Assembly: GCA_017306865.1 (NCBI GenBank)
Contig: JAFKHH010000011.1
Coordinates: 744,001 to 808,000, forward strand
DNA length: 64,000 bases
Direction: 5' to 3'
Source of the DNA: Filimonas sp.
Lineage (GTDB): Bacteria > Bacteroidota > Bacteroidia > Chitinophagales > Chitinophagaceae
Within the stretch, counting starts at the first letter, position 1; each line of letters begins with the position of its first letter. Positions 1 through 64,000 of the stretch are shown piece by piece. A program made the position numbers and the translations under genes. A model generated the notes under the pieces. That model was not told the DNA's origin. It searched no databases and saw only the letters and a list, made by a program, of their open reading frames with translations.

Positions 1-581
1 TGACTGAGCATGGGGTAAAGATCTGGGATGAATGGGCGGATGCGAATGGAGAATTAGGCCCGGTGTATGGCAAGCAATGGCGTAGCTGGGCGGGGGCAAA
101 CGGAAAAACGATAGACCAGATAAGTGATGTTATAAAGCAGATTAAAAATAACCCGGATAGCAGGCGTATAATTGTAAGTGCATGGAATGTGGCAGACTTG
201 CCGGATATGGCCCTGATGCCATGCCATGCTTTGTTCCAGTTTTATGTAGTGAATGGTAAATTGAGCTGCCAGCTATATCAGCGTAGTGCTGACGTATTCC
301 TGGGCGTGCCGTTCAATATTGCTTCTTATGCTTTACTGACGATGATGATAGCGCAGGTTTGTGACCTGGAGCCTGGGGAGTTTATACACACGTTTGGGGA
401 TGTGCATTTGTACAGCAATCATATAGAGCAGGCGAAGCTGCAACTGACGCGCGAGCCATTCCCTTTACCACAAATGAAGCTTAATCCAAATGTGAAGGAT
501 ATCTTTGGATTTACATTTGAAGATTTTACTTTGGAAAATTACCAGGCACATCCACACATTAAAGCGCCTGTAGCTGTTTAA
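1..581 (+). CDS. thyA: Thymidylate synthase, 5' end missing
   Basis: Makes dTMP from dUMP using methylene-tetrahydrofolate in the cytosol. The open frame is already running at base 3 ([13 protein letters not shown]), so roughly the first 70 residues of a normal ~264-residue ThyA lie before the window; an internal ATG at 63 is not the real start. The catalytic cysteine block reads [11 protein letters not shown], followed by the dUMP-binding [17 protein letters not shown] stretch and HLYSNH, and the protein ends IKAPVAV as the family does. The folate-recycling partner dihydrofolate reductase follows 10 bp later, so the two are almost certainly co-transcribed. Confidence 0.97.
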
Positions 582-591
582 AGAAAGACCA

Positions 592-1086
592 ATGAAAGTA
601 TCACTGATAGTGGCTGCGGCCGAGAATAACGCCATAGGAAAGGGGAATCAACTGTTGTGGCGTTTGCCAAACGACCTGAAGTATTTTAAAAATGTTACCT
701 GGGCCTTACCGGTAGCTATGGGCAGAAAAACATACGAATCACTATCCGGTGAGCCACTGCCCGGCAGATTAAATATTGTAATTACAAGACAGGCCGGCTG
801 GTCTGTGCCTAATGTAGTAGTGGTAAATAACCTGAAGGATGCCATTTTTGTTGCGCAGCAACACGACTATAAAGAAATAATGATAGCAGGTGGCGGTGAG
901 ATCTATAAAGAAGCATTGCCGCATGCTGACAGAATATACCTTACACGTGTACATACGGAATTGCCTGCCGATACTTTTTTCCCTGCAATATCTTCAAAGG
1001 AATGGGAGCTTGTTTCCAACCAGGACTATAAGGCAGATGAAAAGCACGCCTATGATTATAGTTTCCAGGTGTGGGAGAGGAAATGA
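592..1086 (+). CDS. folA: Dihydrofolate reductase
   Basis: Reduces dihydrofolate to tetrahydrofolate with NADPH, restoring the cofactor oxidised by the ThyA encoded just upstream. At 164 residues it has the usual length. Visible signatures are the N-terminal strand MKVSLIVAAAENNAIGKGN, the LLWRLPNDL motif with the catalytic acid at D28, the NADPH-binding GRKTYES (about residues 44-50), and the AGGGEIY turn near residue 100. The ATG at 592 lies 10 bp after the thyA stop, giving a two-gene folate/dTMP operon. A word-repeat hairpin follows its stop. Confidence 0.97.
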   Translation: MKVSLIVAAAENNAIGKGNQLLWRLPNDLKYFKNVTWALPVAMGRKTYESLSGEPLPGRLNIVITRQAGWSVPNVVVVNNLKDAIFVAQQHDYKEIMIAGGGEIYKEALPHADRIYLTRVHTELPADTFFPAISSKEWELVSNQDYKADEKHAYDYSFQVWERK

Positions 1087-1205
1087 GTGTTTAATTGTTC
1101 TATTGTTACATTGTTATTAGCCGTTTCGTATTTTAATATTCTCAACAATGTAACTATTAAACAATGCAACAATTAAGCAATGTGATCAACTAAACAATTC
1201 ACCAA
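1087..1205 (+). repeat. AATTGTT-word inverted repeat after folA
   Basis: Directly after the folA stop the + strand reads loosely repeated ATTGTT words (1090-1120). From 1141 the complement appears (ACAATG, AACAATTAAGCAATG) and runs nearly to the next ATG. The two arms can pair imperfectly into a long AT-rich hairpin. It is one of many gaps in this window with this sense-then-complement layout. Confidence 0.75.
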
Positions 1206-1215
1206 TCCGCAACAC

Positions 1216-2013
1216 ATGTTTTCAAAATTCCAACTGGCAAAAAAATATCTTCAATATTGGTTTAGTGCGTCAAATAAAAAAGGGCATGGCGTACATTCTC
1301 CCTTTGTGTTTGAGTTTATAACTAAAGTGATCAACGATAAGAAAGATTATCCTTCTTATGATTCCATAGAGTTTGTAAGAGAGAAAATGTTGCAGGATAC
1401 GCACATGCTTACGATTGAAGATTTTGGCGCTGGTTCACGTGTCAACTCTAACTATCAGCGGTCTGTACAGTCTATTGCAAAGTCAGCCCTGAAACCACGT
1501 AAGTTCAGCCAGCTAATGCATCGCATGGTGCGTTATTATAAGCCGGAAACAGTGCTGGAGTTGGGTACATCATTGGGTATTACCTCTTCTTACCTTGCAA
1601 GCGCGAGGCCGGAAGCAAATGTAATTACAATGGAAGGCGCACCGGAAGTAGCGGCAGTAGCAAAACAGAATTTTCAAAATCTGCGTTTACAGAATATCGA
1701 AGTAGTAGAAGGTAATTTTGATGAAACATTACCCGACACACTGGCGTCATTACCATCTGTGGATTTTGCCTTTATAGATGGTAATCACAGGTATAAACCA
1801 ACCGTTGAATATTTCAACCAGATACTCGAAAGGGCCAACAACGATTCTATCATTATACTGGATGATATTCACTGGAGTGAAGAAATGGAGCAGGCATGGC
1901 ATGAAGTACAGCAACATCCCCGCGTAACCATGACGCTCGATCTGTTCTTTATCGGGATTGTATTGATAAAAGAAGAGTTTAAAATACCACAGCATTTTTT
2001 GATAAAGGTGTAA
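1216..2013 (+). CDS. Class I SAM-dependent O-methyltransferase-like protein
   Basis: A 265-residue soluble methyltransferase of the Methyltransf_24 kind. The SAM-binding motif VLELGTSLGITSSYLA lies near residues 113-128. The acidic segment VITMEGAPE, the VDFAFIDGNHRYKPT block and the LDDIHWSEEMEQAW block follow in the order seen in catechol-type O-methyltransferases. The first ~100 residues, beginning MFSKFQLAKKYLQYWF, form an extension I cannot assign, with a conserved-looking HGVHSPFVFEFI stretch. The substrate is unknown. It stands alone, separated from folA by a word repeat and followed by a strong terminator. Confidence 0.8.
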   Translation: MFSKFQLAKKYLQYWFSASNKKGHGVHSPFVFEFITKVINDKKDYPSYDSIEFVREKMLQDTHMLTIEDFGAGSRVNSNYQRSVQSIAKSALKPRKFSQLMHRMVRYYKPETVLELGTSLGITSSYLASARPEANVITMEGAPEVAAVAKQNFQNLRLQNIEVVEGNFDETLPDTLASLPSVDFAFIDGNHRYKPTVEYFNQILERANNDSIIILDDIHWSEEMEQAWHEVQQHPRVTMTLDLFFIGIVLIKEEFKIPQHFLIKV

Positions 2014-2056
2014 GTGGTAGTATATAAGTTTATAGAGTATATACAGTATATAAAGT
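2014..2056 (+). repeat. TATATAA-word phrase after methyltransferase
   Basis: Immediately after the stop the + strand carries AGTATATAAG, GAGTATATACAG and TATATAAAG words. The same vocabulary follows the stops of ccmE (39.4 kb), aguA (47.56 kb) and, on the minus strand, the TonB gene (29.9 kb). No complementary arm is seen here; a standard terminator follows instead. Confidence 0.65.
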
Positions 2057-2073
2057 TCTGTAGCCAGATTTTT

Positions 2074-2100
2074 ACAAAAAGCCGCGAAGCGGCTTTTTGT
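2074..2100 (+). terminator. Perfect 12-bp terminator hairpin
   Basis: ACAAAAAGCCGC, loop GAA, GCGGCTTTTTGT: a perfect 12-bp stem with a T-run in its 3' arm and an A-run in its 5' arm, so it could work in both directions. It ends the methyltransferase transcript. From 2101 to 2276 I see only loose CTATGTG words and an AT-rich leader before pntA1. Confidence 0.85.
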
Positions 2101-2276
2101 ATGTGAACTATGTCCTCTTGGATAAATAGGGAATGCTACTACTTAACGGGCCTGAATACAGCCTATGTGACTATGTACCTACTGTGCCTATGTGGTTAAC
2201 CCCTTCGCGTTGTTCCTTACGTTTTTCACTCATAAAAAATCTCCGCATTTTTCACGAAAATGATTTAAATTAAGGA

Positions 2277-3398
2277 ATGATTATCGCCATCCTTAAAGAA
2301 AAATCACCCGAACGTCGCGTATCATTTCTACTTGAACAAGTAGAACAACTTGTGAAGCAAAATAATACCCTCTTAATAGAAACCGGCGCAGGCCTCAATG
2401 CATTTGTAAGCGATGAAGATTATATAAAAAAAGGTGCGGCAACAGTAACACGTACAGAAGCGTTACAAGCAGCGCAGATCATACTTTCCATTCATGTATT
2501 AAGCGAAGAAGATATCTCATTCATTAAGCCCGGCACCATACTGCTCGGTGTATTTCAACCGTTGTACAACACTACGGAAATGGAACTGCTGGCATCTAAA
2601 GGCATCACTGTTTTTAGTCTCGATATGCTGCCGCGCACCACGCGCGCACAAAGTATGGATGTACTGAGTAGCCAGGCAAACATTGCAGGCTATAAAGCAG
2701 TATTGCTGGCTGCACAACTATACCCACGTTACTTACCTATGTTTATGACTGCGGCAGGTAGTATTCCCCCTGCTAAGATGCTGGTAATAGGTGCTGGTGT
2801 AGCGGGGTTGCAGGCCATTGCTACTTCGCGCAGGTTAGGGGCTGTAGTAGAAGTATTTGATACACGCCCTGCTGTAAAGGAAGAAGTAATGAGCCTGGGC
2901 GCAAAGTTTATAGATGTAGAGGGTGCAGCAGATGCATCCAAAGCGGGGGGGTACGCAGTAGAGCAAACGGAAGAATATAAACAACGGCAGCAGCAGAAAA
3001 TAGCAGATGCAGTTGCCAAAGCAGATATGGTGGTCACTACGGCACAGATACCAGGTAAAAAAGCGCCTCAGTTAATAACGCTGGAAATGCTGAACCAAAT
3101 GCGCGCCGGTTCGGTTATAATAGACCTGGCTGCTGCTTCGGGAGGTAATACTGCTGTGACGGCAAATGACGAAACGGTTATGCACAATGGTGTAACTGTT
3201 ATTGGCGCTGGCAATCTGCCTGCAACAATGCCTTATGATGCCAGCAGGCTATACGGGAAAAATTGCATTAACTTTTTACAGTTGATAGTTAATAAAAGCG
3301 GTGAGTTATTCCTGAATTTTGAAGATGATTTAGTGAAAGGCGCTTGTATTACCTATGAAGGAAACATTGTACATGACCGCGTGAAAACCGTACAATAA
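2277..3398 (+). CDS. pntA: NAD(P) transhydrogenase subunit alpha, NAD(H)-binding part
   Basis: Soluble domain I of the membrane transhydrogenase, which passes hydride from NADH to NADP+ at the cost of the proton gradient. At 373 residues it is the split form (alpha-1); in E. coli this part is fused to the alpha membrane helices. Visible are the N-terminal alanine-dehydrogenase-like lobe, the RAQSMD loop at residues 123-128, and the Rossmann glycine motif GAGVAG at 172-177 followed by the acidic residue in VEVFDTR. Two further subunits follow on the same strand in the normal alpha-1, alpha-2, beta order. There is no signal peptide, as expected for a cytoplasmic subunit. Confidence 0.95.
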   Translation: MIIAILKEKSPERRVSFLLEQVEQLVKQNNTLLIETGAGLNAFVSDEDYIKKGAATVTRTEALQAAQIILSIHVLSEEDISFIKPGTILLGVFQPLYNTTEMELLASKGITVFSLDMLPRTTRAQSMDVLSSQANIAGYKAVLLAAQLYPRYLPMFMTAAGSIPPAKMLVIGAGVAGLQAIATSRRLGAVVEVFDTRPAVKEEVMSLGAKFIDVEGAADASKAGGYAVEQTEEYKQRQQQKIADAVAKADMVVTTAQIPGKKAPQLITLEMLNQMRAGSVIIDLAAASGGNTAVTANDETVMHNGVTVIGAGNLPATMPYDASRLYGKNCINFLQLIVNKSGELFLNFEDDLVKGACITYEGNIVHDRVKTVQ

Positions 3399-3431
3399 TG
3401 ATTGAACTACTATCCATAAAATAACGGCGAT

Positions 3432-3743
3432 ATGCAGGACATTTTATCCTTTTTCTACAACCACGAGCAATACATCTACATTGTAGTGCTGATGATCTTT
3501 CTCGGTATAGAAGTGATAGGCCGTGTGCCAAGTGTATTGCATACTCCGCTAATGAGCGGGGCCAATGCCATTCACGGTGTGGTAATTATCGGTGCCATTA
3601 TCGTAATGGGGAAAGCAGAACCTGATAATTATGCGGCATTGATACTGGGCTTTCTGGCTGTAATACTGGGAACGATAAATGTAGTAGGAGGGTTTGTGGT
3701 AACGGACAGGATGTTGGAAATGTTTAAGAAGAAGAAAGGATAA
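3432..3743 (+). CDS. NAD(P) transhydrogenase subunit alpha, membrane part
   Basis: A 103-residue protein with three hydrophobic segments (about residues 17-34, 45-60, 65-87), matching the C-terminal membrane domain of PntA as a separate alpha-2 subunit. The VPSVLHTPLMSGANAIHGV stretch is the conserved membrane motif shared with PntA. It starts 33 bp after alpha-1 and is followed, after a 30-bp perfect inverted repeat, by the beta subunit. It should form the proton channel together with PntB. Confidence 0.93.
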   Translation: MQDILSFFYNHEQYIYIVVLMIFLGIEVIGRVPSVLHTPLMSGANAIHGVVIIGAIIVMGKAEPDNYAALILGFLAVILGTINVVGGFVVTDRMLEMFKKKKG

Positions 3744-3759
3744 TTGTTGAATGTAGCGG

Positions 3760-3901
3760 GCGTGAATCGTGAGACGGCAATCGTGAATAGGTGCATTCAC
3801 GATTGCCAGATCACAACACACGTTATGATTGTTGTTTTGATAATGAGACAGCGTTGCATGAAGTAGGCTTTTATTCACGATTGCCGTCTCACGATTCACG
3901 C
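3760..3901 (+). repeat. 30-bp perfect inverted repeat inside the pnt operon (CGTGAAT family)
   Basis: Arms 3760-3789 and 3872-3901 are exact reverse complements over 30 bp, separated by 82 nt. The left arm reads CGTGAATCGTGAGACGGC and onward, the most complete copy of the CGTGAAT vocabulary here. It sits between alpha-2 and beta genes that must be made together, so the mRNA would carry a very stable hairpin mid-operon. A short TAATTGTTGAATG word precedes it at 3741-3753. Confidence 0.9.
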
Positions 3902-3918
3902 ACTTAAATAAATAGTTG

Positions 3919-5367
3919 ATGCAAAAAGAAATCCTGACAGTCTTTTACCTTGTAGCTTCGGTCACATTTATCGTAGGTTTAAAGATGTTATCCAATCCTG
4001 CTTCTGCGCGCAAAGGAAACCTGATTGCAGCAGGAGGAATGGCGCTTGCCATCTTTGCCACTATCTTTTTATACCAGGATGAGTCAGGAAAGGGATTACA
4101 CAATTACGGCTGGATTGCAGGAGGCTTGATCATCGGCAGTATTGTTGGTGTAATGACTGCAAAAAAAGTGAAAATGACTGCCATGCCGGAGATGGTGAGT
4201 TTGTTTAATGGCATGGGCGGTGCATGTGCTGCATTAATTTCAATTATTGAATATCATCATTACATCGGTGTCTTATTTGCAGACAGGCCATTTATTATAA
4301 CGGAAATATTATTGGTCTCTGAAGGAACGATCGGCTACCTCATTATAATGCTGTTAGGTGTCATTATCGGCTCTGTGTCATTTGCAGGAAGTGTTATCGC
4401 CTGGGGTAAACTAAACGGAAAAATAAAAGACTTCTCCTTCAAAGGGCAGCATTTAGTGAACATCCTTATTTTGCTGGTCATACTTGCATTAAGCGTTTAT
4501 CTCTTATTCAATTTGTCAGAGAGTACCTATTTATTATTTTACCTCATTTTTATTTTATCGCTTGCTTATGGTGTCTTGTTCGTATTCCCTATTGGCGGCG
4601 CGGATATGCCGGTTGTTATATCACTGCTGAACTCTTTTACGGGTGTGGCAGCGGCATGTGGCGGCTTCCTATATAACAATAAAGTGATGCTGACAGGTGG
4701 CATCTTGGTAGGCGCTGCGGGTACGTTGCTAACAATACTCATGTGCAAAGCCATGAACCGCAGTTTGAAAAATGTATTGATCGGATCCTTTGGCACAAGC
4801 GCGACACAGACTAATAATACTACGCAGAGTGGTGGTAGCTATAAAGAAATAAGCGTAAGCGATGCCGCTATGGCAATGAACTATGCTAATAAAGTGATTA
4901 TAGTACCGGGTTATGGCCTGGCTGTAGCACAGGCGCAACATATTTGTCATGAATTAGAAAAAATATTAGAGCAAAGAGGCGTAACGGTGATGTATGCAAT
5001 ACATCCTGTTGCAGGTAGAATGCCCGGGCACATGAATGTGCTGCTGGCAGAAGCAGATGTGAGCTATGATAAATTGTTGGAAATGGAATTAGCTAATGAT
5101 GAATTTAAAAGTACAGATGTAGTATTGGTGCTTGGTGCAAATGACGTGGTGAATCCGGCTGCTAAAAATGACCCTTCCTCTCCCATATACGGAATGCCCA
5201 TACTTGAAGTAGAACATGCAAAACTGGTTGTTGTAAACAAACGTAGCATGAAGCCCGGCTATGCAGGCATTGAAAATGAATTATTCTTTCAGCCTAAAAC
5301 ATCCATGTTGTTTGGCGATGCAAAAGGCGTGTTGCAACAATTGGTGAATGAAGTGAAGCAACTGTGA
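3919..5367 (+). CDS. pntB: NAD(P) transhydrogenase subunit beta
   Basis: Membrane subunit carrying proton-translocating helices and the NADP(H)-binding domain III. The first ~290 residues are a run of hydrophobic helices, including EMVSLFNGMGGACAALIS. The C-terminal ~170 residues hold the domain III signatures: VIIVPGYGLAVAQAQH, the HPVAGRMPGHMNVLLAEA loop, VLVLGANDVVNPAA and KRSMKPGYAGI. The length of 482 is normal for PntB. A TTG codon lies directly before the ATG at 3919; I take the ATG. With the two upstream genes it completes the enzyme, whose usual role is NADPH supply. Confidence 0.96.
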   Translation: MQKEILTVFYLVASVTFIVGLKMLSNPASARKGNLIAAGGMALAIFATIFLYQDESGKGLHNYGWIAGGLIIGSIVGVMTAKKVKMTAMPEMVSLFNGMGGACAALISIIEYHHYIGVLFADRPFIITEILLVSEGTIGYLIIMLLGVIIGSVSFAGSVIAWGKLNGKIKDFSFKGQHLVNILILLVILALSVYLLFNLSESTYLLFYLIFILSLAYGVLFVFPIGGADMPVVISLLNSFTGVAAACGGFLYNNKVMLTGGILVGAAGTLLTILMCKAMNRSLKNVLIGSFGTSATQTNNTTQSGGSYKEISVSDAAMAMNYANKVIIVPGYGLAVAQAQHICHELEKILEQRGVTVMYAIHPVAGRMPGHMNVLLAEADVSYDKLLEMELANDEFKSTDVVLVLGANDVVNPAAKNDPSSPIYGMPILEVEHAKLVVVNKRSMKPGYAGIENELFFQPKTSMLFGDAKGVLQQLVNEVKQL

Positions 5368-5440
5368 TGTTGGATGTACGATGTTAGATGTACGATGTAA
5401 GTGGATGAAATACTAACTACGAAGTACAAAGTACAATACA
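5368..5440 (+). repeat. TACGATGT-word phrase after pntB
   Basis: After the pntB stop the + strand repeats GGATGTACGATG, TTAGATG and TACGATGTAAG. Around 5415-5437 the partly complementary GAAGTACAAAGTACAATAC follows. The same vocabulary occurs after the desaturase stop (45.25 kb) and next to the TSUP gene start (33.22 kb). Confidence 0.7.
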
Positions 5441-5462
5441 CCTTTATCTTAATATGCAAAGT

Positions 5463-5548
5463 GTGTTCTTGTGATCTTTGCGAAATCCTTGCGTGCCTTG
5501 TGGTTAAATTCTCTTGGTGCATCTTTGTGTCTTAGTGTCTTTGTGGCA
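5463..5548 (-). repeat. CTTTGTG-word phrase before rsmF-like gene
   Basis: Words such as TGATCTTTGCG, TGCCTTGTGG, CTTTGTGTCTTAGTG and TCTTTGTGGC repeat here. On the minus strand they read CACTAAGACACAAAG, the same vocabulary as after the LysM gene and the START-like gene. As elsewhere, the complementary orientation lies before a start codon. Confidence 0.65.
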
Positions 5549-5561
5549 AATACCTTTTGCT

Positions 5562-5569
5562 TATTTTTG
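5562..5569 (+). promoter_or_regulatory. -7 box of a probably leaderless promoter
   Basis: TATTTTTG matches the Bacteroidetes -7 consensus TAnnTTTG. Only four bases (GCGG) separate it from the ATG at 5574, so transcription would start at or beside the start codon. Transcript ends have not been seen; this is inferred from spacing. Confidence 0.6.
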
Positions 5570-5573
5570 GCGG

Positions 5574-6947
5574 ATGCAACTACCCGGATCATTTATTAAA
5601 GCGATAGCGCATGCACCGGGCCTGGATAAGGACGCTTTTATCCGTGTACATGCGGAAGAAGAAAAAGTAACTTCTATCAGGCTCAATCCATTGAAGCCGG
5701 TTACGGCTGGCAATGGTGATACAGGTGTAATAGGGCAGGCAGACAAAGCTGTACCCTGGTGCCCACAAGGATATTACCTGCCACAGCGCCCTTCTTTTAC
5801 ACTTGATCCTGTGTTCCATGCCGGTGCCTACTATGTGCAGGAAGCCAGCAGTATGTTTCTCTGGCATGTACTGCACAGTATTGTGCCTGCGGACAAACAG
5901 CCGATGCGTGTGCTTGACCTGTGTGCCGCACCGGGTGGTAAAAGCACATTGTTAGCTTCTTTCTTTCGCGACAGCCTACTGGTTTCCAACGAAATAATCA
6001 AAACACGTGCAGGTATATTGGTGGAAAACCTGTCTAAATGGGGGCAGGCCAATGTGGTTGTTACCAACAATGACCCAAGGGATTTTGCAAAGCTGGAAGG
6101 CTATTTCGATGTGATCGTTGTAGATGCACCTTGTAGCGGTAGCGGTTTATTCCGTCGCGATCCTTCTGCTATAGAAGAGTGGAGCGAGGCCGGTGTGCAA
6201 CTCTGCAGCCAGCGCCAGCAGCGCATTTTAGCAGATATATTGCCTGCATTAAAACCGGGCGGTAAACTTATCTATTCCACCTGTAGTTATTCGCCCGAGG
6301 AAGATGAAGAAATTGCTGACTGGCTGGTAGATAATTTTGCCATACAAAACATCGCATTGGAAGTGCCTGCTGCGTGGGGAATTGTAACAAGCACATCGCC
6401 ACAAACACAATCAAAAGGTTATCGCTTCTACCCGGATAAAATAATGGGGGAAGGTTTTTTTATAGCAGCTTTTGAAAAGACGGACGGGCATGAATTTACC
6501 GGTAAAAAGCCTGCGCTTTCTGCGGCAACGAAACAGGAAATAGCGCTTTTAAATGGCTGGCTGAACGAAAGTGAACAACTTTTCTTTTTGAAGCAAAATG
6601 ATAACATCCTGGCTATACCAGCAATATGGCAACAAGATGTTGCGTTGTTACAAAAACAGCTATACCTGCGGAAGGCCGGCGTAACTGTTGGCGCTCCAAA
6701 AGCAAAAGATTTTGTGCCGGATCATCAACTGGCACTAAGCTTGCTGATTAGCGGAAGTATTCAGCAAGTGGATTTATCAAAAGAAGAAGCACTGGCATAT
6801 CTACGGAAACAGGACTTCCCAACACCACAAGGATTAAAGGGTTGGACATTGGCTACTTTTGATGGCTTACAGCTTGGATGGATGAAGGTATTGCCAAACA
6901 GGGTAAACAATTATTACCCTACGGAGTGGAGAATATTAAAAAATTGA
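5574..6947 (+). CDS. rRNA cytosine-C5 methyltransferase, RsmF/NOL1-NOP2-Sun type
   Basis: Methylates a cytosine in ribosomal RNA with SAM. The 457-residue protein shows the SAM site LDLCAAPGGKS (residues 114-124), the motif IV cysteine in DAPCSGSG (C187) and the catalytic cysteine in STCSYSPEEDEE (C237). Residues ~310-457 form a C-terminal extension like the PUA-type tail of RsmF, with LGWMKVLPNRVNNYYPTEWRI near the end. An upstream GTG at 5514 would extend the frame into the word repeat, so I chose the ATG at 5574. The exact rRNA position cannot be read from sequence; RsmF-like is the best guess over RsmB because there is no NusB domain. Confidence 0.9.
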   Translation: MQLPGSFIKAIAHAPGLDKDAFIRVHAEEEKVTSIRLNPLKPVTAGNGDTGVIGQADKAVPWCPQGYYLPQRPSFTLDPVFHAGAYYVQEASSMFLWHVLHSIVPADKQPMRVLDLCAAPGGKSTLLASFFRDSLLVSNEIIKTRAGILVENLSKWGQANVVVTNNDPRDFAKLEGYFDVIVVDAPCSGSGLFRRDPSAIEEWSEAGVQLCSQRQQRILADILPALKPGGKLIYSTCSYSPEEDEEIADWLVDNFAIQNIALEVPAAWGIVTSTSPQTQSKGYRFYPDKIMGEGFFIAAFEKTDGHEFTGKKPALSAATKQEIALLNGWLNESEQLFFLKQNDNILAIPAIWQQDVALLQKQLYLRKAGVTVGAPKAKDFVPDHQLALSLLISGSIQQVDLSKEEALAYLRKQDFPTPQGLKGWTLATFDGLQLGWMKVLPNRVNNYYPTEWRILKN

Positions 6948-6997
6948 TTTTACATTGTACTTTTATCGCTGATAAAAGTGTTGGAAAACTATCAACT

Positions 6998-8044
6998 ATG
7001 AAAAAGTTTTTTGTTGCTTCTGTATTTGTTGCTTTCACCCAGTTGCATGCGTTTTCGCAAAGCACTGTTAAATATACTATACACACCATTCAGAAAGGAG
7101 AAACGCTTTCTGGCCTGAGTGCAAAATATAAAACAACCGTTGGTGACATTATGCGTCTCAATGGGATGAATACCAACAGTAAATTACAGATAGGAGAGAA
7201 AGTAAAGATACCGGCTAATGGCGCAAAGGTGCCGGCAACCGCACAAACTACACCGCCAGCCACCAATCCGCCTAAAAAGGAAGTAGCCGCTCCGGCAGTA
7301 CAGCAACCTGATGCGGGTGCAGCTACAGCAGGCATTATTCATACCGTGCAGAAAGGAGAAACATTATACAAAATAGGCAAGCAGTACCATGTCTCTATAG
7401 ACAAGATTAAAACATGGAACCATCTTACTACAGATAAAGTATCTATCGGGCAGCAGTTAAGTATTAATACGCCGGCAACTGTAACGGCACAGAAGCCACC
7501 GGTACAGCAACAGCAACCGCAGGTAGATAATACGGTAAGTACGCCGGTTACTACCACTGCTCCACAAGAGCAACCTAAAGCTGAACAGCAGGTTGATCCG
7601 TCAACTACAACTGCGCCTGTGAGTGCTCCGCCAGCAGATACGAAACCGAAAGTAAAAGCGGAATCTCAGCCAATGATACCGGATGGAAAAGATCCATACG
7701 TTGAGCCATCTAAAATAAGCACACAGGGATATTTCACTTCCTTGTTTGGTGTAGATGTGGACGGACGTTCATTGGAAACAACAAACGGTGTTTCTATGAC
7801 TTTTAAAACTGCCAGCGGCTGGACAGATAAAAAATATTACATCCTTATTAATGATGTACCTCCGGGATCAATAGTGAAGATTACTTCAGCACAGACAAAT
7901 AAGATCGTGTACGCAAAAGTGCTTTGGAAAATTACAGACACGAAGGAGAATGATGGGCTGAACTTCCGCATCAGTAACGCGGCCGCAGATGCGCTGGGCA
8001 TTACTGATACTAAATTCCCATTGACAGTAACTTACTACGAGTAG
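6998..8044 (+). CDS. Secreted protein with two LysM domains and a C-terminal barrel-like domain
   Basis: 348 residues with a signal peptide (MKKFFVASVFVAFTQLHAFSQ). Two LysM peptidoglycan-binding modules at about 28-71 (HTIQKGETLSGLSAKY) and 114-156 (HTVQKGETLYKIGKQY) are joined by Pro/Thr/Gln-rich linkers. The last ~100 residues (SIVKITSAQTNKIVYAKV, NFRISNAAADALGI) resemble the double-psi beta-barrel of RlpA-type proteins, though the RlpA catalytic aspartate is not evident. It is probably periplasmic and bound to the cell wall. The ATG at 6998 is preferred because it places the signal peptide at the N-terminus; longer in-frame starts overlap the methylase. Confidence 0.85.
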   Translation: MKKFFVASVFVAFTQLHAFSQSTVKYTIHTIQKGETLSGLSAKYKTTVGDIMRLNGMNTNSKLQIGEKVKIPANGAKVPATAQTTPPATNPPKKEVAAPAVQQPDAGAATAGIIHTVQKGETLYKIGKQYHVSIDKIKTWNHLTTDKVSIGQQLSINTPATVTAQKPPVQQQQPQVDNTVSTPVTTTAPQEQPKAEQQVDPSTTTAPVSAPPADTKPKVKAESQPMIPDGKDPYVEPSKISTQGYFTSLFGVDVDGRSLETTNGVSMTFKTASGWTDKKYYILINDVPPGSIVKITSAQTNKIVYAKVLWKITDTKENDGLNFRISNAAADALGITDTKFPLTVTYYE

Positions 8045-8153
8045 CCACTAAGGCACTAAGACAGAAAGGGGCACAAAGAAGAATAATCCGCTTTGTGCCC
8101 CTTGTGTTTTTATTGCTTGGTGTTCCGTTGTGCCTTCGTGTCTTTGTGGCCTA
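8045..8153. repeat. CACTAAGG-word inverted repeat between convergent genes
   Basis: After the LysM stop the + strand reads CACTAAGGCACTAAGACAG and GGGGCACAAAG. From 8091 the complement follows (CTTTGTGCCCCTTGTG, then TTGTGCCTTCGTGTC and CTTTGTGGC), reaching the stop of the VOC gene on the minus strand. Each convergent gene thus has the same words in its own sense direction after its stop. GGGGCACAAAG and CTTTGTGCCCC pair exactly. Confidence 0.8.
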
Positions 8154-8582
8154 AACTTTTGACACATTCCCCTCCGCATCCATTTCCATAAAAGGATTAT
8201 AAGCAATCTCCCACAGGTTGTTCTCTATGTCTGCAACATAGCCCCTGTAGCCACCCCAAAATACCTTTTCCGGCGCTTTAGTAATGGTAACACCCTTTGC
8301 TTTTAATGCAGCAAAAGCCTCGTCCACTTCTTTTTCAGAGCGCATATTAATGGCCATTGTCATGCGTTTGAAAGTACCTGCACCGTCTTGCGCTACACCG
8401 GCATCTTCCGCCAGTTCATCAGCAGGGAAAAGGCCCAAGACAATGCCGTTGAGTTTAAAGAAAGCAATGCCATCATAATCATCTTCCTTAGAAGGCGTCC
8501 AGCCAAATTTTTCCTTATAGAAAGCCCGCATCGCTTTCAGATCAGTCACACCTATTGTCAAAAAAGTTAATCGTTGTTCCAT
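8151..8582 (-). CDS. VOC-family (glyoxalase/bleomycin-resistance fold) protein
   Basis: 143 residues with the vicinal-oxygen-chelate fold: TFLTIGVTDLKAMRAFYKEKFGW at the N-terminus, DGIAFFKLNGIVLGLFP, and the second half ending GYRGYVADIENNLWEIAYNPF. The WEIAYNP ending is typical of small Bacteroidetes VOC proteins close to lactoylglutathione lyase-like enzymes; the substrate is not predictable. An upstream in-frame ATG at 8609 falls inside the TTTCAAAG word repeat, so I take the ATG at 8582. Its stop overlaps the neighbouring repeat. Confidence 0.85.
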   Translation of the reverse strand: MEQRLTFLTIGVTDLKAMRAFYKEKFGWTPSKEDDYDGIAFFKLNGIVLGLFPADELAEDAGVAQDGAGTFKRMTMAINMRSEKEVDEAFAALKAKGVTITKAPEKVFWGGYRGYVADIENNLWEIAYNPFMEMDAEGNVSKV

Positions 8583-8669
8583 AGTTGTTTCAAAGTTTAT
8601 CAGTTTCAAAGTTTCATTTGCATCAACGTTTTATACTGAAACATTGAAACCCTGAAACTGTTGAAATCA
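8583..8669 (-). repeat. TTTCAAAG-word inverted repeat between fmt and VOC gene
   Basis: On the minus strand, directly after the fmt stop, TTTCAACAGTTTCAGGG and TTTCAATGTTTCAG appear. They are followed by the complement TGAAACTTTGAAACTG up to the VOC start. The same vocabulary follows secG (23.68 kb) and precedes the TonB gene (30.87 kb). Confidence 0.75.
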
Positions 8670-9596
8670 TTATTGTTTATAGCCTCTTAAAAAATCTTCT
8701 GTGCGCATTCTTTTCTTTCCCTCCAGTTGTATTTCCAGTGCATTGATAAAACCATCCTGTGTAGCAAATTTCAAATACGTTTTACCATCTGTTACAAAAG
8801 TACCAGGCGTTTCTTCATGTGTAGCCAGTTCTTTTTCTGCCACAAATATTTTCATCGTCTTATCCTGTAGTGTAGTAAACGCTGTAGGGTAAGGAGACAG
8901 GCCACGAATAAGATTATGAATATGCTCCGTTGTATCATCCCAGTTTATCTTACACGTTTCTGTAAATATTTTGGGTGCATGTTTCAGTTCTGTTTCGGCA
9001 AAGTCCGCCTGCGGCATTTCTTTTAGTGTATTGTCTTGTATTGCTTCCATTGTTTTCACCAATACTTTTGCGCCCAGCATCATCATGCGGTCATGTACTT
9101 CACCAGCAGTTTCATTTTCACCTATCGGCATAGATTCCTGTAGCAATACATTCCCCGTATCTATTGCATGTTGTAATTTAAAAGTAGTAACACCTGTTTC
9201 TTTGTCCCCGTTTATAACAGCCCAGTTTATAGGAGCCGCACCACGGTATTGCGGCAGTAAAGATCCATGTACATTGATGGTGCCTTGTGGCGGCATATTC
9301 CAAACCATTTCCGGTAGCATTCTGAATGCTACCACCACTTGCACATCTGCATGCAATGAACGCAATTCCTCCACAAAATCAGGATTGCGTAATTTCTCTG
9401 GTTGCAATACACGCAAACCTTTTCCAACTGCATATTTTTTTACAGCACTTTCAGTCAGCTTCATACCACGCCCTGCCGGTTTATCCGGCGCTGTTACCAC
9501 ACCTACTACATTATATCCTGCTTCTACCAAAGCATTCAGTGAAGCCACTGCAAACTCTGGCGTACCCATAAAAACAATTCGTAAGTCTTTTTGCAT
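8670..9596 (-). CDS. fmt: Methionyl-tRNA formyltransferase
   Basis: Formylates initiator Met-tRNA using 10-formyl-tetrahydrofolate. The 308-residue protein has the FMGTPEFAVASL N-terminal motif and the formyl-folate site NVHGSLLPQYRGAAPINWA with its catalytic Asn/His, plus the aspartate in HAIDTGNVLLQ. The C-terminal OB-like tRNA-binding domain follows with INALEIQLEGKKRM near the end. The frame extends upstream to 9659 into a repeat, so the ATG at 9596 is chosen. It is not next to def here, an unlinked arrangement. The NamZ-like gene lies upstream on the same strand, separated by a perfect hairpin. Confidence 0.96.
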   Translation of the reverse strand: MQKDLRIVFMGTPEFAVASLNALVEAGYNVVGVVTAPDKPAGRGMKLTESAVKKYAVGKGLRVLQPEKLRNPDFVEELRSLHADVQVVVAFRMLPEMVWNMPPQGTINVHGSLLPQYRGAAPINWAVINGDKETGVTTFKLQHAIDTGNVLLQESMPIGENETAGEVHDRMMMLGAKVLVKTMEAIQDNTLKEMPQADFAETELKHAPKIFTETCKINWDDTTEHIHNLIRGLSPYPTAFTTLQDKTMKIFVAEKELATHEETPGTFVTDGKTYLKFATQDGFINALEIQLEGKKRMRTEDFLRGYKQ

Positions 9597-9619
9597 ATAG
9601 CGAAGGTATATAAATGTTA

Positions 9620-9677
9620 AATGGCTACATGGTTTAATTGTTATGTGATTGGAAAACAATTAAACCATGTAGCCATT
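9620..9677 (-). repeat. 23-bp perfect hairpin of the AATGGCTACATGG type
   Basis: Arms 9620-9642 and 9655-9677 are exact reverse complements over 23 bp around a 12-nt loop. The words (TGGTTTAATTGTT) belong to the AATTGTT vocabulary. On the minus strand it lies between the stop of the NamZ-like gene and the fmt start. It has no T-run, so it is not a classical terminator. Confidence 0.9.
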
Positions 9678-9709
9678 CAGTAATGAGCACGTCTGCTCAT
9701 TATCAGATT

Positions 9710-10993
9710 TTATTCAAAGTCTGTGTACAACAAATATTTCTTCCTGATCTTTTTAAATGCACTCAGCTTTGGTTCCCAGCTCGCGCGTATTTCAGCTTCA
9801 GATTTTCCATCAGCCAGTTGCTGAATAATATCTGTATTGCCGTACAACTTCGCAATGAACGACGCTGCCATTTTTCCACTCTTTGGTTTTAGAAAAAAGC
9901 TATCCTTACCAGGGAATAATTTATACGCATCAACCAGGTATTTGATCTGTATTTTGTTGTCTATCTTTTTCAATATCTCTTCATCTGAGCCAAACAGGTT
10001 CCAGCCATAGCAAACCTGGTCCTTCAGCTTAGGCGCTGTTGCACCCGGAACACTAACCGGCGTAAAAGAAAACATATTCTTAGGTAGGGTAGGGTGTCCG
10101 AAAATTGCGAAAGGATGTTCTGTACCACGGCCTTCGCTCAGGCACGTGCCTTCAAAAAAGCAAGTGGAAGGGTACAGGTAAATAGAGGCCATGTCTTTCA
10201 GGTTAGGCGATGGATTCACCGGTAATTTATACAAGCTTTTGTGCGTATAATTTTTACAACGGATCACCGTTAGCTGAAAGAATGTACTACCTGCTTTATA
10301 GCGTGAGGCGCTTATTGTTTTGTATTTATCGTTTGCATCTTTGATCAACATTTGTTCACTCAGCAGCATTTGTGCATATTCACCTATCGTCATACCATAT
10401 ACCACAGGGATCGGTTGCATACCTACATGGCTCTTATACTGCGTATCCAGTACAGGGCCGTCTACATAAAACCCATTGGGGTTCGGCCTGTCCAGTATGA
10501 TCAGTGGCCTGTTGTTCACGATCGCACTTTCCAGGAAGTCCTGCATGGAAGAGATATACGTGTAAAAACGAACGCCAACATCCTGCAAGTCAAACAGCAT
10601 CACATCTACGTCTGCCAGGTCCTCAGCTGTAGGTTTGGTCTTCTTGCCGTATAATGATACTACAGGTATGCCTGTTTTCTCATCTACATAGCTGTCCACT
10701 TTAGCACCAGCGTCTGCCGTGCCGCGAAAGCCATGCTCAGGGCCGAATATCTTAGTGATCTTCACCCCGGATTTTATCAGCGTATCTACAATCAGCGTTT
10801 GCGCCGGGCCTACAATAGCTGTAGGATTAGCAAATACACCAACCCGCTTTCCCTTTAGCATAGGAAGGTATTCCTGTAGTTGCCAGGAGCCGGGCTCAAT
10901 CACAACTTCTTTTTTAGGTGAAGATGATTTACGCTGTGCATATATGTTGGCAAAAGCCAGCACCAGCAGTAAAGCCAGAGTCATTTTTTTCAT
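9710..10993 (-). CDS. NamZ-like exo-beta-N-acetylmuramidase (DUF1343)
   Basis: The DUF1343 family includes NamZ, which removes terminal MurNAc from peptidoglycan fragments. The 427-residue protein starts with a signal peptide (MKKMTLALLLVLAFANIYAQ). It then shows the family landmarks GKRVGVFANPTAIVG, KIFGPEHGFRG (with its Glu-His), DVMLFDLQDVGVRFYTYISSM, LIILDRPNPNG and the C-terminal CFFEGTCLSEGRGTEHPF. These match DUF1343 along its length. It is probably periplasmic and used in cell-wall recycling. I recognise the family well; activity is inferred from the founding member. The ATG at 10993 puts the signal peptide at the start. Confidence 0.9.
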   Translation of the reverse strand: MKKMTLALLLVLAFANIYAQRKSSSPKKEVVIEPGSWQLQEYLPMLKGKRVGVFANPTAIVGPAQTLIVDTLIKSGVKITKIFGPEHGFRGTADAGAKVDSYVDEKTGIPVVSLYGKKTKPTAEDLADVDVMLFDLQDVGVRFYTYISSMQDFLESAIVNNRPLIILDRPNPNGFYVDGPVLDTQYKSHVGMQPIPVVYGMTIGEYAQMLLSEQMLIKDANDKYKTISASRYKAGSTFFQLTVIRCKNYTHKSLYKLPVNPSPNLKDMASIYLYPSTCFFEGTCLSEGRGTEHPFAIFGHPTLPKNMFSFTPVSVPGATAPKLKDQVCYGWNLFGSDEEILKKIDNKIQIKYLVDAYKLFPGKDSFFLKPKSGKMAASFIAKLYGNTDIIQQLADGKSEAEIRASWEPKLSAFKKIRKKYLLYTDFE

Positions 10994-11213
10994 GGACAAA
11001 TCGGTAGTTTTAAGTTCTTGCAAATGCCTGCAATAAATGTCGCTCAATCCGGCAATTTAAAGAAAATTAATTGCCTTTTCATATAGATAGACGTACTTTG
11101 CCCGCGGATTTCGGTATTTGTATAAAAGTTGTCCTTATTATTTCTCCCCTTAGGTAGGCTTATTGCACAACTAATACCTGGCTGACTTCCCTTTCATTTA
11201 ATAAAACTTTACT

Positions 11214-11669
11214 ATGCAACAAGTGAAAAAAGGTGACACTGTAAAAGTGCACTACCACGGCAAATTGACCGACGGAACAACTTTTGACAGCAGCGCAGGC
11301 CGTCAACCCCTTGAATTTGAAGTAGGAAGCGGTATGGTTATACCTGGTTTCGATAATGGCGTATTAGGCATGGGCGTGGGAGATAAAAAAACAATTGAAA
11401 TTCCTTTTATGGAAGCATACGGGCCTGTAGACCAGGAGCGTATCCTTGAATTTCCAAAAGATAGGTTCCCGCCGGACATGGTGCCTGAAGTAGGTATGCA
11501 GCTTGCTATGCATGGCCCTGACGGACAACAGTTGCCGGTAACCATCACAGAAATAAAAGATGATGTGATCGTATTAGATGCAAATCACGCACTTGCTGGT
11601 AAAGATTTAGTATTCGATATTGAAGTAGTAGAGATAGCAGGTGCAAGCCCGCTGATCATTATGCCTTAA
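11214..11669 (+). CDS. FKBP-type peptidyl-prolyl isomerase, SlyD-like
   Basis: 151-residue cytosolic proline isomerase and chaperone. The FKBP half shows VKVHYHGKLTDGTTFDSS and LEFEVGSGMVIPGFDNGVLGM. It is interrupted by an insert-in-flap region (residues ~70-120, containing FPKDRFPPDMVPEVGMQL) and resumes with VLDANHALAGKDLVFDIEVVEI, the SlyD architecture. The histidine-rich metal-binding tail of E. coli SlyD is absent. It is a single-gene unit with a good terminator. Upstream, TACTTTG near 11092 resembles the -7 box but has only one spacer base, so I leave it uncalled. Confidence 0.92.
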   Translation: MQQVKKGDTVKVHYHGKLTDGTTFDSSAGRQPLEFEVGSGMVIPGFDNGVLGMGVGDKKTIEIPFMEAYGPVDQERILEFPKDRFPPDMVPEVGMQLAMHGPDGQQLPVTITEIKDDVIVLDANHALAGKDLVFDIEVVEIAGASPLIIMP

Positions 11670-11688
11670 TATAAAAGCATTATAAAGC

Positions 11689-11722
11689 AAAAAGCTCAGT
11701 GCCGCATGGCCTGAGCTTTTTT
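11689..11722 (+). terminator. Rho-independent terminator of the slyD-like gene
   Basis: AAAAGCTCAG (11690-11699), 11-nt loop, CTGAGCTTTT (11711-11720) and extra Ts. A 10-bp perfect stem. No word phrase follows this gene's stop. Confidence 0.9.
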
Positions 11723-11751
11723 GTTTGTGCCAGTACACCTCATCCTCATCT

Positions 11752-11962
11752 CATCCTAGTCTCCGACTAGGATGCCGTGGTATTTCGACTCCATCGAATA
11801 AGTACAATATGATCGACGAAGTCCAATGACTTCGCCCTGGTTCGTGTCCTCACGAACCAGCTACCAACCGGCGCGTGAGGACACGCGCCGGGGCTTTTGA
11901 ATAAGTACAATATAATCGACGGAGTCGATATTCCTTTACATCCTGGTCTGAGACCAGGATGA
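11752..11962 (+). repeat. Four-hairpin repeat element, copy 1 (double hairpin with complementary loops)
   Basis: The outer hairpins are CATCCTAGTC-TCC-GACTAGGATG (11752-11774) and CATCCTGGTCT/AGACCAGGATG (11940-11962). The core is GGTTCGTGTCCTCACGAACC (11839-11858), a 9-nt spacer and a second hairpin 11868-11891 with stem CCGGCGCGTG/CACGCGCCGG. The core loops TCCT and AGGA are complementary. The words AATAAGTACAATATAATCGACG occur on both sides of the core in near-identical form. Further on, 12005-12040 carries TTGCGTCGCACTCGTCATC, a tag that recurs near the other two copies. With the terminator this explains the 404-bp gap before 12074. Confidence 0.85.
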
Positions 11963-12073
11963 GTTATAGATGTTATGAACCCGGCAATAGAATATCTATT
12001 AAGCTGTTCTTGCGTCGCACTCGTCATCTTCTTGTTCTCTAATCAGCTCAATCGATAATAAACCTCAGCCGCC

Positions 12074-12625
12074 TCACGCCTCACGTTTCCGCAGCCACAC
12101 ACCCAGCCAGATGCCGCATAGTCCCCAGCTTGCAACAGCGTCTATCAGGTGCGCTTTTACATCTGCAGTCTTATACCAGATATGCATAGTATATGGCGCA
12201 TTGAGGAAAACAATAATGCCGGCAACAAGCGTTACTGTAAATACTTTGCCCAGGGTAAGTGGTTGTATCTGTAATAGTATCCAGCAGAGTAGCCAGCCTA
12301 TAAGAATATCCACCACCAGCGCGCGGATAATGCTTGGCGTCATACTTATATCCATCGACTTGTGATAAGAAACCTGTGCCCATGGTTTACCTTCTCCGGC
12401 CTTCATGGTTTTTTCCATTTCTTCGTGTGAAGTGCCCGGCGGACAGTTCGGCAAAAAGTAACTTCCATCTTCAGAAAATTGCGAGTTGAGGTAACTCAGA
12501 ATGCTGTCTTGCTTAGGGGTATATTGTTGTGCAGCACGATGCAGATCAAGGGCTGTCCACGATAGGAATTGCCACAGGAAAATGATAATGCCGCCAACAA
12601 TACCGCCAATGATTCCTTTTTTCAT
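12074..12625 (-). CDS. Membrane protein of unknown function
   Basis: 183 residues that I do not recognise. Residues 4-24 form an N-terminal hydrophobic helix (GIIGGIVGGIIIFLWQFLSW), followed by a ~70-residue polar loop holding YFLPNCPPGTSHEEMEKTM. Three further hydrophobic segments at about 103-122, 128-145 and 160-178 end in LRKREA. The loop is likely on the outer face of the inner membrane, with Met/His-rich stretches. It is divergent from pepT with a 357-bp gap between. The start at 12625 follows from the clean N-terminal helix. Confidence 0.7.
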   Translation of the reverse strand: MKKGIIGGIVGGIIIFLWQFLSWTALDLHRAAQQYTPKQDSILSYLNSQFSEDGSYFLPNCPPGTSHEEMEKTMKAGEGKPWAQVSYHKSMDISMTPSIIRALVVDILIGWLLCWILLQIQPLTLGKVFTVTLVAGIIVFLNAPYTMHIWYKTADVKAHLIDAVASWGLCGIWLGVWLRKREA

Positions 12626-12745
12626 ATAGCAGTGATTTTTTGGGTATAAGTAACAAGGTATAGCGCCAGACCCGCTAATGCAAGCTTTTGTGCTTAAAAA
12701 AAGATCGGAGAGAGATGCGGCGCAGGACCAGGATGAATAGGCTAT

Positions 12746-12812
12746 CAGAGTGGGCCACTTTTAAAGTTACTGTTCATGATTAAAACAGATCCTTAGAAAG
12801 TGGCCCACTCTG
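12746..12812. repeat. REP-like hairpin, copy 1 (upstream of pepT)
   Basis: CAGAGTGGGCCACTTT (12746-12761) and its exact complement (12797-12812) enclose a 35-nt spacer. A second copy with the same 16-bp stem sequence lies downstream of pepT at 14399-14464. The spacers of the two copies differ in sequence but hardly in length (35 and 34 nt). Confidence 0.85.
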
Positions 12813-12924
12813 GCAAGACAACATAGTGAAGCCGCTTTGCGATCTCAGTGTCTCCTTTGCGGCTTCTGCAATACTTCGCGCCTTTGCGTGAAATGTTTTA
12901 AGTTGCCGTAGATTAAGCGTCTAT

Positions 12925-12945
12925 TCACGATTCACGTCTCCCGAT
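12925..12945 (-). repeat. Short CGTGAAT-family fragment
   Basis: TATTCACGATTCACGTCTC is a truncated member of the CGTGAAT vocabulary. Unlike most copies it sits in a divergent gap (membrane protein and pepT) rather than after a stop codon. Preceding bases 12825-12900 carry GCTTTGCGATCTC and CCTTTGCGTG words. No better promoter box than CTAATTTG at 12952-12959 is seen before pepT. Confidence 0.6.
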
Positions 12946-12982
12946 AATACTCTAATTTGCCGTAGCTAAATACTTTACATCG

Positions 12983-14224
12983 ATGAATAAATATGCATAC
13001 ACAGTAGCTGAACGTTTTATGCGTTATGTGCAGGTAGATACACAGAGCGATCCGCATAGCGATACCCAACCTTCTACAGAAAAACAAAAAGACCTGAGCC
13101 GTATTTTAGTGAGTGAGCTAAAAGCAATAGGCATAACAGATGCAGAGCTGGATGAATATGGTTATGTATATGCAACTATACCGGCAACAACAGATAAAGC
13201 AGTGCCTGTACTCTGCTTTTGCAGTCACGTAGATACGGCGCCGGACTGCACAGGTACTAATGTAAAGCCTATTCTCCATAAGAACTATGATGGTAGTGAC
13301 ATTGTATTACCTGATGATACCACACAGGTTATTACTACAAAGGAACATCCATATTTGCAGCAGCGCATTGGTGACGATATTATTACTGCTTCGGGTACAA
13401 CACTGCTAGGTGCAGACAACAAAGCAGGTGTTGCTATTATTATGGACCTGGCAAACTATTTAATGCAACATCCTGAAGTGCCGCATGGCAAAGTGCGTAT
13501 TTTATTTACGCCTGACGAAGAGATCGGGCGCGGTGTAAATAAAGTGGATTTAAAAAAGTTGGGAGCCGATATTGGCTATACACTGGATGGTGGTGAGCGC
13601 GGCGCATTTACAGATGAAACATTCAGTGCAGATGGTGCTACCGTTACCTTTCATGGCATTAGCGCACATCCCGGCTATGCAAAAGATATTTTAGTGAATG
13701 CAATGAAAGTTGCTGCTACATTTCTTTCCCTTTTACCACAGGATGGCTTTTCACCAGAGACAACTTCTGGCAGAGAAGGGTTTGTGCATCCGGTATATAC
13801 GGAGGGTACGGCAGAAAAAGTAAAAGTGCAATTCATTGTTCGTGACTTTGAAACAGCAAAGCTGCAAGCGCATGAAGATAGCCTGCGTGCCTGTGCTGAA
13901 AAAGCTGTATCACTGCATCCCGGTGCGCGGTATGAGTTTACAGTAAATGAGCAGTACCGCAACATGAAAGAAGTACTGGTAAATCATCCTAAGATTGGTG
14001 AGCATGTAAAGACGGCTATGCAGCGCGCAGGTGTACCGTTTGAGCATCATAGCGCACGCGGCGGCACGGATGGTTCCCGTTTATCGTTTATGGGATTACC
14101 CTGTCCGGATATCTTTACCGGTGAAATGGCTTTTCATGGCAAGCATGAATATGTAAGTGTGCAGGACATGCAAAAATCTGTGGATGTGCTGGTAGAGCTG
14201 GTGCAGGTGTGGAGTGGGGAATAA
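12983..14224 (+). CDS. pepT: Peptidase T (tripeptide aminopeptidase)
   Basis: Zinc-dependent cytosolic M20B peptidase that removes N-terminal residues from tripeptides. At 413 residues it is full length. The metal and catalytic residues are visible in CFCSHVDTAPDCTG (H82, D84), LLGADNKAGVAI (bridging Asp) and RILFTPDEEIGRGV (Glu-Glu pair). The lid-domain HGISAHPGYAKDILVNAM follows, and a final metal histidine lies in GEMAFHGKHEY. The ATG at 12983 matches the family start MNKYAYTVAERFMRYVQVDTQS. It is a single-gene unit bracketed by the two REP-like hairpins. Confidence 0.96.
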   Translation: MNKYAYTVAERFMRYVQVDTQSDPHSDTQPSTEKQKDLSRILVSELKAIGITDAELDEYGYVYATIPATTDKAVPVLCFCSHVDTAPDCTGTNVKPILHKNYDGSDIVLPDDTTQVITTKEHPYLQQRIGDDIITASGTTLLGADNKAGVAIIMDLANYLMQHPEVPHGKVRILFTPDEEIGRGVNKVDLKKLGADIGYTLDGGERGAFTDETFSADGATVTFHGISAHPGYAKDILVNAMKVAATFLSLLPQDGFSPETTSGREGFVHPVYTEGTAEKVKVQFIVRDFETAKLQAHEDSLRACAEKAVSLHPGARYEFTVNEQYRNMKEVLVNHPKIGEHVKTAMQRAGVPFEHHSARGGTDGSRLSFMGLPCPDIFTGEMAFHGKHEYVSVQDMQKSVDVLVELVQVWSGE

Positions 14225-14262
14225 AGGATAAATTGTTGAATTGTTACATTGTTATATTATAA
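14225..14262 (+). repeat. AATTGTT-word phrase after pepT
   Basis: AAATTGTTGAATTG and TTACATTGTTATATT follow the pepT stop in the sense direction. A complementary AACAATTTAACCATTCAACC lies at 14500-14518, next to the stop of the TonB-dependent receptor on the other strand. Between them the 300-bp gap holds the REP-like hairpin copy 2 and otherwise nothing I can name. Confidence 0.65.
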
Positions 14263-14398
14263 ACTGGCGCAAGACTCCTGTCTTGTGCTTTGCTGTTACT
14301 CGACTATAAATTTTGAAGAAGCTATCATTTGTAGGGAAAGATGATTTCTATATAGCCATTAGTAATATTAAATTAAGTGAAGTCGAAAAAAGAACGCC

Positions 14399-14464
14399 AG
14401 AGTGGGCCACTTTTTAAGTGTATCCATAAGCCAGGAATATTGTCTTTTAAAAGTGGCCCACTCT
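14399..14464. repeat. REP-like hairpin, copy 2 (downstream of pepT)
   Basis: AGAGTGGGCCACTTTT (14399-14414) and its exact complement (14449-14464) with a 34-nt spacer. It has the same stem core and almost the same size as the copy at 12746-12812. Confidence 0.85.
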
Positions 14465-14524
14465 TAACTTAAGCACGCGCAAGAACCCTGCGTTGGCAAA
14501 ACAATTTAACCATTCAACCCCACA

Positions 14525-17047
14525 TCAACTCTTATTCTTCAACTTATCCAGTATCTTTTTCTTCTCCTTATCGCTTAGCTGTTTCTTTTGTACAAGACGA
14601 TTCAACTGGTAGCTTACTGTCAGGCGGAAATTGCGTGTATTAGTAGAGCTATAGTTTTCCAGGAAGAAATTAGGGCCATACGTATAAGTGGTATATTTCT
14701 GTGTCAGTATCGGGTCAATGATATTAATGCCAATCACCAAACGCTTATCCATAAACTTGTGCTGGATGCCAAAATTCATTTGCAGGTTGCTCTTCGAACG
14801 TCCTTGTGGATCAGCAAAGCTGCTAAAGCGCGCATTGCCATCAAAAGTTAGCAACGGTGTAGGCGTATAGTGCGCATTCAGGCTGGTGAAGAAAGAACCA
14901 CCATCGCGGTATTTATACAATTGCTTACCCGCTTCATCATACACGTTGTAGGTATAACCTATACTCGTATTCATACGCAGGTTCTTATTAAACGTATAAC
15001 CTCCCCAAATGCTGGATTCGTATTGTTGTTTATCGCTGATGTTTTTCCATGTAGTTTCAGTCTTGCCATCACTCACCAGCGTTCTGATCGTATTGAACAC
15101 ATCCTTGATTTTGTTATAGCCAAGATTTCCGTTGATATAATATTTACCCTTAATAAAACTGATATTCCAGTCAAAGTTGTCTGCCAGTTGTGCATCAAGG
15201 TATGGGTTGCCATACCGGATATTGTACGGGTCATTGTAGTTAATGCTTGGGTTCAGCTCATCTATGCCCGGCCTGCGTATAGATGCACGGTAGACCAATG
15301 ACGTGTTGAACGTTTTATCAAACTCCTTTCTCAGCATGATATTCGGAAGCAGGTTCCAGTAGTTGTTGTCAACAGGCAACGTAGCTGTGCGCAAAAACTG
15401 GAAATCAAGATGCGTATTCTCGGCTTGCGCGCCTGCAACAATTTTCCATTTGTCCGGTAGCATAAATGTGAAGCCCGCCCGGATAGTGAATACACTTTGG
15501 TGAAATTTGAAATTATTACTTAGCAGGTCACTCTCTACCATTACACGTTCAGGCTTTTTCAGGAAGTTGGTCGTAAGGATGTTGTGATAATTATTTTGTG
15601 TAAATACCGATCCTGTAGAAAAACTGGTGCCCGGCAGCAGGAACGGTAGCGGCTTATCATACGAAACATTTACGCTGTATGTGTTACTGTTGTTGTCACC
15701 ATCCTGCTGCTGTGTAGAGTCAACACCTGTAGGTGTATAATCCGGGTTTAAGTATTGCTGGAAATAGTTTCTGCCGCTCATGCCTTTGCTCATAGACGCA
15801 ATTGCAATAACCCTGAGTAACTCTTGCGGATTTTTCCCCTTATGTGTATAAGAACCAGTTAGTGAATTAGAAGAACCATTGCCATTGTTGGCAGTATTGC
15901 GCGTACTCATTTTATACGTCTGCATAGCATTGTTCAGGTTAGAATATGCAGTCGTGCTATTGTTATCATAGTTGTTCCAGTTGCCCTGATACACTACGCT
16001 GTAGAGGTTTTGCTTATCCTTTTCATAATCCAGTTGCAAGCGCAGTGTAGGCCGTGTATTCTTATTCACATAATTACCATCTGTGTACAGGTAGTTGGAG
16101 GAATCTGTATAAATGTTTTGCCTGTGCGAATAGCTGTTGCCTGTAACACGGTTTGCAGCAAACCCGGCGATGGAAGTGAAAGACAATTTTTTATTGCGGT
16201 AAGAAACGTTGGCGGCAGTATTAGCCTCGCCTCTCGTCCCCACAGTTGCAGTGACGCGCCCCACCCAGCCGATCTTCCCTTTCTTGGTTACAATATTGAT
16301 GACGCCGCCTTCTTCCGTCGCATATTGTGCAGGAGGGTTCAGCAGTAATTCCACGCGCTCTATAGAGCCGCCGGGAAGACTTTCCAGCAAGTCTTGCAAT
16401 TGCTGTGCAGACAATTCTACGGGCTTATCGTCTATGAGTATTTTCGGTTCCTTTCCTCTCAGTAAGATCTTACCATTGGGGTCTGTATTTACCAGTGGCA
16501 TACTACGCAGCAGCTCTGCAGTAGATGAGCCATTGCTTAATGCACTCTCGCCAACGTTATATACAATATTGCCATCCTTATTTTCAATCAATGGTTTTTC
16601 TGCATAGATCACTACATCCGTGAGGGGAGAAGCGCTGCTGTTTAGCTTCAGGTCGCCAAGATTAAAATCGTAACGTTCCTCGCGCACATTAATGCTGTCG
16701 AGCAACAGGGTATTGAAGCCAACGGCTGTAACAGATAATTTGTATAACCCAAATGAAACTTTCTCAAAAGAGAAAGATCCGTTTTTATCGGTTACTTCCT
16801 GTATGGCTTTAGTCGTGTCTGTAAAAGGAATCAGTTTTACGGAGGCAAAGGCTACGGCCTGGCTATTTTCTGCCGACAGTGCATTTCCTATAATAACACC
16901 AACGTTCGTTTTTTTATCTGTTTTCGGGACGGATGCCGGCTGTTCCTGCGCAGACAGGTGCGCGCCAAATAGGCAAAGCAGCGAGGCAAGGTAGAAATTT
17001 CTCAATCTTGACAGTAGTTGTAGGTTTGGCAATTGCTTGTTGCGCAA
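14525..17047 (-). CDS. TonB-dependent outer-membrane receptor
   Basis: 840 residues. After a signal sequence ending near LSAQ comes a carboxypeptidase-regulatory-like domain (about 48-135: NVGVIIGNALSAENSQAVAFASVKLIP). A TonB plug follows (about 150-255: LLRSMPLVNTDPNGKILLRGKEPKILID to GGVINIVTKKG), then a long barrel rich in alternating aromatic strands. It belongs to the outer membrane beta-barrel group of Bacteroidetes receptors rather than the SusC group, since no SusD partner is present. No ATG lies near the N-terminus; the best start is TTG at 17047. The substrate is unknown. The DUF3078 barrel gene lies upstream on the same strand. Confidence 0.88.
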   Translation of the reverse strand: MRNKQLPNLQLLSRLRNFYLASLLCLFGAHLSAQEQPASVPKTDKKTNVGVIIGNALSAENSQAVAFASVKLIPFTDTTKAIQEVTDKNGSFSFEKVSFGLYKLSVTAVGFNTLLLDSINVREERYDFNLGDLKLNSSASPLTDVVIYAEKPLIENKDGNIVYNVGESALSNGSSTAELLRSMPLVNTDPNGKILLRGKEPKILIDDKPVELSAQQLQDLLESLPGGSIERVELLLNPPAQYATEEGGVINIVTKKGKIGWVGRVTATVGTRGEANTAANVSYRNKKLSFTSIAGFAANRVTGNSYSHRQNIYTDSSNYLYTDGNYVNKNTRPTLRLQLDYEKDKQNLYSVVYQGNWNNYDNNSTTAYSNLNNAMQTYKMSTRNTANNGNGSSNSLTGSYTHKGKNPQELLRVIAIASMSKGMSGRNYFQQYLNPDYTPTGVDSTQQQDGDNNSNTYSVNVSYDKPLPFLLPGTSFSTGSVFTQNNYHNILTTNFLKKPERVMVESDLLSNNFKFHQSVFTIRAGFTFMLPDKWKIVAGAQAENTHLDFQFLRTATLPVDNNYWNLLPNIMLRKEFDKTFNTSLVYRASIRRPGIDELNPSINYNDPYNIRYGNPYLDAQLADNFDWNISFIKGKYYINGNLGYNKIKDVFNTIRTLVSDGKTETTWKNISDKQQYESSIWGGYTFNKNLRMNTSIGYTYNVYDEAGKQLYKYRDGGSFFTSLNAHYTPTPLLTFDGNARFSSFADPQGRSKSNLQMNFGIQHKFMDKRLVIGINIIDPILTQKYTTYTYGPNFFLENYSSTNTRNFRLTVSYQLNRLVQKKQLSDKEKKKILDKLKNKS

Positions 17048-17099
17048 TATAGATGAAAAAAAAGGGGGGACGTTTAATGCAGGGCGGAAAAAGTTGCAG

Positions 17100-17248
17100 G
17101 AAAACGCATATTAAATGGTTGCATGGTTGAATTGATGCACTGCTAAATTGTTATATGGCTGAATTGTTGGATGATTCATGTGTAAAACTCCTCCTTTAAA
17201 ACAATATAACCATTAAGCCATATAACAATTCAACAATGGTCTTCAACT
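17100..17248 (-). repeat. AATTGTT-word inverted repeat after the DUF3078 gene
   Basis: Reading the minus strand from the DUF3078 stop, CATTGTTGAATTGTTATATG and GGTTATATTG come first. The complement follows (17110-17175 on +: GGTTGCATGGTTGAATTG, AATTGTTATATGGCTG). ATATGGCTGAATTGTT at 17153-17168 pairs loosely with 17222-17237. The layout fits the general pattern of sense words after the stop. Confidence 0.75.
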
Positions 17249-18202
17249 CTAATCCACCACATTATTCAACTTCACCAAAAAACCTATGCCTATCAGGCTT
17301 TTGACCTGTAAGCCGGGGCTATTCTTGTCCGGGCCAAATAGTTTTACATCATCATCATAGATCAGGTCCAGGTTGTAGGTGGCAGACAAGAGCTTGTTTA
17401 TTTTGAAAGAAACAAGGTTCGTCATATACAAGTCTACGTTCTGCGGCTTGTTGTTATAATTGGAGAACAAGTCCATCCTGCCTTTGTAGGTAATGGATTT
17501 ACCTATGCTTTGTGTATAATTGATGGAAGAGAAAGCACCCAGCTCGTTGATAGACCTTTTACCGGCAGGAATACCATATAACCCTTGCTCATACAGCCGC
17601 TTGCTTGCCAGCGCAGTTAAACGGGAGGTAAGCGGCGAAAGGAAAATGGAAAAATTCTTGAAAGGCTTATAGTCAAAACCGACTGAGAGCAACACATACG
17701 CAGGGGAAAGAAAGGTAGATGATAACGTACCTACATCGCCTGAGTAGGTGTAACCATCAAAGAACTGAGACCTGAAATTGAACAAGGCTGTTGCATACAG
17801 CTTATTGGTTGTATCTACCCGGTAGCCATATTTGGATAAAAAGTCAAGCCTGTCATCATTCTTCCGGCTGCCAAGGCTGGTGGCCTGTACAAAGCCAAGG
17901 TTGAAGTCAAGGCTATTGTCCCATGTATAGTTCTTCTTCTTATGTAACAGGAAATAATTGACGTAGGTGGTAACTGCCATTGAAAAGTTTTCACCGCCTG
18001 CCGCCCAGTTGCTCAAGGAGCCTTGTGCAAGGTTGGTACTTAAAAGACCACCCCTTTTCCACGTCCATCTTGCAGTGTCATTTGCATCCTTTTTCACGCT
18101 TCGAAACACCTCTGTAGGCAACGTTCTTACCGGGATATCCTGGCAAAAAACGATTGATCTGGACACAATTATATATATAAGTAGTGCGAAGGTTTTCTTC
18201 AT
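17249..18202 (-). CDS. DUF3078 outer-membrane-type protein
   Basis: 317 residues with a signal peptide (MKKTFALLIYIIVSRSIVFCQ). The body has the DUF3078 landmarks W-K-x-G-G near residue 50 (WTWKRGGLLSTNLAQGSLSNWAAGGENFSM). Alternating beta-strands follow, such as LDFNLGFVQ, DRLDFLSKYGYRV, LSVGFDYKPFKNFSIFLSPL and a final IGIGFLVKLNNVV. It should form a small outer-membrane barrel of unknown role found across Bacteroidetes. The ATG at 18202 is chosen over an upstream extension. A TATATTTG promoter box lies 30 bp upstream. Confidence 0.85.
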   Translation of the reverse strand: MKKTFALLIYIIVSRSIVFCQDIPVRTLPTEVFRSVKKDANDTARWTWKRGGLLSTNLAQGSLSNWAAGGENFSMAVTTYVNYFLLHKKKNYTWDNSLDFNLGFVQATSLGSRKNDDRLDFLSKYGYRVDTTNKLYATALFNFRSQFFDGYTYSGDVGTLSSTFLSPAYVLLSVGFDYKPFKNFSIFLSPLTSRLTALASKRLYEQGLYGIPAGKRSINELGAFSSINYTQSIGKSITYKGRMDLFSNYNNKPQNVDLYMTNLVSFKINKLLSATYNLDLIYDDDVKLFGPDKNSPGLQVKSLIGIGFLVKLNNVVD

Positions 18203-18232
18203 GGCGGTTGTAACGGAATAAGTAAAGGCCTG

Positions 18233-18240
18233 CAAATATA
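18233..18240 (-). promoter_or_regulatory. -7 box for the DUF3078 gene
   Basis: On the minus strand TATATTTG fits TAnnTTTG exactly and lies 30 bp before the ATG at 18202, leaving room for an ordinary short leader. Confidence 0.55.
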
Positions 18241-18293
18241 CCCAGGAGGAGAAACAAAAAATTGTTAACGAACTGTCAAACTGACATATTGAC

Positions 18294-18311
18294 TACTTTT
18301 GCCTATTTTTG
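18294..18311 (+). promoter_or_regulatory. Tandem -7 boxes for miaB
   Basis: TACTTTTG (18294-18301) and TATTTTTG (18304-18311) both match TAnnTTTG and lie 24-42 bp before the miaB ATG. Two overlapping promoters, or one with a spare box, would explain this. Confidence 0.55.
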
Positions 18312-18335
18312 CCTTTCTAAAAACTTTTATGCCGA

Positions 18336-19766
18336 ATGGAAATGTTGGAATTGGCTGCTAAAAAACATGATGAAACGCGACAGGGCGAAGCATTCGCGCC
18401 TTTCGAGAACGATCCGGCTAAATACAAAAAGCATTTTTTTATTGAGAGTTACGGCTGTGCGATGAATTTTAGCGACAGTGAAGTTGTGGCTTCTATCCTG
18501 AATAATGAAGGTTTTGGCGCTACACGTAATGTGGAAGAGGCTGATCTTATATTGGTGAATACCTGCTCTATCCGTGAAAAAGCGGAACAAACGGTACGTA
18601 AGCGTCTTACAGAATTCAGAAAGCTGAAAGAGGCCAGGCCGGGTACGCTGGTGGGTGTATTAGGCTGTATGGCAGAGCGCTTAAAATCCAAGTTCCTGGA
18701 AGAAGAAAAACTGGTGGATATAGTGGTGGGGCCTGATGCTTACAGGGCATTGCCTAAACTGGTGGAGGAGGCTGAGACTGGTCAGAAATCTGTAAACGTA
18801 ATGCTTAGCCGCGACGAAACGTATGCAGATATAGCTCCGGTGCGTTTGGATAGCAACGGTATTACTGCATTTGTGTCTATCATGCGTGGCTGTAACAATA
18901 TGTGCAGCTTTTGTGTAGTGCCTTTTACAAGAGGCCGCGAACGTAGCCGCGATGCACACTCCATTGTAGCAGAAGCGCAGGACTTATACAATAAGGGGTA
19001 TAAAGAAGTAACGTTATTGGGGCAAAACGTGGATAGCTACTATTGGGTAGACGAGCAAAATGATGAAACAGTAACGTTTGCAAAACTGCTGGAAAAAGTG
19101 GCGCTGATCCATCCTGATCTGCGCATACGGTTCAGTACATCTCATCCTAAAGATATTACAGAAGAAGTGCTGCATACCATAGCACGTTACGAGAATATCT
19201 GCAACTACATTCACCTGCCTGTACAAAGCGGCAACACGCGTGTGTTGCAGCTGATGAACAGAACATATACACGTGAGTGGTATATGGCTAAGGTAGACCA
19301 GATCAGGCGCATTATTCCCGGCTGTGGCATTAGCTCTGATGTAATAGCAGGCTTCTGCACAGAAACGGAAGAGGAGCACCAGGATACTTTATCTATTATG
19401 GCGTATAGCAAATATGACATGAGCTATATGTATTTCTATAGTGAGCGACCGGGCACACTGGCCGCACGCCGCTATACGGATGATATACCTGAAGAGGTGA
19501 AGAAAAGACGTTTACAGGAGATAGTAGACTTACAGGGTAAACTGTCTTTTGAAAGCAATAAGAAGGATGTAGGTAACACATTTAAGGCGCTGATAGAAGG
19601 TGAAAGTAAGCGTAGTAATAATGACTGGAAGGGAAGAAGCTCTGAAAATAAAATGATCGTTTTCCCTAAAGGAAATGCAGGGTTGAAGGCTGGTGATTAT
19701 GCACTGGTAAAAATTACGGGTTTTACACAGGCGACATTGCTGGGCGAGATAGTAAGTGGTGAGTAG
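18336..19766 (+). CDS. miaB: tRNA-2-methylthio-N6-dimethylallyladenosine synthase
   Basis: Radical SAM enzyme that methylthiolates i6A37 in tRNAs reading UNN codons. It is 476 residues long. The N-terminal cluster cysteines are C41 ([13 protein letters not shown]), C77 ([10 protein letters not shown]) and C111 (GCMAERLK). The radical SAM cluster is C186, C190 and C193 in [22 protein letters not shown]-terminal TRAM domain ends with [15 protein letters not shown]. It has its own TAnnTTTG promoters. MiaA, which makes the substrate base, is not in the window. After the stop, GAGTAGCAAGTTGTGAGTA resembles the GTGAGTTGTCAG vocabulary. Confidence 0.97.
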
Positions 19767-19854
19767 CAAGTTGTGAGTACCCGGCAGTGGCAAAAGAGAA
19801 TAACGAACAAGGAACAAGGAATTTCGGATGATGAAGTGAGGATCATTTTACGCC

Positions 19855-19907
19855 CCGGCGCGTGTCTTCACGCGACGGAATGCAACTGGTTCGTGAAGAC
19901 ACGAACC
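19855..19907 (-). repeat. Double hairpin with complementary loops, copy 3
   Basis: On the minus strand: GGTTCGTGTCTTCACGAACC (19888-19907), a 9-nt spacer (19879-19887), then a hairpin at 19855-19878. The loops are TCTT and AAGA. Compared with copy 1 (TCCT and AGGA), the C-to-T change in one loop is matched by a G-to-A change in the other. The outer CATCC hairpins of copy 1 are not present here. The tag GTGTGCGACGCAACGGTGAT lies at 20018-20037. Confidence 0.85.
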
Positions 19908-20047
19908 ACGGCGAAGAGATGGAATAACGAATAAGGAACAAGGAATATTGAATGATAAAGGCAAGAAGAATGTTCAATATTCACTGAGCAATGTTCAGTA
20001 AAGAATAGAACGATGAAGTGTGCGACGCAACGGTGATGATAGTAGTA

Positions 20048-20130
20048 CTTCAGATGGGTTACACATTGTACTTAGTACTTCTGTTTACATCGCATATCTA
20101 ACATTGTACATAGTTCTGCTTTGTACTTAA
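20048..20130 (-). repeat. TACGATGT-type words before the sigma-54 activator gene
   Basis: ACATTGTACTTAGTACTTC, ATCGCATATCTAACATTG and TACATAGTTCTGC read as the complement of the TACGATGTTAGATGTACGATG vocabulary and lie directly before a start codon. The rest of the 375-bp gap 19767-20141 holds copies of GGAACAAGGAAT (19811 and 19931) and the double hairpin; I see no gene in it. Confidence 0.6.
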
Positions 20131-20141
20131 AAAGGAATAGA

Positions 20142-21425
20142 ATGACAGATATACAATCAATAAAGAACAGGTTTGGAATTATCGGTAATTCTCCTGCATT
20201 AAATCATGCGTTGAATACTGCGGTGCAGGTGGCTGCAACGGATTTGACGGTATTAATTGTAGGGGAAAGTGGTGTAGGTAAGGAGGTGTTTTCTCAGATT
20301 ATACATGCGCTTTCTGCGCGTAAACATAACCCGTTTATAGCGGTAAACTGTGGTGCTATCCCGGAAGGCACGATCGATTCAGAATTGTTCGGCCATGAAA
20401 AGGGGGCATTTACCGGGGCGGTTGACAGTCGCAAAGGCTATTTCGAAACGGTGAATGGTGGTACTATATTTCTCGATGAAATAGGTGAGATGCCATTAGG
20501 TACGCAGGCAAGATTACTGCGTGTATTGGAAACCGGCGAATTTATTCGTGTTGGTTCTTCCAAAGTGCAAAAAACAGATGTGCGTGTAATAGCGGCTACA
20601 AACCGTGACTTGCTTGAGTTTAAACAGAACGGCAAATTCAGGGAGGACTTATACTATCGTTTAAGTACAGTGCCGATCCGTGTGCCGGCTTTACGCGACA
20701 GGAAAGAAGACATACCATTGTTGTTTAGAAAATTTGTGGTGGACTTTGCAGAGCGTTACAAAAGAACGCCGGTGCAATTGGATGAGGATGCAAAGAATGC
20801 ATTGCTGAATTATCCGTGGCAGGGTAATGTGCGTGAGTTAAAAAATATTGCAGAGCAGATTTCTGTATTGACAAATCAACCGGTGTTGAATGCGGCAGAG
20901 TTAGGAAGATTTCTGCCTGAGCGAACAAATAACCGGATGCCTGTGCTGGCAAGCGCAGCCTCAAACGCTGGTGGCGAATTTGCCAACGAGCGGGAGATCC
21001 TGTACAAACTTTTCTTCGATATGAAGAAGGATGTGACAGAACTGAAGAAGATGTTCCTGGAGATATTGCAGAACCCTTCGCTTGCAGGATCTGTAGCTAA
21101 CTATACCAAGGAATCGCTAATGAATGATTATGCAGCCAATGGTGGAAATGTAGAATTATCCCAGCCTGTAATCGCATCGCAGATGGTACAGCCGAATGTG
21201 ATTACTACAAGTCACCCGGTTTTAATACCGCACGAACATCATAATGACGATATTCATCATCATGAAGAGGTGGAGGAGTCTTTAAATATTATGGATAAGG
21301 AAAAAGAACTTATCCTGAAGGCATTGAAGAAGCACAAGGGTAAGAGAAAGGATGCGGCACTGGACCTGGGCATTAGTGAAAGAACGCTTTACAGGAAGTT
21401 GAAAGAATACGACATTAACGATTAA
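20142..21425 (+). CDS. Sigma-54-dependent transcription activator without receiver domain
   Basis: 427-residue AAA+ enhancer-binding protein. Walker A is GESGVGKE (41-48), the sigma-54 contact loop is GAFTGA (88-93), and Walker B is TIFLDEIGE (108-116). An arginine-finger region and NYPWQGNVRELKN follow. The C-terminal Fis-type helix-turn-helix covers about 385-425 (GKRKDAALDLGISERTLYRKLKEY). No receiver, GAF or PAS domain precedes the AAA+ core, which starts at residue ~10. A ~110-residue linker with a His-rich stretch (HEHHNDDIHHHEE) separates AAA+ and HTH. It is followed by lptE after 11 bp. An upstream TTG at 20121 falls in repeat sequence, so I take the ATG at 20142. Confidence 0.92.
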   Translation: MTDIQSIKNRFGIIGNSPALNHALNTAVQVAATDLTVLIVGESGVGKEVFSQIIHALSARKHNPFIAVNCGAIPEGTIDSELFGHEKGAFTGAVDSRKGYFETVNGGTIFLDEIGEMPLGTQARLLRVLETGEFIRVGSSKVQKTDVRVIAATNRDLLEFKQNGKFREDLYYRLSTVPIRVPALRDRKEDIPLLFRKFVVDFAERYKRTPVQLDEDAKNALLNYPWQGNVRELKNIAEQISVLTNQPVLNAAELGRFLPERTNNRMPVLASAASNAGGEFANEREILYKLFFDMKKDVTELKKMFLEILQNPSLAGSVANYTKESLMNDYAANGGNVELSQPVIASQMVQPNVITTSHPVLIPHEHHNDDIHHHEEVEESLNIMDKEKELILKALKKHKGKRKDAALDLGISERTLYRKLKEYDIND

Positions 21426-21436
21426 ACTCATTTTTT

Positions 21437-21958
21437 GTGGTGAAAAAAATTGCAGGCTCATTTTATCTTATAGCTATTTTCAGTGTACTCTCATTGGGGT
21501 TTAGTGCATGTGGGGTATATACTTTTAAAGATGTATCTATCGATTACACGAAGATCAAGACGATTAAGATCGGTTTGTTTGAAAACAAAGCTGCGACCAT
21601 AAACCCGCAATTGGGTTCGCGTCTTACAGATGCGTTTCAGCAAAAAGTAACCAGCCAGACTAAACTGACCCGTACGAATGATGACAATGCGCATTACCAG
21701 ATACAGGGGGTCATTAATAGTTACAGGGTATCTACATCTGCTATCTCTAACCAGACTACAGCATCTAACCGTTTAACAGTTGGCGTGCATATTGTATTTA
21801 AAAATACGGTGGACAATAAAACAGAAGAATTTGATATAAGTCGTGACTTCGATTTTTCCAGCACATTGACAATTGACCAGGCGCAGGGAAGATTGAACGA
21901 CGACATTGTCAAAAATTTAAGTGACGAAATTTTTAACCGTATTTTTTCTAACTGGTAG
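21437..21958 (+). CDS. lptE: LptE-type LPS-assembly lipoprotein
   Basis: 173-residue outer-membrane lipoprotein expected to plug the LptD barrel during lipopolysaccharide export. The N-terminus has a hydrophobic stretch and a lipobox LGFSACG with the modified cysteine at residue 25. The body (GVYTFKDVSIDYTKIKTIKIGLFENKA, LGSRLTDAFQQKVTSQTKL, QIQGVINSYRVS) follows the Bacteroidetes LptE pattern. The start is GTG, either at 21437 or 21440. It is probably co-transcribed with the upstream activator and the two genes downstream, an arrangement I recall as common in Bacteroidetes. LptD is not in the window. Confidence 0.85.
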   Translation: MVKKIAGSFYLIAIFSVLSLGFSACGVYTFKDVSIDYTKIKTIKIGLFENKAATINPQLGSRLTDAFQQKVTSQTKLTRTNDDNAHYQIQGVINSYRVSTSAISNQTTASNRLTVGVHIVFKNTVDNKTEEFDISRDFDFSSTLTIDQAQGRLNDDIVKNLSDEIFNRIFSNW

Positions 21959-21978
21959 TAGAATAGTATTTTCACGAT

Positions 21979-23244
21979 ATGAACCTTGTAGAAGATAAAA
22001 TAGTGCGTTTGGTTACCGGCAAGCCTTCGTTGAACGAAGTGACTATAGCTGAGTTGCAGGCAATAGCCGATAATCAGCCATTTTTTGCGGTTGCCCAGCT
22101 TTTGCTGACGCAGAAAATGAAGCAGGAAAACCATCCTGACACCGCTAGCCAGCTACAAAGGACATCTTTATACTTCCCCAACATTTTTTGGCTGGATTAC
22201 CAATTGCAGGATAAAGCGTTTTACGTAGATACAACGGTTAGGAGAGCTGCACCTGCGCCGGTTTTTTATAAAGAGGAGCCTACGCAAGTACTACCTGTAG
22301 AAATGCCCTCTCCGGCTGCTACAGAAAAGGTGAGTGAGCCTGAAACTTCATTAGTTGAAAAGGCAGAAGAGAAGCCTGCTGTTGAAGAAAAGATTGCGCC
22401 TGCAGAGGAAAAAATACAGGGCCACGGTATTATGGCAAACGTGGAGGAGGATGCGGCGCCGGTATTTGCTACGCCTGCGGCTAAGCAAGAACCTGTTGTA
22501 ACATTTATAGAGGATGATGAACCGCTGGCGCCGCAGATAGCTGCGCCGGAAACTTTTATAGAGGAAGAGCCGGAGTTACCGGCAATTACCCCAAAGGAGG
22601 AGGCTGTAACAGTAGAAGAAGAACCAACGTTGCAGGAGCAACCTACACCTATTGAGGAATCTTTTACCGAGGCTGCGGTGGAGGATGCAAGTTTTGAAAC
22701 TTCTATCAAAGAACATTTTAAAGCAGTAATTGAAGAAAAACCGGATATAGATGAAGATTCTTTGTCTGTAGACGAGATAGGCGGCCCTCAAAGCGGGGTT
22801 TCCAACATGAAGATCGCTGAAATGCTGCAACAGCAGTTGGAGGAATTTAAAAAGCCTGTGGATGAAAATACGGTGTTACCGTTAGGCTCTGATCCCTACC
22901 ACACGGTTGACTATTTTGCATCACAGGGCATAGATGTAGATAATGTACCGGCTGATGCAATGGTGAAGAAGGTGAAGCGGTTTACGGACTGGCTGAAGCA
23001 GATGAAGCGCATTAGCACCGATCTGTCGGACCTGGGGACGGCAAAAGAAGACGAGGAGCAGGTATTGGGTATAGCCGCATCGTCCATCAAATCCAAAGAG
23101 GTGGTGACTGAGGCAATGGCGCGCGTTTTGGTAAAACAGGGGTTGATAGATAAGGCAATACAGGTGTATTCAAAATTAAGTTTTTTGAATCCGGACAAAT
23201 CTGCTTACTTTGCCACCAAAATTTTAGAATTAAAAGGAAACTGA
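21979..23244 (+). CDS. Conserved unknown protein between lptE and secG
   Basis: 421 residues that I recognise only as the Bacteroidetes protein found in this genomic place. Residues 1-90 form a helical head (LVEDKIVRLVTGKPSLNEVTIAELQAIADNQPFFAVAQLLL) whose pairing of helices resembles TPR-like repeats. Residues ~100-265 are a low-complexity Pro/Glu/Val/Ala segment, probably disordered. The C-terminal ~130 residues contain VDYFASQGID, KKVKRFTDWLKQMKRI and a TPR-like VLVKQGLIDKAIQVYSKLSFLNPDKSAYFATKI. There is no signal peptide, so it is cytosolic. It starts 20 bp after lptE and stops two bases before secG. Confidence 0.8.
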   Translation: MNLVEDKIVRLVTGKPSLNEVTIAELQAIADNQPFFAVAQLLLTQKMKQENHPDTASQLQRTSLYFPNIFWLDYQLQDKAFYVDTTVRRAAPAPVFYKEEPTQVLPVEMPSPAATEKVSEPETSLVEKAEEKPAVEEKIAPAEEKIQGHGIMANVEEDAAPVFATPAAKQEPVVTFIEDDEPLAPQIAAPETFIEEEPELPAITPKEEAVTVEEEPTLQEQPTPIEESFTEAAVEDASFETSIKEHFKAVIEEKPDIDEDSLSVDEIGGPQSGVSNMKIAEMLQQQLEEFKKPVDENTVLPLGSDPYHTVDYFASQGIDVDNVPADAMVKKVKRFTDWLKQMKRISTDLSDLGTAKEDEEQVLGIAASSIKSKEVVTEAMARVLVKQGLIDKAIQVYSKLSFLNPDKSAYFATKILELKGN

Positions 23245-23245
23245 G

Positions 23246-23593
23246 ATGACAATTTTGTTTTTTAGCCTGATCGTTCTGGCTTGTGTAATATTAGGTTTTA
23301 TCATCCTTGTACAAAATCCGAAAGGCGGTGGCCTGTCTGGTTCTGTAGCTGGTATCAGCAACCAATTTATGGGTGTAAAGCAGACAACTGACGTTTTGGA
23401 GAAAGGTACATGGCTGTTCGCTGCTATTATCGGCGTACTTTGCCTGGTTTCATCTCTGTTCCTGAAAAACGGTGGTTCTGACAGTAAAATGCCTGACATT
23501 CTGCAAAAAGTAAATACAACTACTACTGCACCTGCTCAGCCACAACAAGCAGCGCCTGCTGCGCCAACTGGCAGCGATAGCGGCAAAAAATAA
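23246..23593 (+). CDS. secG: SecG preprotein translocase subunit
   Basis: 115 residues with two membrane helices (about 2-23 and 50-70) around the SecG signature IILVQNPKGGGLSGSVAG. It assists the SecYEG channel. The tail after the second helix is long and rich in Thr, Ala, Pro and Gln, as in other Bacteroidetes SecG. The ATG lies one base after the stop of the preceding gene, so translation is likely coupled. A terminator-like hairpin follows. Confidence 0.92.
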   Translation: MTILFFSLIVLACVILGFIILVQNPKGGGLSGSVAGISNQFMGVKQTTDVLEKGTWLFAAIIGVLCLVSSLFLKNGGSDSKMPDILQKVNTTTTAPAQPQQAAPAAPTGSDSGKK

Positions 23594-23615
23594 TTCAGCT
23601 AATAGCAATATAATT

Positions 23616-23647
23616 ACCCTGCCTGCGTAAAAGCAGGTGGGGTTTTT
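23616..23647 (+). terminator. Terminator after secG
   Basis: ACCCTGCCTGC, loop GTAAAA, GCAGGTGGGGT and a T-run; one T-G pair breaks the stem. It ends the sigma-54 activator-lptE-secG unit. Confidence 0.8.
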
Positions 23648-23679
23648 CTTATATTACAATGTTATAGAAGTATCAATGG

Positions 23680-23735
23680 GTTAAAAGTTTCAGCGTTTTT
23701 GCTGAGACGTTTTGAAACGTTGAAACAATGAAACA
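23680..23735 (+). repeat. TTTCAG/GAAAC-word inverted repeat before mltG
   Basis: AAAAGTTTCAGCG then GACGTTTTGAAACG and TTGAAACAATGAAAC. These are the same TTTCAAAG words as between fmt and the VOC gene. It can fold on itself but is less regular than the 8.6-kb copy. Confidence 0.6.
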
Positions 23736-23756
23736 TCTGGAACTATAATAACACCA

Positions 23757-24788
23757 ATGAAAAAAATACTTTATCCTGCTATCATGGCCCTGCTGCTGCT
23801 GTGTGCATACGCCGCATGGGTATTGTTTGGGCCAGCTACAAAATTCAGCGACAAAAACCATTACATCTACATTGAGGATGCCAGTAATATAAGGCAACAA
23901 GTACTGGACCAGCTAAAGGAACAGAAACTGGTGCGTGATGTATGGGCGTTTACTATAGTAGCGGACAGAATGAATGTATGGGATAAGGTAAAACCCGGAC
24001 GTTTTGAAGTACTGAAAGGGCAGAACCTGGTACGCATTGCGCGAACGCTGCGCAATAACAAACAGGCACCGGCAAAACTGGTGATTAATAAACTTCGCCT
24101 GCGTGAAGACTTTGCCCGTCTGATCGGTAAAAATTTTAAGACAGACTCAATAGCCGCCTTTGCTTTTTTGAATAGCAACGATTCGCTTCAGCAGTTTGGT
24201 GTAGATACCAATACGGTAATGACATTGATTATTCCGGATACATACTTGTTTAACTGGAATACGCCGATGAATAAATTATTGACCCGCCTGAAGGCAGAAA
24301 GCGATAATTTCTGGAATAAGAATGACCGGAAACAAAAAGCTGCCAATCTTGGCCTTACACCTGAGCAGGTTTATACAGTGGCCTCTATTGTAGAAGAAGA
24401 GACAAACTATAATCCTGAAAAGGGCAATATAGCAAGTGTATATCTTAACCGTGTAGCAAAAGGAATGGCGTTGGGTGCAGACCCTACCATAAAGTTTGCC
24501 CTGAAAGATTTTACACTAAAGCGTATTTATTACGGACACCTGGCTGTAGTATCACCATACAATACGTATAAAAATAAGGGACTACCTCCAGGACCTATCT
24601 GTACACCATCTACGGTAACGCTGGATGCTGTATTGAATGCGCCTAAGACAGATTACCTGTTCTTCGTAGCCAGTAGTGAGTTTAACGGCACACACCACTT
24701 TAGCAGCACGTTTGCAGAGCACGATCAGTATGCAAAGGAGTACCAGAAAGCGTTGGATGAACGCATGCGACAAAAGCAAAACCAATAA
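23757..24788 (+). CDS. mltG: Endolytic transglycosylase MltG
   Basis: Inner-membrane lytic transglycosylase that cuts nascent glycan strands and so sets their length. The 343-residue protein has one N-terminal membrane helix (residues 4-24) and a LysM-like region (VKPGRFEVLKGQNLVRIARTL). The catalytic domain has the essential glutamate in VASIVEEETNYNPEKG (E213), LGADPTIKFAL, SPYNTYKNKGLPPGPICTP, and the end FSSTFAEHDQYAKEY. These are the hallmark blocks of YceG/MltG. The next gene starts 5 bp after its stop, so the two form an operon. Confidence 0.95.
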   Translation: MKKILYPAIMALLLLCAYAAWVLFGPATKFSDKNHYIYIEDASNIRQQVLDQLKEQKLVRDVWAFTIVADRMNVWDKVKPGRFEVLKGQNLVRIARTLRNNKQAPAKLVINKLRLREDFARLIGKNFKTDSIAAFAFLNSNDSLQQFGVDTNTVMTLIIPDTYLFNWNTPMNKLLTRLKAESDNFWNKNDRKQKAANLGLTPEQVYTVASIVEEETNYNPEKGNIASVYLNRVAKGMALGADPTIKFALKDFTLKRIYYGHLAVVSPYNTYKNKGLPPGPICTPSTVTLDAVLNAPKTDYLFFVASSEFNGTHHFSSTFAEHDQYAKEYQKALDERMRQKQNQ

Positions 24789-24793
24789 ACACC

Positions 24794-25762
24794 TTGACTA
24801 AGTTAGAACGAGCGATATTAAACCTAAAGCCTATCGCGTTCTTGCTTAATAAAAGTAAGAACGTGTACCTGCCTGGGTTCCAGGGGGTGCCTTTGTATGA
24901 TGTAATCCGTTTCTTTTTCTACCAGATCAATAAAGTTGGGTTGAACGAAAGGGCAGCAGCTATTTCGTTCAATTTTATTATGGCGATACCTGCCGCTGCT
25001 ATATTCCTGTTTACACTGGTGCCTTATCTGCCCGGCTCGAAGGAGTTTTCTATAGAGCTGTTTCGTGTAGTGAGAGATATAACACCGAATGTAGAAACAC
25101 GGAAACTGATCATAGACTTCCTGGATGACCTGTTCAATAAACCTAAAACCGGTTTATTATCATTGGGTTTTGTATTGGCTATGTTTTATTCCTCCAATGC
25201 TATTATGGGGGTGATCAGAACATTCGACAGGTCGCTGTCTGAAAAACCGCGTACAAACTTTATTGACAAGCGCCTGCGCGCCATGCGGTTAACCACTATC
25301 GTAATATTGCTGATCATTGGTACTACGCTTATCTCCATGGGGCAGGGCGCTATGTTCAGGTCTATAATGGAGTGGCTCGGTATCAACAAGATGTGGGTAA
25401 GGGAGCTGATCCGCTCTTCCCGCTGGATTGTTATCGTAATACTGTTCCTGTATTCTATCGGGTTCATTTATAAGTTTGCGCCAACCATCCGTAAGCGGTG
25501 GCGCCTGCTATCTCCCGGTGCCATTTTTGCTACAGCGCTTACCATATTGGTTACATCCTTTTTTTCACTTTGGGTGCAACATTTTTCCAATTACAACAAA
25601 TTTTATGGTTCTATTGGTACAGTATTAATCATAATGTTATTAATTTTCATTAACTCCCTGATCCTGCTGATAGGCTTTGAACTGAATGTAAGTATTATGT
25701 ACCTGAAGATACAGGCTGACGAAAGAAAGATGAAGGAGCTACAGGAGCAGCCTCAACAGTAA
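24794..25762 (+). CDS. YihY/BrkB-family membrane protein
   Basis: 322 residues with about six membrane helices. Family landmarks are the region FFYQINKVGLNERAAAISFNFIMAIPAAAIFLF, LFNKPKTGLLSLGFVLAMFYSSNAIMGVIRTFDRS, and RWRLLSPGAIFATALTILVTSFFSLWVQHFSNYNKFYGSIG with its conserved Tyr-Gly-Ser. The family was once called ribonuclease BN in error; a transport or flippase role is suspected but not proven. No ATG fits near the N-terminus, so TTG at 24794 is used, five bases after the mltG stop. The C-terminus is a short charged tail. Confidence 0.85.
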   Translation: MTKLERAILNLKPIAFLLNKSKNVYLPGFQGVPLYDVIRFFFYQINKVGLNERAAAISFNFIMAIPAAAIFLFTLVPYLPGSKEFSIELFRVVRDITPNVETRKLIIDFLDDLFNKPKTGLLSLGFVLAMFYSSNAIMGVIRTFDRSLSEKPRTNFIDKRLRAMRLTTIVILLIIGTTLISMGQGAMFRSIMEWLGINKMWVRELIRSSRWIVIVILFLYSIGFIYKFAPTIRKRWRLLSPGAIFATALTILVTSFFSLWVQHFSNYNKFYGSIGTVLIIMLLIFINSLILLIGFELNVSIMYLKIQADERKMKELQEQPQQ

Positions 25763-25785
25763 TTGTTCACCATAAATATTCTTTT

Positions 25786-26394
25786 ATGAAAAAGTATGCG
25801 TTTCTCGTAGTTGCGGCATTCGCATTTACAATAAGTGCAGTGGCGCAGAATATACAATCTATTGCTATTGGCACAGCGCTGCCGGCAACGAATGTAAAGC
25901 TGAAAGACATTTCAGGAAAGGATGTAACACTGGATGATGCAAAACAGAAAAATGGTTTGCTGGTTATGTTCTCCTGCAATACTTGCCCATATGTAGTAAA
26001 GAACCAGCAGCGTACAAAAGAGATATGTGCGTATGCACAAAAAAATGGGCTGGGTGTGATCCTGCTCAATTCGAATGAGGGCCAGCGTGATGGCGCAGAC
26101 TCTTACGAAGCAATGAAAGAGTATGCTGCAAAACAGGGATATCAGTGGATGTATGCAGTAGATAAAAATTCAACAATAGCCAATGTTTTTGGCGCTTCGC
26201 GCACACCGGAAGTGTATTTGTTTAATAAAGATGGTAAGCTGGCTTATAAAGGCGCAATAGATGATAATCCTTCTGATGCGGCTAATGCGAAGCAGCCACA
26301 CTTAAAAGCAGCGATAGATCAGGTGGTTGCTGGCAAGGATGTGACTGTAAAAGAAAGCCGCTCCGTTGGTTGTGGTATAAAAAGGCCTGCCTGA
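25786..26394 (+). CDS. Secreted thioredoxin-fold (AhpC/TSA-like) protein
   Basis: 202 residues with a signal peptide (MKKYAFLVVAAFAFTISAVAQ). The redoxin core follows: LPATNVKLKDISGKDVTLDDAK, then the active-site loop VMFSCNTCPYVVKNQQRT carrying a CxxC pair (Cys-Asn-Thr-Cys). TPEVYLFNKDGKLAYKGAIDD holds the cis-proline region. The CNTCPYV loop is typical of a Bacteroidetes group annotated as thioredoxin family or alkyl-hydroperoxide-like. The periplasmic redox role and partner are unknown. It starts 23 bp after the YihY gene. Confidence 0.88.
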   Translation: MKKYAFLVVAAFAFTISAVAQNIQSIAIGTALPATNVKLKDISGKDVTLDDAKQKNGLLVMFSCNTCPYVVKNQQRTKEICAYAQKNGLGVILLNSNEGQRDGADSYEAMKEYAAKQGYQWMYAVDKNSTIANVFGASRTPEVYLFNKDGKLAYKGAIDDNPSDAANAKQPHLKAAIDQVVAGKDVTVKESRSVGCGIKRPA

Positions 26395-26403
26395 AAATAG
26401 TTT

Positions 26404-26434
26404 AAAAAAAATCCGGGGAATGCCGGATTTTTTT
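26404..26434 (+). terminator. Terminator after the redoxin gene
   Basis: AAAATCCGG (26408-26416), loop GGAATG, CCGGATTTT (26423-26431) and further Ts: a clean 9-bp stem. No word phrase is found after this stop. Confidence 0.9.
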
Positions 26435-26490
26435 ATGGAATATAATCTAACCCGCATCTTTTTGAAAGTCATAACCTAAACACTTGCCTT

Positions 26491-26682
26491 ATGCAACAAC
26501 TAAAGAAATGGCAGATCGCCGCAATCGTCATTGTCGTTTTATTGAATGTGTACACCATAACAGATGGTATTATTTATCAAAGCGTTTTCGGAATCCTCTT
26601 ATCTATTGCCAGCCTCGGGGCATTGTTCCTGTGCGTGAAAATATTTAAAAGAATGAATGAGATGGAGGAAAGTGAATCGTGA
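26491..26682 (+). CDS. Small membrane protein, 63 residues
   Basis: I do not recognise a family. Two hydrophobic helices (about residues 8-27 and 31-50: IAAIVIVVLLNVYTITDGI and GILLSIASLGALFLCVKIF) are followed by a charged tail KRMNEMEESES. The ATG at 26491 follows a terminator. The reading frame ends in the first bases of a CGTGAAT-family repeat, which supplies its TGA. A transmembrane layout of this clarity supports a real gene, but proof is thin. Confidence 0.55.
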   Translation: MQQLKKWQIAAIVIVVLLNVYTITDGIIYQSVFGILLSIASLGALFLCVKIFKRMNEMEESES

Positions 26683-26814
26683 GACGTGAATCGTCAAACG
26701 GTAATCGTGAATACTATTCCATGTTTCAAAACGTCTGTGGCAATTTCACACCAAGAGTTCTGAGAATATCTTGGTCAATCATTCACGATTACCGATTCAC
26801 GATTCACGGTTTCG
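26672..26814. repeat. CGTGAAT-family inverted repeat between convergent genes
   Basis: The left arm GTGAATCGTGAGACGTGAAT and onward (26672-26713) and the right arm ATTCACGATTACCGATTCAC and onward (26781-26814) are largely complementary; CGGTAATCGTGAAT and its partner match exactly. The left arm contains the stop of the 63-residue gene and the right arm the stop of the thioredoxin gene on the other strand. Each gene sees the repeat in the same sense orientation. Confidence 0.85.
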
Positions 26815-27286
26815 TCATCTTCTCTATCTCTATCTTCACCTGTGGCGCTGTTACCTGCCTGTTGAAGAAAGAGCGGTAATTGGTTGTCTTATTTATAAAT
26901 AGGGACACTGGGATAGCACCGTCCCAACTGGGATCTATTTTAGGACAGAAGGTGTCTGCATTTGTTTCATTTAGCCATACTACTTCAGACTGGTAATTAT
27001 TCTTTTTAATAAACGCAGGAAGATTTTTAGGATAGTCTTCTTTAAAGTCGAGGCTGACCAGTAATAGTTTTACCTGCTTGTCTTTGTATTCTGCAACCGC
27101 ACTTTCAAACCACGGTATTTCATGTATGCATGGTGTGCACCAGCTTGCCCAGAAGTTAACAATCAGGGGCGTCTTGCTGCTGTCAATTATCCTGACAAGA
27201 TCATCGATTTGTAGTTTTTTGATGTTTTGTGCCAATAGAACCTGTCCGCTACACATCAAAAGAAATAAAATAAGAAGACGCTTCAT
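26804..27286 (-). CDS. TlpA-like periplasmic thioredoxin
   Basis: 160 residues with a signal peptide (MKRLLILFLLMCSGQVLLAQ). The active site is FWASWCTPCIHEIPWFESA with a standard CxxC. LLLVSLDFKEDYPKNLPAFIKKNN and the cis-proline block GAIPVSLFINKTT follow. It probably reduces disulfides in the periplasm, as TlpA/ResA relatives do. The last codons and stop (EKMTKP) lie inside the CGTGAAT repeat, so the tail was probably set by the repeat. The TrmH gene lies upstream, ending 20 bp before the start, so the two may form one unit. Confidence 0.9.
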   Translation of the reverse strand: MKRLLILFLLMCSGQVLLAQNIKKLQIDDLVRIIDSSKTPLIVNFWASWCTPCIHEIPWFESAVAEYKDKQVKLLLVSLDFKEDYPKNLPAFIKKNNYQSEVVWLNETNADTFCPKIDPSWDGAIPVSLFINKTTNYRSFFNRQVTAPQVKIEIEKMTKP

Positions 27287-27305
27287 GTGTACTACTGTTT
27301 ACTGA

Positions 27306-27896
27306 TCAATCGCTTTCGCTCAGTTTCCATTGTTCCATTAATTGTGCCATCTGCACCTGCGGCAGCGCGGCCTGGTCATAATGGCCTGCTAATCTTTTCT
27401 GCCGGAATACTTCGTAAATGCTAATGGCGCAAGCCACGGAGATATTCAGGCTTTGCAACATGCCAACCTGGGGGATTAAAAAATTGCCGTCCGCCATACT
27501 GTGCAGCTCTTCGCTGATGCCAATACTTTCATTGCCAAATACCAGCGCTATTTTTTGAGTAAGGTCCAGTTCATACAGATCCTTCGCATGGTCTGACAGG
27601 CGAGTGGTCAGGATGGTAAAGCCTTGTTCTTTCAGCATATTTATACAGCCTGCTACACTGTTGTGATGATGTAAGCTGATCCATTTTTCTGCGCTTTTGC
27701 CGCTGTAATAACTCCACTTTTTAGGACGCTTTACCGAGGTAGAAATAATGTGCACATTCTGTATGCCTACGCCATCGCAACTACGCATGACTGCTGTAAT
27801 GTTACGCGGGTCTTCTACATTTTCCATTACCACCACTACATCGCCTTGGCGATGATCGAGGACATAAGAAAGCTTTTCTTTTCGTTCAGGAGTCAT
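27306..27896 (-). CDS. trmH: SpoU/TrmH-family tRNA 2'-O-methyltransferase
   Basis: 196-residue SPOUT methyltransferase, most like TrmH, which methylates the ribose of G18 in tRNA. Motif 1 is VVVMENVEDPRNITAVMRSCDGVG, motif 2 is IALVFGNESIGIS and motif 3 is FLIPQVGMLQSLNISVACAISIYE, the knot that binds SAM. The short N-terminal part and C-terminal extension fit TrmH rather than RlmB, which carries an extra L30-like domain. The ATG at 27896 has a TACTTTTG box ending four bases upstream, so the message is probably leaderless. Confidence 0.9.
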   Translation of the reverse strand: MTPERKEKLSYVLDHRQGDVVVVMENVEDPRNITAVMRSCDGVGIQNVHIISTSVKRPKKWSYYSGKSAEKWISLHHHNSVAGCINMLKEQGFTILTTRLSDHAKDLYELDLTQKIALVFGNESIGISEELHSMADGNFLIPQVGMLQSLNISVACAISIYEVFRQKRLAGHYDQAALPQVQMAQLMEQWKLSESD

Positions 27897-27900
27897 GAGG

Positions 27901-27908
27901 CAAAAGTA
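27901..27908 (-). promoter_or_regulatory. -7 box of a probably leaderless trmH promoter
   Basis: On the minus strand TACTTTTG, then CCTC, then the ATG at 27896. The same four-base spacing is seen at the RsmF-like gene and folC. Confidence 0.6.
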
Positions 27909-27915
27909 GGGAATT

Positions 27916-28108
27916 GTGAGTGGTCAGTTGTGAATTGTGAATGCAGCGTGCAAACAGTCTGAGTAATAGTTGAAACAGATTATAGGAGCAAAACAATAAG
28001 ACCTATAAGGTTTCGAAAAACCTTATAGGTCTGTGCATTGATTATTTTGGATTGCCTCATTCACAACTGACCACTCACTACTCACGATTACCGATTCACG
28101 TCTCACGC
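27916..28108 (-). repeat. Nested inverted repeats between folC and trmH
   Basis: Outer arms: GTGAGTGGTCAGTTGTGAAT (27916-27935) and its exact 20-bp complement (28059-28078). Inside sits a 15-bp perfect hairpin AGACCTATAAGGTTT, loop CGAA (27999-28032). Next to the folC stop, 28080-28107 carries a CGTGAAT-family copy. On the minus strand all words read in the sense direction after folC. Confidence 0.85.
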
Positions 28109-28111
28109 CTC

Positions 28112-29398
28112 TCATACTTCCCCCACCAAAAACACACTGCCGCATACTAATACCAGGTCTTCTTTATGTGCATGTTGCTTCGCATGTGCCAGCGCATCTT
28201 GTACGTTGGGGAATATTTGTCCTTGTAAGCCTGCTACTTCGTGGGCTAAGGCTGCAAGATCTGCTTCCGGTAAGGCGCGGGGTATTTGTGCTTTGGTAAA
28301 ATAATATTTAGCCGTTTTAGGAAGCAAGGATAATATTTTAGCAATCTCTTTGTCCTTTACCATGCCTATTATCAAATGGAGCTCACGATAGGAGGCCAGT
28401 TCTAACTGTGCCATCATTTGCCTGATACCATCTTCATTGTGGCACACATCCAGTATAATGGCGGGGTCTTGTGCAATCAACTCCCAGCGGCCATGTAAAC
28501 CGGTTAGCTTCTTTGTATAAAGCAAACCTTTCAGAACATGCTCCTGTGAAATATTCCAGCCTTTTTGTTGCAGCAGGTGAATGGTAGATAAAACGGCCGG
28601 CAGGTTTTTTACCTGGTAAACTCCGGGCAGATCAAGCGTATAAGTAGTTCGCTCGTCAGTACGCTTTGTTGCAATGTTCACCGCAAGGTGATGATGCGTG
28701 TATTGCCAGTCAGTTGGATAAAATTCGTGATGGGAGAGCAGCATAGGCGCACCTTTTTCTTTGGCTGTGGTTTCGAATACCGGTAAGGTTTCCGGTAGCG
28801 TCTCACCGATTACAACCGGAATGCCCGGCTTGATAATACCTGCTTTTTCGCCTGCTATTTTTTCCAGTGTATCGCCTAGCATATTCATGTGGTCCCAACT
28901 AATGTTGGTGATCACACTTACTTCCGGCGTAATAATGTTTGTACTGTCCAGGCGACCGCCAAGACCCACTTCTATAACAGCTACATCTACTTTTTGCTGC
29001 GCAAAATAATAGAATGCCATAGCAACAGTGATCTCAAAAAATGATGGTTGGATCTCTGCGATCAGTGGCTGGATCTTTTCTGTAAAATCCACCACAAAAG
29101 ATTCTTCGCACATACGTCCGTCCACCTTTATGCGCTCACGAAAATCTTTTAAATGCGGAGAAGTATATAAACCGGTTTTATAGCCCGCTGTTTGCAATAT
29201 AGCGGCAAGCATGTGACTGGTAGAACCTTTACCATTGGTGCCTGCAATATGAATAGATTTAAACTGATGTTGCGGATTGCCTAATGCTTCACATAATGCA
29301 ATGGTATTGGTGAGGTCTTTTTTAAAAGCTGCTGCACCTATACGGCTAAACATTGGAAGGGAGTTAAACAGGTAGTCAAGCGTTTGCTGGTAATTCAT
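28112..29398 (-). CDS. folC: Folylpolyglutamate synthase / dihydrofolate synthase
   Basis: Adds glutamate to folates, and often also to dihydropteroate, using ATP. The 428-residue Mur-ligase-fold enzyme shows the P-loop IAGTNGKGSTSHMLAAIL (about 50-67), SPHLKDFRERIKVDG, FFEITVAMAFYYFA, and the metal/ATP block VGLGGRLDSTNII followed by ISWDHMNMLGDT. The C-terminal domain has LLYTKKLTGLHGRWEL and DVCHNEDGI. It complements the folate genes at the window's left end. The start at 29398 has a TATCTTTG box ending four bases upstream, suggesting a leaderless message. Confidence 0.95.
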   Translation of the reverse strand: MNYQQTLDYLFNSLPMFSRIGAAAFKKDLTNTIALCEALGNPQHQFKSIHIAGTNGKGSTSHMLAAILQTAGYKTGLYTSPHLKDFRERIKVDGRMCEESFVVDFTEKIQPLIAEIQPSFFEITVAMAFYYFAQQKVDVAVIEVGLGGRLDSTNIITPEVSVITNISWDHMNMLGDTLEKIAGEKAGIIKPGIPVVIGETLPETLPVFETTAKEKGAPMLLSHHEFYPTDWQYTHHHLAVNIATKRTDERTTYTLDLPGVYQVKNLPAVLSTIHLLQQKGWNISQEHVLKGLLYTKKLTGLHGRWELIAQDPAIILDVCHNEDGIRQMMAQLELASYRELHLIIGMVKDKEIAKILSLLPKTAKYYFTKAQIPRALPEADLAALAHEVAGLQGQIFPNVQDALAHAKQHAHKEDLVLVCGSVFLVGEV

Positions 29399-29402
29399 AC
29401 AG

Positions 29403-29410
29403 CAAAGATA
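29403..29410 (-). promoter_or_regulatory. -7 box of a probably leaderless folC promoter
   Basis: On the minus strand TATCTTTG is followed by CTGT and the ATG at 29398. It is an exact TAnnTTTG match. Confidence 0.6.
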
Positions 29411-29520
29411 GGACAGGTATTTAATGTATATGGAGTATGTAAAGTATATAAGGTGTATATGGTATATAAAATCTGTGAAGCAAGCCCTGCCTTATTTGCC
29501 CTACCTACTGTATAACACAT
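29411..29520. repeat. TATATAA-word phrase upstream of folC
   Basis: ATGTATATGGAGTATG, AAAGTATATAAGG and GGTATATAAAATC, then GCCCTACCTACTGTATAACAC. The last part mirrors CCCTACCTACTGTATAAAC at 29957-29975 next to the TonB stop, but as a direct copy. Together with 29899-29992 it flanks the structured element at 29.6-29.8 kb. Confidence 0.6.
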
Positions 29521-29576
29521 CGTTGTTCTTCGAGTAATGGATCATTCAATTGCAAGCTTTCATTTGTCTACCGACG

Positions 29577-29775
29577 GTGTTACTTTTTGTCTTGATACAA
29601 AAAGTAACCAAAAAGATCAAGGCTCCAGAAAAGCAGGCTAAAAATTGTCCTGCCCGCCGAAATCCATTGAACTCGCCGCTGACTGCATTAGTAAGTAAGT
29701 TGTGACTGGCTCAAACAGCAATGGATTTTTCCGGCGTTCACGCCAATTTTCTTAACGCAGCTTTTCTGAGGCCAG
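29577..29775. other. Long nested stem-loop element of unknown kind
   Basis: A perfect 12-bp hairpin GTTACTTTTTGT / ACAAAAAGTAAC (29579-29608) is followed by a nested fold. Its paired stretches are 29621-29634 with 29760-29773 (CAGAAAAGC exact), 29641-29647 with 29744-29750 (AAAATTG), and 29657-29669 with 29719-29734 (AATCCATTG exact). The unpaired centre contains ATTAGTAAGTAAGTTGTG. No reading frame of note crosses it. I believe similar text recurs in other Bacteroidetes genomes but cannot verify this. It could be a structured RNA or a non-autonomous mobile element. Confidence 0.6.
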
Positions 29776-29898
29776 ACGTTTCCCGGAAAGATTAGAAACA
29801 GGATGTCCCCCTGATTTTTGCAACGTACCTTTTAGCTGTAAACGATTGCCACAAAGAATTGCGAACCTTTGCTGCCTGTTTAGTCGGACAAGAATGAC

Positions 29899-29992
29899 AA
29901 TATATATAATGTTTTAGGCGGTATATAAAATAAACAGGAGTTCCCCCTTCTTTATATACCCTACCTACTGTATAAACTTATATACTATTCCC
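29899..29992 (-). repeat. TATATAA-word inverted repeat after the TonB gene
   Basis: On the minus strand, after the TonB stop, AGTATATAAGTTTATACAGT and GGTATATAAAGAAGGGGG run in the sense direction. The partial complement TTTATTTTATATACCGCC follows. It uses the same vocabulary as after ccmE and aguA. Confidence 0.7.
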
Positions 29993-30862
29993 TTACCTGA
30001 GCTTGAAATCAAACACGATCGTGCCGGTTTGCTCGCCGCTACCTGCGTTGAATTTTAGCTGGAGCGCTTTACGTTGCGCTATTGCTTTAATGTTGGAGTT
30101 TGTGGTTGTAGTACCACGAGGGTTAATGACAGCGGAAAGAACTTTCCCTGCTGCATCTACATTAATGTCTACGGCTACTTTTGCATTCTCGTTGAAGTCA
30201 TCTTCAAAAGAAGGCATTTTGGTGAATCTTCTGCCTTGAAGACCACTGCGGATGCTTACACCGCTTTTGCCTGTGCCGCCATTACCTGTATAGCTGTCGG
30301 AGTTGGGGTTACCGTTTGGTTTGCCCTGATCGCCGTTGCCACCGGCAATGCCCTGGTTACGTACGCCGTTATAACTATCGGCATTATTACCTCCCTGGCC
30401 TGTGTTTTTGCCGCCAGCGTAGAGCGCCTTAGGTTTTGGCGGGGCTGGTGTAGGATTGGTAACAGGTGCAGGTTTTTTATTCTTTACTTCCGTTGTTTTT
30501 GTATGGTCTGGTTTCGGCTTTGGAGACTTCTTTTCCGGAGTGGCAATTGCAGTTGCAGACGGATCATTGTTTTCCTCTACCGGTTTTACTTCTTCCGGCG
30601 CGGCGGCTGCCTGTGAAGTTGGCGGTGGGTCTATTGTGGTTTCTTTTGCGTCAGACGGCTCGCCAGGAATAGCAGGCGCTACATCACCTAAGCCCTGGTC
30701 GCTATTGCCCAGGTTTACTTCTATGCCTTCATCTGCCTGTGGTGGTTGTACCTGAGGTAGTGTCCAGCTTACCAGGAAGAGGATTAAAAATAGCGCAGCA
30801 CAGACACCAGCCGTGATGCCTAAAGCTTTTATATTTTTTTCTTTTTCAAAGTCCGGACGCAT
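29993..30862 (-). CDS. TonB-like energy-transducer protein
   Basis: 289 residues. A short cytosolic start (MRPDFEKEKNIK) leads into one membrane helix (ALGITAGVCAALFLILFLVSW, about residues 11-31). A long periplasmic Pro/Lys/Glu-rich linker (about 35-140) is followed by a Gly/Asn-rich stretch. The C-terminal domain holds VAVDINVDAAGKVLSAVINPRGT and ends FDFKLR. Layout and tail match Bacteroidetes TonB-family proteins that usually follow exbB and exbD; here neither is adjacent. It could energise receptors such as the one at 14.5-17 kb. A TTG at 30883 lies in a repeat, so the ATG at 30862 is used. Confidence 0.82.
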   Translation of the reverse strand: MRPDFEKEKNIKALGITAGVCAALFLILFLVSWTLPQVQPPQADEGIEVNLGNSDQGLGDVAPAIPGEPSDAKETTIDPPPTSQAAAAPEEVKPVEENNDPSATAIATPEKKSPKPKPDHTKTTEVKNKKPAPVTNPTPAPPKPKALYAGGKNTGQGGNNADSYNGVRNQGIAGGNGDQGKPNGNPNSDSYTGNGGTGKSGVSIRSGLQGRRFTKMPSFEDDFNENAKVAVDINVDAAGKVLSAVINPRGTTTTNSNIKAIAQRKALQLKFNAGSGEQTGTIVFDFKLR

Positions 30863-30867
30863 AGAAA

Positions 30868-31092
30868 AGTTTTTCAGTTTCAACGTTTAATCGTTTCATT
30901 TGAAACGGCTAAGTAAACCTGTACTTAAACAAAGATAATAGTTCATGGTCACTAAGGCGCCATGGCCCAAAGATTCACAAAGTATTAAGGGGAGATGTAT
31001 GGCTAAGTCGTCAAGACATGAAGGAACGCCAGGAAAAGTACAAAGTACCTTCGATCTTGGTGTCCCTTCCCGTCTTTGTGTCTTAGTGGCCT
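30868..31092. repeat. Word repeats between the START-like and TonB genes
   Basis: On the minus strand after the START-like stop, GGCCACTAAGACACAAAGAC and GGGACACC run in sense. The complement GGTCACTAAGGCGCC reversed and ATTCACAAAG lie at 30946-30985. At 30872-30903 TTTCAGTTTCAACG and CGTTTCATTTGAAAC words of the TTTCAAAG type precede the TonB start. No gene is seen in these 220 bp. Confidence 0.65.
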
Positions 31093-31541
31093 TTGGAGAA
31101 TTTATCACCTATCAGGTTTAATTTAATGCCATGTTCCAGCCACGCTTTTAACCCATCAACAACGGTCGTAAATCCTCCGGTGTTGTCATTTATTGCTTTT
31201 GCCAATTCAAGCCCTTCCTGTTTAAATCCATAGTTGTTGATAACGAGGTAGGTGGTGCCGTCACCCCGGTCCTGGAAATTAAATTCAATGGTGGTGACAG
31301 GGTCATTCCAGTCAACCACAATTTTTTGGCCAGGTACTATTTCTTTCACCTGCACATTGATGCTTACGCCATACATTTCCCATGTCCAGGTAATCGTTTT
31401 GCCCGTTTCCAGCTTGCCTGTAGATTTTGTAAACCAGAAGTTGGTTGTTACCGCAGGATCAATAAATGCGTTGAAGACTTCTGCTGCCGGGCGACGGATC
31501 AGCATTTGTGCTGTAACGATGGCTGTGTTTGATGGTGTCAT
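31083..31541 (-). CDS. SRPBCC/AHSA1-type (START-like) protein
   Basis: 152 residues with the helix-grip fold of Aha1-C-terminal-like proteins: TAQMLIRRPAAEVFNAFIDPAVTTNFWFTKSTGKLETG at the N-terminus, ITWTWEMYG, PGQKIVVDWND, and a C-terminal helix GGFTTVVDGLKAWLEHGI. Members bind lipids or other hydrophobic ligands; the ligand here is unknown. The final codons (GDKFSKGH) and the stop come from the CACTAAG repeat that follows. It stands alone between word repeats. Confidence 0.85.
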   Translation of the reverse strand: MTPSNTAIVTAQMLIRRPAAEVFNAFIDPAVTTNFWFTKSTGKLETGKTITWTWEMYGVSINVQVKEIVPGQKIVVDWNDPVTTIEFNFQDRGDGTTYLVINNYGFKQEGLELAKAINDNTGGFTTVVDGLKAWLEHGIKLNLIGDKFSKGH

Positions 31542-31552
31542 AGATAGAAATT

Positions 31553-31660
31553 TGATGTGGCTAAATTGTTGTATTGCTGAATTGTTATATGGTTTTATCG
31601 TTGAATGATTTAAGCGAGCGGCTAATCCTGACAGGGTTTAAAGCCTTATCAGGGTTGTAC
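31553..31660. repeat. AATTGTT words plus a CCTGACAGGG palindrome upstream of the START-like gene
   Basis: GGCTAAATTGTTGTATTG, CTGAATTGTTATATGG (31558-31595) lie before the start, here unpaired. At 31625-31657 AATCCTGACAGGGTTTAAAG then CCTTATCAGGGTT forms an imperfect palindrome related to those at 28.0 and 48.3 kb. Confidence 0.6.
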
Positions 31661-31667
31661 TTAATAG

Positions 31668-32063
31668 TTATACTAATGATCGTAAGATGTTGCTAAGTTG
31701 TACTTGAAGATCGGCATTGTCTGCATAAATAATATGGAAATCTGAAATGCCGGAGACCGTCGTAGAATGCTCTGCATCTGTATGGCGCAAATAAATTACG
31801 GGCTTCCCTTTCCCTTTTGCATAACCAACTTCTACACCTATACCAATTCCTTTGTCAGATACTTCTGCTATTAGCAAATTACAATCATCTATGTCTCTCA
31901 TTGCCTGTTGCATCATCTGTTTTTCGTCTGTATGCTTAAAGGAGTAATTATTGACAAAAACAAATGCAGCGATATTGAACTGGCTTAGCGTTTCAGTAAT
32001 CGCATGTAAGGTAGTGCTCAATAATTGCTTATTGCTAAAGCTTATGGAAACGTATGCTCGCAT
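31668..32063 (-). CDS. Nucleoside 2-deoxyribosyltransferase-fold protein
   Basis: 131 residues. The segment DIDDCNLLIAEVSDKGIGIGVEVGYAKGKGKPVIYLRH is the hallmark of the nucleoside 2-deoxyribosyltransferase-like fold (a base-binding strand, a Gly-rich turn, then E-x-G-Y-A). The N-terminus MRAYVSISFSNKQL fits the first strand of that fold. Whether it exchanges nucleobases or acts on another nucleotide is unknown; relatives of this size occur in signalling and defence contexts. It is the third gene of a unit led by the TSUP permease, 24 bp after the second. Confidence 0.65.
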   Translation of the reverse strand: MRAYVSISFSNKQLLSTTLHAITETLSQFNIAAFVFVNNYSFKHTDEKQMMQQAMRDIDDCNLLIAEVSDKGIGIGVEVGYAKGKGKPVIYLRHTDAEHSTTVSGISDFHIIYADNADLQVQLSNILRSLV

Positions 32064-32087
32064 AGGTTGACGATATTTTAGTGTCGT

Positions 32088-32453
32088 TTATGCTAAAGAG
32101 ATTGTTATCAGCTTCTTTCGAATGTCTATGGAGAAAGGTACATTGTTTTCCGCAGGAATACATTCAGCGAGGTCTAGTTTTCTCGCATATCTGCTTAATG
32201 ATTTGCGGCCCAGTTTTAATATTAACTCATATCGATCTTGTCCGTCTTTACCAATAAAAGCTATTAACGTGATTTCTCTTTTTTGGTTGACATATTCCTG
32301 TGCTAATGTTGCGGGAGAATCAGGTTCTATGATGCCATCACACCATAGGCAATTAATCTCCTTGTCCGTAGATGCAGCAAGCACACCTGTTATTGCATAT
32401 TCTAACTGATCATAAAAGTTTCTGGAAAGCATATTATTATTTACATCATACAT
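32088..32453 (-). CDS. Unknown 121-residue cytosolic protein
   Basis: I do not recognise this protein. There is no signal peptide or membrane helix. Features are a helical N-terminus (FYDQLEYAITGVLAASTDKEI), a CLWCDGI cysteine pair, DSPATLAQEYVNQKREITLIAFIGKDGQDRYELILKLGRKSLSRYARKLDL and a strand-rich end FSIDIRKKLITISLA. The ATG at 32453 lies four bases after the TSUP stop, so the genes are coupled; an earlier ATG at 32483 would overlap the permease. The gene order TSUP, unknown, nucleoside-transferase-like is compact. Confidence 0.65.
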   Translation of the reverse strand: MYDVNNNMLSRNFYDQLEYAITGVLAASTDKEINCLWCDGIIEPDSPATLAQEYVNQKREITLIAFIGKDGQDRYELILKLGRKSLSRYARKLDLAECIPAENNVPFSIDIRKKLITISLA

Positions 32454-32457
32454 TGGT

Positions 32458-33222
32458 TCATTTCTTAAACACATCCCATGCAAACCTAATAATCATTCCG
32501 ACAATAACGATCAGGAAAAAGACGCGGATGAACTTGTTGCCTTTTAATAAAGCAAGTCTTGAGCCAAAGAAGGAACCGGTAATATTACAGATGGCCATTG
32601 GTATGGCAAACTGGTAAAGAATATGCCCGGTGCTGCTGAAATAGATAATGGAGGCAAGGTTGGTAGCAAGATTGACCACTTTGGCATACGCGCTGGCGTG
32701 TAAAAAATCCTGGCCTAGCACAGCTATAAATACGAGTATTAAAAAGCTGCCGGTTCCGGGGCCGATGAAGCCATCGTAGAAGCCTAAGAGCAAGCCAAAA
32801 GAAATAGCATAGAGTAAACTGTTTTTTACCGGGAGGGAGTGTTGCTCCTGCCCAAATGATTTTTTTGTATAAGTATAGATAGCAACAATAATGAGGAGAA
32901 CAAGGATAATGGGTTTGAAGAATTTATTGCTTAAATGGCTGGCAAGTGTGGAACCACAAAATGCTGCTATGAAGGCAACAGTGGCGATAGACACCAGTAC
33001 TTTGATGTCAGGCTTTACACGTTTTACATATTGCCACGCAGCAATACTTGTGCCTGCAAAAGAGGGAATCTTAGTAGTGCCCAACAGGGTTGCTACAGGG
33101 TAGTGCGGTAGTATAATGAGTGTTGCGGGCGTTTGTATTAAACCACCGCCGCCAACAATAGCGTCAATAAAACCTGCGGCGAAAGCGGCAAAGCAAAGCA
33201 GGACGAGAGTCGTTATATCCAT
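32458..33222 (-). CDS. TSUP-family (TauE/SafE) membrane permease
   Basis: 254 residues with about eight membrane helices. Signatures are LLCFAAFAAGFIDAIVGGGGLIQTPATLIILPHYPVATLLGTTKIPSF near the N-terminus and the matching second-half repeat LGFYDGFIGPGTGSFLILVFIA. Members export sulfite, sulfoacetate or similar organosulfur anions; the substrate here is not predictable. Its ATG at 33222 abuts a TACGATGT-word repeat (GTACGATGTTAGATGTCCGA). It heads a three-gene unit. Confidence 0.9.
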   Translation of the reverse strand: MDITTLVLLCFAAFAAGFIDAIVGGGGLIQTPATLIILPHYPVATLLGTTKIPSFAGTSIAAWQYVKRVKPDIKVLVSIATVAFIAAFCGSTLASHLSNKFFKPIILVLLIIVAIYTYTKKSFGQEQHSLPVKNSLLYAISFGLLLGFYDGFIGPGTGSFLILVFIAVLGQDFLHASAYAKVVNLATNLASIIYFSSTGHILYQFAIPMAICNITGSFFGSRLALLKGNKFIRVFFLIVIVGMIIRFAWDVFKK

Positions 33223-33246
33223 GTACGATGTTAGATGTCCGATGTA
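33223..33246 (+). repeat. TACGATGT words at the TSUP start
   Basis: GTACGATGTTAGATGTCCGA begins immediately before the TSUP start codon, in the orientation complementary to that gene. Together with the tandem array and phrases listed next it accounts for the 730-bp gap to 33952. Confidence 0.65.
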
Positions 33247-33303
33247 AAGGGGCTAAGATAAAATAATTGCTTGAAACGTGAACTGTGAATGATCGACGCG
33301 AAT

Positions 33304-33774
33304 TTTTTTAAACACATAGGTGACTATGAGGTTGCCCTTTACATTTGTTCCGAAAAATTAAGACGTGTCTATGGATAGATGTGCAAATCATTTGGGTAAT
33401 TACAAACCTGTTTCTCCGGAGGGACACAATAGGGCACATAGGGGAAATACTTCGTATTTCTTTAGCGAAGTTTTTTAAACACATAGGTGACTATGAGGTT
33501 GCCCTTCAGATTTGTTCCGAAAAATTAAAGCGTGTCTATGGATAGATGTGCAAATCATTTGAGTAACTACAAACCTGTTTCTCCGGAGGGACACAATAGG
33601 GCACATAGGGGAAATACTTCGTATTTCTTTAGCGAAGTTTTTTAAACACATAGGTGACTATGAGGTTGCCCTTCAGATTTGTTCCGAAAAATTAAAGCGT
33701 GTCTATGGGTAGATGTGCAAATCATTTGAGTAATTACAAACCTGTTTTTCCGAAGGGACACAATAGGGCACATA
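33304..33774 (+). repeat. 167-bp tandem repeat, 2.8 units
   Basis: Units begin at 33304, 33471 and 33638 (TTTTTTAAACACATAGGTGA), an exact 167-bp period. The third unit stops after 137 bp. Units differ by only a few bases. Each holds CTATGAGGTTGCCCTT, GTGTCTATGGATAGATGTGC, TTACAAACCTGTTTCTCCG and, in units 1 and 2, the hairpin GAAATACTTCGTATTTC. 167 is not a multiple of three and the reading frames shift, so it is not coding. A fourth, diverged copy lies inverted at 36831-36988. A hairpin AAGCCGC-TTC-GCGGCTT (33778-33794) follows the array. Confidence 0.95.
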
Positions 33775-33834
33775 GTGAAGCCGCTTCGCGGCTTGAGGGA
33801 TTCACTACAGAGATGGAGCGTTGCATGCAGAGCA

Positions 33835-33949
33835 GCATTCACGATTGCCGTTTCACGATTCACGTATTTGTCTCTGCGTTTTCTCTGTGATCTTTGCAAT
33901 ACTACTTGCTATAGCAATTCAACCATATAACAATTCAACACTTCCCTTG
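33835..33949 (-). repeat. Composite phrase after the radical SAM gene (left mirror arm)
   Basis: Minus-strand order after the stop: AATTGTT words, then ATCACAGAG, ACGCAGAGACAAATACG, then the CGTGAATCGTGAAACGGCAA unit. The arm is mirrored at 36676-36781. The first 44 bp from the outer end (beginning CATTCACGATT) differ at one position between the two arms. Confidence 0.9.
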
Positions 33950-33952
33950 TAC

Positions 33953-35260
33953 TTACACGTATCTTTCCGCTCCTGCAAATTGCATATTGTAGTCGCCTTT
34001 GATGCGTTCGATAGGAGGGTTGTAGTAGCCAAATTTTACGTTAGGGAATTCTTCGTGAATGAGGTCCATCATTTGTTTCACGCCAAGTAAGTCACCTGTT
34101 TCATTTACACCGATTAGGCCAAGGTACCAATCCGGGTCAATGTTGAAATTGCGCCATTGGATCATCGACAGGTCTGTGTCTATAATAAGCTTACGCAATG
34201 CTTCATATTCTTCAACACTGTCTGTCATACCAGGAAAAACAAAATAGTTAATGCTTGCCCATCCACCGAAACTGCGCATTACTTTCAGGCTTTCTACGAT
34301 GTCTTCAAACTGGTAATTGTTTGGACGGTAGTATGGTGTGTAGATATGTTTTTGTGCAGAGTTCAGGCTTACGCGTATGCTATTCAGACCAGCTTCGCAC
34401 AATGCTCTTACCGCATTTGGCTTAGAGCCGTTTGTGTTAATGTTGATGCTGCCTTTATCTGTATGCTTACGTATTTCTATAATAGATTCCCTGATCGTTT
34501 CCCACATCAGTAATGGCTCACCTTCACAACCCTGTCCATAGCTTACGATCGGGAATGGTGCGTTCATTAAGTGTGGTACGGTAAATTCAACTATCTCTTC
34601 TGCAGAAGGCTTGAATGTAAGACGGTCCTGTGTAGAAACGATCGTTTCATCTTCCGGCTGGAAAGAAATACATCCTATGCAGTTTGCATTACATGCAGGA
34701 GAGGTGGGCACCGGGCATTCCCAACGACCTAGTGAAAAGTTACGTGCCGCAGGACAGGTATATGTCATGCAGCAATTTTCCATCAGGTGTTTTACCAGCC
34801 TGTTGTGCGGGTAAGCTTCCAGCAGGTTATGTGTACCGGTTTCTATTTTTTCCTGGTCGTAACCAGCGCATTCCTGCCTGATGTCACGTTCTATTCTTAC
34901 TGCGGGAACATAAAATTTTTCATCGCACCAGCCTGCTGCTGTATAGCAAAAAAGTGGAAGTGTAGGTGCTTCTGGTTCAGATTCGTATGCTGCAATGAAA
35001 AGGCCTGTATGTGCCGGCGGTATAAACGCTGCCACAGCCCAGCCTTTGTCACAAAGGCGCATTTCCCCGGTTTGTACATCTATACCAATAGATCTTCTGC
35101 CCGGTAACTCATAAAGGTTACCGCCATCGGGTAATTCAATCCAATCTTCTATCGAAATGGGAAACGCGTCCCATCCGGCACGGCCTACTGCAAAGAGGCT
35201 GCTGTCTTCAAAAATATTACCCTGGCCGTCAGAATACAATACGTATGGAGAATGCTTCAT
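33953..35260 (-). CDS. Radical SAM protein with a cysteine-rich insert
   Basis: 435 residues. The 4Fe-4S radical SAM cluster is CxxxCxxC in SPACNANCIGCISF (C190, C194, C197). It is followed by IVSYGQGCEGEPLL, SININTNGSKPNAVRALCEAG, NSIRVSLNSA and INYFVFPGMTD, the barrel motifs. The first ~180 residues are a separate domain carrying ENCCMTYTCPAARNFSLGRWECPVP, four extra cysteines just ahead of the cluster that could bind more iron-sulfur or metal. Substrate and product are unknown. I take the ATG at 35260 because the longer frame adds a hydrophobic stretch unlike the family. It is divergent from the outer-membrane gene at 35444. Confidence 0.85.
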   Translation of the reverse strand: MKHSPYVLYSDGQGNIFEDSSLFAVGRAGWDAFPISIEDWIELPDGGNLYELPGRRSIGIDVQTGEMRLCDKGWAVAAFIPPAHTGLFIAAYESEPEAPTLPLFCYTAAGWCDEKFYVPAVRIERDIRQECAGYDQEKIETGTHNLLEAYPHNRLVKHLMENCCMTYTCPAARNFSLGRWECPVPTSPACNANCIGCISFQPEDETIVSTQDRLTFKPSAEEIVEFTVPHLMNAPFPIVSYGQGCEGEPLLMWETIRESIIEIRKHTDKGSININTNGSKPNAVRALCEAGLNSIRVSLNSAQKHIYTPYYRPNNYQFEDIVESLKVMRSFGGWASINYFVFPGMTDSVEEYEALRKLIIDTDLSMIQWRNFNIDPDWYLGLIGVNETGDLLGVKQMMDLIHEEFPNVKFGYYNPPIERIKGDYNMQFAGAERYV

Positions 35261-35443
35261 AAAGTCTGCAAAGGTCGGTAAAAGTTGGCTAAAAGCGAGG
35301 ATTAAACGAAAATTAAGATAATATGAAATAGAGATTAAAAGATGATTCAAATACCGAATAGTTGGTTACTTTAACAGATTAAGCGTGTCAAAGACTGGTG
35401 AACGTGCGACTTTAGCATAGGATTTAATATTTAAACGAGTAAT

Positions 35444-36664
35444 TTGAAGCATTTAGCCTTGGCATTTTTGTTGGCCTTTATGTGTTTGGGCACAACATTC
35501 TCTCAATCAGTACACTCCGACTCCCTGCCCGCACAGAGCCGTCATAAACCTGCGCAAAGGGATATGGGTGATGTTTTTAATAGCGTCTTCTCCAAAAAGA
35601 CTGCGGCTGCTGATACAAGTGATATAAAAGACACGAAGAAGCATTTCTCCATTGTACCTGCTGTAGGATATACATTGCAAACGGGTTTTGCAGGTATTGT
35701 GAGTGGTAATATGTCTTACTATGTGGACACAACGCGCGCGAGTAAAATGTCAACTGTTACTACAAGTGTTACGTACTCCCAATATCAGCAAACCATTATT
35801 CCGCTGCTGGTAGACCTTTGGACAAAAGGGAATAAGCTCAACTTTATCAGTGACCTGCGCTTTATAGATTATCCATCGGACATTTATGGTCTTGGTGGGC
35901 GTACAGATCCTAATCAGGGGCATACCATTGATTTTACAGGAATGAAAGTGCATCAGACAGTAATGGCTGCCGTTTCTAAGAATGTGTACCTGGGTGGCGG
36001 CTATTTCTTTGATAAATTCTGGAGCATTAAGGCTATAGACCCTGAGACGCGGAGGATCAATAACATTATTACGCGAGAACTGGGTTCAAACGAAACAGCA
36101 TCAAGCCTTGCAGGCCGGTTCTTATATGATTCCCGGCAGAACCAGATAAACCCTCAACAGGGTTTTTATGGCAGCGTTACTTATCGCAATAGTATGAAAT
36201 GGCTAGGGAGTGACGAAAACTGGCAATCTGTACAGGTTGACGCGCGTACGTATTTTCATTTTCCGGCAAGTAGTAAAAATGTATTGGCCTTTTGGATGTT
36301 TGACTGGATGACGTTTGGAGGAAAGGTTCCTTATCTTTTATTGCCGAGCACGGGATGGGATGATAACTACAACACTGGGCGAGGTTATATACAAGGACGG
36401 TTCAGGGGAAAGCAGATGTATTATGCAGAGACTGAATACCGCTATAATATTACGCGCAATGGCTTGCTGGGAGGTGTGGTATTTGGTAACCTGCAAAGTT
36501 TCTCAGGAGAATTGTCTACAGAATATTCTGAATTATTACCAGGCTTTGGAGCCGGTCTCCGCTTAAAGCTGAATAAACACTCTGGCGCTAACTTGTGCGT
36601 AGATTATGGCTTTGGCAAAAATGGCTCAAGAGGATTTTTTGTAAACTTAGGGGAAGTGTTTTGA
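35444..36664 (+). CDS. BamA/TamA-like surface-antigen outer-membrane protein
   Basis: 406 residues with a signal peptide (MKHLALAFLLAFMCLGTTFSQ). The barrel shows FSIVPAVGYTLQTGFAGIVSGNMSYY, LNFISDLRFIDYPSDIYGLGG, AGRFLYDSRQNQINPQQGFYGSVTYRNSMKW and a final SGANLCVDYGFGKNGSRGFFVNLGEVF ending in Phe. Dividing residues into strands gives the C-terminal bacterial surface antigen (Omp85-type) barrel without POTRA domains. The function is not known. The start is TTG at 35444, which places the signal peptide correctly. Radical SAM and barrel genes are divergent and share one 183-bp promoter gap. Confidence 0.82.
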   Translation: MKHLALAFLLAFMCLGTTFSQSVHSDSLPAQSRHKPAQRDMGDVFNSVFSKKTAAADTSDIKDTKKHFSIVPAVGYTLQTGFAGIVSGNMSYYVDTTRASKMSTVTTSVTYSQYQQTIIPLLVDLWTKGNKLNFISDLRFIDYPSDIYGLGGRTDPNQGHTIDFTGMKVHQTVMAAVSKNVYLGGGYFFDKFWSIKAIDPETRRINNIITRELGSNETASSLAGRFLYDSRQNQINPQQGFYGSVTYRNSMKWLGSDENWQSVQVDARTYFHFPASSKNVLAFWMFDWMTFGGKVPYLLLPSTGWDDNYNTGRGYIQGRFRGKQMYYAETEYRYNITRNGLLGGVVFGNLQSFSGELSTEYSELLPGFGAGLRLKLNKHSGANLCVDYGFGKNGSRGFFVNLGEVF

Positions 36665-36675
36665 TGTAAGATTGG

Positions 36676-36781
36676 AGGAAGGGGAAGTGTTTAATTGTAA
36701 TATGGTTGAATTACTATCGCAAAAATCACAGAGGATACGCAGAGACAAATACGTGAATCGTGAAACGGTAATCGTGAATGG
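36676..36781 (+). repeat. Composite phrase after the outer-membrane gene (right mirror arm)
   Basis: Order after the stop: GTTTAATTGTAATATGG words, ATCACAGAGGATACGCAGAG, ACAAATACG, then CGTGAATCGTGAAACGGTAA (36752 onward). It is the reverse complement of 33835-33949 apart from a small indel and scattered changes. CGAAGGCACAAAGACAG words follow at 36800-36818. Confidence 0.9.
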
Positions 36782-36830
36782 GGCTTACGCACATTTGCCA
36801 CGAAGGCACAAAGACAGAAAGGCTCACTAA

Positions 36831-36988
36831 GAAATACGAAGTATTTCCTCTATGTGTTCTATGCGTCCCTTCGGAGAAACAGGTTTGTAATTGCTCAAAA
36901 AATTTGCACATCTATCCATAGACACGTCTTAGTTTTTCAGAACAAATTTGTAGAGCGACCTCATGACCGTCTATGTGTTAAAAAAATC
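36831..36988 (-). repeat. Inverted distant copy of the 167-bp unit
   Basis: The reverse complement aligns with the whole tandem unit: TTTTTTTAACACATAGACGG, GTGTCTATGGATAGATGTGC (identical over 20), TTACAAACCTGTTTCTCCG (identical) and GAAATACTTCGTATTTCTTA. It is roughly 80 percent identical by eye. It ends eight bases before the stop of the next minus-strand gene. Confidence 0.88.
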
Positions 36989-36995
36989 GCTCGAC

Positions 36996-37559
36996 CTACG
37001 CTTTCTTCAACTGCGCTGCGCAAAAATCATTAAACTCTTTTTCGAGATTTGTCGGCGTTTCGTGGATTTCTTTCTGAAACACCTTGTTGTTTTTATAATC
37101 TACAGTGAGTAATCCATCTTTCAGTATCACATTGTTCAACTCTGTCCATGCGTGAAAGCGGAATTTAGGAAAACTATTGAAGGTAATGCCGTCCTCATCT
37201 ACGCCCATTTCCTGGGCAAATTTCACTTGCTTTTCTATTAAGCCTGCTAATAAAAATAAGCCTGCTATCAGGAAATTGCCATAGGGCGGAATGAACCATG
37301 CAAGGCCGGCAGCGAATAATACCGGGCGAAAGGCAACCGGAGCATTGTTTCTTTTTGCTAGTAAAATAACAATGTACCAGGAAAATAAAACAACGATCGT
37401 TGCACCTGCGTAAAATAACTTCAGCTTTGTTGAGATCGGCTGAAAACTTGCATATGCAAACGCTACGACTGATAAGAGTAACATCAGCATACTGATGCGG
37501 TCATAAACACGGTAGCGATTGTTCTTTATTGTGACAACGAAGTTGAAATTATCTTGCAT
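36996..37559 (-). CDS. Membrane protein of unknown function, 187 residues
   Basis: I do not recognise a named family. A polar N-terminus (MQDNFNFVVTIKNNRYRVYD) is followed by hydrophobic segments at about 23-40, 48-67 and 80-106. A cytosolic C-terminal domain (GITFNSFPKFRFHAWTELNNVILKDGLLTVDYKNNKVFQKEI) has a strand pattern like bacterial PH-type domains. It is translationally coupled to the arginase-family gene: that gene's TAA and this ATG share one base (37559), so the two should be expressed together. Confidence 0.7.
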   Translation of the reverse strand: MQDNFNFVVTIKNNRYRVYDRISMLMLLLSVVAFAYASFQPISTKLKLFYAGATIVVLFSWYIVILLAKRNNAPVAFRPVLFAAGLAWFIPPYGNFLIAGLFLLAGLIEKQVKFAQEMGVDEDGITFNSFPKFRFHAWTELNNVILKDGLLTVDYKNNKVFQKEIHETPTNLEKEFNDFCAAQLKKA

Positions 37560-38602
37560 TAACTATTGCTTTTAATCATAAGATTACAAATGCGCCAAAG
37601 CAGGCGTGCGCCTACGTTAGAGTCCCATTCGTTTTCGCCGGTACCTACTTCTACCAGGTCGAAGCCAATGAGTTTACGACCGCTTTCTATAATCTTTCTA
37701 AACAGGTAAATGATCTGTTCTGCTTCAAAACCGCCTTGTACCGGTGTACCGGTATTCGGGCAAAGCTTTGGATCAAGCCCGTCTATATCAAAGCTAATAT
37801 AAACGTTGTTTGGCAAATGATTAATAATCTCGTCTGTCAGTTGCTTCCACGTACTGCCTTCGTACATGCGTTCTTTTATCTGCTTGTCGAAGTAAGTAAC
37901 CACGCGGTAATTGCTGTTGCAGATATATTGCCATTCTTCTTCACAAAAATCACGAACACCTAATTGCACCAGGCGTTGTACCTGCGGTACCTCGTTCAAT
38001 ACATTGTACATGATGGATGCGTGAGAGAAGGTAAAGTCTTCGTAAGATTTGCGCAGATCGCAGTGCGCGTCTATCTGTAAAATGCCGAATTCAGGATGTA
38101 TTTCGGCAAGGGCTTTAATGTACCCTAGTGGTATGCTGTGGTCGCCACCAATAATGCCAACCAGTTTATTTTGTTGTAAGAGTGTTTTGGTGTTTTCATA
38201 CACCCATTTATTCAGATGCAAGCCACCTTCGTTGATTTCCTTGAGGCTTTTGCACATGAATTTGTTTTTCTCTACTTCGTCTCCTTTGGAGATATAGTCA
38301 ATGTACAGTTCTGCTTCTTTACGCAGGTAATCGCTTTTCAGCAATACTTTCTTGTCTACCTCCTTCATGTAAAAGCCTTGCTTCCATCCGTCAGGAACGT
38401 CGGGATCAAACAGGTCTACCTGCAAACTTGCTTTACAAATGTGTTCTGCGCTGCGGGCGGTGCCTGCACTGGAACTTACGGTTACCTCCCAGGGAACAGG
38501 AAGGAGTATAAGTTTTGCTTCGTCTTCAGTAAAGGGTAAGCCAAAGATGTTGTTGTTCGGATTTGCCGCTGCATTCGGATTAAACCTCGATAAATCTGCC
38601 AT
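37559..38602 (-). CDS. Arginase/agmatinase-family ureohydrolase
   Basis: 347 residues of the binuclear manganese ureohydrolase family. Metal-binding motifs are IGGDHSIPLG, LQIDAHCDLR with SHASIM, and YISFDIDGLDP, which carry the His/Asp ligands. VEVGTGENEWDSNVGARLLWRI is the C-terminal block. The length is above that of E. coli SpeB (306), with an N-terminal extension and an insert around residues 75-130. Agmatinase, arginase and formimidoylglutamase cannot be told apart from motifs alone; Bacteroidetes relatives are often annotated as agmatinase or formimidoylglutamase. An aguB-aguA pair for agmatine lies 7 kb away. Confidence 0.85.
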   Translation of the reverse strand: MADLSRFNPNAAANPNNNIFGLPFTEDEAKLILLPVPWEVTVSSSAGTARSAEHICKASLQVDLFDPDVPDGWKQGFYMKEVDKKVLLKSDYLRKEAELYIDYISKGDEVEKNKFMCKSLKEINEGGLHLNKWVYENTKTLLQQNKLVGIIGGDHSIPLGYIKALAEIHPEFGILQIDAHCDLRKSYEDFTFSHASIMYNVLNEVPQVQRLVQLGVRDFCEEEWQYICNSNYRVVTYFDKQIKERMYEGSTWKQLTDEIINHLPNNVYISFDIDGLDPKLCPNTGTPVQGGFEAEQIIYLFRKIIESGRKLIGFDLVEVGTGENEWDSNVGARLLWRICNLMIKSNS

Positions 38603-38885
38603 TTTTTTGTATTGAAAAACGGGCGCAAGTTAGTCTAAAATCAGTAACATCAACTGAAAAATGGATTATAATAGTTAGAAGAAATTTTATTGCTCATAGA
38701 ATGTGACAATGTATCATAGAAGAAAACAATATTTTACCTTGGGAGATAATTAAAAGGGTCTTTATCAATTCTTTATAAAATTAACCAGAACGACAAAGGT
38801 ACAGATCAGCTTATTTGGCCACTATGCTAAAGCGTTTTAACAATTGTAGGATCATTCATACTGATACAGTTATCGTTTTTGTGAC

Positions 38886-38893
38886 TACTTTTG
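38886..38893 (+). promoter_or_regulatory. -7 box for ccmE-ccmF
   Basis: TACTTTTG, 75 bp before the ccmE ATG, matches TAnnTTTG. The remaining 366-bp gap 38603-38968 is AT-rich and holds no word repeat, gene or hairpin that I can support. Confidence 0.5.
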
Positions 38894-38968
38894 CGGTGCG
38901 AAAGCGAGAAGTACTTTGATTACTACGCCGGACATTTTCACGATTATTAACGAAATGCCTGATTATCA

Positions 38969-39373
38969 ATGAAGAAAACGCACATTATAGCTCTCGTACT
39001 TATTGCTGTCTCCATTGCGGTGTTGATTAGCTTTATGGGAGAAACCTCTACTTACGACACGATAGCATCCGCAAAGCAGAAAAATGGAAAATATGTTCAC
39101 CTGATCGCTAAAATGGATAAAAGCCAGCCGCTGAACTACGATCCGGTAAAAAATCCCAACTATTTAACGTTTACAGCTATTGATACTTTAGGTAACTCCA
39201 TCAGTGTTGTGTACCACAACGCGAAGCCTACAGATATGGAAAAAAGTGAAAGACTGGTGCTGAAAGGACGTGTGGAAGGAGATCACTTTGAGTGTAAAGA
39301 TATCCTGTTGAAATGCCCATCCAAATATAAAGACAACGAAAACGTTGCACGTAAGAACGTAGAAGGCAGCTAG
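38969..39373 (+). CDS. ccmE: CcmE-type haem chaperone with a cysteine motif
   Basis: 134 residues. An N-terminal membrane anchor (HIIALVLIAVSIAVLISFM) is followed by a periplasmic OB-fold domain (YVHLIAKMDKSQPLNYDPVKNPNYLTFTAIDTLGN, VYHNAKPTDMEKSERLVLKGRVEGDHFECKDILLKCPSKY). It hands haem to the CcmF synthase encoded next. E. coli CcmE attaches haem through His in HxxxY; here the equivalent place is CPSKY, a CxxxY motif (C116, Y120), as in the variant known from Desulfovibrio and archaea. It heads the ccm unit with ccmF 134 bp later. Confidence 0.9.
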   Translation: MKKTHIIALVLIAVSIAVLISFMGETSTYDTIASAKQKNGKYVHLIAKMDKSQPLNYDPVKNPNYLTFTAIDTLGNSISVVYHNAKPTDMEKSERLVLKGRVEGDHFECKDILLKCPSKYKDNENVARKNVEGS

Positions 39374-39475
39374 GTTTGAAGAAGTATATAAAAAATATAC
39401 AGGGTAAATAAAGTATATAAGGATTCTCTTTGTGTACCCTATAAACTTTGTATACCCTATTTACGCTATATACCA
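39374..39475 (+). repeat. TATATAA-word inverted repeat between ccmE and ccmF
   Basis: AGTATATAAAAAATATACAG and AAAGTATATAAGG run in sense after the ccmE stop. The complement CCCTATAAACTTTGTATACC and CTATTTACGCTATATACC follows. It lies inside a probable operon, like the CGTGAAT repeat in pnt. Confidence 0.75.
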
Positions 39476-39507
39476 ATCCACTTAATCATCATACATCCCC
39501 TGCAATA

Positions 39508-41958
39508 ATGAATTACATAGGCGAACATCTACTACCCGGACAGTTAGGACATTTTTTTGCAGTACTTTCTCTTATTACATCTCTAATAGCGACCATTGCT
39601 TATTTTAAAAGCAATAAAGCTGCACTACCGCAGGATAAGCAGAGCTGGTTACGCATTGCGAGAGCGGCATTCCTGGTGGAGACAATCTCAGTTTTCAGCA
39701 TTTTTATTATTCTATTATTCATCGTTGCCAATCACTATAACGAATACTTCTTTGCATGGAACCACTCTTCACGTTCCCTGCAACCTGAATACCTGTTAAG
39801 CTGTATCTGGGAAGATCAGTCTGGTAGTTTTCTCTTATGGAATATATGGCATTGCGTGCTGGGCTGGATCATTGTGTGGAAAGTGAAGAAATGGGAAGCA
39901 CCGGTATTGACAGCAGTAAACTTTGCACAGTTCTGTATAGCAACCATGTTGCTTGGCGTATATGTATTTGGCGTTAAGATCGGTAGCAATCCTTTTATAT
40001 TGTTCCGTGAGCAAATGCCTAATCTGCCTTTGTTCACCAATCCTAATTACCTGAGCATGCCGCGTGTGCATGAGGGTAATGATCTGAATGCATTGCTGCA
40101 GAATTACTGGATGGTTATACATCCGCCTGTATTGTTCTTAGGTTTTGCCTCTACCATTATTCCATTTGCATTTGCTTATGCCGGTCTTGTAAATAAAGAT
40201 CATACGTGGACAAAAGATGCATTGCCCTGGGCAAGCTTCTCTGCGGCTATTTTAGGTTTAGGTATTATGATGGGTGCTGCATGGGCGTATGAGAGTTTAT
40301 CATTTGGTGGTTACTGGGCGTGGGACCCTGTAGAGAATGCCTCATTGGTTCCATGGATCATACTGGTAGCCGGCCTGCATACAAATCTTATTTATAAGAG
40401 TAGCGGTTATTCTTTAAAAAGCACCTACCTGTTTTATATACTTTCATTTGTATTGGTCTTATATTCTACTTTCCTTACAAGAAGTGGTGTGCTTGGCGAT
40501 ACCTCCGTACACGCTTTTACCGGTGCGGATATGAATGTGCAATTGGCCTTATTTGTACTGGTATTCTTAGTGCCTGCCTTGTTCCTGTACTTTAAGCGTC
40601 TGAAAGAAATTCCAACCATACACAAAGAAGAAAATACGTATAGCCGTGAGTTCTGGATGTTTATTGGTGCGCTGGTGCTTTGTCTTTCCGGTATCATCAT
40701 TATTGCAAAAACATCATTGCCTTTGTTCAATAAGATCTTTGGTACCAAGATAGCAGAGCCGGAAGACAGGGAGTTTGCTTATAACCAGGTGCAAATATTT
40801 ATTGCAATCATTATAGGCATTCTTACAGCGGTATCGCAATATTTTAAATACAAGGATACACCGAAAGCATACTTTGGTAAAAAAATAGGATGGCCTACGC
40901 TAATATCATTGGTGATTAGCGTTGCGATCAGCATGTTTGGCGGCATCAGCTTTGATAAAAAAGGAATAGGCTTTTTAATAGCGATACATGTTGCAGTGTT
41001 TGCTGCAGTGTATGCTGTAGTGGCAAATATTGGTTATATCTGGATAGGATTGAAAGGGAAGATAAAAGCGGCAGGTGCATCTGTGGCGCATATTGGCTTT
41101 GGCTTAATATTGGTAGGTATCCTGATCTCTTCAAGTAAGAAAACAGTACTTAGCTGGAATACAACAGGCTTTGCCGTACAGTTGGGAAATGATAAGGAAA
41201 ACCCTGCTGAGAATATTACTTTGTTCAAAAACATACGCACGGATATGGGTAAGTACCACGTGACTTATGTAACGGATTCAGTAAATAAGCATGACAGGAA
41301 AAAATACTTTGAATTAAAATTTGAGAATAAGAGATCTGGTGAAACTTTCTTCTTGTATCCGGATGTAATGCGAATGAACAAGGGGCAGGAGCAGCCATCT
41401 GCTAACCCTGATGCAAAACATTACTGGAACAAAGACATTTTTGTTTACGTGACATCGTGGACGGAGGGAAAGAAAAATGATACTACAGGTTTTACGCCAA
41501 ACGAAGCTAAAGTAGGCGATACGATGTTCTACTCCAATGGTCTCGTGATCCTGAATAAAGTGGAGATAGATACGGAGAACAAGCTGAAGAAAACCGAACC
41601 TGGTGAAACTGCGATGATACTGGACATGACTGCGATCAGTAAAGAGGGTAGCAGGTATCCGGTTACGCCGGCTATTGCTATATCTGCAGATCACAAGAGT
41701 TTCCGTAACATGCCGGATACGGTTGTAGCACAAGGTTTGATCCTGCAATTCAATAAACTGGTGGATGAAAAAGCGGGTAAGTTCGAGATAGGAATGAAAG
41801 AAGATAAAGGTGCAAATGACCTGCTTACATTGAAAGTGTATGAGTTTCCTTTTATCAATGTGTTGTGGATCGGTGTAATAATAATGTTCATCGGGTTCCT
41901 GATGAGCATACAACAGCGTATAAAAAAACGTGGCGGCAAACTGATCGCGGCGGATTAA
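39508..41958 (+). CDS. ccmF: CcmF/CcsA-type cytochrome c haem lyase
   Basis: 816-residue multi-spanning inner-membrane protein that ligates haem to apocytochrome c. The haem-handling tryptophan-rich WWD-like segment reads SFGGYWAWDPVENASLVPWI. Conserved histidines occur before and after it (WMVIHPPVLFLGF, VAGLHTNLIYKSSGY). Around 13 to 15 membrane helices are followed by a periplasmic domain (residues ~550-780) and a last helix near the C-terminus (VLWIGVIIMFIGFLMSIQQR). The ATG at 39508 gives the family N-terminus MNYIGEHLLPGQLGHFFAVL. A terminator follows. CcmABC genes are not in the window. Confidence 0.95.
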   Translation: MNYIGEHLLPGQLGHFFAVLSLITSLIATIAYFKSNKAALPQDKQSWLRIARAAFLVETISVFSIFIILLFIVANHYNEYFFAWNHSSRSLQPEYLLSCIWEDQSGSFLLWNIWHCVLGWIIVWKVKKWEAPVLTAVNFAQFCIATMLLGVYVFGVKIGSNPFILFREQMPNLPLFTNPNYLSMPRVHEGNDLNALLQNYWMVIHPPVLFLGFASTIIPFAFAYAGLVNKDHTWTKDALPWASFSAAILGLGIMMGAAWAYESLSFGGYWAWDPVENASLVPWIILVAGLHTNLIYKSSGYSLKSTYLFYILSFVLVLYSTFLTRSGVLGDTSVHAFTGADMNVQLALFVLVFLVPALFLYFKRLKEIPTIHKEENTYSREFWMFIGALVLCLSGIIIIAKTSLPLFNKIFGTKIAEPEDREFAYNQVQIFIAIIIGILTAVSQYFKYKDTPKAYFGKKIGWPTLISLVISVAISMFGGISFDKKGIGFLIAIHVAVFAAVYAVVANIGYIWIGLKGKIKAAGASVAHIGFGLILVGILISSSKKTVLSWNTTGFAVQLGNDKENPAENITLFKNIRTDMGKYHVTYVTDSVNKHDRKKYFELKFENKRSGETFFLYPDVMRMNKGQEQPSANPDAKHYWNKDIFVYVTSWTEGKKNDTTGFTPNEAKVGDTMFYSNGLVILNKVEIDTENKLKKTEPGETAMILDMTAISKEGSRYPVTPAIAISADHKSFRNMPDTVVAQGLILQFNKLVDEKAGKFEIGMKEDKGANDLLTLKVYEFPFINVLWIGVIIMFIGFLMSIQQRIKKRGGKLIAAD

Positions 41959-41994
41959 TGTTTGGTTGATGCTTCTTCAATATAGTATTTGAAT

Positions 41995-42020
41995 AAAACC
42001 GCTTCTTAGCGGTTTTTTCT
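41995..42020. terminator. Terminator between ccmF and the small lipoprotein gene
   Basis: AAAACCGC, loop TTCTTA, GCGGTTTTTT. It serves ccmF; its A-rich 5' arm can also end the convergent lipoprotein gene, whose stop begins at 42006, inside the hairpin. Confidence 0.85.
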
Positions 42021-42242
42021 TTTTATAGCCGTTCTCTTTTTTCGGATAGAATCAGCTTTGTATTGTGCAGTTTGTAAAAGGGTACTGTCGCAATCTTCGT
42101 ACAGTTGTAAGGCGATCTTGTTTACTTTTTGTTGCATGTTATTGATCATTTCCAGGCTGTCTGCTGTTGTTAGTGCAGGTGGCTTGCGAGTGTTACATGC
42201 CGCTAAAAAAAGAAGTGCAACGAAGTACAATTTATTTTTCAT
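42006..42242 (-). CDS. Small lipoprotein, 78 residues
   Basis: I recognise no family. The N-terminus has a lipobox (YFVALLFLAACNTRKPP, cysteine at 16). The rest is a charged helix (ADSLEMINNMQQKVNKIALQLYEDCDSTLLQTAQYKADSIRKKRTAIKRKNR) likely to form a coiled coil. Its first 11 bp overlap the end of the next upstream lipoprotein gene, so the two are made together. The stop lies within the terminator hairpin shared with ccmF. Confidence 0.65.
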   Translation of the reverse strand: MKNKLYFVALLFLAACNTRKPPALTTADSLEMINNMQQKVNKIALQLYEDCDSTLLQTAQYKADSIRKKRTAIKRKNR

Positions 42243-42486
42243 GCTTTGTTGTATCCTTTAAAAGTGAATCGACGAGGAACGGAATTTTATACTGCCTGGC
42301 GGAATCGCATTGTAACTGGATGGCTTTGTATGCAGAATCGATCTTGCTGCTGGCAATCGAATCCATTTTTCGCTCGAACTCAAGACGCTTATCTGGCGTT
42401 TCCTCAGTGGTTACAATGAGATTGCAACTACTGAGACAAATCTTTAAGAAAATAATAACAATTCCGAATATTGCTTTTCTTGTCAT
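42232..42486 (-). CDS. Small lipoprotein, 84 residues
   Basis: I recognise no family. Lipobox IFLKICLSSCNLIV (cysteine at 21), then a helical region (TPDKRLEFERKMDSIASSKIDSAYKAIQLQCDSARQ). Size, layout and the D-S-[IA] helix pattern resemble the 78-residue neighbour (MINNMQQKVNKIALQLYEDCDSTL), so the pair may be distant duplicates. It is divergent from the DUF4294 gene with a 36-bp gap. Confidence 0.62.
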   Translation of the reverse strand: MTRKAIFGIVIIFLKICLSSCNLIVTTEETPDKRLEFERKMDSIASSKIDSAYKAIQLQCDSARQYKIPFLVDSLLKDTTKHEK

Positions 42487-42522
42487 GTAAGTATTAATAA
42501 ACAGTGAATGTTTATATTTACA

Positions 42523-43149
42523 ATGATGAGCCGGTATAAAAATACGATTCGTTCAGTATGCATCATACTCTTGTTGTGCGCAGGTGCAAATAATTTGCGC
42601 GCGCAAAACGGGCATGGGGCTTATGACACTATTCGTGTAAGCGCCTGCATAGAAGAAAATGGTGATACTATACCTTGCTCATTCCTGCCAACTTTTGAAA
42701 TAATTGCGCATCTTACTGCTAAGTGGAGGCAATATCATGCCGAATGGACTCGCCTGCGCAATGCTGTATATGTGACGTATCCGTACGCTATTGCTGCATC
42801 ACGTACGATGAATGAGATCAATGCCCGGCTGGTAAATGTTACGGATAAAAAACAACGTAAAGCCATTATTCGCTCCCGCGAAAAGGACCTGAAAAAGCAG
42901 TTTGGGGATAAGCTTACGCAGTTGTCGGTGTACCAGGGTAAGGTATTGATGAAGCTGATCTACCGGCAAACGGGTAATAATTGTTACGAAATAATCGATG
43001 AATATAAAGGCAGCTTTAATGCTGCTTTCTGGCAGACCGTTGCGCTCATTTTTGGCTCCAATCTGAAGCAGAACTACGATCCTAACGGGCAGGATATGGC
43101 TATGGAAGCCATTGTAAAGGATGTAGAGCGTATGTATGGGGTAAGATAG
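42523..43149 (+). CDS. DUF4294 secreted protein
   Basis: About 208 residues. An N-terminal hydrophobic segment with a probable cleavage after LRAQ precedes YDTIRVSACIEENGDTIPCSFLPTFEI, the opening of the DUF4294 family. WRQYHAEWTRLRNAVYVTYPYAIAAS, QFGDKLTQLSVYQGKVLMKLIYRQTGNNCYEIIDEYKGSFNAAFWQTVA and DRPNGQ-like DPNGQDMAMEAIVKDVER are the other conserved blocks. It is a Bacteroidetes protein of unknown role, probably periplasmic. Three in-frame ATGs (42508, 42523, 42526) are possible; I use 42523. Confidence 0.82.
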   Translation: MMSRYKNTIRSVCIILLLCAGANNLRAQNGHGAYDTIRVSACIEENGDTIPCSFLPTFEIIAHLTAKWRQYHAEWTRLRNAVYVTYPYAIAASRTMNEINARLVNVTDKKQRKAIIRSREKDLKKQFGDKLTQLSVYQGKVLMKLIYRQTGNNCYEIIDEYKGSFNAAFWQTVALIFGSNLKQNYDPNGQDMAMEAIVKDVERMYGVR

Positions 43150-43154
43150 GCCCG

Positions 43155-43252
43155 ATTTGAAATGTAATATTTGAAATTCAAGATTTTTCCGGCTTATTCT
43201 GCACAAAATCTCCACCTCAATCTCAAATTTGAAATCTCAAATTTCAAATATT
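43155..43252 (+). repeat. TTTGAAAT-word inverted repeat after the DUF4294 gene
   Basis: GATTTGAAATGTAATATTTG and AAATTCAAG in sense, then CTCAAATTTGAAATCTC and AAATTTCAAATATTG as the complement. AATATTTGAAATT (43167-43179) pairs exactly with AATTTCAAATATT near 43240. This is an eighth vocabulary, seen only here. Confidence 0.8.
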
Positions 43253-43357
43253 GATAACCATTTATCAATTAAGCCATTTAACAATTGCTTTCATTTTCAG
43301 TTTGTTATAAACTGATTAAATATGACTTTCGGCAGCTTACTTACGGCGACAATTGCA

Positions 43358-43365
43358 TACTTTTG
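43358..43365 (+). promoter_or_regulatory. -7 box for bshB1
   Basis: TACTTTTG matches TAnnTTTG and lies 22 bp before the ATG at 43388. Confidence 0.55.
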
Positions 43366-43387
43366 CGGCTCATTTAAACCCCGTTGG

Positions 43388-44122
43388 ATGAAAGTAGATA
43401 TACTGGCTTTTGGTGTACATCCTGATGATGTGGAACTGGGTTGTTCAGGAACAATCATTGCGTCTGTACAACAAGGGAAGCGTGTAGCAATAGTAGATCT
43501 GACACAGGGGGAATTGGGAACACGGGGTACAATAGATACGAGAAAGGAAGAAGCAACAGTTGCTGCAGCTATCATGGGCGTAGATGTTCGTGAGAATCTG
43601 AAGATGGCTGATGGCTTTTTTGAGATCAACGAGGAAAATATTAAAAAGGTGATCACTGCGATCCGTAAGTATCAACCTGAAGTGATCTTGTGTAACGCAC
43701 TGGAAGACCGCCATCCTGATCATGGGAGGAGTTCTAAACTGGTGGAGGATGCTGCTTTCCTGTCCGGCTTAAGAAAGATCGAGACTTTTGAAAATGGCAA
43801 CGCGCAGGAAGCATGGCGACCTAAATATGTATTCCACTACATACAGGACCGCTACCTGAAACCTGACTTTGTATTTGACATATCGCACGTAATGGATCAA
43901 AAGATAGAAGCGGTGCTGGCATATAAAACACAGTTTTATGTTGCCGGGTTTGAAAACGGAGAGCCGCAGACTTATATTTCATCCCCTGAATTCCTGGAAA
44001 CAATTAAAGGGCGGGCTTTATTACTTGGAAAAAGAATAGGTGTTAAATATGCAGAGGGATACATTTCCAAGAAGATGATAGGGGTTACGGACTTTGATGC
44101 CTTTGTGCAGGAAACAACGTAA
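43388..44122 (+). CDS. bshB1: Bacillithiol biosynthesis deacetylase BshB1
   Basis: Zinc LmbE-family deacetylase that removes acetyl from GlcNAc-malate in bacillithiol synthesis. The 244-residue protein begins MKVDILAFGVHPDDVELGCSGTI with the zinc ligands H11 and D14. It continues with DLTQGELGTRGTIDTRKEEA, a BshB1-specific run, and the third ligand block CNALEDRHPDHGRSSKL. IQDRYLKPDFVFDIS and YAEGYISKKMIGV close it. The ATG at 43388 is chosen over a longer frame. No other bsh genes are in the window. The desaturase gene follows after 55 bp. Confidence 0.93.
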   Translation: MKVDILAFGVHPDDVELGCSGTIIASVQQGKRVAIVDLTQGELGTRGTIDTRKEEATVAAAIMGVDVRENLKMADGFFEINEENIKKVITAIRKYQPEVILCNALEDRHPDHGRSSKLVEDAAFLSGLRKIETFENGNAQEAWRPKYVFHYIQDRYLKPDFVFDISHVMDQKIEAVLAYKTQFYVAGFENGEPQTYISSPEFLETIKGRALLLGKRIGVKYAEGYISKKMIGVTDFDAFVQETT

Positions 44123-44177
44123 GCCGGGCGCTCGATAAACAATAAACAAATTATTTTACCAGATAAGTAGTCAGAAC

Positions 44178-45242
44178 ATGCAAACTCCAAAATTCGCACA
44201 CGTAAAACAGTCATTCCATGTGGAATTGAAAAACAGGATCAATGATTATTTTACGTCTACGGGAAAATCTACCACTGGTGGATACAGACTTTTCTTTAAA
44301 GCGCTATTCCTGCTGCTTGCGCTCGTTTACACGTATGTGCAATTGGTGTTTTTTACACCGGGCGTATTAGGCTCTGTGTTATTGTGCATTCTACTGGGGG
44401 CATTGACTGCAGGTATTGGTTTTAATGTAATGCACGATGGCGGTCATGGAAGCTTTAGCAATCACCCTTGGGTGAATAAAGGCGCGGCTATTACGGCAGA
44501 ATTTTTAGGAGCAAGCCACTTTATCTGGAATGTAAAACACAACATTATTCATCATGCCTATACTAACATTGATGGTCTTGATGATGATATAGACGCTAAA
44601 CCTTTTTTAAGAATGGCGTCAACACAGAAGCGTTATAAAATGCACAAATACCAACACTGGTATTTCTGGATATTTTATTCTATTCTTCACTTGTACTGGA
44701 GCATGGTAAGCGACTACCGTAAATATTTCACAAGTAAGGTAGGAGAAATGCCGTTGAAGAAAATGAAACTGAAAGACCATATTTCTTTCTGGTTCTTTAA
44801 AGTGCTTCACTATTCCGCATTTATCATAATTCCTATTATTAAACTGGGTGTAATAAACTGGTTGATCGGGTACAGCATTTTCACTGTAGTAGCTGGCTTT
44901 GTATTGAGCATTGTTTTCCAGTTAGCACATACAGTAGAGGACACTGCGTTCCCTATGCCAAATGATGCTGGTAAAATGGAAGATGAGTGGGCAATTCACC
45001 AATTGAAAACAACAGCAAACTTTGCTACGAATAACAGGGCTATCTCATGGTATGTAGGTGGTTTAAATTTCCAGATCGAACATCACCTGTTTCCTAAAAT
45101 ATCACACATTCATTACCCGGCTATCAGCAAGATCATTAAACAGGCTTGTAAGGAGTATGGCGTTGTGTATGTAGAATATCCAAAAATGTATCATGCCGTA
45201 GCTTCACACGTTTCGTTTTTGAAACAGATGGGAAGAGCGTAG
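44178..45242 (+). CDS. Membrane fatty acid desaturase
   Basis: 354-residue di-iron acyl-lipid or acyl-CoA desaturase. The three histidine boxes are HDGGH (H86-H90), HNIIHH (H121-H126) and QIEHH near residue 300, the last in GLNFQIEHHLFPKISHIHYP. The Q-x-x-H-H third box is typical of front-end (delta-6-like) enzymes. Four to five membrane helices lie between the boxes. No cytochrome b5 domain is fused. It likely adjusts membrane fluidity. Regiospecificity cannot be read from sequence. Confidence 0.93.
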   Translation: MQTPKFAHVKQSFHVELKNRINDYFTSTGKSTTGGYRLFFKALFLLLALVYTYVQLVFFTPGVLGSVLLCILLGALTAGIGFNVMHDGGHGSFSNHPWVNKGAAITAEFLGASHFIWNVKHNIIHHAYTNIDGLDDDIDAKPFLRMASTQKRYKMHKYQHWYFWIFYSILHLYWSMVSDYRKYFTSKVGEMPLKKMKLKDHISFWFFKVLHYSAFIIIPIIKLGVINWLIGYSIFTVVAGFVLSIVFQLAHTVEDTAFPMPNDAGKMEDEWAIHQLKTTANFATNNRAISWYVGGLNFQIEHHLFPKISHIHYPAISKIIKQACKEYGVVYVEYPKMYHAVASHVSFLKQMGRA

Positions 45243-45480
45243 GGGGAAGTACGAGGTACTAAGTATGTACGATGTTAGATGTACGATGTGATATGTAGTA
45301 AGATATGAGAGATAAGGAAAGACGGGTAGGGGTAGAAGAGCCTGAAGGGCTCACATCAATAGCTGGGGCAGCGCCCCGGAAACAAAGATGTACGATGTGA
45401 GGATTAAGATTTGAGAGATTAGAAAGGGCATTTAGAGCATTGACCATTATTTGATTAACAATAAAGCAATACAACAATTG
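45243..45480 (+). repeat. TACGATGT words and other repeats after the desaturase
   Basis: GGAAGTACGAGGTACTAAG, ATGTACGATGTTAGATGTAC and GATGTACGATGTGAGG in sense (45245-45410), then AATACAACAATTGAATAAC of the AATTGTT type before the next start. At 45345-45380, GAAGGGCTCACATCAATAGC and GGGGCAGCGCCCCGGAA add a small GC hairpin (GGGGCAGCGCCCC). No gene is seen. Confidence 0.65.
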
Positions 45481-45530
45481 AATAACTTCTCTTGTTGTAT
45501 TTTAATTTTTAAACAAGTATCCAAATAGAT

Positions 45531-46406
45531 ATGGCAAAGGTGAAAATTGGGTTGGTTCAAATGACTTGCACTGCGAGCAAACAAGAGAACCTGGCTAAGG
45601 CGATAGAAAAAGTAAAAGAAGCAGCAGCAAAAGGCGCTCAGATCGTTTGTCTGCAAGAGTTGTTTACTTCACTTTATTTCTGCGATGTAGAAGATTATCA
45701 AAACTTCGAACTGGCAGAACCCATTCCAGGTGCTTCTACTGATGCGTTGAGCGAAGTGGCGAAGGAACTGGGAGTGGTTATCATCGCTTCTTTATTTGAA
45801 AAAAGAGCACAAGGACTATATCACAATACAACAGCAGTATTAGATGCTGATGGTACTTACCTTGGTAAATACCGTAAAATGCATATACCTGACGACCCGG
45901 CTTATTATGAGAAGTTTTACTTCACACCGGGTGACTTAGGCTATAAAGTATTTAAAACAAAATTTGCAACGCTCGGTATATTGATCTGCTGGGATCAGTG
46001 GTATCCTGAAGCATCACGCATTACTGCGCTGATGGGAGCTGAAATATTATTTTATCCTACCGCTATTGGCTGGGCTACTTCTCAGGATGAAAAAACGAAT
46101 GAGGAACAGTATAATGCATGGCAGACGATCCAACGCAGCCACGCAGTTGCTAATGGGGTGCATGTGGTGAGTGTGAACAGGGTGGGGCTAGAACAGGATG
46201 GCGCAATGAAATTCTGGGGCGGCTCATTTGTTGCCAACCCATTCGGCTCATTGTTATACAAAGCCACACACGACCAGGAAGAAGTACATGTACAGGAGAT
46301 CGATACAGCCTTGAGCGATCGCTATCGTACGCACTGGCCATTCCTGCGCGACAGAAGAATAGACTCTTACCAGCCGATTACAAAAAGATATATAGACGAA
46401 GACTAA
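45531..46406 (+). CDS. aguB: N-carbamoylputrescine amidase
   Basis: Nitrilase-family amidohydrolase converting N-carbamoylputrescine to putrescine. The 291-residue protein has the catalytic triad E43 (CLQELFTSLYFC), K116 (GKYRKMHIPDDP) and C153 (LGILICWDQWYPEASR). The CQELF and PAYYEKFYFTPGD runs are characteristic of plant and bacterial AguB. The agmatine deiminase that makes its substrate is encoded directly downstream, so the two form the arginine-decarboxylase route to putrescine. A word-repeat hairpin separates them. Confidence 0.95.
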   Translation: MAKVKIGLVQMTCTASKQENLAKAIEKVKEAAAKGAQIVCLQELFTSLYFCDVEDYQNFELAEPIPGASTDALSEVAKELGVVIIASLFEKRAQGLYHNTTAVLDADGTYLGKYRKMHIPDDPAYYEKFYFTPGDLGYKVFKTKFATLGILICWDQWYPEASRITALMGAEILFYPTAIGWATSQDEKTNEEQYNAWQTIQRSHAVANGVHVVSVNRVGLEQDGAMKFWGGSFVANPFGSLLYKATHDQEEVHVQEIDTALSDRYRTHWPFLRDRRIDSYQPITKRYIDED

Positions 46407-46517
46407 TAGGGTGAATGGTGAGTTGTCAGTTGTGAGCAAGGATAACAAATATCTTTACTACCCACAACTGACAGCTCACTACTCACAATTGACCATTCAC
46501 AACTCACTACTCACAAC
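46407..46517 (+). repeat. GTGAGTTGTCAG-word inverted repeat between aguB and aguA
   Basis: After the aguB stop GGTGAATGGTGAGTTGTCAG and TTGTGAGCAAGG run in sense. From 46461 the complement CCACAACTGACAGCTCAC, TACTCACAATTGACCATTC and ACAACTCACTACTCACAAC continues right to the aguA ATG. The complementary side is longer and seems to have gained extra words. Confidence 0.8.
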
Positions 46518-47561
46518 ATGAATCTCCAGACTCCAAAACAACTTGGTTATTATTTCCCGGCAGAGTTCGCACCGCATAAGGCTACATGGCTGAGCTGGCC
46601 TCATAAAGAAGCTAGCTGGCCTGGTAAAATAGAATCGATCTATCCTAATTACAGCCTGTTTGTGAAATACCTTGCAGAGAGTGAACTGGTTTGCATAAAC
46701 GTAGCGAATGAGGCAATGAAAGCTGCTGCTACTGCGCATCTATTGAAAGCTGGTGTGCATATGGATAATGTGAAATTCTATTTACATCCTACAAATGATG
46801 CGTGGTGTCGTGATCATGGCCCTGCTTTCCTGGTGAACCCTGCAGCAGAACAGAAAAAAGTGATCGTAGATTGGAACTATAACGCATGGGGAAATAAATA
46901 TCCGCCGTTCGACCTGGATGATGTTATCCCTACACTGATAGCTACTGATTATAATATACCAGTGTTCAACCCAGGTATTGTAATGGAAGGCGGTTCCGTT
47001 GAATTTAATGGTAAAGGAACGGTGCTTACTTCAAGATGTTGTTTGCTAAACGAAAACCGCAACCCGGACCTGAGCCAGCAACAGATAGAAGAATACCTGT
47101 TTAATTACTATGGCATGGACCAGGTATTGTGGGTGGATGAAGGCATTGTGGGTGATGATACGGACGGACATATTGATGATACGATCCGTTTTGTGAATGA
47201 GGATACTGTGCTGACAGTAGTGGAAGAAAATAAGAATGATGAAAACTACGAACTGTTGCAGACTAACCTGAAGCAATTGAAACAAATGCGTTTGCTGAGC
47301 GGTAAACAATTGAATATTGTAGAGCTGCCGATGCCTGATGCCGTGGTATTTGATGACCAGCGATTACCTGCGTCATACGCGAACTTTTACATTAGTAATA
47401 AATATGTAATCGTGCCTACATACAGGTGCGCAAATGATGATAAGGCGCTTACTATTATCAGTGATCATTTCCCTGGTAGAGAAACCGTGGGTATAGACTC
47501 TACTGATATTATCTGGGGGCTGGGAAGCTTTCACTGCCTGAGCCAGCAGGAGCCGCTGTAA
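46518..47561 (+). CDS. aguA: Agmatine deiminase
   Basis: Peptidylarginine-deiminase-like enzyme hydrolysing agmatine to N-carbamoylputrescine and ammonia. It is 347 residues long. Visible are the substrate-binding PHKATWLSWPHKEASWPG, NDAWCRDHGPAFLVN with its Asp, GNKYPPFDLDD, VMEGGSVEFNGKGTVLTSRCCLL, DDTDGHIDDTIRFV with the catalytic His, and the C-terminal nucleophile C340 in GLGSFHCLSQQEP. The pairing with aguB is standard. An agmatinase-family gene is also nearby at 37.6 kb. Confidence 0.96.
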   Translation: MNLQTPKQLGYYFPAEFAPHKATWLSWPHKEASWPGKIESIYPNYSLFVKYLAESELVCINVANEAMKAAATAHLLKAGVHMDNVKFYLHPTNDAWCRDHGPAFLVNPAAEQKKVIVDWNYNAWGNKYPPFDLDDVIPTLIATDYNIPVFNPGIVMEGGSVEFNGKGTVLTSRCCLLNENRNPDLSQQQIEEYLFNYYGMDQVLWVDEGIVGDDTDGHIDDTIRFVNEDTVLTVVEENKNDENYELLQTNLKQLKQMRLLSGKQLNIVELPMPDAVVFDDQRLPASYANFYISNKYVIVPTYRCANDDKALTIISDHFPGRETVGIDSTDIIWGLGSFHCLSQQEPL

Positions 47562-47580
47562 AGTATATAAAGTAGATAAA
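47562..47580 (+). repeat. TATATAA words after aguA
   Basis: AGTATATAAAGTAGATAAAG, the same vocabulary as after ccmE and the O-methyltransferase, directly after the stop and ahead of a normal terminator. Confidence 0.55.
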
Positions 47581-47590
47581 GTTTTATAAA

Positions 47591-47623
47591 GAAAAAGGGC
47601 ATTCAGTTTTGAATGCCCTTTTC
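47591..47623 (+). terminator. Terminator after aguA
   Basis: AAAAGGGCATTC, loop AGTTTT, GAATGCCCTTTT: a 12-bp perfect stem with T-run. Confidence 0.9.
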
Positions 47624-47644
47624 TATTCTACTCCTAGTCTCCGA

Positions 47645-48170
47645 CCTACTGTGTACCCACATCTTTTACCGCCAGGTTGCATACCTACGGCATGCAAGAG
47701 AACCCGATAAAACAGATACTACCAATATCCGATCCCTCCGGGCAATGTCATTAAGTTAAGCGAGAAAGAATATTAGCGACCGAAGCGAATATTTTTAAAC
47801 ACATAGTAAGCATAGGTACAAAGGCACATAGTTTTTATTTTCTTGCTGATTAATAGCAAAGCTTGTTTGTATAAAGAGTACATAGATCATATAGAGAGGC
47901 CGCTTTGCGACCTCTGCGTATTCTCTGCGGTCTTTGCGATATTTTAATTACCAGCGAATGAAACCCGATCAATGGAACTCTCTTAACTTAATGACATTGC
48001 CCGTAGGGATCAAACATCGGTAGCTTCCCAAATACAAAGGCTTCGGCATGCCGTAGGTATGCAACCTATGCTGTCGCTCCTCCGGAGCTCTGTCGAATAA
48101 ATGGCTATATGCTACCGTTCTGACGAGCCTCCGGCCCTATTTTATTTAAAAGATGTGGGTACACAGTAGG
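47645..48170. mobile_element. 526-bp palindromic element with perfect 23-bp terminal inverted repeats
   Basis: The ends CCTACTGTGTACCCACATC (47645 onward) and the mirror (48148-48170) are exact complements over 23 bp. Both flanks carry TCTCCGA (47638-47644 and 48171-48177), extendable to GTCTCCGACC, which looks like a target duplication. Inside are two further perfect inverted pairs: 47674-47695 with 48046-48067 (22 bp) and 47740-47760 with 47982-48002 (21 bp). The core 47761-47981 contains host-like words (AAACACATAG, CCGCTTTGCGACCTC). No transposase frame is present, so it is a non-autonomous, MITE-like element. It interrupts the outer hairpin of double-hairpin copy 2. Confidence 0.85.
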
Positions 48171-48290
48171 TCTCCGACCAGGAGTCCCTGGCCTTCCGAC
48201 TCTGCTGAAATGGTTTTATCGACGGAGCCTTTGCCTTGGTTCGTGTCCTCACGAACCAGCTACCAACCGGCGCGTGAGGGCACGCGCCGG
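48171..48290 (+). repeat. Double hairpin with complementary loops, copy 2
   Basis: GGTTCGTGTCCTCACGAACC (48238-48257), a 9-nt spacer identical to copy 1, then a hairpin at 48267-48290. The loops are TCCT and AGGG, pairable if one G-U pair is allowed. The first outer hairpin CTCCTAGTC-TCC-GACCAGGAG is split by the 526-bp element: its left half is at 47631-47644, the right half at 48171-48184. The tag GGGAGTGACACAACAGAAGC follows at 48385-48404. Confidence 0.85.
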
Positions 48291-48323
48291 GGCTTTGAGA
48301 GACCAGGAAGATAAAAGATGTAA

Positions 48324-48356
48324 AACCCTGACAGGTCTTTAAGACCTGTCAGGGTT
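48324..48356. repeat. 33-bp palindrome of the AACCCTGACAGG type
   Basis: AACCCTGACAGGTCTT, central T, then the exact complement: a 16-bp perfect stem with a one-base centre. Related palindromes lie at 27999-28032 and 31625-31657. It has no T-run. The rest of 47562-48537 holds no gene. Confidence 0.85.
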
Positions 48357-48485
48357 AGCTGAGTAATGTACAGAACGATGCAGGGAGTGACACAACAGAA
48401 GCTGAATAGTAGTACGATAGCTAGTGCAAAAAATATGTGCTTAACGTTATTGTCATCTTCATCGGAAGATCAGGATAAGAAATAG

Positions 48486-48518
48486 AAAAGCCATCGGCTT
48501 TAGACGGATGGCTTTTTT
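48486..48518. terminator. Terminator after the CorC-like gene
   Basis: AAAAGCCATC (48486-48495) and GATGGCTTTT (48507-48516): a 10-bp perfect stem with A- and T-runs on both sides, so it can end the minus-strand corC-like transcript that stops at 48538. Confidence 0.85.
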
Positions 48519-48537
48519 AGAATAAGGTATTGTGTAG

Positions 48538-49821
48538 TTAGTCTTCTATTGCATTTCTTGTAACCATTACTTTATCTATCCGATGGCTATCCATATCTAT
48601 GATCTCAAAGCGGAAGCCTTTCCACTCCAACTTATCACCGGTAGATGGAATGCGTTCTAATTCGTGCAGGATAAAACCGGCAAGCGTGTCAAACTCATGC
48701 TCTCCTTCATTCATCCACTCCGTTTGGTCAAAGTAGGACAGGAAGTCATAGAAAGGAATCTGTGCATCTACGAGATAACTTCCATCGTCGCGTTTATATA
48801 TTTCATAATCATCTTCGTCAGGCTGCGACATTTCACCTACGATAGCTTCCAGTATATCGTTTAATGTTACAATGCCTTGCAATGTACCATATTCATCCAC
48901 GATGAAGGCATAGTGTCCATGTGTTTGTTTGAATTTTTCGAGCAACTGATAGGCAGATATATTCTCTGGTACGTACACTGCTTTCTGAGTCAGATCACTT
49001 AGCAGCGTTTCCGGTGAGGCCACAAACAAGTCTTTGAGGAAGACAACACCTTCTATCTCGTCAATATTTCCATCGCACACAGGATAAACTGAATGTGCAG
49101 CTTCTTTCTGGGAGATTAATTTGGCGTCAGCAACCTTATTTTTTTTATCCAGCCAAAGAATATCGCTTCTGTGCGTCATCAAAGACGTAATGTTACGGTC
49201 TCCCAGATGGAATATACGTTCAATAATTTCCTGTTCGGCTTCTTCAATAGCGCCATGTTCGGTGCCTTCATCTATGATTGCCTTAATCTCTTCTTCCGTT
49301 ACATGGTTCTCTTTCGGTTTTATTCTCAGCAGCTTTACCAGCAGGTTGCTGGAAATAGACAATAGCCAGATAAAAGGATAAGTGATCCATGAAATAATGC
49401 GCATAGGACCGGCAACTGCTTTTGCTATACGTTCCGGGTTGCTCAGGCCGATGCGTTTGGGAACCAACTCGCCTATTACCAAAGAAAGGTAAGTGATGAA
49501 TATTACAACAATTGCTGTTGCGAGGCCATGACTATAAGGTTTTAGCGAATCGTACTTTTCCAGAAATGCCTGTACATCTGACTGTATCTTCTCACCTGAA
49601 AAAATACCGGTTAAGATACCTATGAGTGTAATGCCTATCTGTACAGTAGAAAGAAATTTGTCCGGATGGTTGGCTAATAATAATGCTTCTTTTGCTCTTG
49701 TATCGCCTTTTGCAGCCTGCGCTTCGAGCCGTGCTTTACGGGACGAGACCAGTGCTATTTCTGCCATCGAAAAAATGCCGTTTAGGATTATGAGGGCAAG
49801 TATTATTAAAATCTCTATCAT
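48538..49821 (-). CDS. CNNM/CorC-type (hemolysin family) membrane transporter
   Basis: 427 residues. An N-terminal DUF21/CNNM membrane domain (about 1-175: ALIILNGIFSMAEIALVSSRKARLEAQAAKGD to GELVPKRIGLSNPERIA) is followed by a pair of CBS domains (about 205-330; ITSLMTHRSDILWLD and QLLEKFKQTHGHYAFIVDEYGTLQGIVTLNDILEAIVGEM). A C-terminal CorC_HlyC domain contains YLVDAQIPFYDFLSYF and DTLAGFILHELERIPSTGD. Relatives move magnesium or cobalt; the hemolysin label is historical. It is a single-gene unit ending in a terminator. Confidence 0.93.
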   Translation of the reverse strand: MIEILIILALIILNGIFSMAEIALVSSRKARLEAQAAKGDTRAKEALLLANHPDKFLSTVQIGITLIGILTGIFSGEKIQSDVQAFLEKYDSLKPYSHGLATAIVVIFITYLSLVIGELVPKRIGLSNPERIAKAVAGPMRIISWITYPFIWLLSISSNLLVKLLRIKPKENHVTEEEIKAIIDEGTEHGAIEEAEQEIIERIFHLGDRNITSLMTHRSDILWLDKKNKVADAKLISQKEAAHSVYPVCDGNIDEIEGVVFLKDLFVASPETLLSDLTQKAVYVPENISAYQLLEKFKQTHGHYAFIVDEYGTLQGIVTLNDILEAIVGEMSQPDEDDYEIYKRDDGSYLVDAQIPFYDFLSYFDQTEWMNEGEHEFDTLAGFILHELERIPSTGDKLEWKGFRFEIIDMDSHRIDKVMVTRNAIED

Positions 49822-49869
49822 AAATGATGTGATCGTTAAAGTAAAACTAACGAATTAAATGTTATTCAC

Positions 49870-50517
49870 TTAATGCGCAGCAGTATTTGTACCAGATGTC
49901 TGTACTAATAACGGAAGTTTGATCTTTTTATTGAAGAAAATGGCTGCCCAATATCCGATAGCACAACCGAGAATTGTGCCGCCAAGGATATCTAGTGGAT
50001 AATGTACGCCCACATACATCTGCCCATAGCAAATAGTTGCAGCCCAGACAAATAGTAGTTTCCCCCATTTACCTAAATAGGGTTTGAGCGTAAAATAGAT
50101 AAAGCAGGCTACGGCAAAGTGATTGGTAGCGTGTGAGGAAGTAAAGCTGCCACTTGCGGGACAGCGACTTAACAATAACCTAACCTGGTATTTCAGCACA
50201 TCGTCTGCACAAGGACGCGGCCTGTTGATCCAGTTTTTTAATAGCTGGCTGCTTAGCTGGTCAGATAATGCAACAGTGGCAATGAGTGCGACCACCCAGG
50301 GCCATGCTTTCCAGCCAAAATTCCAGAAAACGAGAAAGACGATAAAGAAATATAATGGAACCCAGGTTAGCATTTCACGCCAAACGGGGAAAATGCCATC
50401 AAGAAATGGTGTAGTCCAATCATTGTTGATCTTAAGAAAAAGCCAGGTGTCCCATTGCTTCAAAGTGGATAAAAGTTGTTCCCAGAAGCCTGCACTGGCG
50501 GCATTTAGTAAAATCAT
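49870..50517 (-). CDS. PAP2-family membrane phosphatase
   Basis: 215 residues with about five membrane helices. The phosphatase signature is present in three parts: KNWINRPRP (C1), SFTSSHATNHFA (C2, here SSH rather than PSGH) and YVGVHYPLDILGG with the second catalytic His (C3). Such enzymes dephosphorylate undecaprenyl pyrophosphate, phosphatidic acid or lipid A; which one is unclear. It is divergent from the LtaS-like gene with a 57-bp gap. TACCTTTA five bases before the ATG nearly matches the -7 box. Confidence 0.92.
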   Translation of the reverse strand: MILLNAASAGFWEQLLSTLKQWDTWLFLKINNDWTTPFLDGIFPVWREMLTWVPLYFFIVFLVFWNFGWKAWPWVVALIATVALSDQLSSQLLKNWINRPRPCADDVLKYQVRLLLSRCPASGSFTSSHATNHFAVACFIYFTLKPYLGKWGKLLFVWAATICYGQMYVGVHYPLDILGGTILGCAIGYWAAIFFNKKIKLPLLVQTSGTNTAAH

Positions 50518-50560
50518 AGGAATAAAGGTAGTGTAAACATGTTACCAAATATTTAATTAG

Positions 50561-50568
50561 TAATTTTG
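50561..50568 (+). promoter_or_regulatory. -7 box of a probably leaderless promoter
   Basis: TAATTTTG, an exact TAnnTTTG match, ends six bases before the ATG at 50575. Confidence 0.55.
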
Positions 50569-50574
50569 CGAGGC

Positions 50575-52572
50575 ATGAAAAAATTGAAAATACCTCGCTA
50601 TATCCAATGGATCAGCCGAGTAGGGCTTACTTTTCTCTTATTGATGAGCCTGCTTCGCTTTATTCTTGTATGGGCATTCAGAACCCCCTCTAACAAAGCA
50701 GTACCCCTGTTTGATGCTTATGTACTTGGCCTGCGCTATGATTTGCGCATGGTATGTATAGCATGTTTGCTCGTATTTCTTGTAGGTTCAATTCCGGGGT
50801 TGCACCCGCTGGACAAGAAGTGGGGTAGAAGAGTATCGCTGTGGCTATGGACCTTGTTCATTATTGTATTTGCGCTATTTTATGCGGTAGATTTTGCAAA
50901 CTATGCGTATTTGTCGCAACGCCTCAGCGCCAGTTTGCTGAATTATACGGAAGATGCGAAAATATCGCTCGGTATGATGTGGCAGACGTACCATCTTACA
51001 TGGATATTGATCGGACTGGTTGCAACTGTATTGTTACTGCTTGCGATCATTAAAGTGAATTATAATTTTGTTTTGTCTAAACAGAAGCAGGTGCCGAAAC
51101 CTGCACGTATTATCTGGTCTATTGTATTCTTCCTGTGTCTTGGCGTGGGCATATTTGGCAGGGTTGGGCAATTTCCGCTTCGCTGGAGCGATGCCTTTGG
51201 CCTTGGCAATGACTATGCAGCCAATGTATCATTAAATCCTTTTCAGTCTTTTTTCAGCACGCTGAACTTCAGACATGCAACGTATGACCTTGCAAAAGTG
51301 AAGGAGGCATACCCGTGGATGAGTACACACTTAGGCGTGGAAAGACCGGATACGACTACACTGAATTATGACCGCTACCAGGGAGGCGACAGCCTGCTGA
51401 CCAATCAACCAAACGTAGTATTGGTAATATGTGAATCATTTAGCGGGTACAAAAGTTCTATGTATGGCAACCCACTGAACACAACACCTTATTTTAAAGA
51501 ACTGACTGAGCAGGGCATATTTTTCGATCGTTGTTTTACACCAACGTATGGCACAGCTAAAGGTGTATGGGCAACTATTACAGGCATACCGGATGTGCAG
51601 CTCTTTAAGACTGCCAGCCGTAACCCGGCTGCAGTAGATCAGCATAGCATTATCAATGATTTTAAGAATTATGAGAAATTCTATTTTATAGGAGGCAGCT
51701 CCAGTTGGGCAAATATTCGCGGATTGCTTACGAATAATATCGAAGGTTTGCACTTGTATGAGCAAGATGATTACGATGCAAAAAAAGTAGATGTATGGGG
51801 CATTAGTGATAAAAATCTTTTCCTGGAGGCCAATAAAATATTAAGCAAACAGCAGAAGCCGTTCTTTGCGGTAATACAGACTGCGGATAACCACCGTCCT
51901 TACACAATACCAAAAGAAGATCAGAAGGAATTTCAACGTAAGGTCGTGCCTACTGATTCTCTTCGCAAATATGGCTTTGGCTCTTTGGATGAATACAATG
52001 CATTCCGCTACACAGATTTTTCTTACAAAAAATTTATGGATGCAGTGCAGAAAGAAGGCTATTTTAAGAACACGCTTTTTGTGTTTATCGGGGATCATGG
52101 TATAAAAGGGGACGCGGGCGATATGCTGCCAAAGGCTTGGACAGACCAGGCGCTTACAACAGAGCATGTGCCATTGTTGTTCTATGCACCGGGTATGATA
52201 AAGCCTGCGCGCCATTCGTTCTATGCTTCCCAGGTAGATGTGCTGCCTACTATAGCAGGCCTATGCAATATTCCGACAACGAATACGACTTTAGGGCAAA
52301 ACCTGCTGGATAACAAAAAACTGGCTGCAGATTCGGGTAAGTCAAACGCTGCATTCATTATAGATCCGGAAGTAAAACGGATTGGTATAATACAAGGAGA
52401 TTATTTCTACAGTTATGGGTTGAACAATTCCAGCCCGGAACAAATCTCCAATATGCATAATAATGAGAAAGTTACGCTGACAGATGAGTTAAGAAAGAAG
52501 TATAGAGGAATGACTGATGCGTATTATGAAACTGCACGTTATATGCTACTGAATAATAAAAAGAGGAAATAA
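50575..52572 (+). CDS. LtaS-like sulfatase-fold membrane protein (phosphoglycerol transferase family)
   Basis: 665 residues. Five membrane helices fill the first ~200 residues. A large extracytoplasmic alkaline-phosphatase/sulfatase domain follows: PNVVLVICESFSGYKSSMYG with the metal Glu, PTYGTAKGVWATITG with the nucleophile Thr, NDFKNYEKFYFIGG, FAVIQTADNHRPYTIP, and FVFIGDHGIKGD with the metal Asp-His. The architecture equals lipoteichoic acid synthases and the OpgB/MdoB and EptA relatives. In a Gram-negative cell it more likely modifies periplasmic glucans or LPS with a phosphorylated headgroup. A terminator follows. Confidence 0.9.
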   Translation: MKKLKIPRYIQWISRVGLTFLLLMSLLRFILVWAFRTPSNKAVPLFDAYVLGLRYDLRMVCIACLLVFLVGSIPGLHPLDKKWGRRVSLWLWTLFIIVFALFYAVDFANYAYLSQRLSASLLNYTEDAKISLGMMWQTYHLTWILIGLVATVLLLLAIIKVNYNFVLSKQKQVPKPARIIWSIVFFLCLGVGIFGRVGQFPLRWSDAFGLGNDYAANVSLNPFQSFFSTLNFRHATYDLAKVKEAYPWMSTHLGVERPDTTTLNYDRYQGGDSLLTNQPNVVLVICESFSGYKSSMYGNPLNTTPYFKELTEQGIFFDRCFTPTYGTAKGVWATITGIPDVQLFKTASRNPAAVDQHSIINDFKNYEKFYFIGGSSSWANIRGLLTNNIEGLHLYEQDDYDAKKVDVWGISDKNLFLEANKILSKQQKPFFAVIQTADNHRPYTIPKEDQKEFQRKVVPTDSLRKYGFGSLDEYNAFRYTDFSYKKFMDAVQKEGYFKNTLFVFIGDHGIKGDAGDMLPKAWTDQALTTEHVPLLFYAPGMIKPARHSFYASQVDVLPTIAGLCNIPTTNTTLGQNLLDNKKLAADSGKSNAAFIIDPEVKRIGIIQGDYFYSYGLNNSSPEQISNMHNNEKVTLTDELRKKYRGMTDAYYETARYMLLNNKKRK

Positions 52573-52590
52573 CAAACAAATGGAATATAG

Positions 52591-52617
52591 AAAAAGCGGC
52601 TAACAGGCCGCTTTTTT
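52591..52617 (+). terminator. Terminator after the LtaS-like gene
   Basis: AAAAGCGGC, loop TAACAG, GCCGCTTTTTT: a 9-bp stem and T-run. Confidence 0.9.
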
Positions 52618-52681
52618 ATGTAATTTAGAAACAGGATGCATCAGCTTCTTAACATCAGCTTCTTAAACCAAAAGCTATTTT

Positions 52682-53020
52682 ATGAAAAAGATTTTGATTG
52701 TTTTATTGCTTATCACTGCAAAATCTGCATTTAGTCAAGAAACTTCCGTGGTGTTACAGCCTTTGGATAAAATGAAGCTGAACGGGCCATTTATAGAGAA
52801 AACATGGCGTGGTTATAAATCACCGGACCTGGTAGTGAACGTAAGCGACAATAACAATAAAAAGACGCAGGATAATATGCCTGTTGTAAAATTCTCAGAT
52901 AAGCAAGCTCTCCTTTTTAATAATGGGAAGGGCAGCAATGTGTATAGCTCTTCAATTGATAATATGCGCGTACTGAAACCAGGCCCTACTTTTAGTTCCA
53001 TGATGCCTGTAAAAAAATAA
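52682..53020 (+). CDS. Small secreted protein of unknown function
   Basis: 112 residues with a clear signal peptide (MKKILIVLLLITAKSAFSQ). I do not recognise the mature part, ETSVVLQPLDKMKLNGPFIEKTWRGYKSPDLVVNVSDNNNKKTQDNMPVVKFSDKQALLFNNGKGSNVYSSSIDNMRVLKPGPTFSSMMPVKK. It has no cysteine and is short and strand-rich. It lies between two strong terminators, so it is its own unit. Confidence 0.75.
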   Translation: MKKILIVLLLITAKSAFSQETSVVLQPLDKMKLNGPFIEKTWRGYKSPDLVVNVSDNNNKKTQDNMPVVKFSDKQALLFNNGKGSNVYSSSIDNMRVLKPGPTFSSMMPVKK

Positions 53021-53032
53021 TAGTTATAACAA

Positions 53033-53077
53033 ATAAACAGAGGAGGCCGCATTCATAATGCGGCCTCCTCTGTTTAT
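53033..53077. terminator. 21-bp perfect hairpin terminator
   Basis: ATAAACAGAGGAGGCCGCAT (53033 onward) with exact complement 53057-53077 around the loop CAT. It is the most stable simple hairpin in the window. Only a short T-run (TTTAT) closes it, so it may also protect the 3' end. Confidence 0.8.
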
Positions 53078-53165
53078 ATAATATGTGTTGCATGTTGAAA
53101 ACATGCAACACAATAAAATAGTTGTATATATATCCACACGCAATTGCAATAGGCTGGCGCTTGTT

Positions 53166-53173
53166 TATTTTTG
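53166..53173 (+). promoter_or_regulatory. -7 box for the thioredoxin-like lipoprotein gene
   Basis: TATTTTTG matches TAnnTTTG, 25 bp before the ATG at 53199. Confidence 0.55.
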
Positions 53174-53198
53174 TTGCCGTATTTCTTAACAGCAATCT

Positions 53199-53759
53199 AT
53201 GTACACCAGGTTATTATTTTTATGCACTCTTGTAGTGTTATTTTATTCCTGCTATTCTACAGAAAAAGATAAAGACGCGAAGCCCGGAAAGGTCGCACCG
53301 AAAATTGATTTTAATACAGGTAGCACTATTGCAGATTTTTCAGTTAAAACCACTGCTGGAAAAATATTCGACACCAAAAATTGCAAAGGAAAATATTGGG
53401 TGGTGTTTTATTATAACAAATCAAGTATAAGGACACAAGGAAGCTTTGCACAAATGTTGAATCAAACTGCCAAACAGTTTAAAAATAGGATCAACTTCCT
53501 GGGTATTGTAAATGGGTTTGTGGAAAATGAAAATGAGGTGTTGCCACTCTTAAAAAATGCAGCTTTTAATTTTCCTCAGGTTGACAACACAATTTCTTAC
53601 GAGAAGAAAAGCCGGTTGAATGATAACATATTCTGTACCCCGGCGGGGATTATTATAGACCCTGGTGGAAAAGTGATCTATCATTCATGTGGGGATATAG
53701 ATGTGGCGGGTAGTGAAATTAGAGAGCGTTTGACACAACTGGTTAGAGAAAAACTATAA
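53199..53759 (+). CDS. Thioredoxin-fold lipoprotein lacking the CxxC active site
   Basis: 186 residues. The N-terminal hydrophobic segment ends in a lipobox-like VLFYSCYS (cysteine near 18). A TlpA/AhpC-like fold follows: STIADFSVKTTAGKIFDTKNCKGKYWVVFYYN, FKNRINFLGIVNGFVENENEVLPLL, and NIFCTPAGIIIDPGGKVIYHSCGDID with the conserved strand after the cis-Pro site. Where a redoxin would have CxxC, right after VVFYYN, this protein reads KSSIRTQ, so it cannot do the usual disulfide chemistry. Two other cysteines (in FCTP and SCGD) remain. Confidence 0.75.
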   Translation: MYTRLLFLCTLVVLFYSCYSTEKDKDAKPGKVAPKIDFNTGSTIADFSVKTTAGKIFDTKNCKGKYWVVFYYNKSSIRTQGSFAQMLNQTAKQFKNRINFLGIVNGFVENENEVLPLLKNAAFNFPQVDNTISYEKKSRLNDNIFCTPAGIIIDPGGKVIYHSCGDIDVAGSEIRERLTQLVREKL

Positions 53760-54039
53760 TACACGGAAAGAAGTGGCTTTTAAAAGTTGAGGGTGTAATA
53801 AAGCATAGCTGACGGTTGAATTTTTATGACTAATAGACTGTCGGACTATTTCTACCGCTTAATGTGTTTGGGGCTTTATATTCGGTTACACATGTAGAAT
53901 ATGCGGTGAGCTGGCTTTACTACTGATAGCTGGCCCTGCGAGTAAGACAATATGTGTAATTACGCCAAATATAATTATGGAAATAAGTAAATGAGTTTAG
54001 AAAAATCGTATCATCTTTGCAGCGCCCTTGTGGCGAACG

Positions 54040-57000
54040 ATGAATGAAAGGCCCTTAAATATACCATTGAAGCTACTGCATCACTTATATCTACTGTTTA
54101 TAATTGTCTTGAGCTTAGCATCGCCCGCACGTGTGCAGGCGCAAGAGGTGTATAATATCCCGGATTATACAGTGTATCATTATACAGCAGACAATGGTCT
54201 TCCTCAAAACAGTGTCAAAAGTATTTCCAAAGATGGTTCGGGTTTTATATGGTTTGCTACAGAAGCGGGATTAGTCCGCTACGATGGCAGAAAGTTTGTT
54301 GTATTTAACAGGAACAATCTACCATTAAGCTCATCGCGTATAGTGAACCTGCATTCAGATGTAGATGGAACAGATATTTATGGTGTAAATGAAAACTGGC
54401 AGGCGGCGTTAATCAGAAATGGCAAAGTTGTGTCTGTTGAATCGCGCTTTAGTAAGCCCTTCAAAACAGTAGTACCCCTGGATACACCCTACAACCGCGA
54501 GTATGTAATGTACTCAGGCTGGCCCAGCCGGGTAGATGGAGTAGATCCTGACTCATTGCAAATAAATCCAACACAGCATAAAGGCATATTGATAATCCGG
54601 AACAAAGGATACGTGGAGTGGTTGCAGGATGGGCATGTAGTGGGACGGGTAAATATGAAACGGGCGGTGCAGACATTCCGCTTTTTCCTGGTGGGGGAAG
54701 AACTGTATTACATTGAAGATAACAATGCTATTACCAGGATTACACCACAGGGAGTGGTACCTGTTACATTCAAATCGCAAATAAAAGATGTTAAAAATGC
54801 ACGGCTGCTCTGGAAAGAAGGGGCAGACGTTTTTCTGTGTGAAGGAAGTAGTATTTATAGAATCGTTCAGGAAGAACATAATACACTGCGCGCATCATTA
54901 ATAACGAATGCATTTGATGTATTCAAAGAAGTAGTTATAGCCATATATTATGATGAGCCGTCCGGTAATATTTTCCTGGGAAGTTATTCTCAAGGGTTGT
55001 TTGTGTTGAAACCAACACGCTTCAAGGCTTATACTTCCGGGGGAATGACAAATGAAGTTTATTATGGGCAAACTCCTTTTTCTGAGCATACTGTACTTAC
55101 AGGGAAGGGAGTAGTACTGGGGCCAAACACAAAGCCAACCCTGTTCAAAGAAGTACAGCAACGTACAAGCATTTTTGGAATAGATATTATTCGTCGCGAA
55201 CATGAGATATGGACAACGCGCGAACATAGTGTAACGAAGTTTGCGTCAGACGCAAAAACAGTTTTGCAGAGTTATACTTTTACAGATGCGGTAAGTTGCC
55301 TGTACCTGGATAAGATAAACACTCTATGGGCCGCTTGTGATGATGGCGCTTTATATTCATTACCCATTGGTAAAAAAGAATGGACGCGTTTTATGCTTAC
55401 TGTGCCGAGCAGGCATCTTATGTGTATGGCGCAAGAGTCTGACAGTATTTTGTGGGTAGGCGCTATTAACGGTCTCTTCAGGATAAATACGGTTAAGCAT
55501 ACCGTAACGGCTGTGCCGGAACTGGAAAACAAAATTGTACGGGGCCTGTACGTATCTAAAGAAGGAATTGCGTGGGTAACTACTTATGAAGATGGATACT
55601 TTGCGTGGGAGAATGGAAAGCTTACCACCTTGCCGCTTGATAAAAACAATTACCTGTTAAATGCGCACTACATACTGGAAGACCGCAAAGGATTTTTCTG
55701 GATACCTACAAACAGGGGATTGTTCCAACTGAGTAAGCAAAATCTGTTGCATTATTTAAAAAATAAAACAGTTCCTTTCTTCTTTTTGCAATACACAAAG
55801 AATGACGGGTTTAATACAAATGAATTTAATGGAGGTAGCCAACCTTGTGGCGTGATACTTCCGGATCATTCTTTTTCATTACCATCAATGAATGGTGTTG
55901 TAATGTTTCAGCCGGATTCAATTCACCTGCTGTTGCCAGATAAAGAATTGATGATAGAACGGCCGGAAGTAGATGGCAAACTATTGCCGATGGGAGAATC
56001 TGTTACTTTACCCCAGTCATTCAGCCGCTTGCACTTCCAGGTGGTTACACCATATTTTGGTAATCCGTATAACCTGCGGATAGAATATGCGATTATAGAA
56101 GAAGGTGGTACACCGGTTTGGTTACCGCTTGAAGAAGATAATACCATCACGCAATCTGCATTGCCTTCCGGGCAATACACGTTAATGGTTCGAAAGCCTA
56201 ACGGTTTTGCTGTTGAAAGTTATACAACTGCTAGTGTTGCATTGATCGTTCCGCCGGCTTTTTATGAAACGTTCTGGTTCAAAATGCTGATCGTTGCAGC
56301 TATTATCCTGCTTACATGGCTCTACTTCCACTATAAGATCCGCGCGGTGAATAAAAGGAACCAGATGTTGCGCGAAATGGTAGCAGAGCGAACGGCTGAA
56401 CTGGAAGATCAGCTTACGATGCAACGCCGCTTTAGTGCTATCATTACGCATGATATCAGGAGCCCGTTATATTATCTTTCTATTGCCGCCAAATCCGTAA
56501 TGAAAGAAGTGCCACAGGAAAGTAGTGAGACGCTTCGCAAAATGCAGGTGATAGAATCAACATCACGAAGGTTGTATCATTTAACGGACAATTTGTTGCA
56601 GTATATCAAAGTTCGTAATCTGCCTAAGCTACCGTCATCATTCAAATTGCAGCTCTATGCAATTGTAAAAGATAAAGTGGAAATATTTTCAGGAGTATTG
56701 GCTGAAAAAAAATTGTACCTGTACAACGAGGTAAACCCTGCTGTAGAATTGATGATTGCCAAAGATTATTTTTCTATTGTTGTGCATAATCTGTTGGACA
56801 ATGCAATTAAATTTACCAAGACCGGGTATATAAAAATATCTACTTCCGTTTTGGAAAAACATGTGCAATTGACCATTGAAGATTCTGGTTTAGGCATGCC
56901 GGAAGATATGGTGAACTGGATCAACAACGAAGCATTGCATCAAAAAAATACGCCGGAAGGAGGAATGGGGCTTGTGATCGTAAAACAACTTGTAGGCCTA

Positions 57001-57072
57001 ATGGATGCCAGGATAGAGGCAGAAAGAATAGAAAGCGGCGGAAGTAAAATCTCTATCTATTTTAATAGTTAA
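54040..57072 (+). CDS. Sensor histidine kinase with periplasmic beta-propeller
   Basis: 1010 residues. After a signal sequence (ending VQAQ), about 680 residues of two-component-regulator propeller blades occur (YTADNGLPQNSVKSISKDGSGFIWFATEAGLVRYDG, FFWIPTNRGLFQLSK, FNTNEFNGGSQPCG). A YYY-like domain and one membrane helix follow (WFKMLIVAAIILLTWLYFHY, about 755-775). The HisKA helix has the phospho-acceptor in ITHDIRSPLYY (about residue 803). ATPase motifs are VHNLLDNAIKF (N), EDSGLGMP (G1) and EGGMGLVIVKQL (G2). There is no fused receiver. Its partner is probably the response regulator encoded tail-to-tail with an 11-bp overlap. The ATG at 54040 is preferred to TTG at 54028. Confidence 0.93.
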   Translation: MNERPLNIPLKLLHHLYLLFIIVLSLASPARVQAQEVYNIPDYTVYHYTADNGLPQNSVKSISKDGSGFIWFATEAGLVRYDGRKFVVFNRNNLPLSSSRIVNLHSDVDGTDIYGVNENWQAALIRNGKVVSVESRFSKPFKTVVPLDTPYNREYVMYSGWPSRVDGVDPDSLQINPTQHKGILIIRNKGYVEWLQDGHVVGRVNMKRAVQTFRFFLVGEELYYIEDNNAITRITPQGVVPVTFKSQIKDVKNARLLWKEGADVFLCEGSSIYRIVQEEHNTLRASLITNAFDVFKEVVIAIYYDEPSGNIFLGSYSQGLFVLKPTRFKAYTSGGMTNEVYYGQTPFSEHTVLTGKGVVLGPNTKPTLFKEVQQRTSIFGIDIIRREHEIWTTREHSVTKFASDAKTVLQSYTFTDAVSCLYLDKINTLWAACDDGALYSLPIGKKEWTRFMLTVPSRHLMCMAQESDSILWVGAINGLFRINTVKHTVTAVPELENKIVRGLYVSKEGIAWVTTYEDGYFAWENGKLTTLPLDKNNYLLNAHYILEDRKGFFWIPTNRGLFQLSKQNLLHYLKNKTVPFFFLQYTKNDGFNTNEFNGGSQPCGVILPDHSFSLPSMNGVVMFQPDSIHLLLPDKELMIERPEVDGKLLPMGESVTLPQSFSRLHFQVVTPYFGNPYNLRIEYAIIEEGGTPVWLPLEEDNTITQSALPSGQYTLMVRKPNGFAVESYTTASVALIVPPAFYETFWFKMLIVAAIILLTWLYFHYKIRAVNKRNQMLREMVAERTAELEDQLTMQRRFSAIITHDIRSPLYYLSIAAKSVMKEVPQESSETLRKMQVIESTSRRLYHLTDNLLQYIKVRNLPKLPSSFKLQLYAIVKDKVEIFSGVLAEKKLYLYNEVNPAVELMIAKDYFSIVVHNLLDNAIKFTKTGYIKISTSVLEKHVQLTIEDSGLGMPEDMVNWINNEALHQKNTPEGGMGLVIVKQLVGLMDARIEAERIESGGSKISIYFNS

Positions 57073-57712
57073 GTTGCTGTTTGTTTGAAACAAGCATAGG
57101 GTATCTGCTTACCAGCTCCACTACATTTTTCATGTTCAGCTTTTCGAGAATACGTGTTTTGTATGTATTGATGGTTGTAATGCCCAAATGGAGCATTGCA
57201 GCAATTTCAGTGATCGAATTACCCTTTACCAACAACTGTAAAACTTCCATCTCCCTGTTAGATAATTGCGAGAGAGAATAGTTGTTCTCTGCTTTACCTG
57301 TAAGGCGCTGCAATATGCCTTGCGTAACAGTATCGCTCACATACACTTCATTTTGCAATACAGTTTGAATTGCCTTTGCAATTTCTTCACGCGGAGAATC
57401 TTTTACCAGGTAACCATTAGCACCTGCCTGTAAATAGCGCGATGCAAATAATTCTTCATCGTATGCAGTGAACATTAGTATTTTCTGATCTGGCTGACGG
57501 AGACGGATAGCCTCAATCATTTGCAGGTTATTACCGCCGGGTATATTGATATCGAGGATCAGGAGGTCGAATGACTTATCTTTTAAAATGGCAACCACTT
57601 CATTAAAATCACTTACCTGTTCAATTTGTACAGAAGGATGCAGTTCTTCAATAATCATTGCAATTCCAATCCGTATAATAGTGTGGTCGTCTGCAATAAG
57701 AATTTTGGTCAT
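57062..57712 (-). CDS. NarL/LuxR-type response regulator
   Basis: 216 residues. The receiver domain has the acidic pocket IADDH and phospho-acceptor D54 in LLILDINIPGG, then MFTAYDEE and YLVKDSPREE with the conserved Lys. The C-terminal LuxR-type helix-turn-helix covers about 150-212 (LSNREMEVLQLLVKGNSITEIAAMLHLGITTINTYKTRILEKL). Its stop overlaps the end of the kinase gene by 11 bp on the opposite strand. The adhesin genes lie downstream in the other direction and may be targets. Confidence 0.93.
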   Translation of the reverse strand: MTKILIADDHTIIRIGIAMIIEELHPSVQIEQVSDFNEVVAILKDKSFDLLILDINIPGGNNLQMIEAIRLRQPDQKILMFTAYDEELFASRYLQAGANGYLVKDSPREEIAKAIQTVLQNEVYVSDTVTQGILQRLTGKAENNYSLSQLSNREMEVLQLLVKGNSITEIAAMLHLGITTINTYKTRILEKLNMKNVVELVSRYPMLVSNKQQLNY

Positions 57713-57925
57713 TAGAAAGGGAGGCTTTTACTGCAAGTTACTATCAAATTGTTATAAGCCCCAAATAAGTGGGACAATGTCAATGATAATGGTTGTTTTT
57801 TATATAATGATTAAAGTGTATATACTTCTATTTCGAATTGATGAAAATACATTGACGGACTACTACAACTTATTTGCCTGTTTTAGAATGAGATCGTAGT
57901 ATGTCACGCCTGCTTGTCGTATAAA

Positions 57926-57977
57926 TGCTACAAATGTGTAGTAGTGAATGCTACACTTCATTTGCCCATCTGCTACA
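57926..57977 (+). promoter_or_regulatory. Three phased TGCTACA repeats upstream of the adhesin promoter
   Basis: TGCTACA at 57926, 57949 and 57971, spaced 23 and 22 bp, about two helical turns each. An inverted TGTAGTAG sits between the first two (57937-57944). The last copy ends 21 bp before a TAGCTTTG -7 box. This is what activator sites on one face of the DNA look like; the regulator is unknown. The rest of the 425-bp gap 57713-58137 shows no gene. Confidence 0.5.
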
Positions 57978-57998
57978 GTCAACCCGGATAGTGAAAAC

Positions 57999-58006
57999 TA
58001 GCTTTG
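57999..58006 (+). promoter_or_regulatory. -7 box for the adhesin gene
   Basis: TAGCTTTG matches TAnnTTTG and would give a ~125-nt leader before the ATG at 58138. Confidence 0.5.
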
Positions 58007-58137
58007 CGACCGTAAAGTCTGAAAATCTCAATATCCTATTTGTTTTGATTCTTACTTATTTCTGAGCTGAGTACAGGTGTGGCGGGCTTATGTATAAGTA
58101 CATGCTCGTCCGGCGCCTATAAAAGACAACCACACGT

Positions 58138-61100
58138 ATGAAATATTTTTTTCGCGTTGTAGCACTATTGGGTGCACTACTAACTGCTTTTGTGATGAAC
58201 AGCGCTAACGCGCAGAACTGTACTATTAACGCTGGCGTGGATACAAAAGTATGTCCGGGGACAACTTTTGTTTTACAAGGCACTTCCAGTGGATTAATTA
58301 GTGTAAATCCGAAATGGAGCCAGATCAGTGGGCCTGCTGTTACTATTACAAATCCTTCCAGTCTTAACACAACCGTTACCGGGTATAGTGATAACGCCGT
58401 ATATAAATTCCGGTTGACCGCTACCTGCGTAGACGGTTCACTCATTTATAATGACGTTACCTATACAACTTATCCGGCTACGCTGGCTAATGCCGGGCCG
58501 GATATAAACGCATGTCCGGGTACAACAACTATGGCGGCGAATGCTGTAGGTGCGAACGAAACGGGAGCCTGGACCGTAGTTGGAAGCGCCAATTCAATGA
58601 CATTAACGAATGCCACTTCTCCAACAACAACTGTGACGCTTCCTGCTAATCCGGGTGGTACAACCACTTTTCGCTGGACAATCACCAACGGTGTAAACGG
58701 TTGTAATTCTTTTGATGATATCATAGTGAAAAATTCTGGCGGCACTACTCCGGTAACAGCCGGCTCAGACCAGGTATTAAGCAATTGTTATACACTCACT
58801 CAAACGGCTAACCTGACTGCATCGTATCCAGGTAACACCAACGGACAAAAAGGAGTGTGGTCTTTAGTGAGTGGTCCAAACACGCCAACATTTGGTAACA
58901 TTAATAATAGCAGCACAACACTTTCAAATCTCATACAAGGTGTTTATATAGTACGCTGGACAGTAAGTGGCACATGTATAAATGGTAGTGATGATGTTCA
59001 GATCACCGTGCCAGCTCCAACGCAGTCTGTATCTTCAGCAGGCGGTTCCACGCAAACATTTTGCGATAGCAGAACTTCTGTTGTACTTACAGGCGGTACA
59101 CCGGGTTATACAGGAGAGACAGTGACGTGGGTGAGAACTGCGGGTACCGGTAACATTTCAGATCCAACCAGCCCTACAACTACTATTACGGGATTAACAG
59201 GTGTGAGCAGCACTTTCCGCTATACAATTACAGCGCCGGGAGGTTGCGTTTCTTCTGCTAATTACACTGTCAATTTTACAACACCACCTACTATTTCAAG
59301 CAGTACACCTTTGGTTACACCAGCTTGTGATGTGAGTGCTATTGCCATTCCTTATACAGTTACAGGAGGAGATAAAACACAATGGACAATCGTAAGTGGC
59401 CCTGCCGCATCGACTATTGTGACAAGTAATACTTTGAACAGCTATAATGATGTTATTACAGCTAGCCCGCTTTCATTAGCAGGTTTCGATAAAGTAGGTA
59501 ATTATACAATCCGTCTTAGAAGAACGACCAATAACGGTAATGGTGGATGTTCTGATGCATATGCAGATGTTGTGATAGTTATTTCAAGAACATCTACAGC
59601 ATCTAATGCGGGTACTAAACAGGTGCTGGCATGTAACGTGTTCAATACAAACCTTGCGGGTAACGTTCCTTTGGAAGGCATAGGTGCATGGTCACAGGTA
59701 TCCGGGCCAAACACCGCGAACATTGCAGACAATACAAATCCAATCACAGCTATTAATGGTTTAATTAACGGTGCATATACATTCCGCTGGATTGTAACAG
59801 GAAACGTAAGTTGTTCCAATAATCAATCAGACGTATCTGTAGTAGTAGCAAATGTGGCACCTACGGCTGCGGCAGCGGGCTCAGCAAGAACAGTATGTAC
59901 CAGCACACCGGTACAATTAGCCGGAAATGTTCCTGCGCTAAATGAAACAGGTACATGGTCTGTAATTCCAGCTACAGGCATTACGTTCTCCAATGTGAAT
60001 GACCCTTTTGCTACGGTAAGCAGCTTACCTGGTGCCGGTACTTATAAATTTGTTTGGAAGATTGCAAACTCCTGTGCGCAATCTACCGACACCCTTGTTA
60101 TTACAGCATCTGCAACTGCTGGTCCTAAGCAAGCCAATGCTGGCCCTGACCAGTGTCTACCGGCAGGCACAACAAGTTTCACACTTGCAGGTAACGCAAC
60201 ATCAACAGGGGAGACAGGTGCATGGACAATAGCTTCAGGGCCGAATACACCAGCTTTTACAAATAGCGCATTAAATAACACAACTGTAACTGGTGCTGTA
60301 AATGGTACCTATAAACTGGTGTGGAACCTGGAAAAAAATGGCTGCGCTATCACACGTGATACAGTTGTTATTACCATATCAGGTGCTGTTACAACAGCTA
60401 CAGCAGGAACAGATCAACGTCTTTGTGGTCCTGCTACATATACGCTTAACGGTAACGTACCTGCAATAGGAACTGGTTTGTGGACACAAACACAAGGCCC
60501 TGGTGGTATAACCTTCTCTGACCCGACAGCAAATAATACGAGCGTAAGCGGATTAGGAGATGGCCGTTATGTATTCAGATGGACAATCACTAACGGTGCT
60601 TGTGCGTCCAGCTTCGCAGAAGTAAAAATAGAATCCTCTGCTGCGCCAACTCCGGCAAACGCAGGAAACGATATTTCCATTTGCGATGGTACAACAGCAA
60701 CACTTGCTGCCAATACTATCACAAAAGGTATAGGTATGTGGTCTGTGATCACAAGCCCGGGCAACCCGACATTCTCTTCTATAACAAGTCCTACAGCAAC
60801 ATTGAGTAACCTGAAGATGGGAACGTATGTGTTACGCTGGACATCTACCAATAGTCCATTCTGCCCGTCAAGCACGGATGATGTAAATATCATTGTAACG
60901 CAGAAAGCCAAAGTAACAGCGGCTACACAGAACCTGTGTAATGTAACAACAACAACACTTACAGGCAATGAAGGCAGTACAGGTGTATGGACTGCTACTA
61001 GCGGCCCTGCAACAACCATTAGTGCTAACTCAAATAACTCTGCATTGGTAACAGGCATGGTCCCAGGCAATGTCTACAATTTTACTTATACAATTGCCGC

Positions 61101-62553
61101 TACAGCGGATTGTGCAGCTACTTCAGACGTAGTTACAGTAACAGTAAGTGCGCCACCATCTGCAGCTAACGGCGGTCCGGATCAGTCATTATGTATCCTG
61201 GACCCAGCCACAACAATTAATACAACTTTAGCTGCAACAACACCTGCTGTAGGTACGGGTAAGTGGACGATTGCCGCACAGCCAAGTGGTTCCACTCCGG
61301 CATTGGGCAATAACTTAAGTGGTACATCTACATTCACTAACCTTGCAGAAGGTACTTATATATTAGAATGGAATGTGAGCAACGGCTATTGTACAGCGAA
61401 CAAAGACATTGTGCGGATAGCAACATATCGTGAACCTTCTGCAGCAAATGCAGGTGCTACTCAGCCTAACGCTTGTTCTTCAGAAGTAACGTTACAGGGT
61501 AATACACCAGCAGTGGGCTTAGGTACCTGGACTGTAGATAGCGGACCAAACACACCTGTAATTGATCAGCCAAACTCACCTACTACTAAAGTATTGAATG
61601 CAATTACTGGTACATATGTATTCAGATGGACAATTACAAACGGCCCTACATGTACGCCTAAAACATCCACAGTTACTGTAGTAGTAACATCTACACCTCC
61701 TACAACAGCACAGGCAAATGCAGGAGCAATACCTACGCAGATTTGTAATCCGCTGCCTACTATTAGTGTGCCACTGGGTGGTAATGCGCCGGCAGGTACA
61801 GAAGTAGGAACATGGACAGTAGCGAATACAACAGGTGTAACGCCAACTTTCACTAATGCGAACAACCCGACAACGAATGTTAATGGTCTGAAAGAAGGTG
61901 CTTATAAACTGATGTGGACCATCAATATGGGAAGTTGCGTATCAAAAGATTCTGTCACATTAAGAGTGTTTGACCAGCCGGCCGCAGCCAATGCTGGTGC
62001 ATCGCAACAAATGTGTTTATATAGTCCTGTTACATTAACAGCAACAGCGCCAACGGCTGGAACAGGAACATGGAGCTTAAACGGAGCTGCTCCGTCAACA
62101 CCGGTGTTTAGCAATATTAATGCACCAAATGCCGTAGTGACCGGCTTGCTGCCAGGTACTTACCCATTACGCTTTACAGTATCGAACGGTGTTTGTGCCG
62201 TTTCTACAAGTGATATCAATATACAAGTGGAGGACTGCCGCATACAGATTGCAAAAACGGCGTCAACACCATTATTGAATGCTGATGGCTCATATACGGT
62301 GACATTCACATTTGCTGTGACAAATCCTGGTAACATTTCGATCAACAATGTACAGGTGACCGATAATCTTGCGCCGGTATTCCCTTCGCCAAAAACATTT
62401 ACTGTAACGAGCGTAACCGGATCAGGAACATTCTCAGGAATGACGAACGCCGGGTTTAATGGTAAAACAGACCAAAACCTGTTAATGAGCTCAGCTACAT
62501 TAGCCGGAGGGCAGACACAAACGATCACACTTCAAGTAAAAGTAAACCTGTAA
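58138..62553 (+). CDS. Large secreted protein with about 15 Ig-like repeats and a DUF11 end
   Basis: 1471 residues. A signal peptide (cleaved after NSANAQ) is followed by about 15 repeats of roughly 85-95 residues. Each begins near ANAGPDQ-x-C and carries LAGN, GTWT, SGPNTP, TTVTGL and Y-x-FRWTITNG-x-C motifs. Most repeats have a cysteine near each end, suited to one disulfide per module. Repeats resemble PKD/Ig-like gliding-associated modules. Residues ~1370-1471 are a DUF11 domain (IQIAKTASTPLLNADGSYTVTFTFAVTNPGN). No type IX C-terminal sorting domain is visible. It likely works at the cell surface as an adhesin. The second repeat protein starts 20 bp later. Confidence 0.88.
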   Translation: MKYFFRVVALLGALLTAFVMNSANAQNCTINAGVDTKVCPGTTFVLQGTSSGLISVNPKWSQISGPAVTITNPSSLNTTVTGYSDNAVYKFRLTATCVDGSLIYNDVTYTTYPATLANAGPDINACPGTTTMAANAVGANETGAWTVVGSANSMTLTNATSPTTTVTLPANPGGTTTFRWTITNGVNGCNSFDDIIVKNSGGTTPVTAGSDQVLSNCYTLTQTANLTASYPGNTNGQKGVWSLVSGPNTPTFGNINNSSTTLSNLIQGVYIVRWTVSGTCINGSDDVQITVPAPTQSVSSAGGSTQTFCDSRTSVVLTGGTPGYTGETVTWVRTAGTGNISDPTSPTTTITGLTGVSSTFRYTITAPGGCVSSANYTVNFTTPPTISSSTPLVTPACDVSAIAIPYTVTGGDKTQWTIVSGPAASTIVTSNTLNSYNDVITASPLSLAGFDKVGNYTIRLRRTTNNGNGGCSDAYADVVIVISRTSTASNAGTKQVLACNVFNTNLAGNVPLEGIGAWSQVSGPNTANIADNTNPITAINGLINGAYTFRWIVTGNVSCSNNQSDVSVVVANVAPTAAAAGSARTVCTSTPVQLAGNVPALNETGTWSVIPATGITFSNVNDPFATVSSLPGAGTYKFVWKIANSCAQSTDTLVITASATAGPKQANAGPDQCLPAGTTSFTLAGNATSTGETGAWTIASGPNTPAFTNSALNNTTVTGAVNGTYKLVWNLEKNGCAITRDTVVITISGAVTTATAGTDQRLCGPATYTLNGNVPAIGTGLWTQTQGPGGITFSDPTANNTSVSGLGDGRYVFRWTITNGACASSFAEVKIESSAAPTPANAGNDISICDGTTATLAANTITKGIGMWSVITSPGNPTFSSITSPTATLSNLKMGTYVLRWTSTNSPFCPSSTDDVNIIVTQKAKVTAATQNLCNVTTTTLTGNEGSTGVWTATSGPATTISANSNNSALVTGMVPGNVYNFTYTIAATADCAATSDVVTVTVSAPPSAANGGPDQSLCILDPATTINTTLAATTPAVGTGKWTIAAQPSGSTPALGNNLSGTSTFTNLAEGTYILEWNVSNGYCTANKDIVRIATYREPSAANAGATQPNACSSEVTLQGNTPAVGLGTWTVDSGPNTPVIDQPNSPTTKVLNAITGTYVFRWTITNGPTCTPKTSTVTVVVTSTPPTTAQANAGAIPTQICNPLPTISVPLGGNAPAGTEVGTWTVANTTGVTPTFTNANNPTTNVNGLKEGAYKLMWTINMGSCVSKDSVTLRVFDQPAAANAGASQQMCLYSPVTLTATAPTAGTGTWSLNGAAPSTPVFSNINAPNAVVTGLLPGTYPLRFTVSNGVCAVSTSDINIQVEDCRIQIAKTASTPLLNADGSYTVTFTFAVTNPGNISINNVQVTDNLAPVFPSPKTFTVTSVTGSGTFSGMTNAGFNGKTDQNLLMSSATLAGGQTQTITLQVKVNL

Positions 62554-62573
62554 CACCTGCTAAGACTACTATC

Positions 62574-64000
62574 ATGAAAATTGCACATACAATATTCCGT
62601 TCGCTGCTGGCAGCCATACTGCTGCTGGCAATGCCGTACGTAACTTTCTCACAGTATGGCCCATATACAAATGCCACAGGCGTATCCGGTACTGCAACCG
62701 CTGGAAATACTGCCGTGTCAGCAGTAACCAATGTGGCCTTCAGTTACCCAATGATTGGTCTTGGCAAAACTGCATCCATATCTGGTATGCAGACCAACGG
62801 TACTTATAATGTAACTTATACGTTTACGATAAAGAACATGGGAAACATGGACTTGTCTAACGTACGGATAGCAGATACACTGACTAATGTGTTTCCTTCT
62901 CCAATGACATATACTGTTACATCTATTACACGTACAGCCGGAAACAACACAATTATACCCGTTACAACTGCAGCCTTTGATGGTACAGCAGTCAAATCAT
63001 ACCTTACCACAGGTACGCTTGTGGCTGGTGGTTCTGCAACTATCAGTTTAGTAATAAATGTAACGCCTAATAGTACGTTTGGTATCTTCAATAACTCAGC
63101 TACGGTTACAGCACAAACTGCAGATGCGACACCCGTATTTGACGTGTCTACAAATAACACAAACCCTGATGCCAACAACAATGGAACATCGTTTGATGAT
63201 AATACACCTACGCCCGTAACAATTGCGCGTCCGGATATAGCGGTAACAAAAACGGTAGACAATTCGACACCACAGGTTGGTTCTAATGTAACATTTACAA
63301 TCACTCTTAAAAACGTAGGTGTTGGTGGCGCGATAAATGTAACCGCATCAGATCTGTTGCCGGCGGGTTACTTAATTCAGGGTACACCAAATGCATCAGT
63401 CGGATCATATAATTCTACAACGGGCGTGTGGACAGTAAGCCGCATATTGCCGAATGCTGCACCAACGCTTACTATAACAGCAAAAGTACTCGCAGCAGGC
63501 CCTTATACAAATACGGCAAGCAGTAATCATATTGATGATATAGTTACAACGAACAACTCGGCTAGTGTAACGCCTGTGCCGGTTCCTGTGGCAGATCTGC
63601 AAATAACTAAAACAGCAAGCAGCTTAACCCCTAATGTCACTTCTTCTATAAACTTTACGTTGGCTGCGTTGAATAACGGCCTTAGTGATGCAACCAACGT
63701 AGTAGTAAAAGATACACTGAAAGCAGGATTTACGATAGGTACTTTGCCATCTGGTGTAGCATATGACAATACGACGAGGATCATTACCTGGACAATAGGA
63801 GCAATGGCCTATAATACTTCTGCTTCTGTAATTATACCAGTAACAGTAAATCCGAATGGCGCACCGGCAGATTATATAAATACAGCAGTTATTGCGGGCG
63901 ACCAGGTAGATAATAATACTGGTAATAATAAAAGTACAGTAACCGTTACTCCGGTACAGCGTGTAGATCTTGTAATGGAAAAAACGATTACGGCTGGTTC
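62574..64000 (+). CDS. DUF11-repeat surface protein, 3' end beyond window
   Basis: The frame stays open from the ATG at 62574 to the window end (475 codons). A signal peptide (FRSLLAAILLLAMPYVTFSQ) is followed by a DUF11-like unit (IGLGKTASISGMQTNGTYNVTYTFTIKNMGNMDLSNVRIADTL). More repeats start at RPDIAVTKTVDNSTPQVGSNVTFTITLKNVG, VADLQITKTASSLTPNVTSSINFTLAALNNG and RVDLVMEKTITAG. It is probably very long, with any type IX sorting signal beyond the edge. Its first DUF11 unit resembles the one ending the upstream protein (VFPSP-x-TYTVTSITR versus VFPSPKTFTVTSVTG), hinting at local duplication. Confidence 0.88.
   Translation, partial: MKIAHTIFRSLLAAILLLAMPYVTFSQYGPYTNATGVSGTATAGNTAVSAVTNVAFSYPMIGLGKTASISGMQTNGTYNVTYTFTIKNMGNMDLSNVRIADTLTNVFPSPMTYTVTSITRTAGNNTIIPVTTAAFDGTAVKSYLTTGTLVAGGSATISLVINVTPNSTFGIFNNSATVTAQTADATPVFDVSTNNTNPDANNNGTSFDDNTPTPVTIARPDIAVTKTVDNSTPQVGSNVTFTITLKNVGVGGAINVTASDLLPAGYLIQGTPNASVGSYNSTTGVWTVSRILPNAAPTLTITAKVLAAGPYTNTASSNHIDDIVTTNNSASVTPVPVPVADLQITKTASSLTPNVTSSINFTLAALNNGLSDATNVVVKDTLKAGFTIGTLPSGVAYDNTTRIITWTIGAMAYNTSASVIIPVTVNPNGAPADYINTAVIAGDQVDNNTGNNKSTVTVTPVQRVDLVMEKTITAG

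Follow-up and report, generated by a model that had tools for sequence, protein, structure and literature searches.

The window analysed here is a 64,000-nt stretch of the genome of Filimonas sp. (Bacteroidota; Chitinophagaceae). It contains three copies of an element that consists of two hairpins separated by a short spacer. The first-pass annotation had described this layout, and all three copies were confirmed at the positions it gave, with the structure it gave. The repeat unit extends past the ends that were originally assigned to it and is 61 bp long, 5'-GCC...GGC-3'. Both of its halves are the same unit, ...CGTG-NNGA-CACG...GGC, mutually inverted. Read outward, this REP unit has the form GGTTCGTG-NNGA-CACGAACC-nn-GGC. 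Two stem variants occur, which we designate TT-type and CG-type; the TT-type is the one that adjoins the transposase gene described below. A doublet of REP units that forms hairpins was defined as a REPIN in Pseudomonas (Bertels & Rainey 2011, PMC3116915), and we use this term for the element. The coordinates of the features are collected in Table 1.

Table 1. Locations of REPIN copies, hairpin units and related features in the window, and of the candidate transposase gene in the same genome
Feature	Location	Strand	Description
REPIN copy 1	11834..11894	+	61 bp GCC...GGC; TT-type REP (inverted), 7-nt spacer, CG-type REP; convergent ORFs on either side
TT-type hairpin unit, copy 1	11837..11860	-	Outward loop AGGA; stem CTGGTTCGTG/CACGAACCAG
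CG-type hairpin unit, copy 1	11868..11891	+	Loop AGGA; stem CCGGCGCGTG/CACGCGCCGG
REPIN copy 2	48233..48293	+	Outward loops AGGA/AGGG; convergent ORFs on either side
REPIN copy 3	19852..19912	-	Outward loops AAGA/AAGA; flanked by two + strand ORFs
Empty host-repeat copy (TAAATGGCTATATGCTACCGTTCTGACGAGCC ... GTGGGTACACAGTAGGTC)	48075..48185	+	No REPIN inside; counterpart of REPIN-carrying repeats elsewhere in the genome
REP-associated tyrosine transposase gene	C32:590411-590992		193 residues; same genome as the window; NF047646 match and hairpin flanks

Comparison of the window with itself gives 96% identity over 68 bp for copies 1 and 2, and an inverted match of 83-86% over 65 bp between copy 3 and the others. 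Folded as DNA, the copies form hairpins on both strands with z from -5.4 to -8.5, and none of the shuffled sequences folds equally well. Folded as RNA, they form both hairpins on either strand (z from -3.8 to -6.9). The predicted minimum for both DNA and RNA is two separate hairpins rather than one long stem. The window also holds repeats of other kinds: a 167-bp sequence repeated three times in tandem, with an inverted counterpart at a distance of about 3 kb (33298-33798 and 36829-36986), and several short CGTGAATCGTGAGACGGCAATCGTGAAT-type repeats in both orientations (3761-3908, 26664-28121 and 36744-36782).

Copies in the host genome (6.15 Mb, 42 contigs) were gathered from the matches of pattern searches. 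The pattern for pairs left the loops free (CGTGNNNNCACG, 8-30 nt, CGTGNNNNCACG), and the reversed pattern served as a control. Genome-wide there are 46 strict paired copies, nearly all of them the REPIN, against none for the control. The single hairpin core occurs 121-143 times (control 2). An inverted partner is present for 103 of the 131 distinct hairpins that we collected, at an identical 31-nt spacing for 87 of them; the chance rate is 2%. The GGC foot is found on 91% of these hairpins. The two halves of the doublet differ in stem, one being TT-type and the other CG-type, in 46 of the 52 pairs with standard spacing. Mean pairwise identity of TT-type units, compared as means alone, is 0.832 in doublets and 0.784 in singlets.

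The hairpins are predominantly intergenic (118 of 130 by a simple ORF rule, P 3e-60). Among the 113 placed copies with both neighbouring genes in view, 28 lie in convergent gaps and only 10 in divergent (promoter) gaps, although the latter make up 22% of gap length. E. coli REPs act as transcription terminators or stabilisers of mRNA 3' ends. A co-opted role of this kind, with the positions of the copies kept by selection on expression, would agree with the shortage in divergent gaps, with the strength of these GC-rich hairpins, and with the CG-type end, which frequently reads GGGGCTTTT. However, the T run belongs to the repeat itself and is absent from many copies, purging of harmful insertions equally predicts the avoidance of promoter gaps, and the association with a transposase is left unexplained. 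We consider such a role rather unlikely; it would in any case be secondary to, and compatible with, the identification of the element as a REPIN.

The first-pass annotation emphasized the loops. It reported the loop pairs TCCT/AGGA, TCCT/AGGG and TCTT/AAGA, which we read in the same way, and it took their complementarity as selected covariation within a structured RNA or cruciform, capable of forming kissing loops or of switching between hairpins and a long stem. The complementary loops of the three window copies and the strong RNA folding of both hairpins speak for this idea. It does not hold in a larger sample, where partners share a loop variant no more often than shuffling gives, an outcome of the kind that the annotation itself had named as its refutation. 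Partners have identical loops in 23 of 62 pairs, with 22.3 expected by shuffling (p=0.47); for the 52 pairs with standard spacing the numbers are 21 and 20.2 (p=0.46). The partner table for AGGA and AAGA loops (19, 17 / 4, 4) likewise gives a Fisher p=1. In 27 of the 52 standard-spacing pairs the loops can pair by G-U on one strand only, and in four they are broken on both strands.

The loops look complementary because the element is made of two inverted copies of one hairpin unit. After any single A/G transition one strand can still form a G-U pair; three copies were therefore almost bound to pass a covariation test. The matching loops are a by-product of inverted pairing and no evidence of loop-loop contact; as their identity between partners equals the shuffled level, neither a kissing pair nor a switching RNA is needed. 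Single units are also found alone or in direct orientation near transposase genes, the gene contexts around REPIN copies are varied, and an Rfam scan of the window gave no family above the cut-off. An RNA or cruciform with loops kept complementary by selection is thus very improbable. There is a general trap here: inverted hairpin pairs give complementary loops by construction, and loop covariation among a few copies is no proof of selection.

The claim of compensatory change, which fails between the loops, stands for the stems. Stem pairing was tested on one hairpin per species locus (62 loci), chosen on the inner CGTGNNGACACG alone, against 2000 shuffles that take species loci as independent of kinship. 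Outer stem pairs 1, 3, 5 and 6 show Watson-Crick pairing above all 2000 shuffles; at pair 5, for instance, 53 loci are paired, against a shuffle mean of 34.9 and a maximum of 42. The alternatives observed are T-A, G-C, C-G and A-T. Watson-Crick pairs at position 7 and further out are no more frequent than in the shuffles. Because the search pattern included the four innermost pairs and the loop's GA, these are invariant among the 62 loci by choice. A loop-blind count nonetheless finds loops ending in GA in 219 of 227 hairpins near transposase genes, and the loop-blind pairs in the genome of the window agree. The hairpins are conserved structures, and their stems show real compensatory change.

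The conserved foot of the hairpin is GGC on its 3' side (81-94% per base in 62 species). Directly 5' of the hairpin, where a canonical GT[AG]G would be placed, no tetranucleotide is conserved across the 62 species. Several copies in this genome do have GTAG ahead of the TT-type hairpin. There, however, it is part of the REPIN spacer, and it is unconserved in other species; we rejected it as a foot.

The candidate cognate transposase gene (Table 1) is surrounded by five REPIN-type hairpins, three upstream and two downstream. Its product matches the NCBIfam model NF047646 (REP_Tyr_transpos) with E 1e-19 and 70.8 bits, the curated cut-off being 80; two homologues that carry the same hairpins, L127 and L135, score 80.8 and 80.5. 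A match to the Y1_Tnp profile at G000:C32:590513-590731, inside the gene, appears only at E up to 1. At E 1e-3 the Y1_Tnp profile matches other genes, which were set aside: three that have none of these hairpins in their vicinity, and one RAYT with different hairpins. This second RAYT of the same genome (L004, G000:C29:726783-726992 plus flanks; 104.5 bits with NF047646) is flanked by another hairpin family, GGCGCAGGCCTCCCGGCCTGTGCC; hairpins resembling these lie close to some REPINs (L006, L286) and are absent from the window.

Genes L127, L135 and L141 of three other genomes are 50-60% identical to the candidate and have the same hairpins. In the alignment of the four proteins, H74-x-H76 (the HUH motif) and Y149 are invariant. 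Two of the three aligned homologues, L127 and L135, have YIHNNP, and the protein from the genome of the window has YIHGNP. A sequence search of solved structures returned no relative, and one was found by fold: the structure closest to the model of a Pedobacter homologue (pLDDT 92.5) is 4ER8, E. coli TnpA_REP in complex with a REP hairpin (Z 14.5 over 139 residues), compared with 10.2 for IS608. On these grounds we assign the transposase a predicted Y1 fold with the HUH motif and a single putative catalytic tyrosine. At L161:2200-2260, a partial duplicate of the first codons of the transposase gene (ATGCTAAACCCTCCAAACG...) lies upstream of the gene together with a hairpin; the sequence suggests a local tandem duplication.

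The hairpins accompany homologues of this gene well beyond the genome of the window. A scan of named genomes provided 80 homologous loci from Pedobacter, Niabella, Terrimonas, Ginsengibacter, Fulvivirga, Cyclobacteriaceae and others. A hairpin lies within 300 bp of the gene at 62 of them, on both sides at 50, and none was found within this distance at 18. Most of the hairpins at these loci (189 of 220) are in the nearest 11% of the flank, mostly directed away from the gene; the reversed-pattern control gave one match in all 80 loci. We also counted hairpins in 249 genomes of the order, compiling the counts by hand and treating genomes as independent of kinship. At least three hairpins are present in 10 of the 11 genomes with a strong homologue versus 18 of the 238 others (Fisher p=6e-10). 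Two genomes with many hairpins, G304 (84) and G473 (49), have no close transposase homologue that we could find beside them; perhaps the gene was lost there or is too diverged. The hairpins of G304, which belongs to another family of the same class, share the core, and many have GTCCGTG stems (e.g., L094).

Sites with and without a REPIN can be compared within a second interspersed repeat (CTGTTGAATTAAATGGC...; containing CTGTTGAATTAAATGGCTATATG...GTGGGTACACAGTAGGTC), which is found at 19 sites in the host genome, e.g., L283-L299. This host repeat is empty at L283, at L297 and at one site in the window (Table 1). In L289, L293 and L296 a REPIN follows AAATGGC in it; L284 and L285 have theirs at a second position. 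Since the same repeat is either empty or filled at different positions, the REPIN appears to behave as a discrete unit. The junction inside the repeat is common to several REPINs, so a part of their spread is copying of the host repeat. Filled and empty sites, compared within this one genome, show no visible target duplication.

A REPIN could be mimicked by a miniature, non-autonomous element derived from a different type of transposon, such as a MITE moved by a DDE transposase: such an element would also be short, intergenic and abundant, with inverted-repeat ends. But each half of the present element forms its own hairpin with a conserved loop, target duplication is not seen at the filled and empty sites, and the hairpin flanks Y1/HUH transposase genes throughout the phylum. 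No DDE transposase gene with such ends was noticed in the searches made for Y1 genes. We give this explanation hardly any credence. With a probability of about 0.9, we are dealing with a REPIN, for which the TnpA_REP/RAYT encoded at C32:590411-590992 probably acts in trans as the mobilising enzyme.

The element shares with the Pseudomonas REPINs the inverted REP doublet of fixed spacing, the extragenic location, the higher conservation of doublets than of singlets, and the link to a RAYT; it differs from them in its 4-nt NNGA loop, its GGC/GCC foot and the different stems of its two halves (PMC3116915). The modelled homologue has the same fold as E. coli TnpA_REP, and E. coli BIMEs likewise combine two different REP types in inverted orientation, y with z1 or z2 (PMC8266576). 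Unlike the REPs of E. coli, with their GTAG foot and stem bulge, the present hairpins are regular in the stem and lack a conserved GTAG. GTAG- and CGTC-tagged REPs also form homodimers and heterodimers, have 3-nt tails and short loops, are biased to intergenic regions and are occasionally nested in other repeats, but neither tag is conserved in our hairpins (PMC3733652). The CGTC families were reported without a transposase association (PMC3733652).

Also among the closest described systems are the REPtrons of TnpA_Y1 subclass 2.6 (or 2.4) of Bacteroidetes, which, like the present system, have a Y1 transposase with NHxH, WQ and YIHxNP motifs and a gene flanked by hairpins copied elsewhere (PMC6006769). 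For subclass 2.6 that paper describes a YIH[QN]NP motif and atypical structures that lack GT[AG]G. Its main text prints no hairpin sequence, and the motifs do not decide between the two subclasses for this gene. Our literature search for the hairpin core found no bacterial context, the only match being an unrelated paper on a human cell line. In sum, the element fits the known REPIN/RAYT systems, its foot being an atypical GGC/GCC where GTAG would be usual. It stands out by the GGC foot, by the NNGA loop and by joining a TT-type with a CG-type unit in a fixed heterodimer.

By analogy with these systems, binding, cleavage and transposition of the REPIN would most likely proceed as follows. In single-stranded DNA, for example the lagging-strand template, each REP would fold as a hairpin. 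The HUH/Y1 transposase would read the upper part of the stem and the loop, both conserved (CGTG-NNGA-CACG), together with the GCC/GGC foot, its tyrosine would cut near the hairpin, and the 61-bp unit would be joined elsewhere without target duplication. The shared loop sequence would be a mark of protein recognition, and the stems would co-vary because only pairing matters there. Recognition similar to that by TnpA_REP would account for loops that are conserved with no need to pair with each other, for stems that vary yet stay paired, and for the arrangement as an inverted doublet. For the TnpA_REP of S. maltophilia, changing the loop to its reverse complement severely affects binding and cleavage of the single-stranded REP hairpin, and cleavage requires the foot tetranucleotide (PMC8266576). 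Read inward, the foot of the present hairpins is 5'-GCC, in the position of GTAG in canonical REPs.

The hairpins of the Bacteroidota REP system are only termed atypical in the main text of the principal literature. What the analysis adds for this system is a defined consensus, one genome in which the element occurs about 50 times, and roughly 60 loci that combine a transposase with hairpins. It is possible, although we would put the odds somewhat below even, that these loci represent one REP superfamily that spans the phylum and is recognised by its NNGA loop and GCC/GGC foot instead of a GTAG guide. If so, the base-pairing rule by which the transposase selects where to cut may be a different one.
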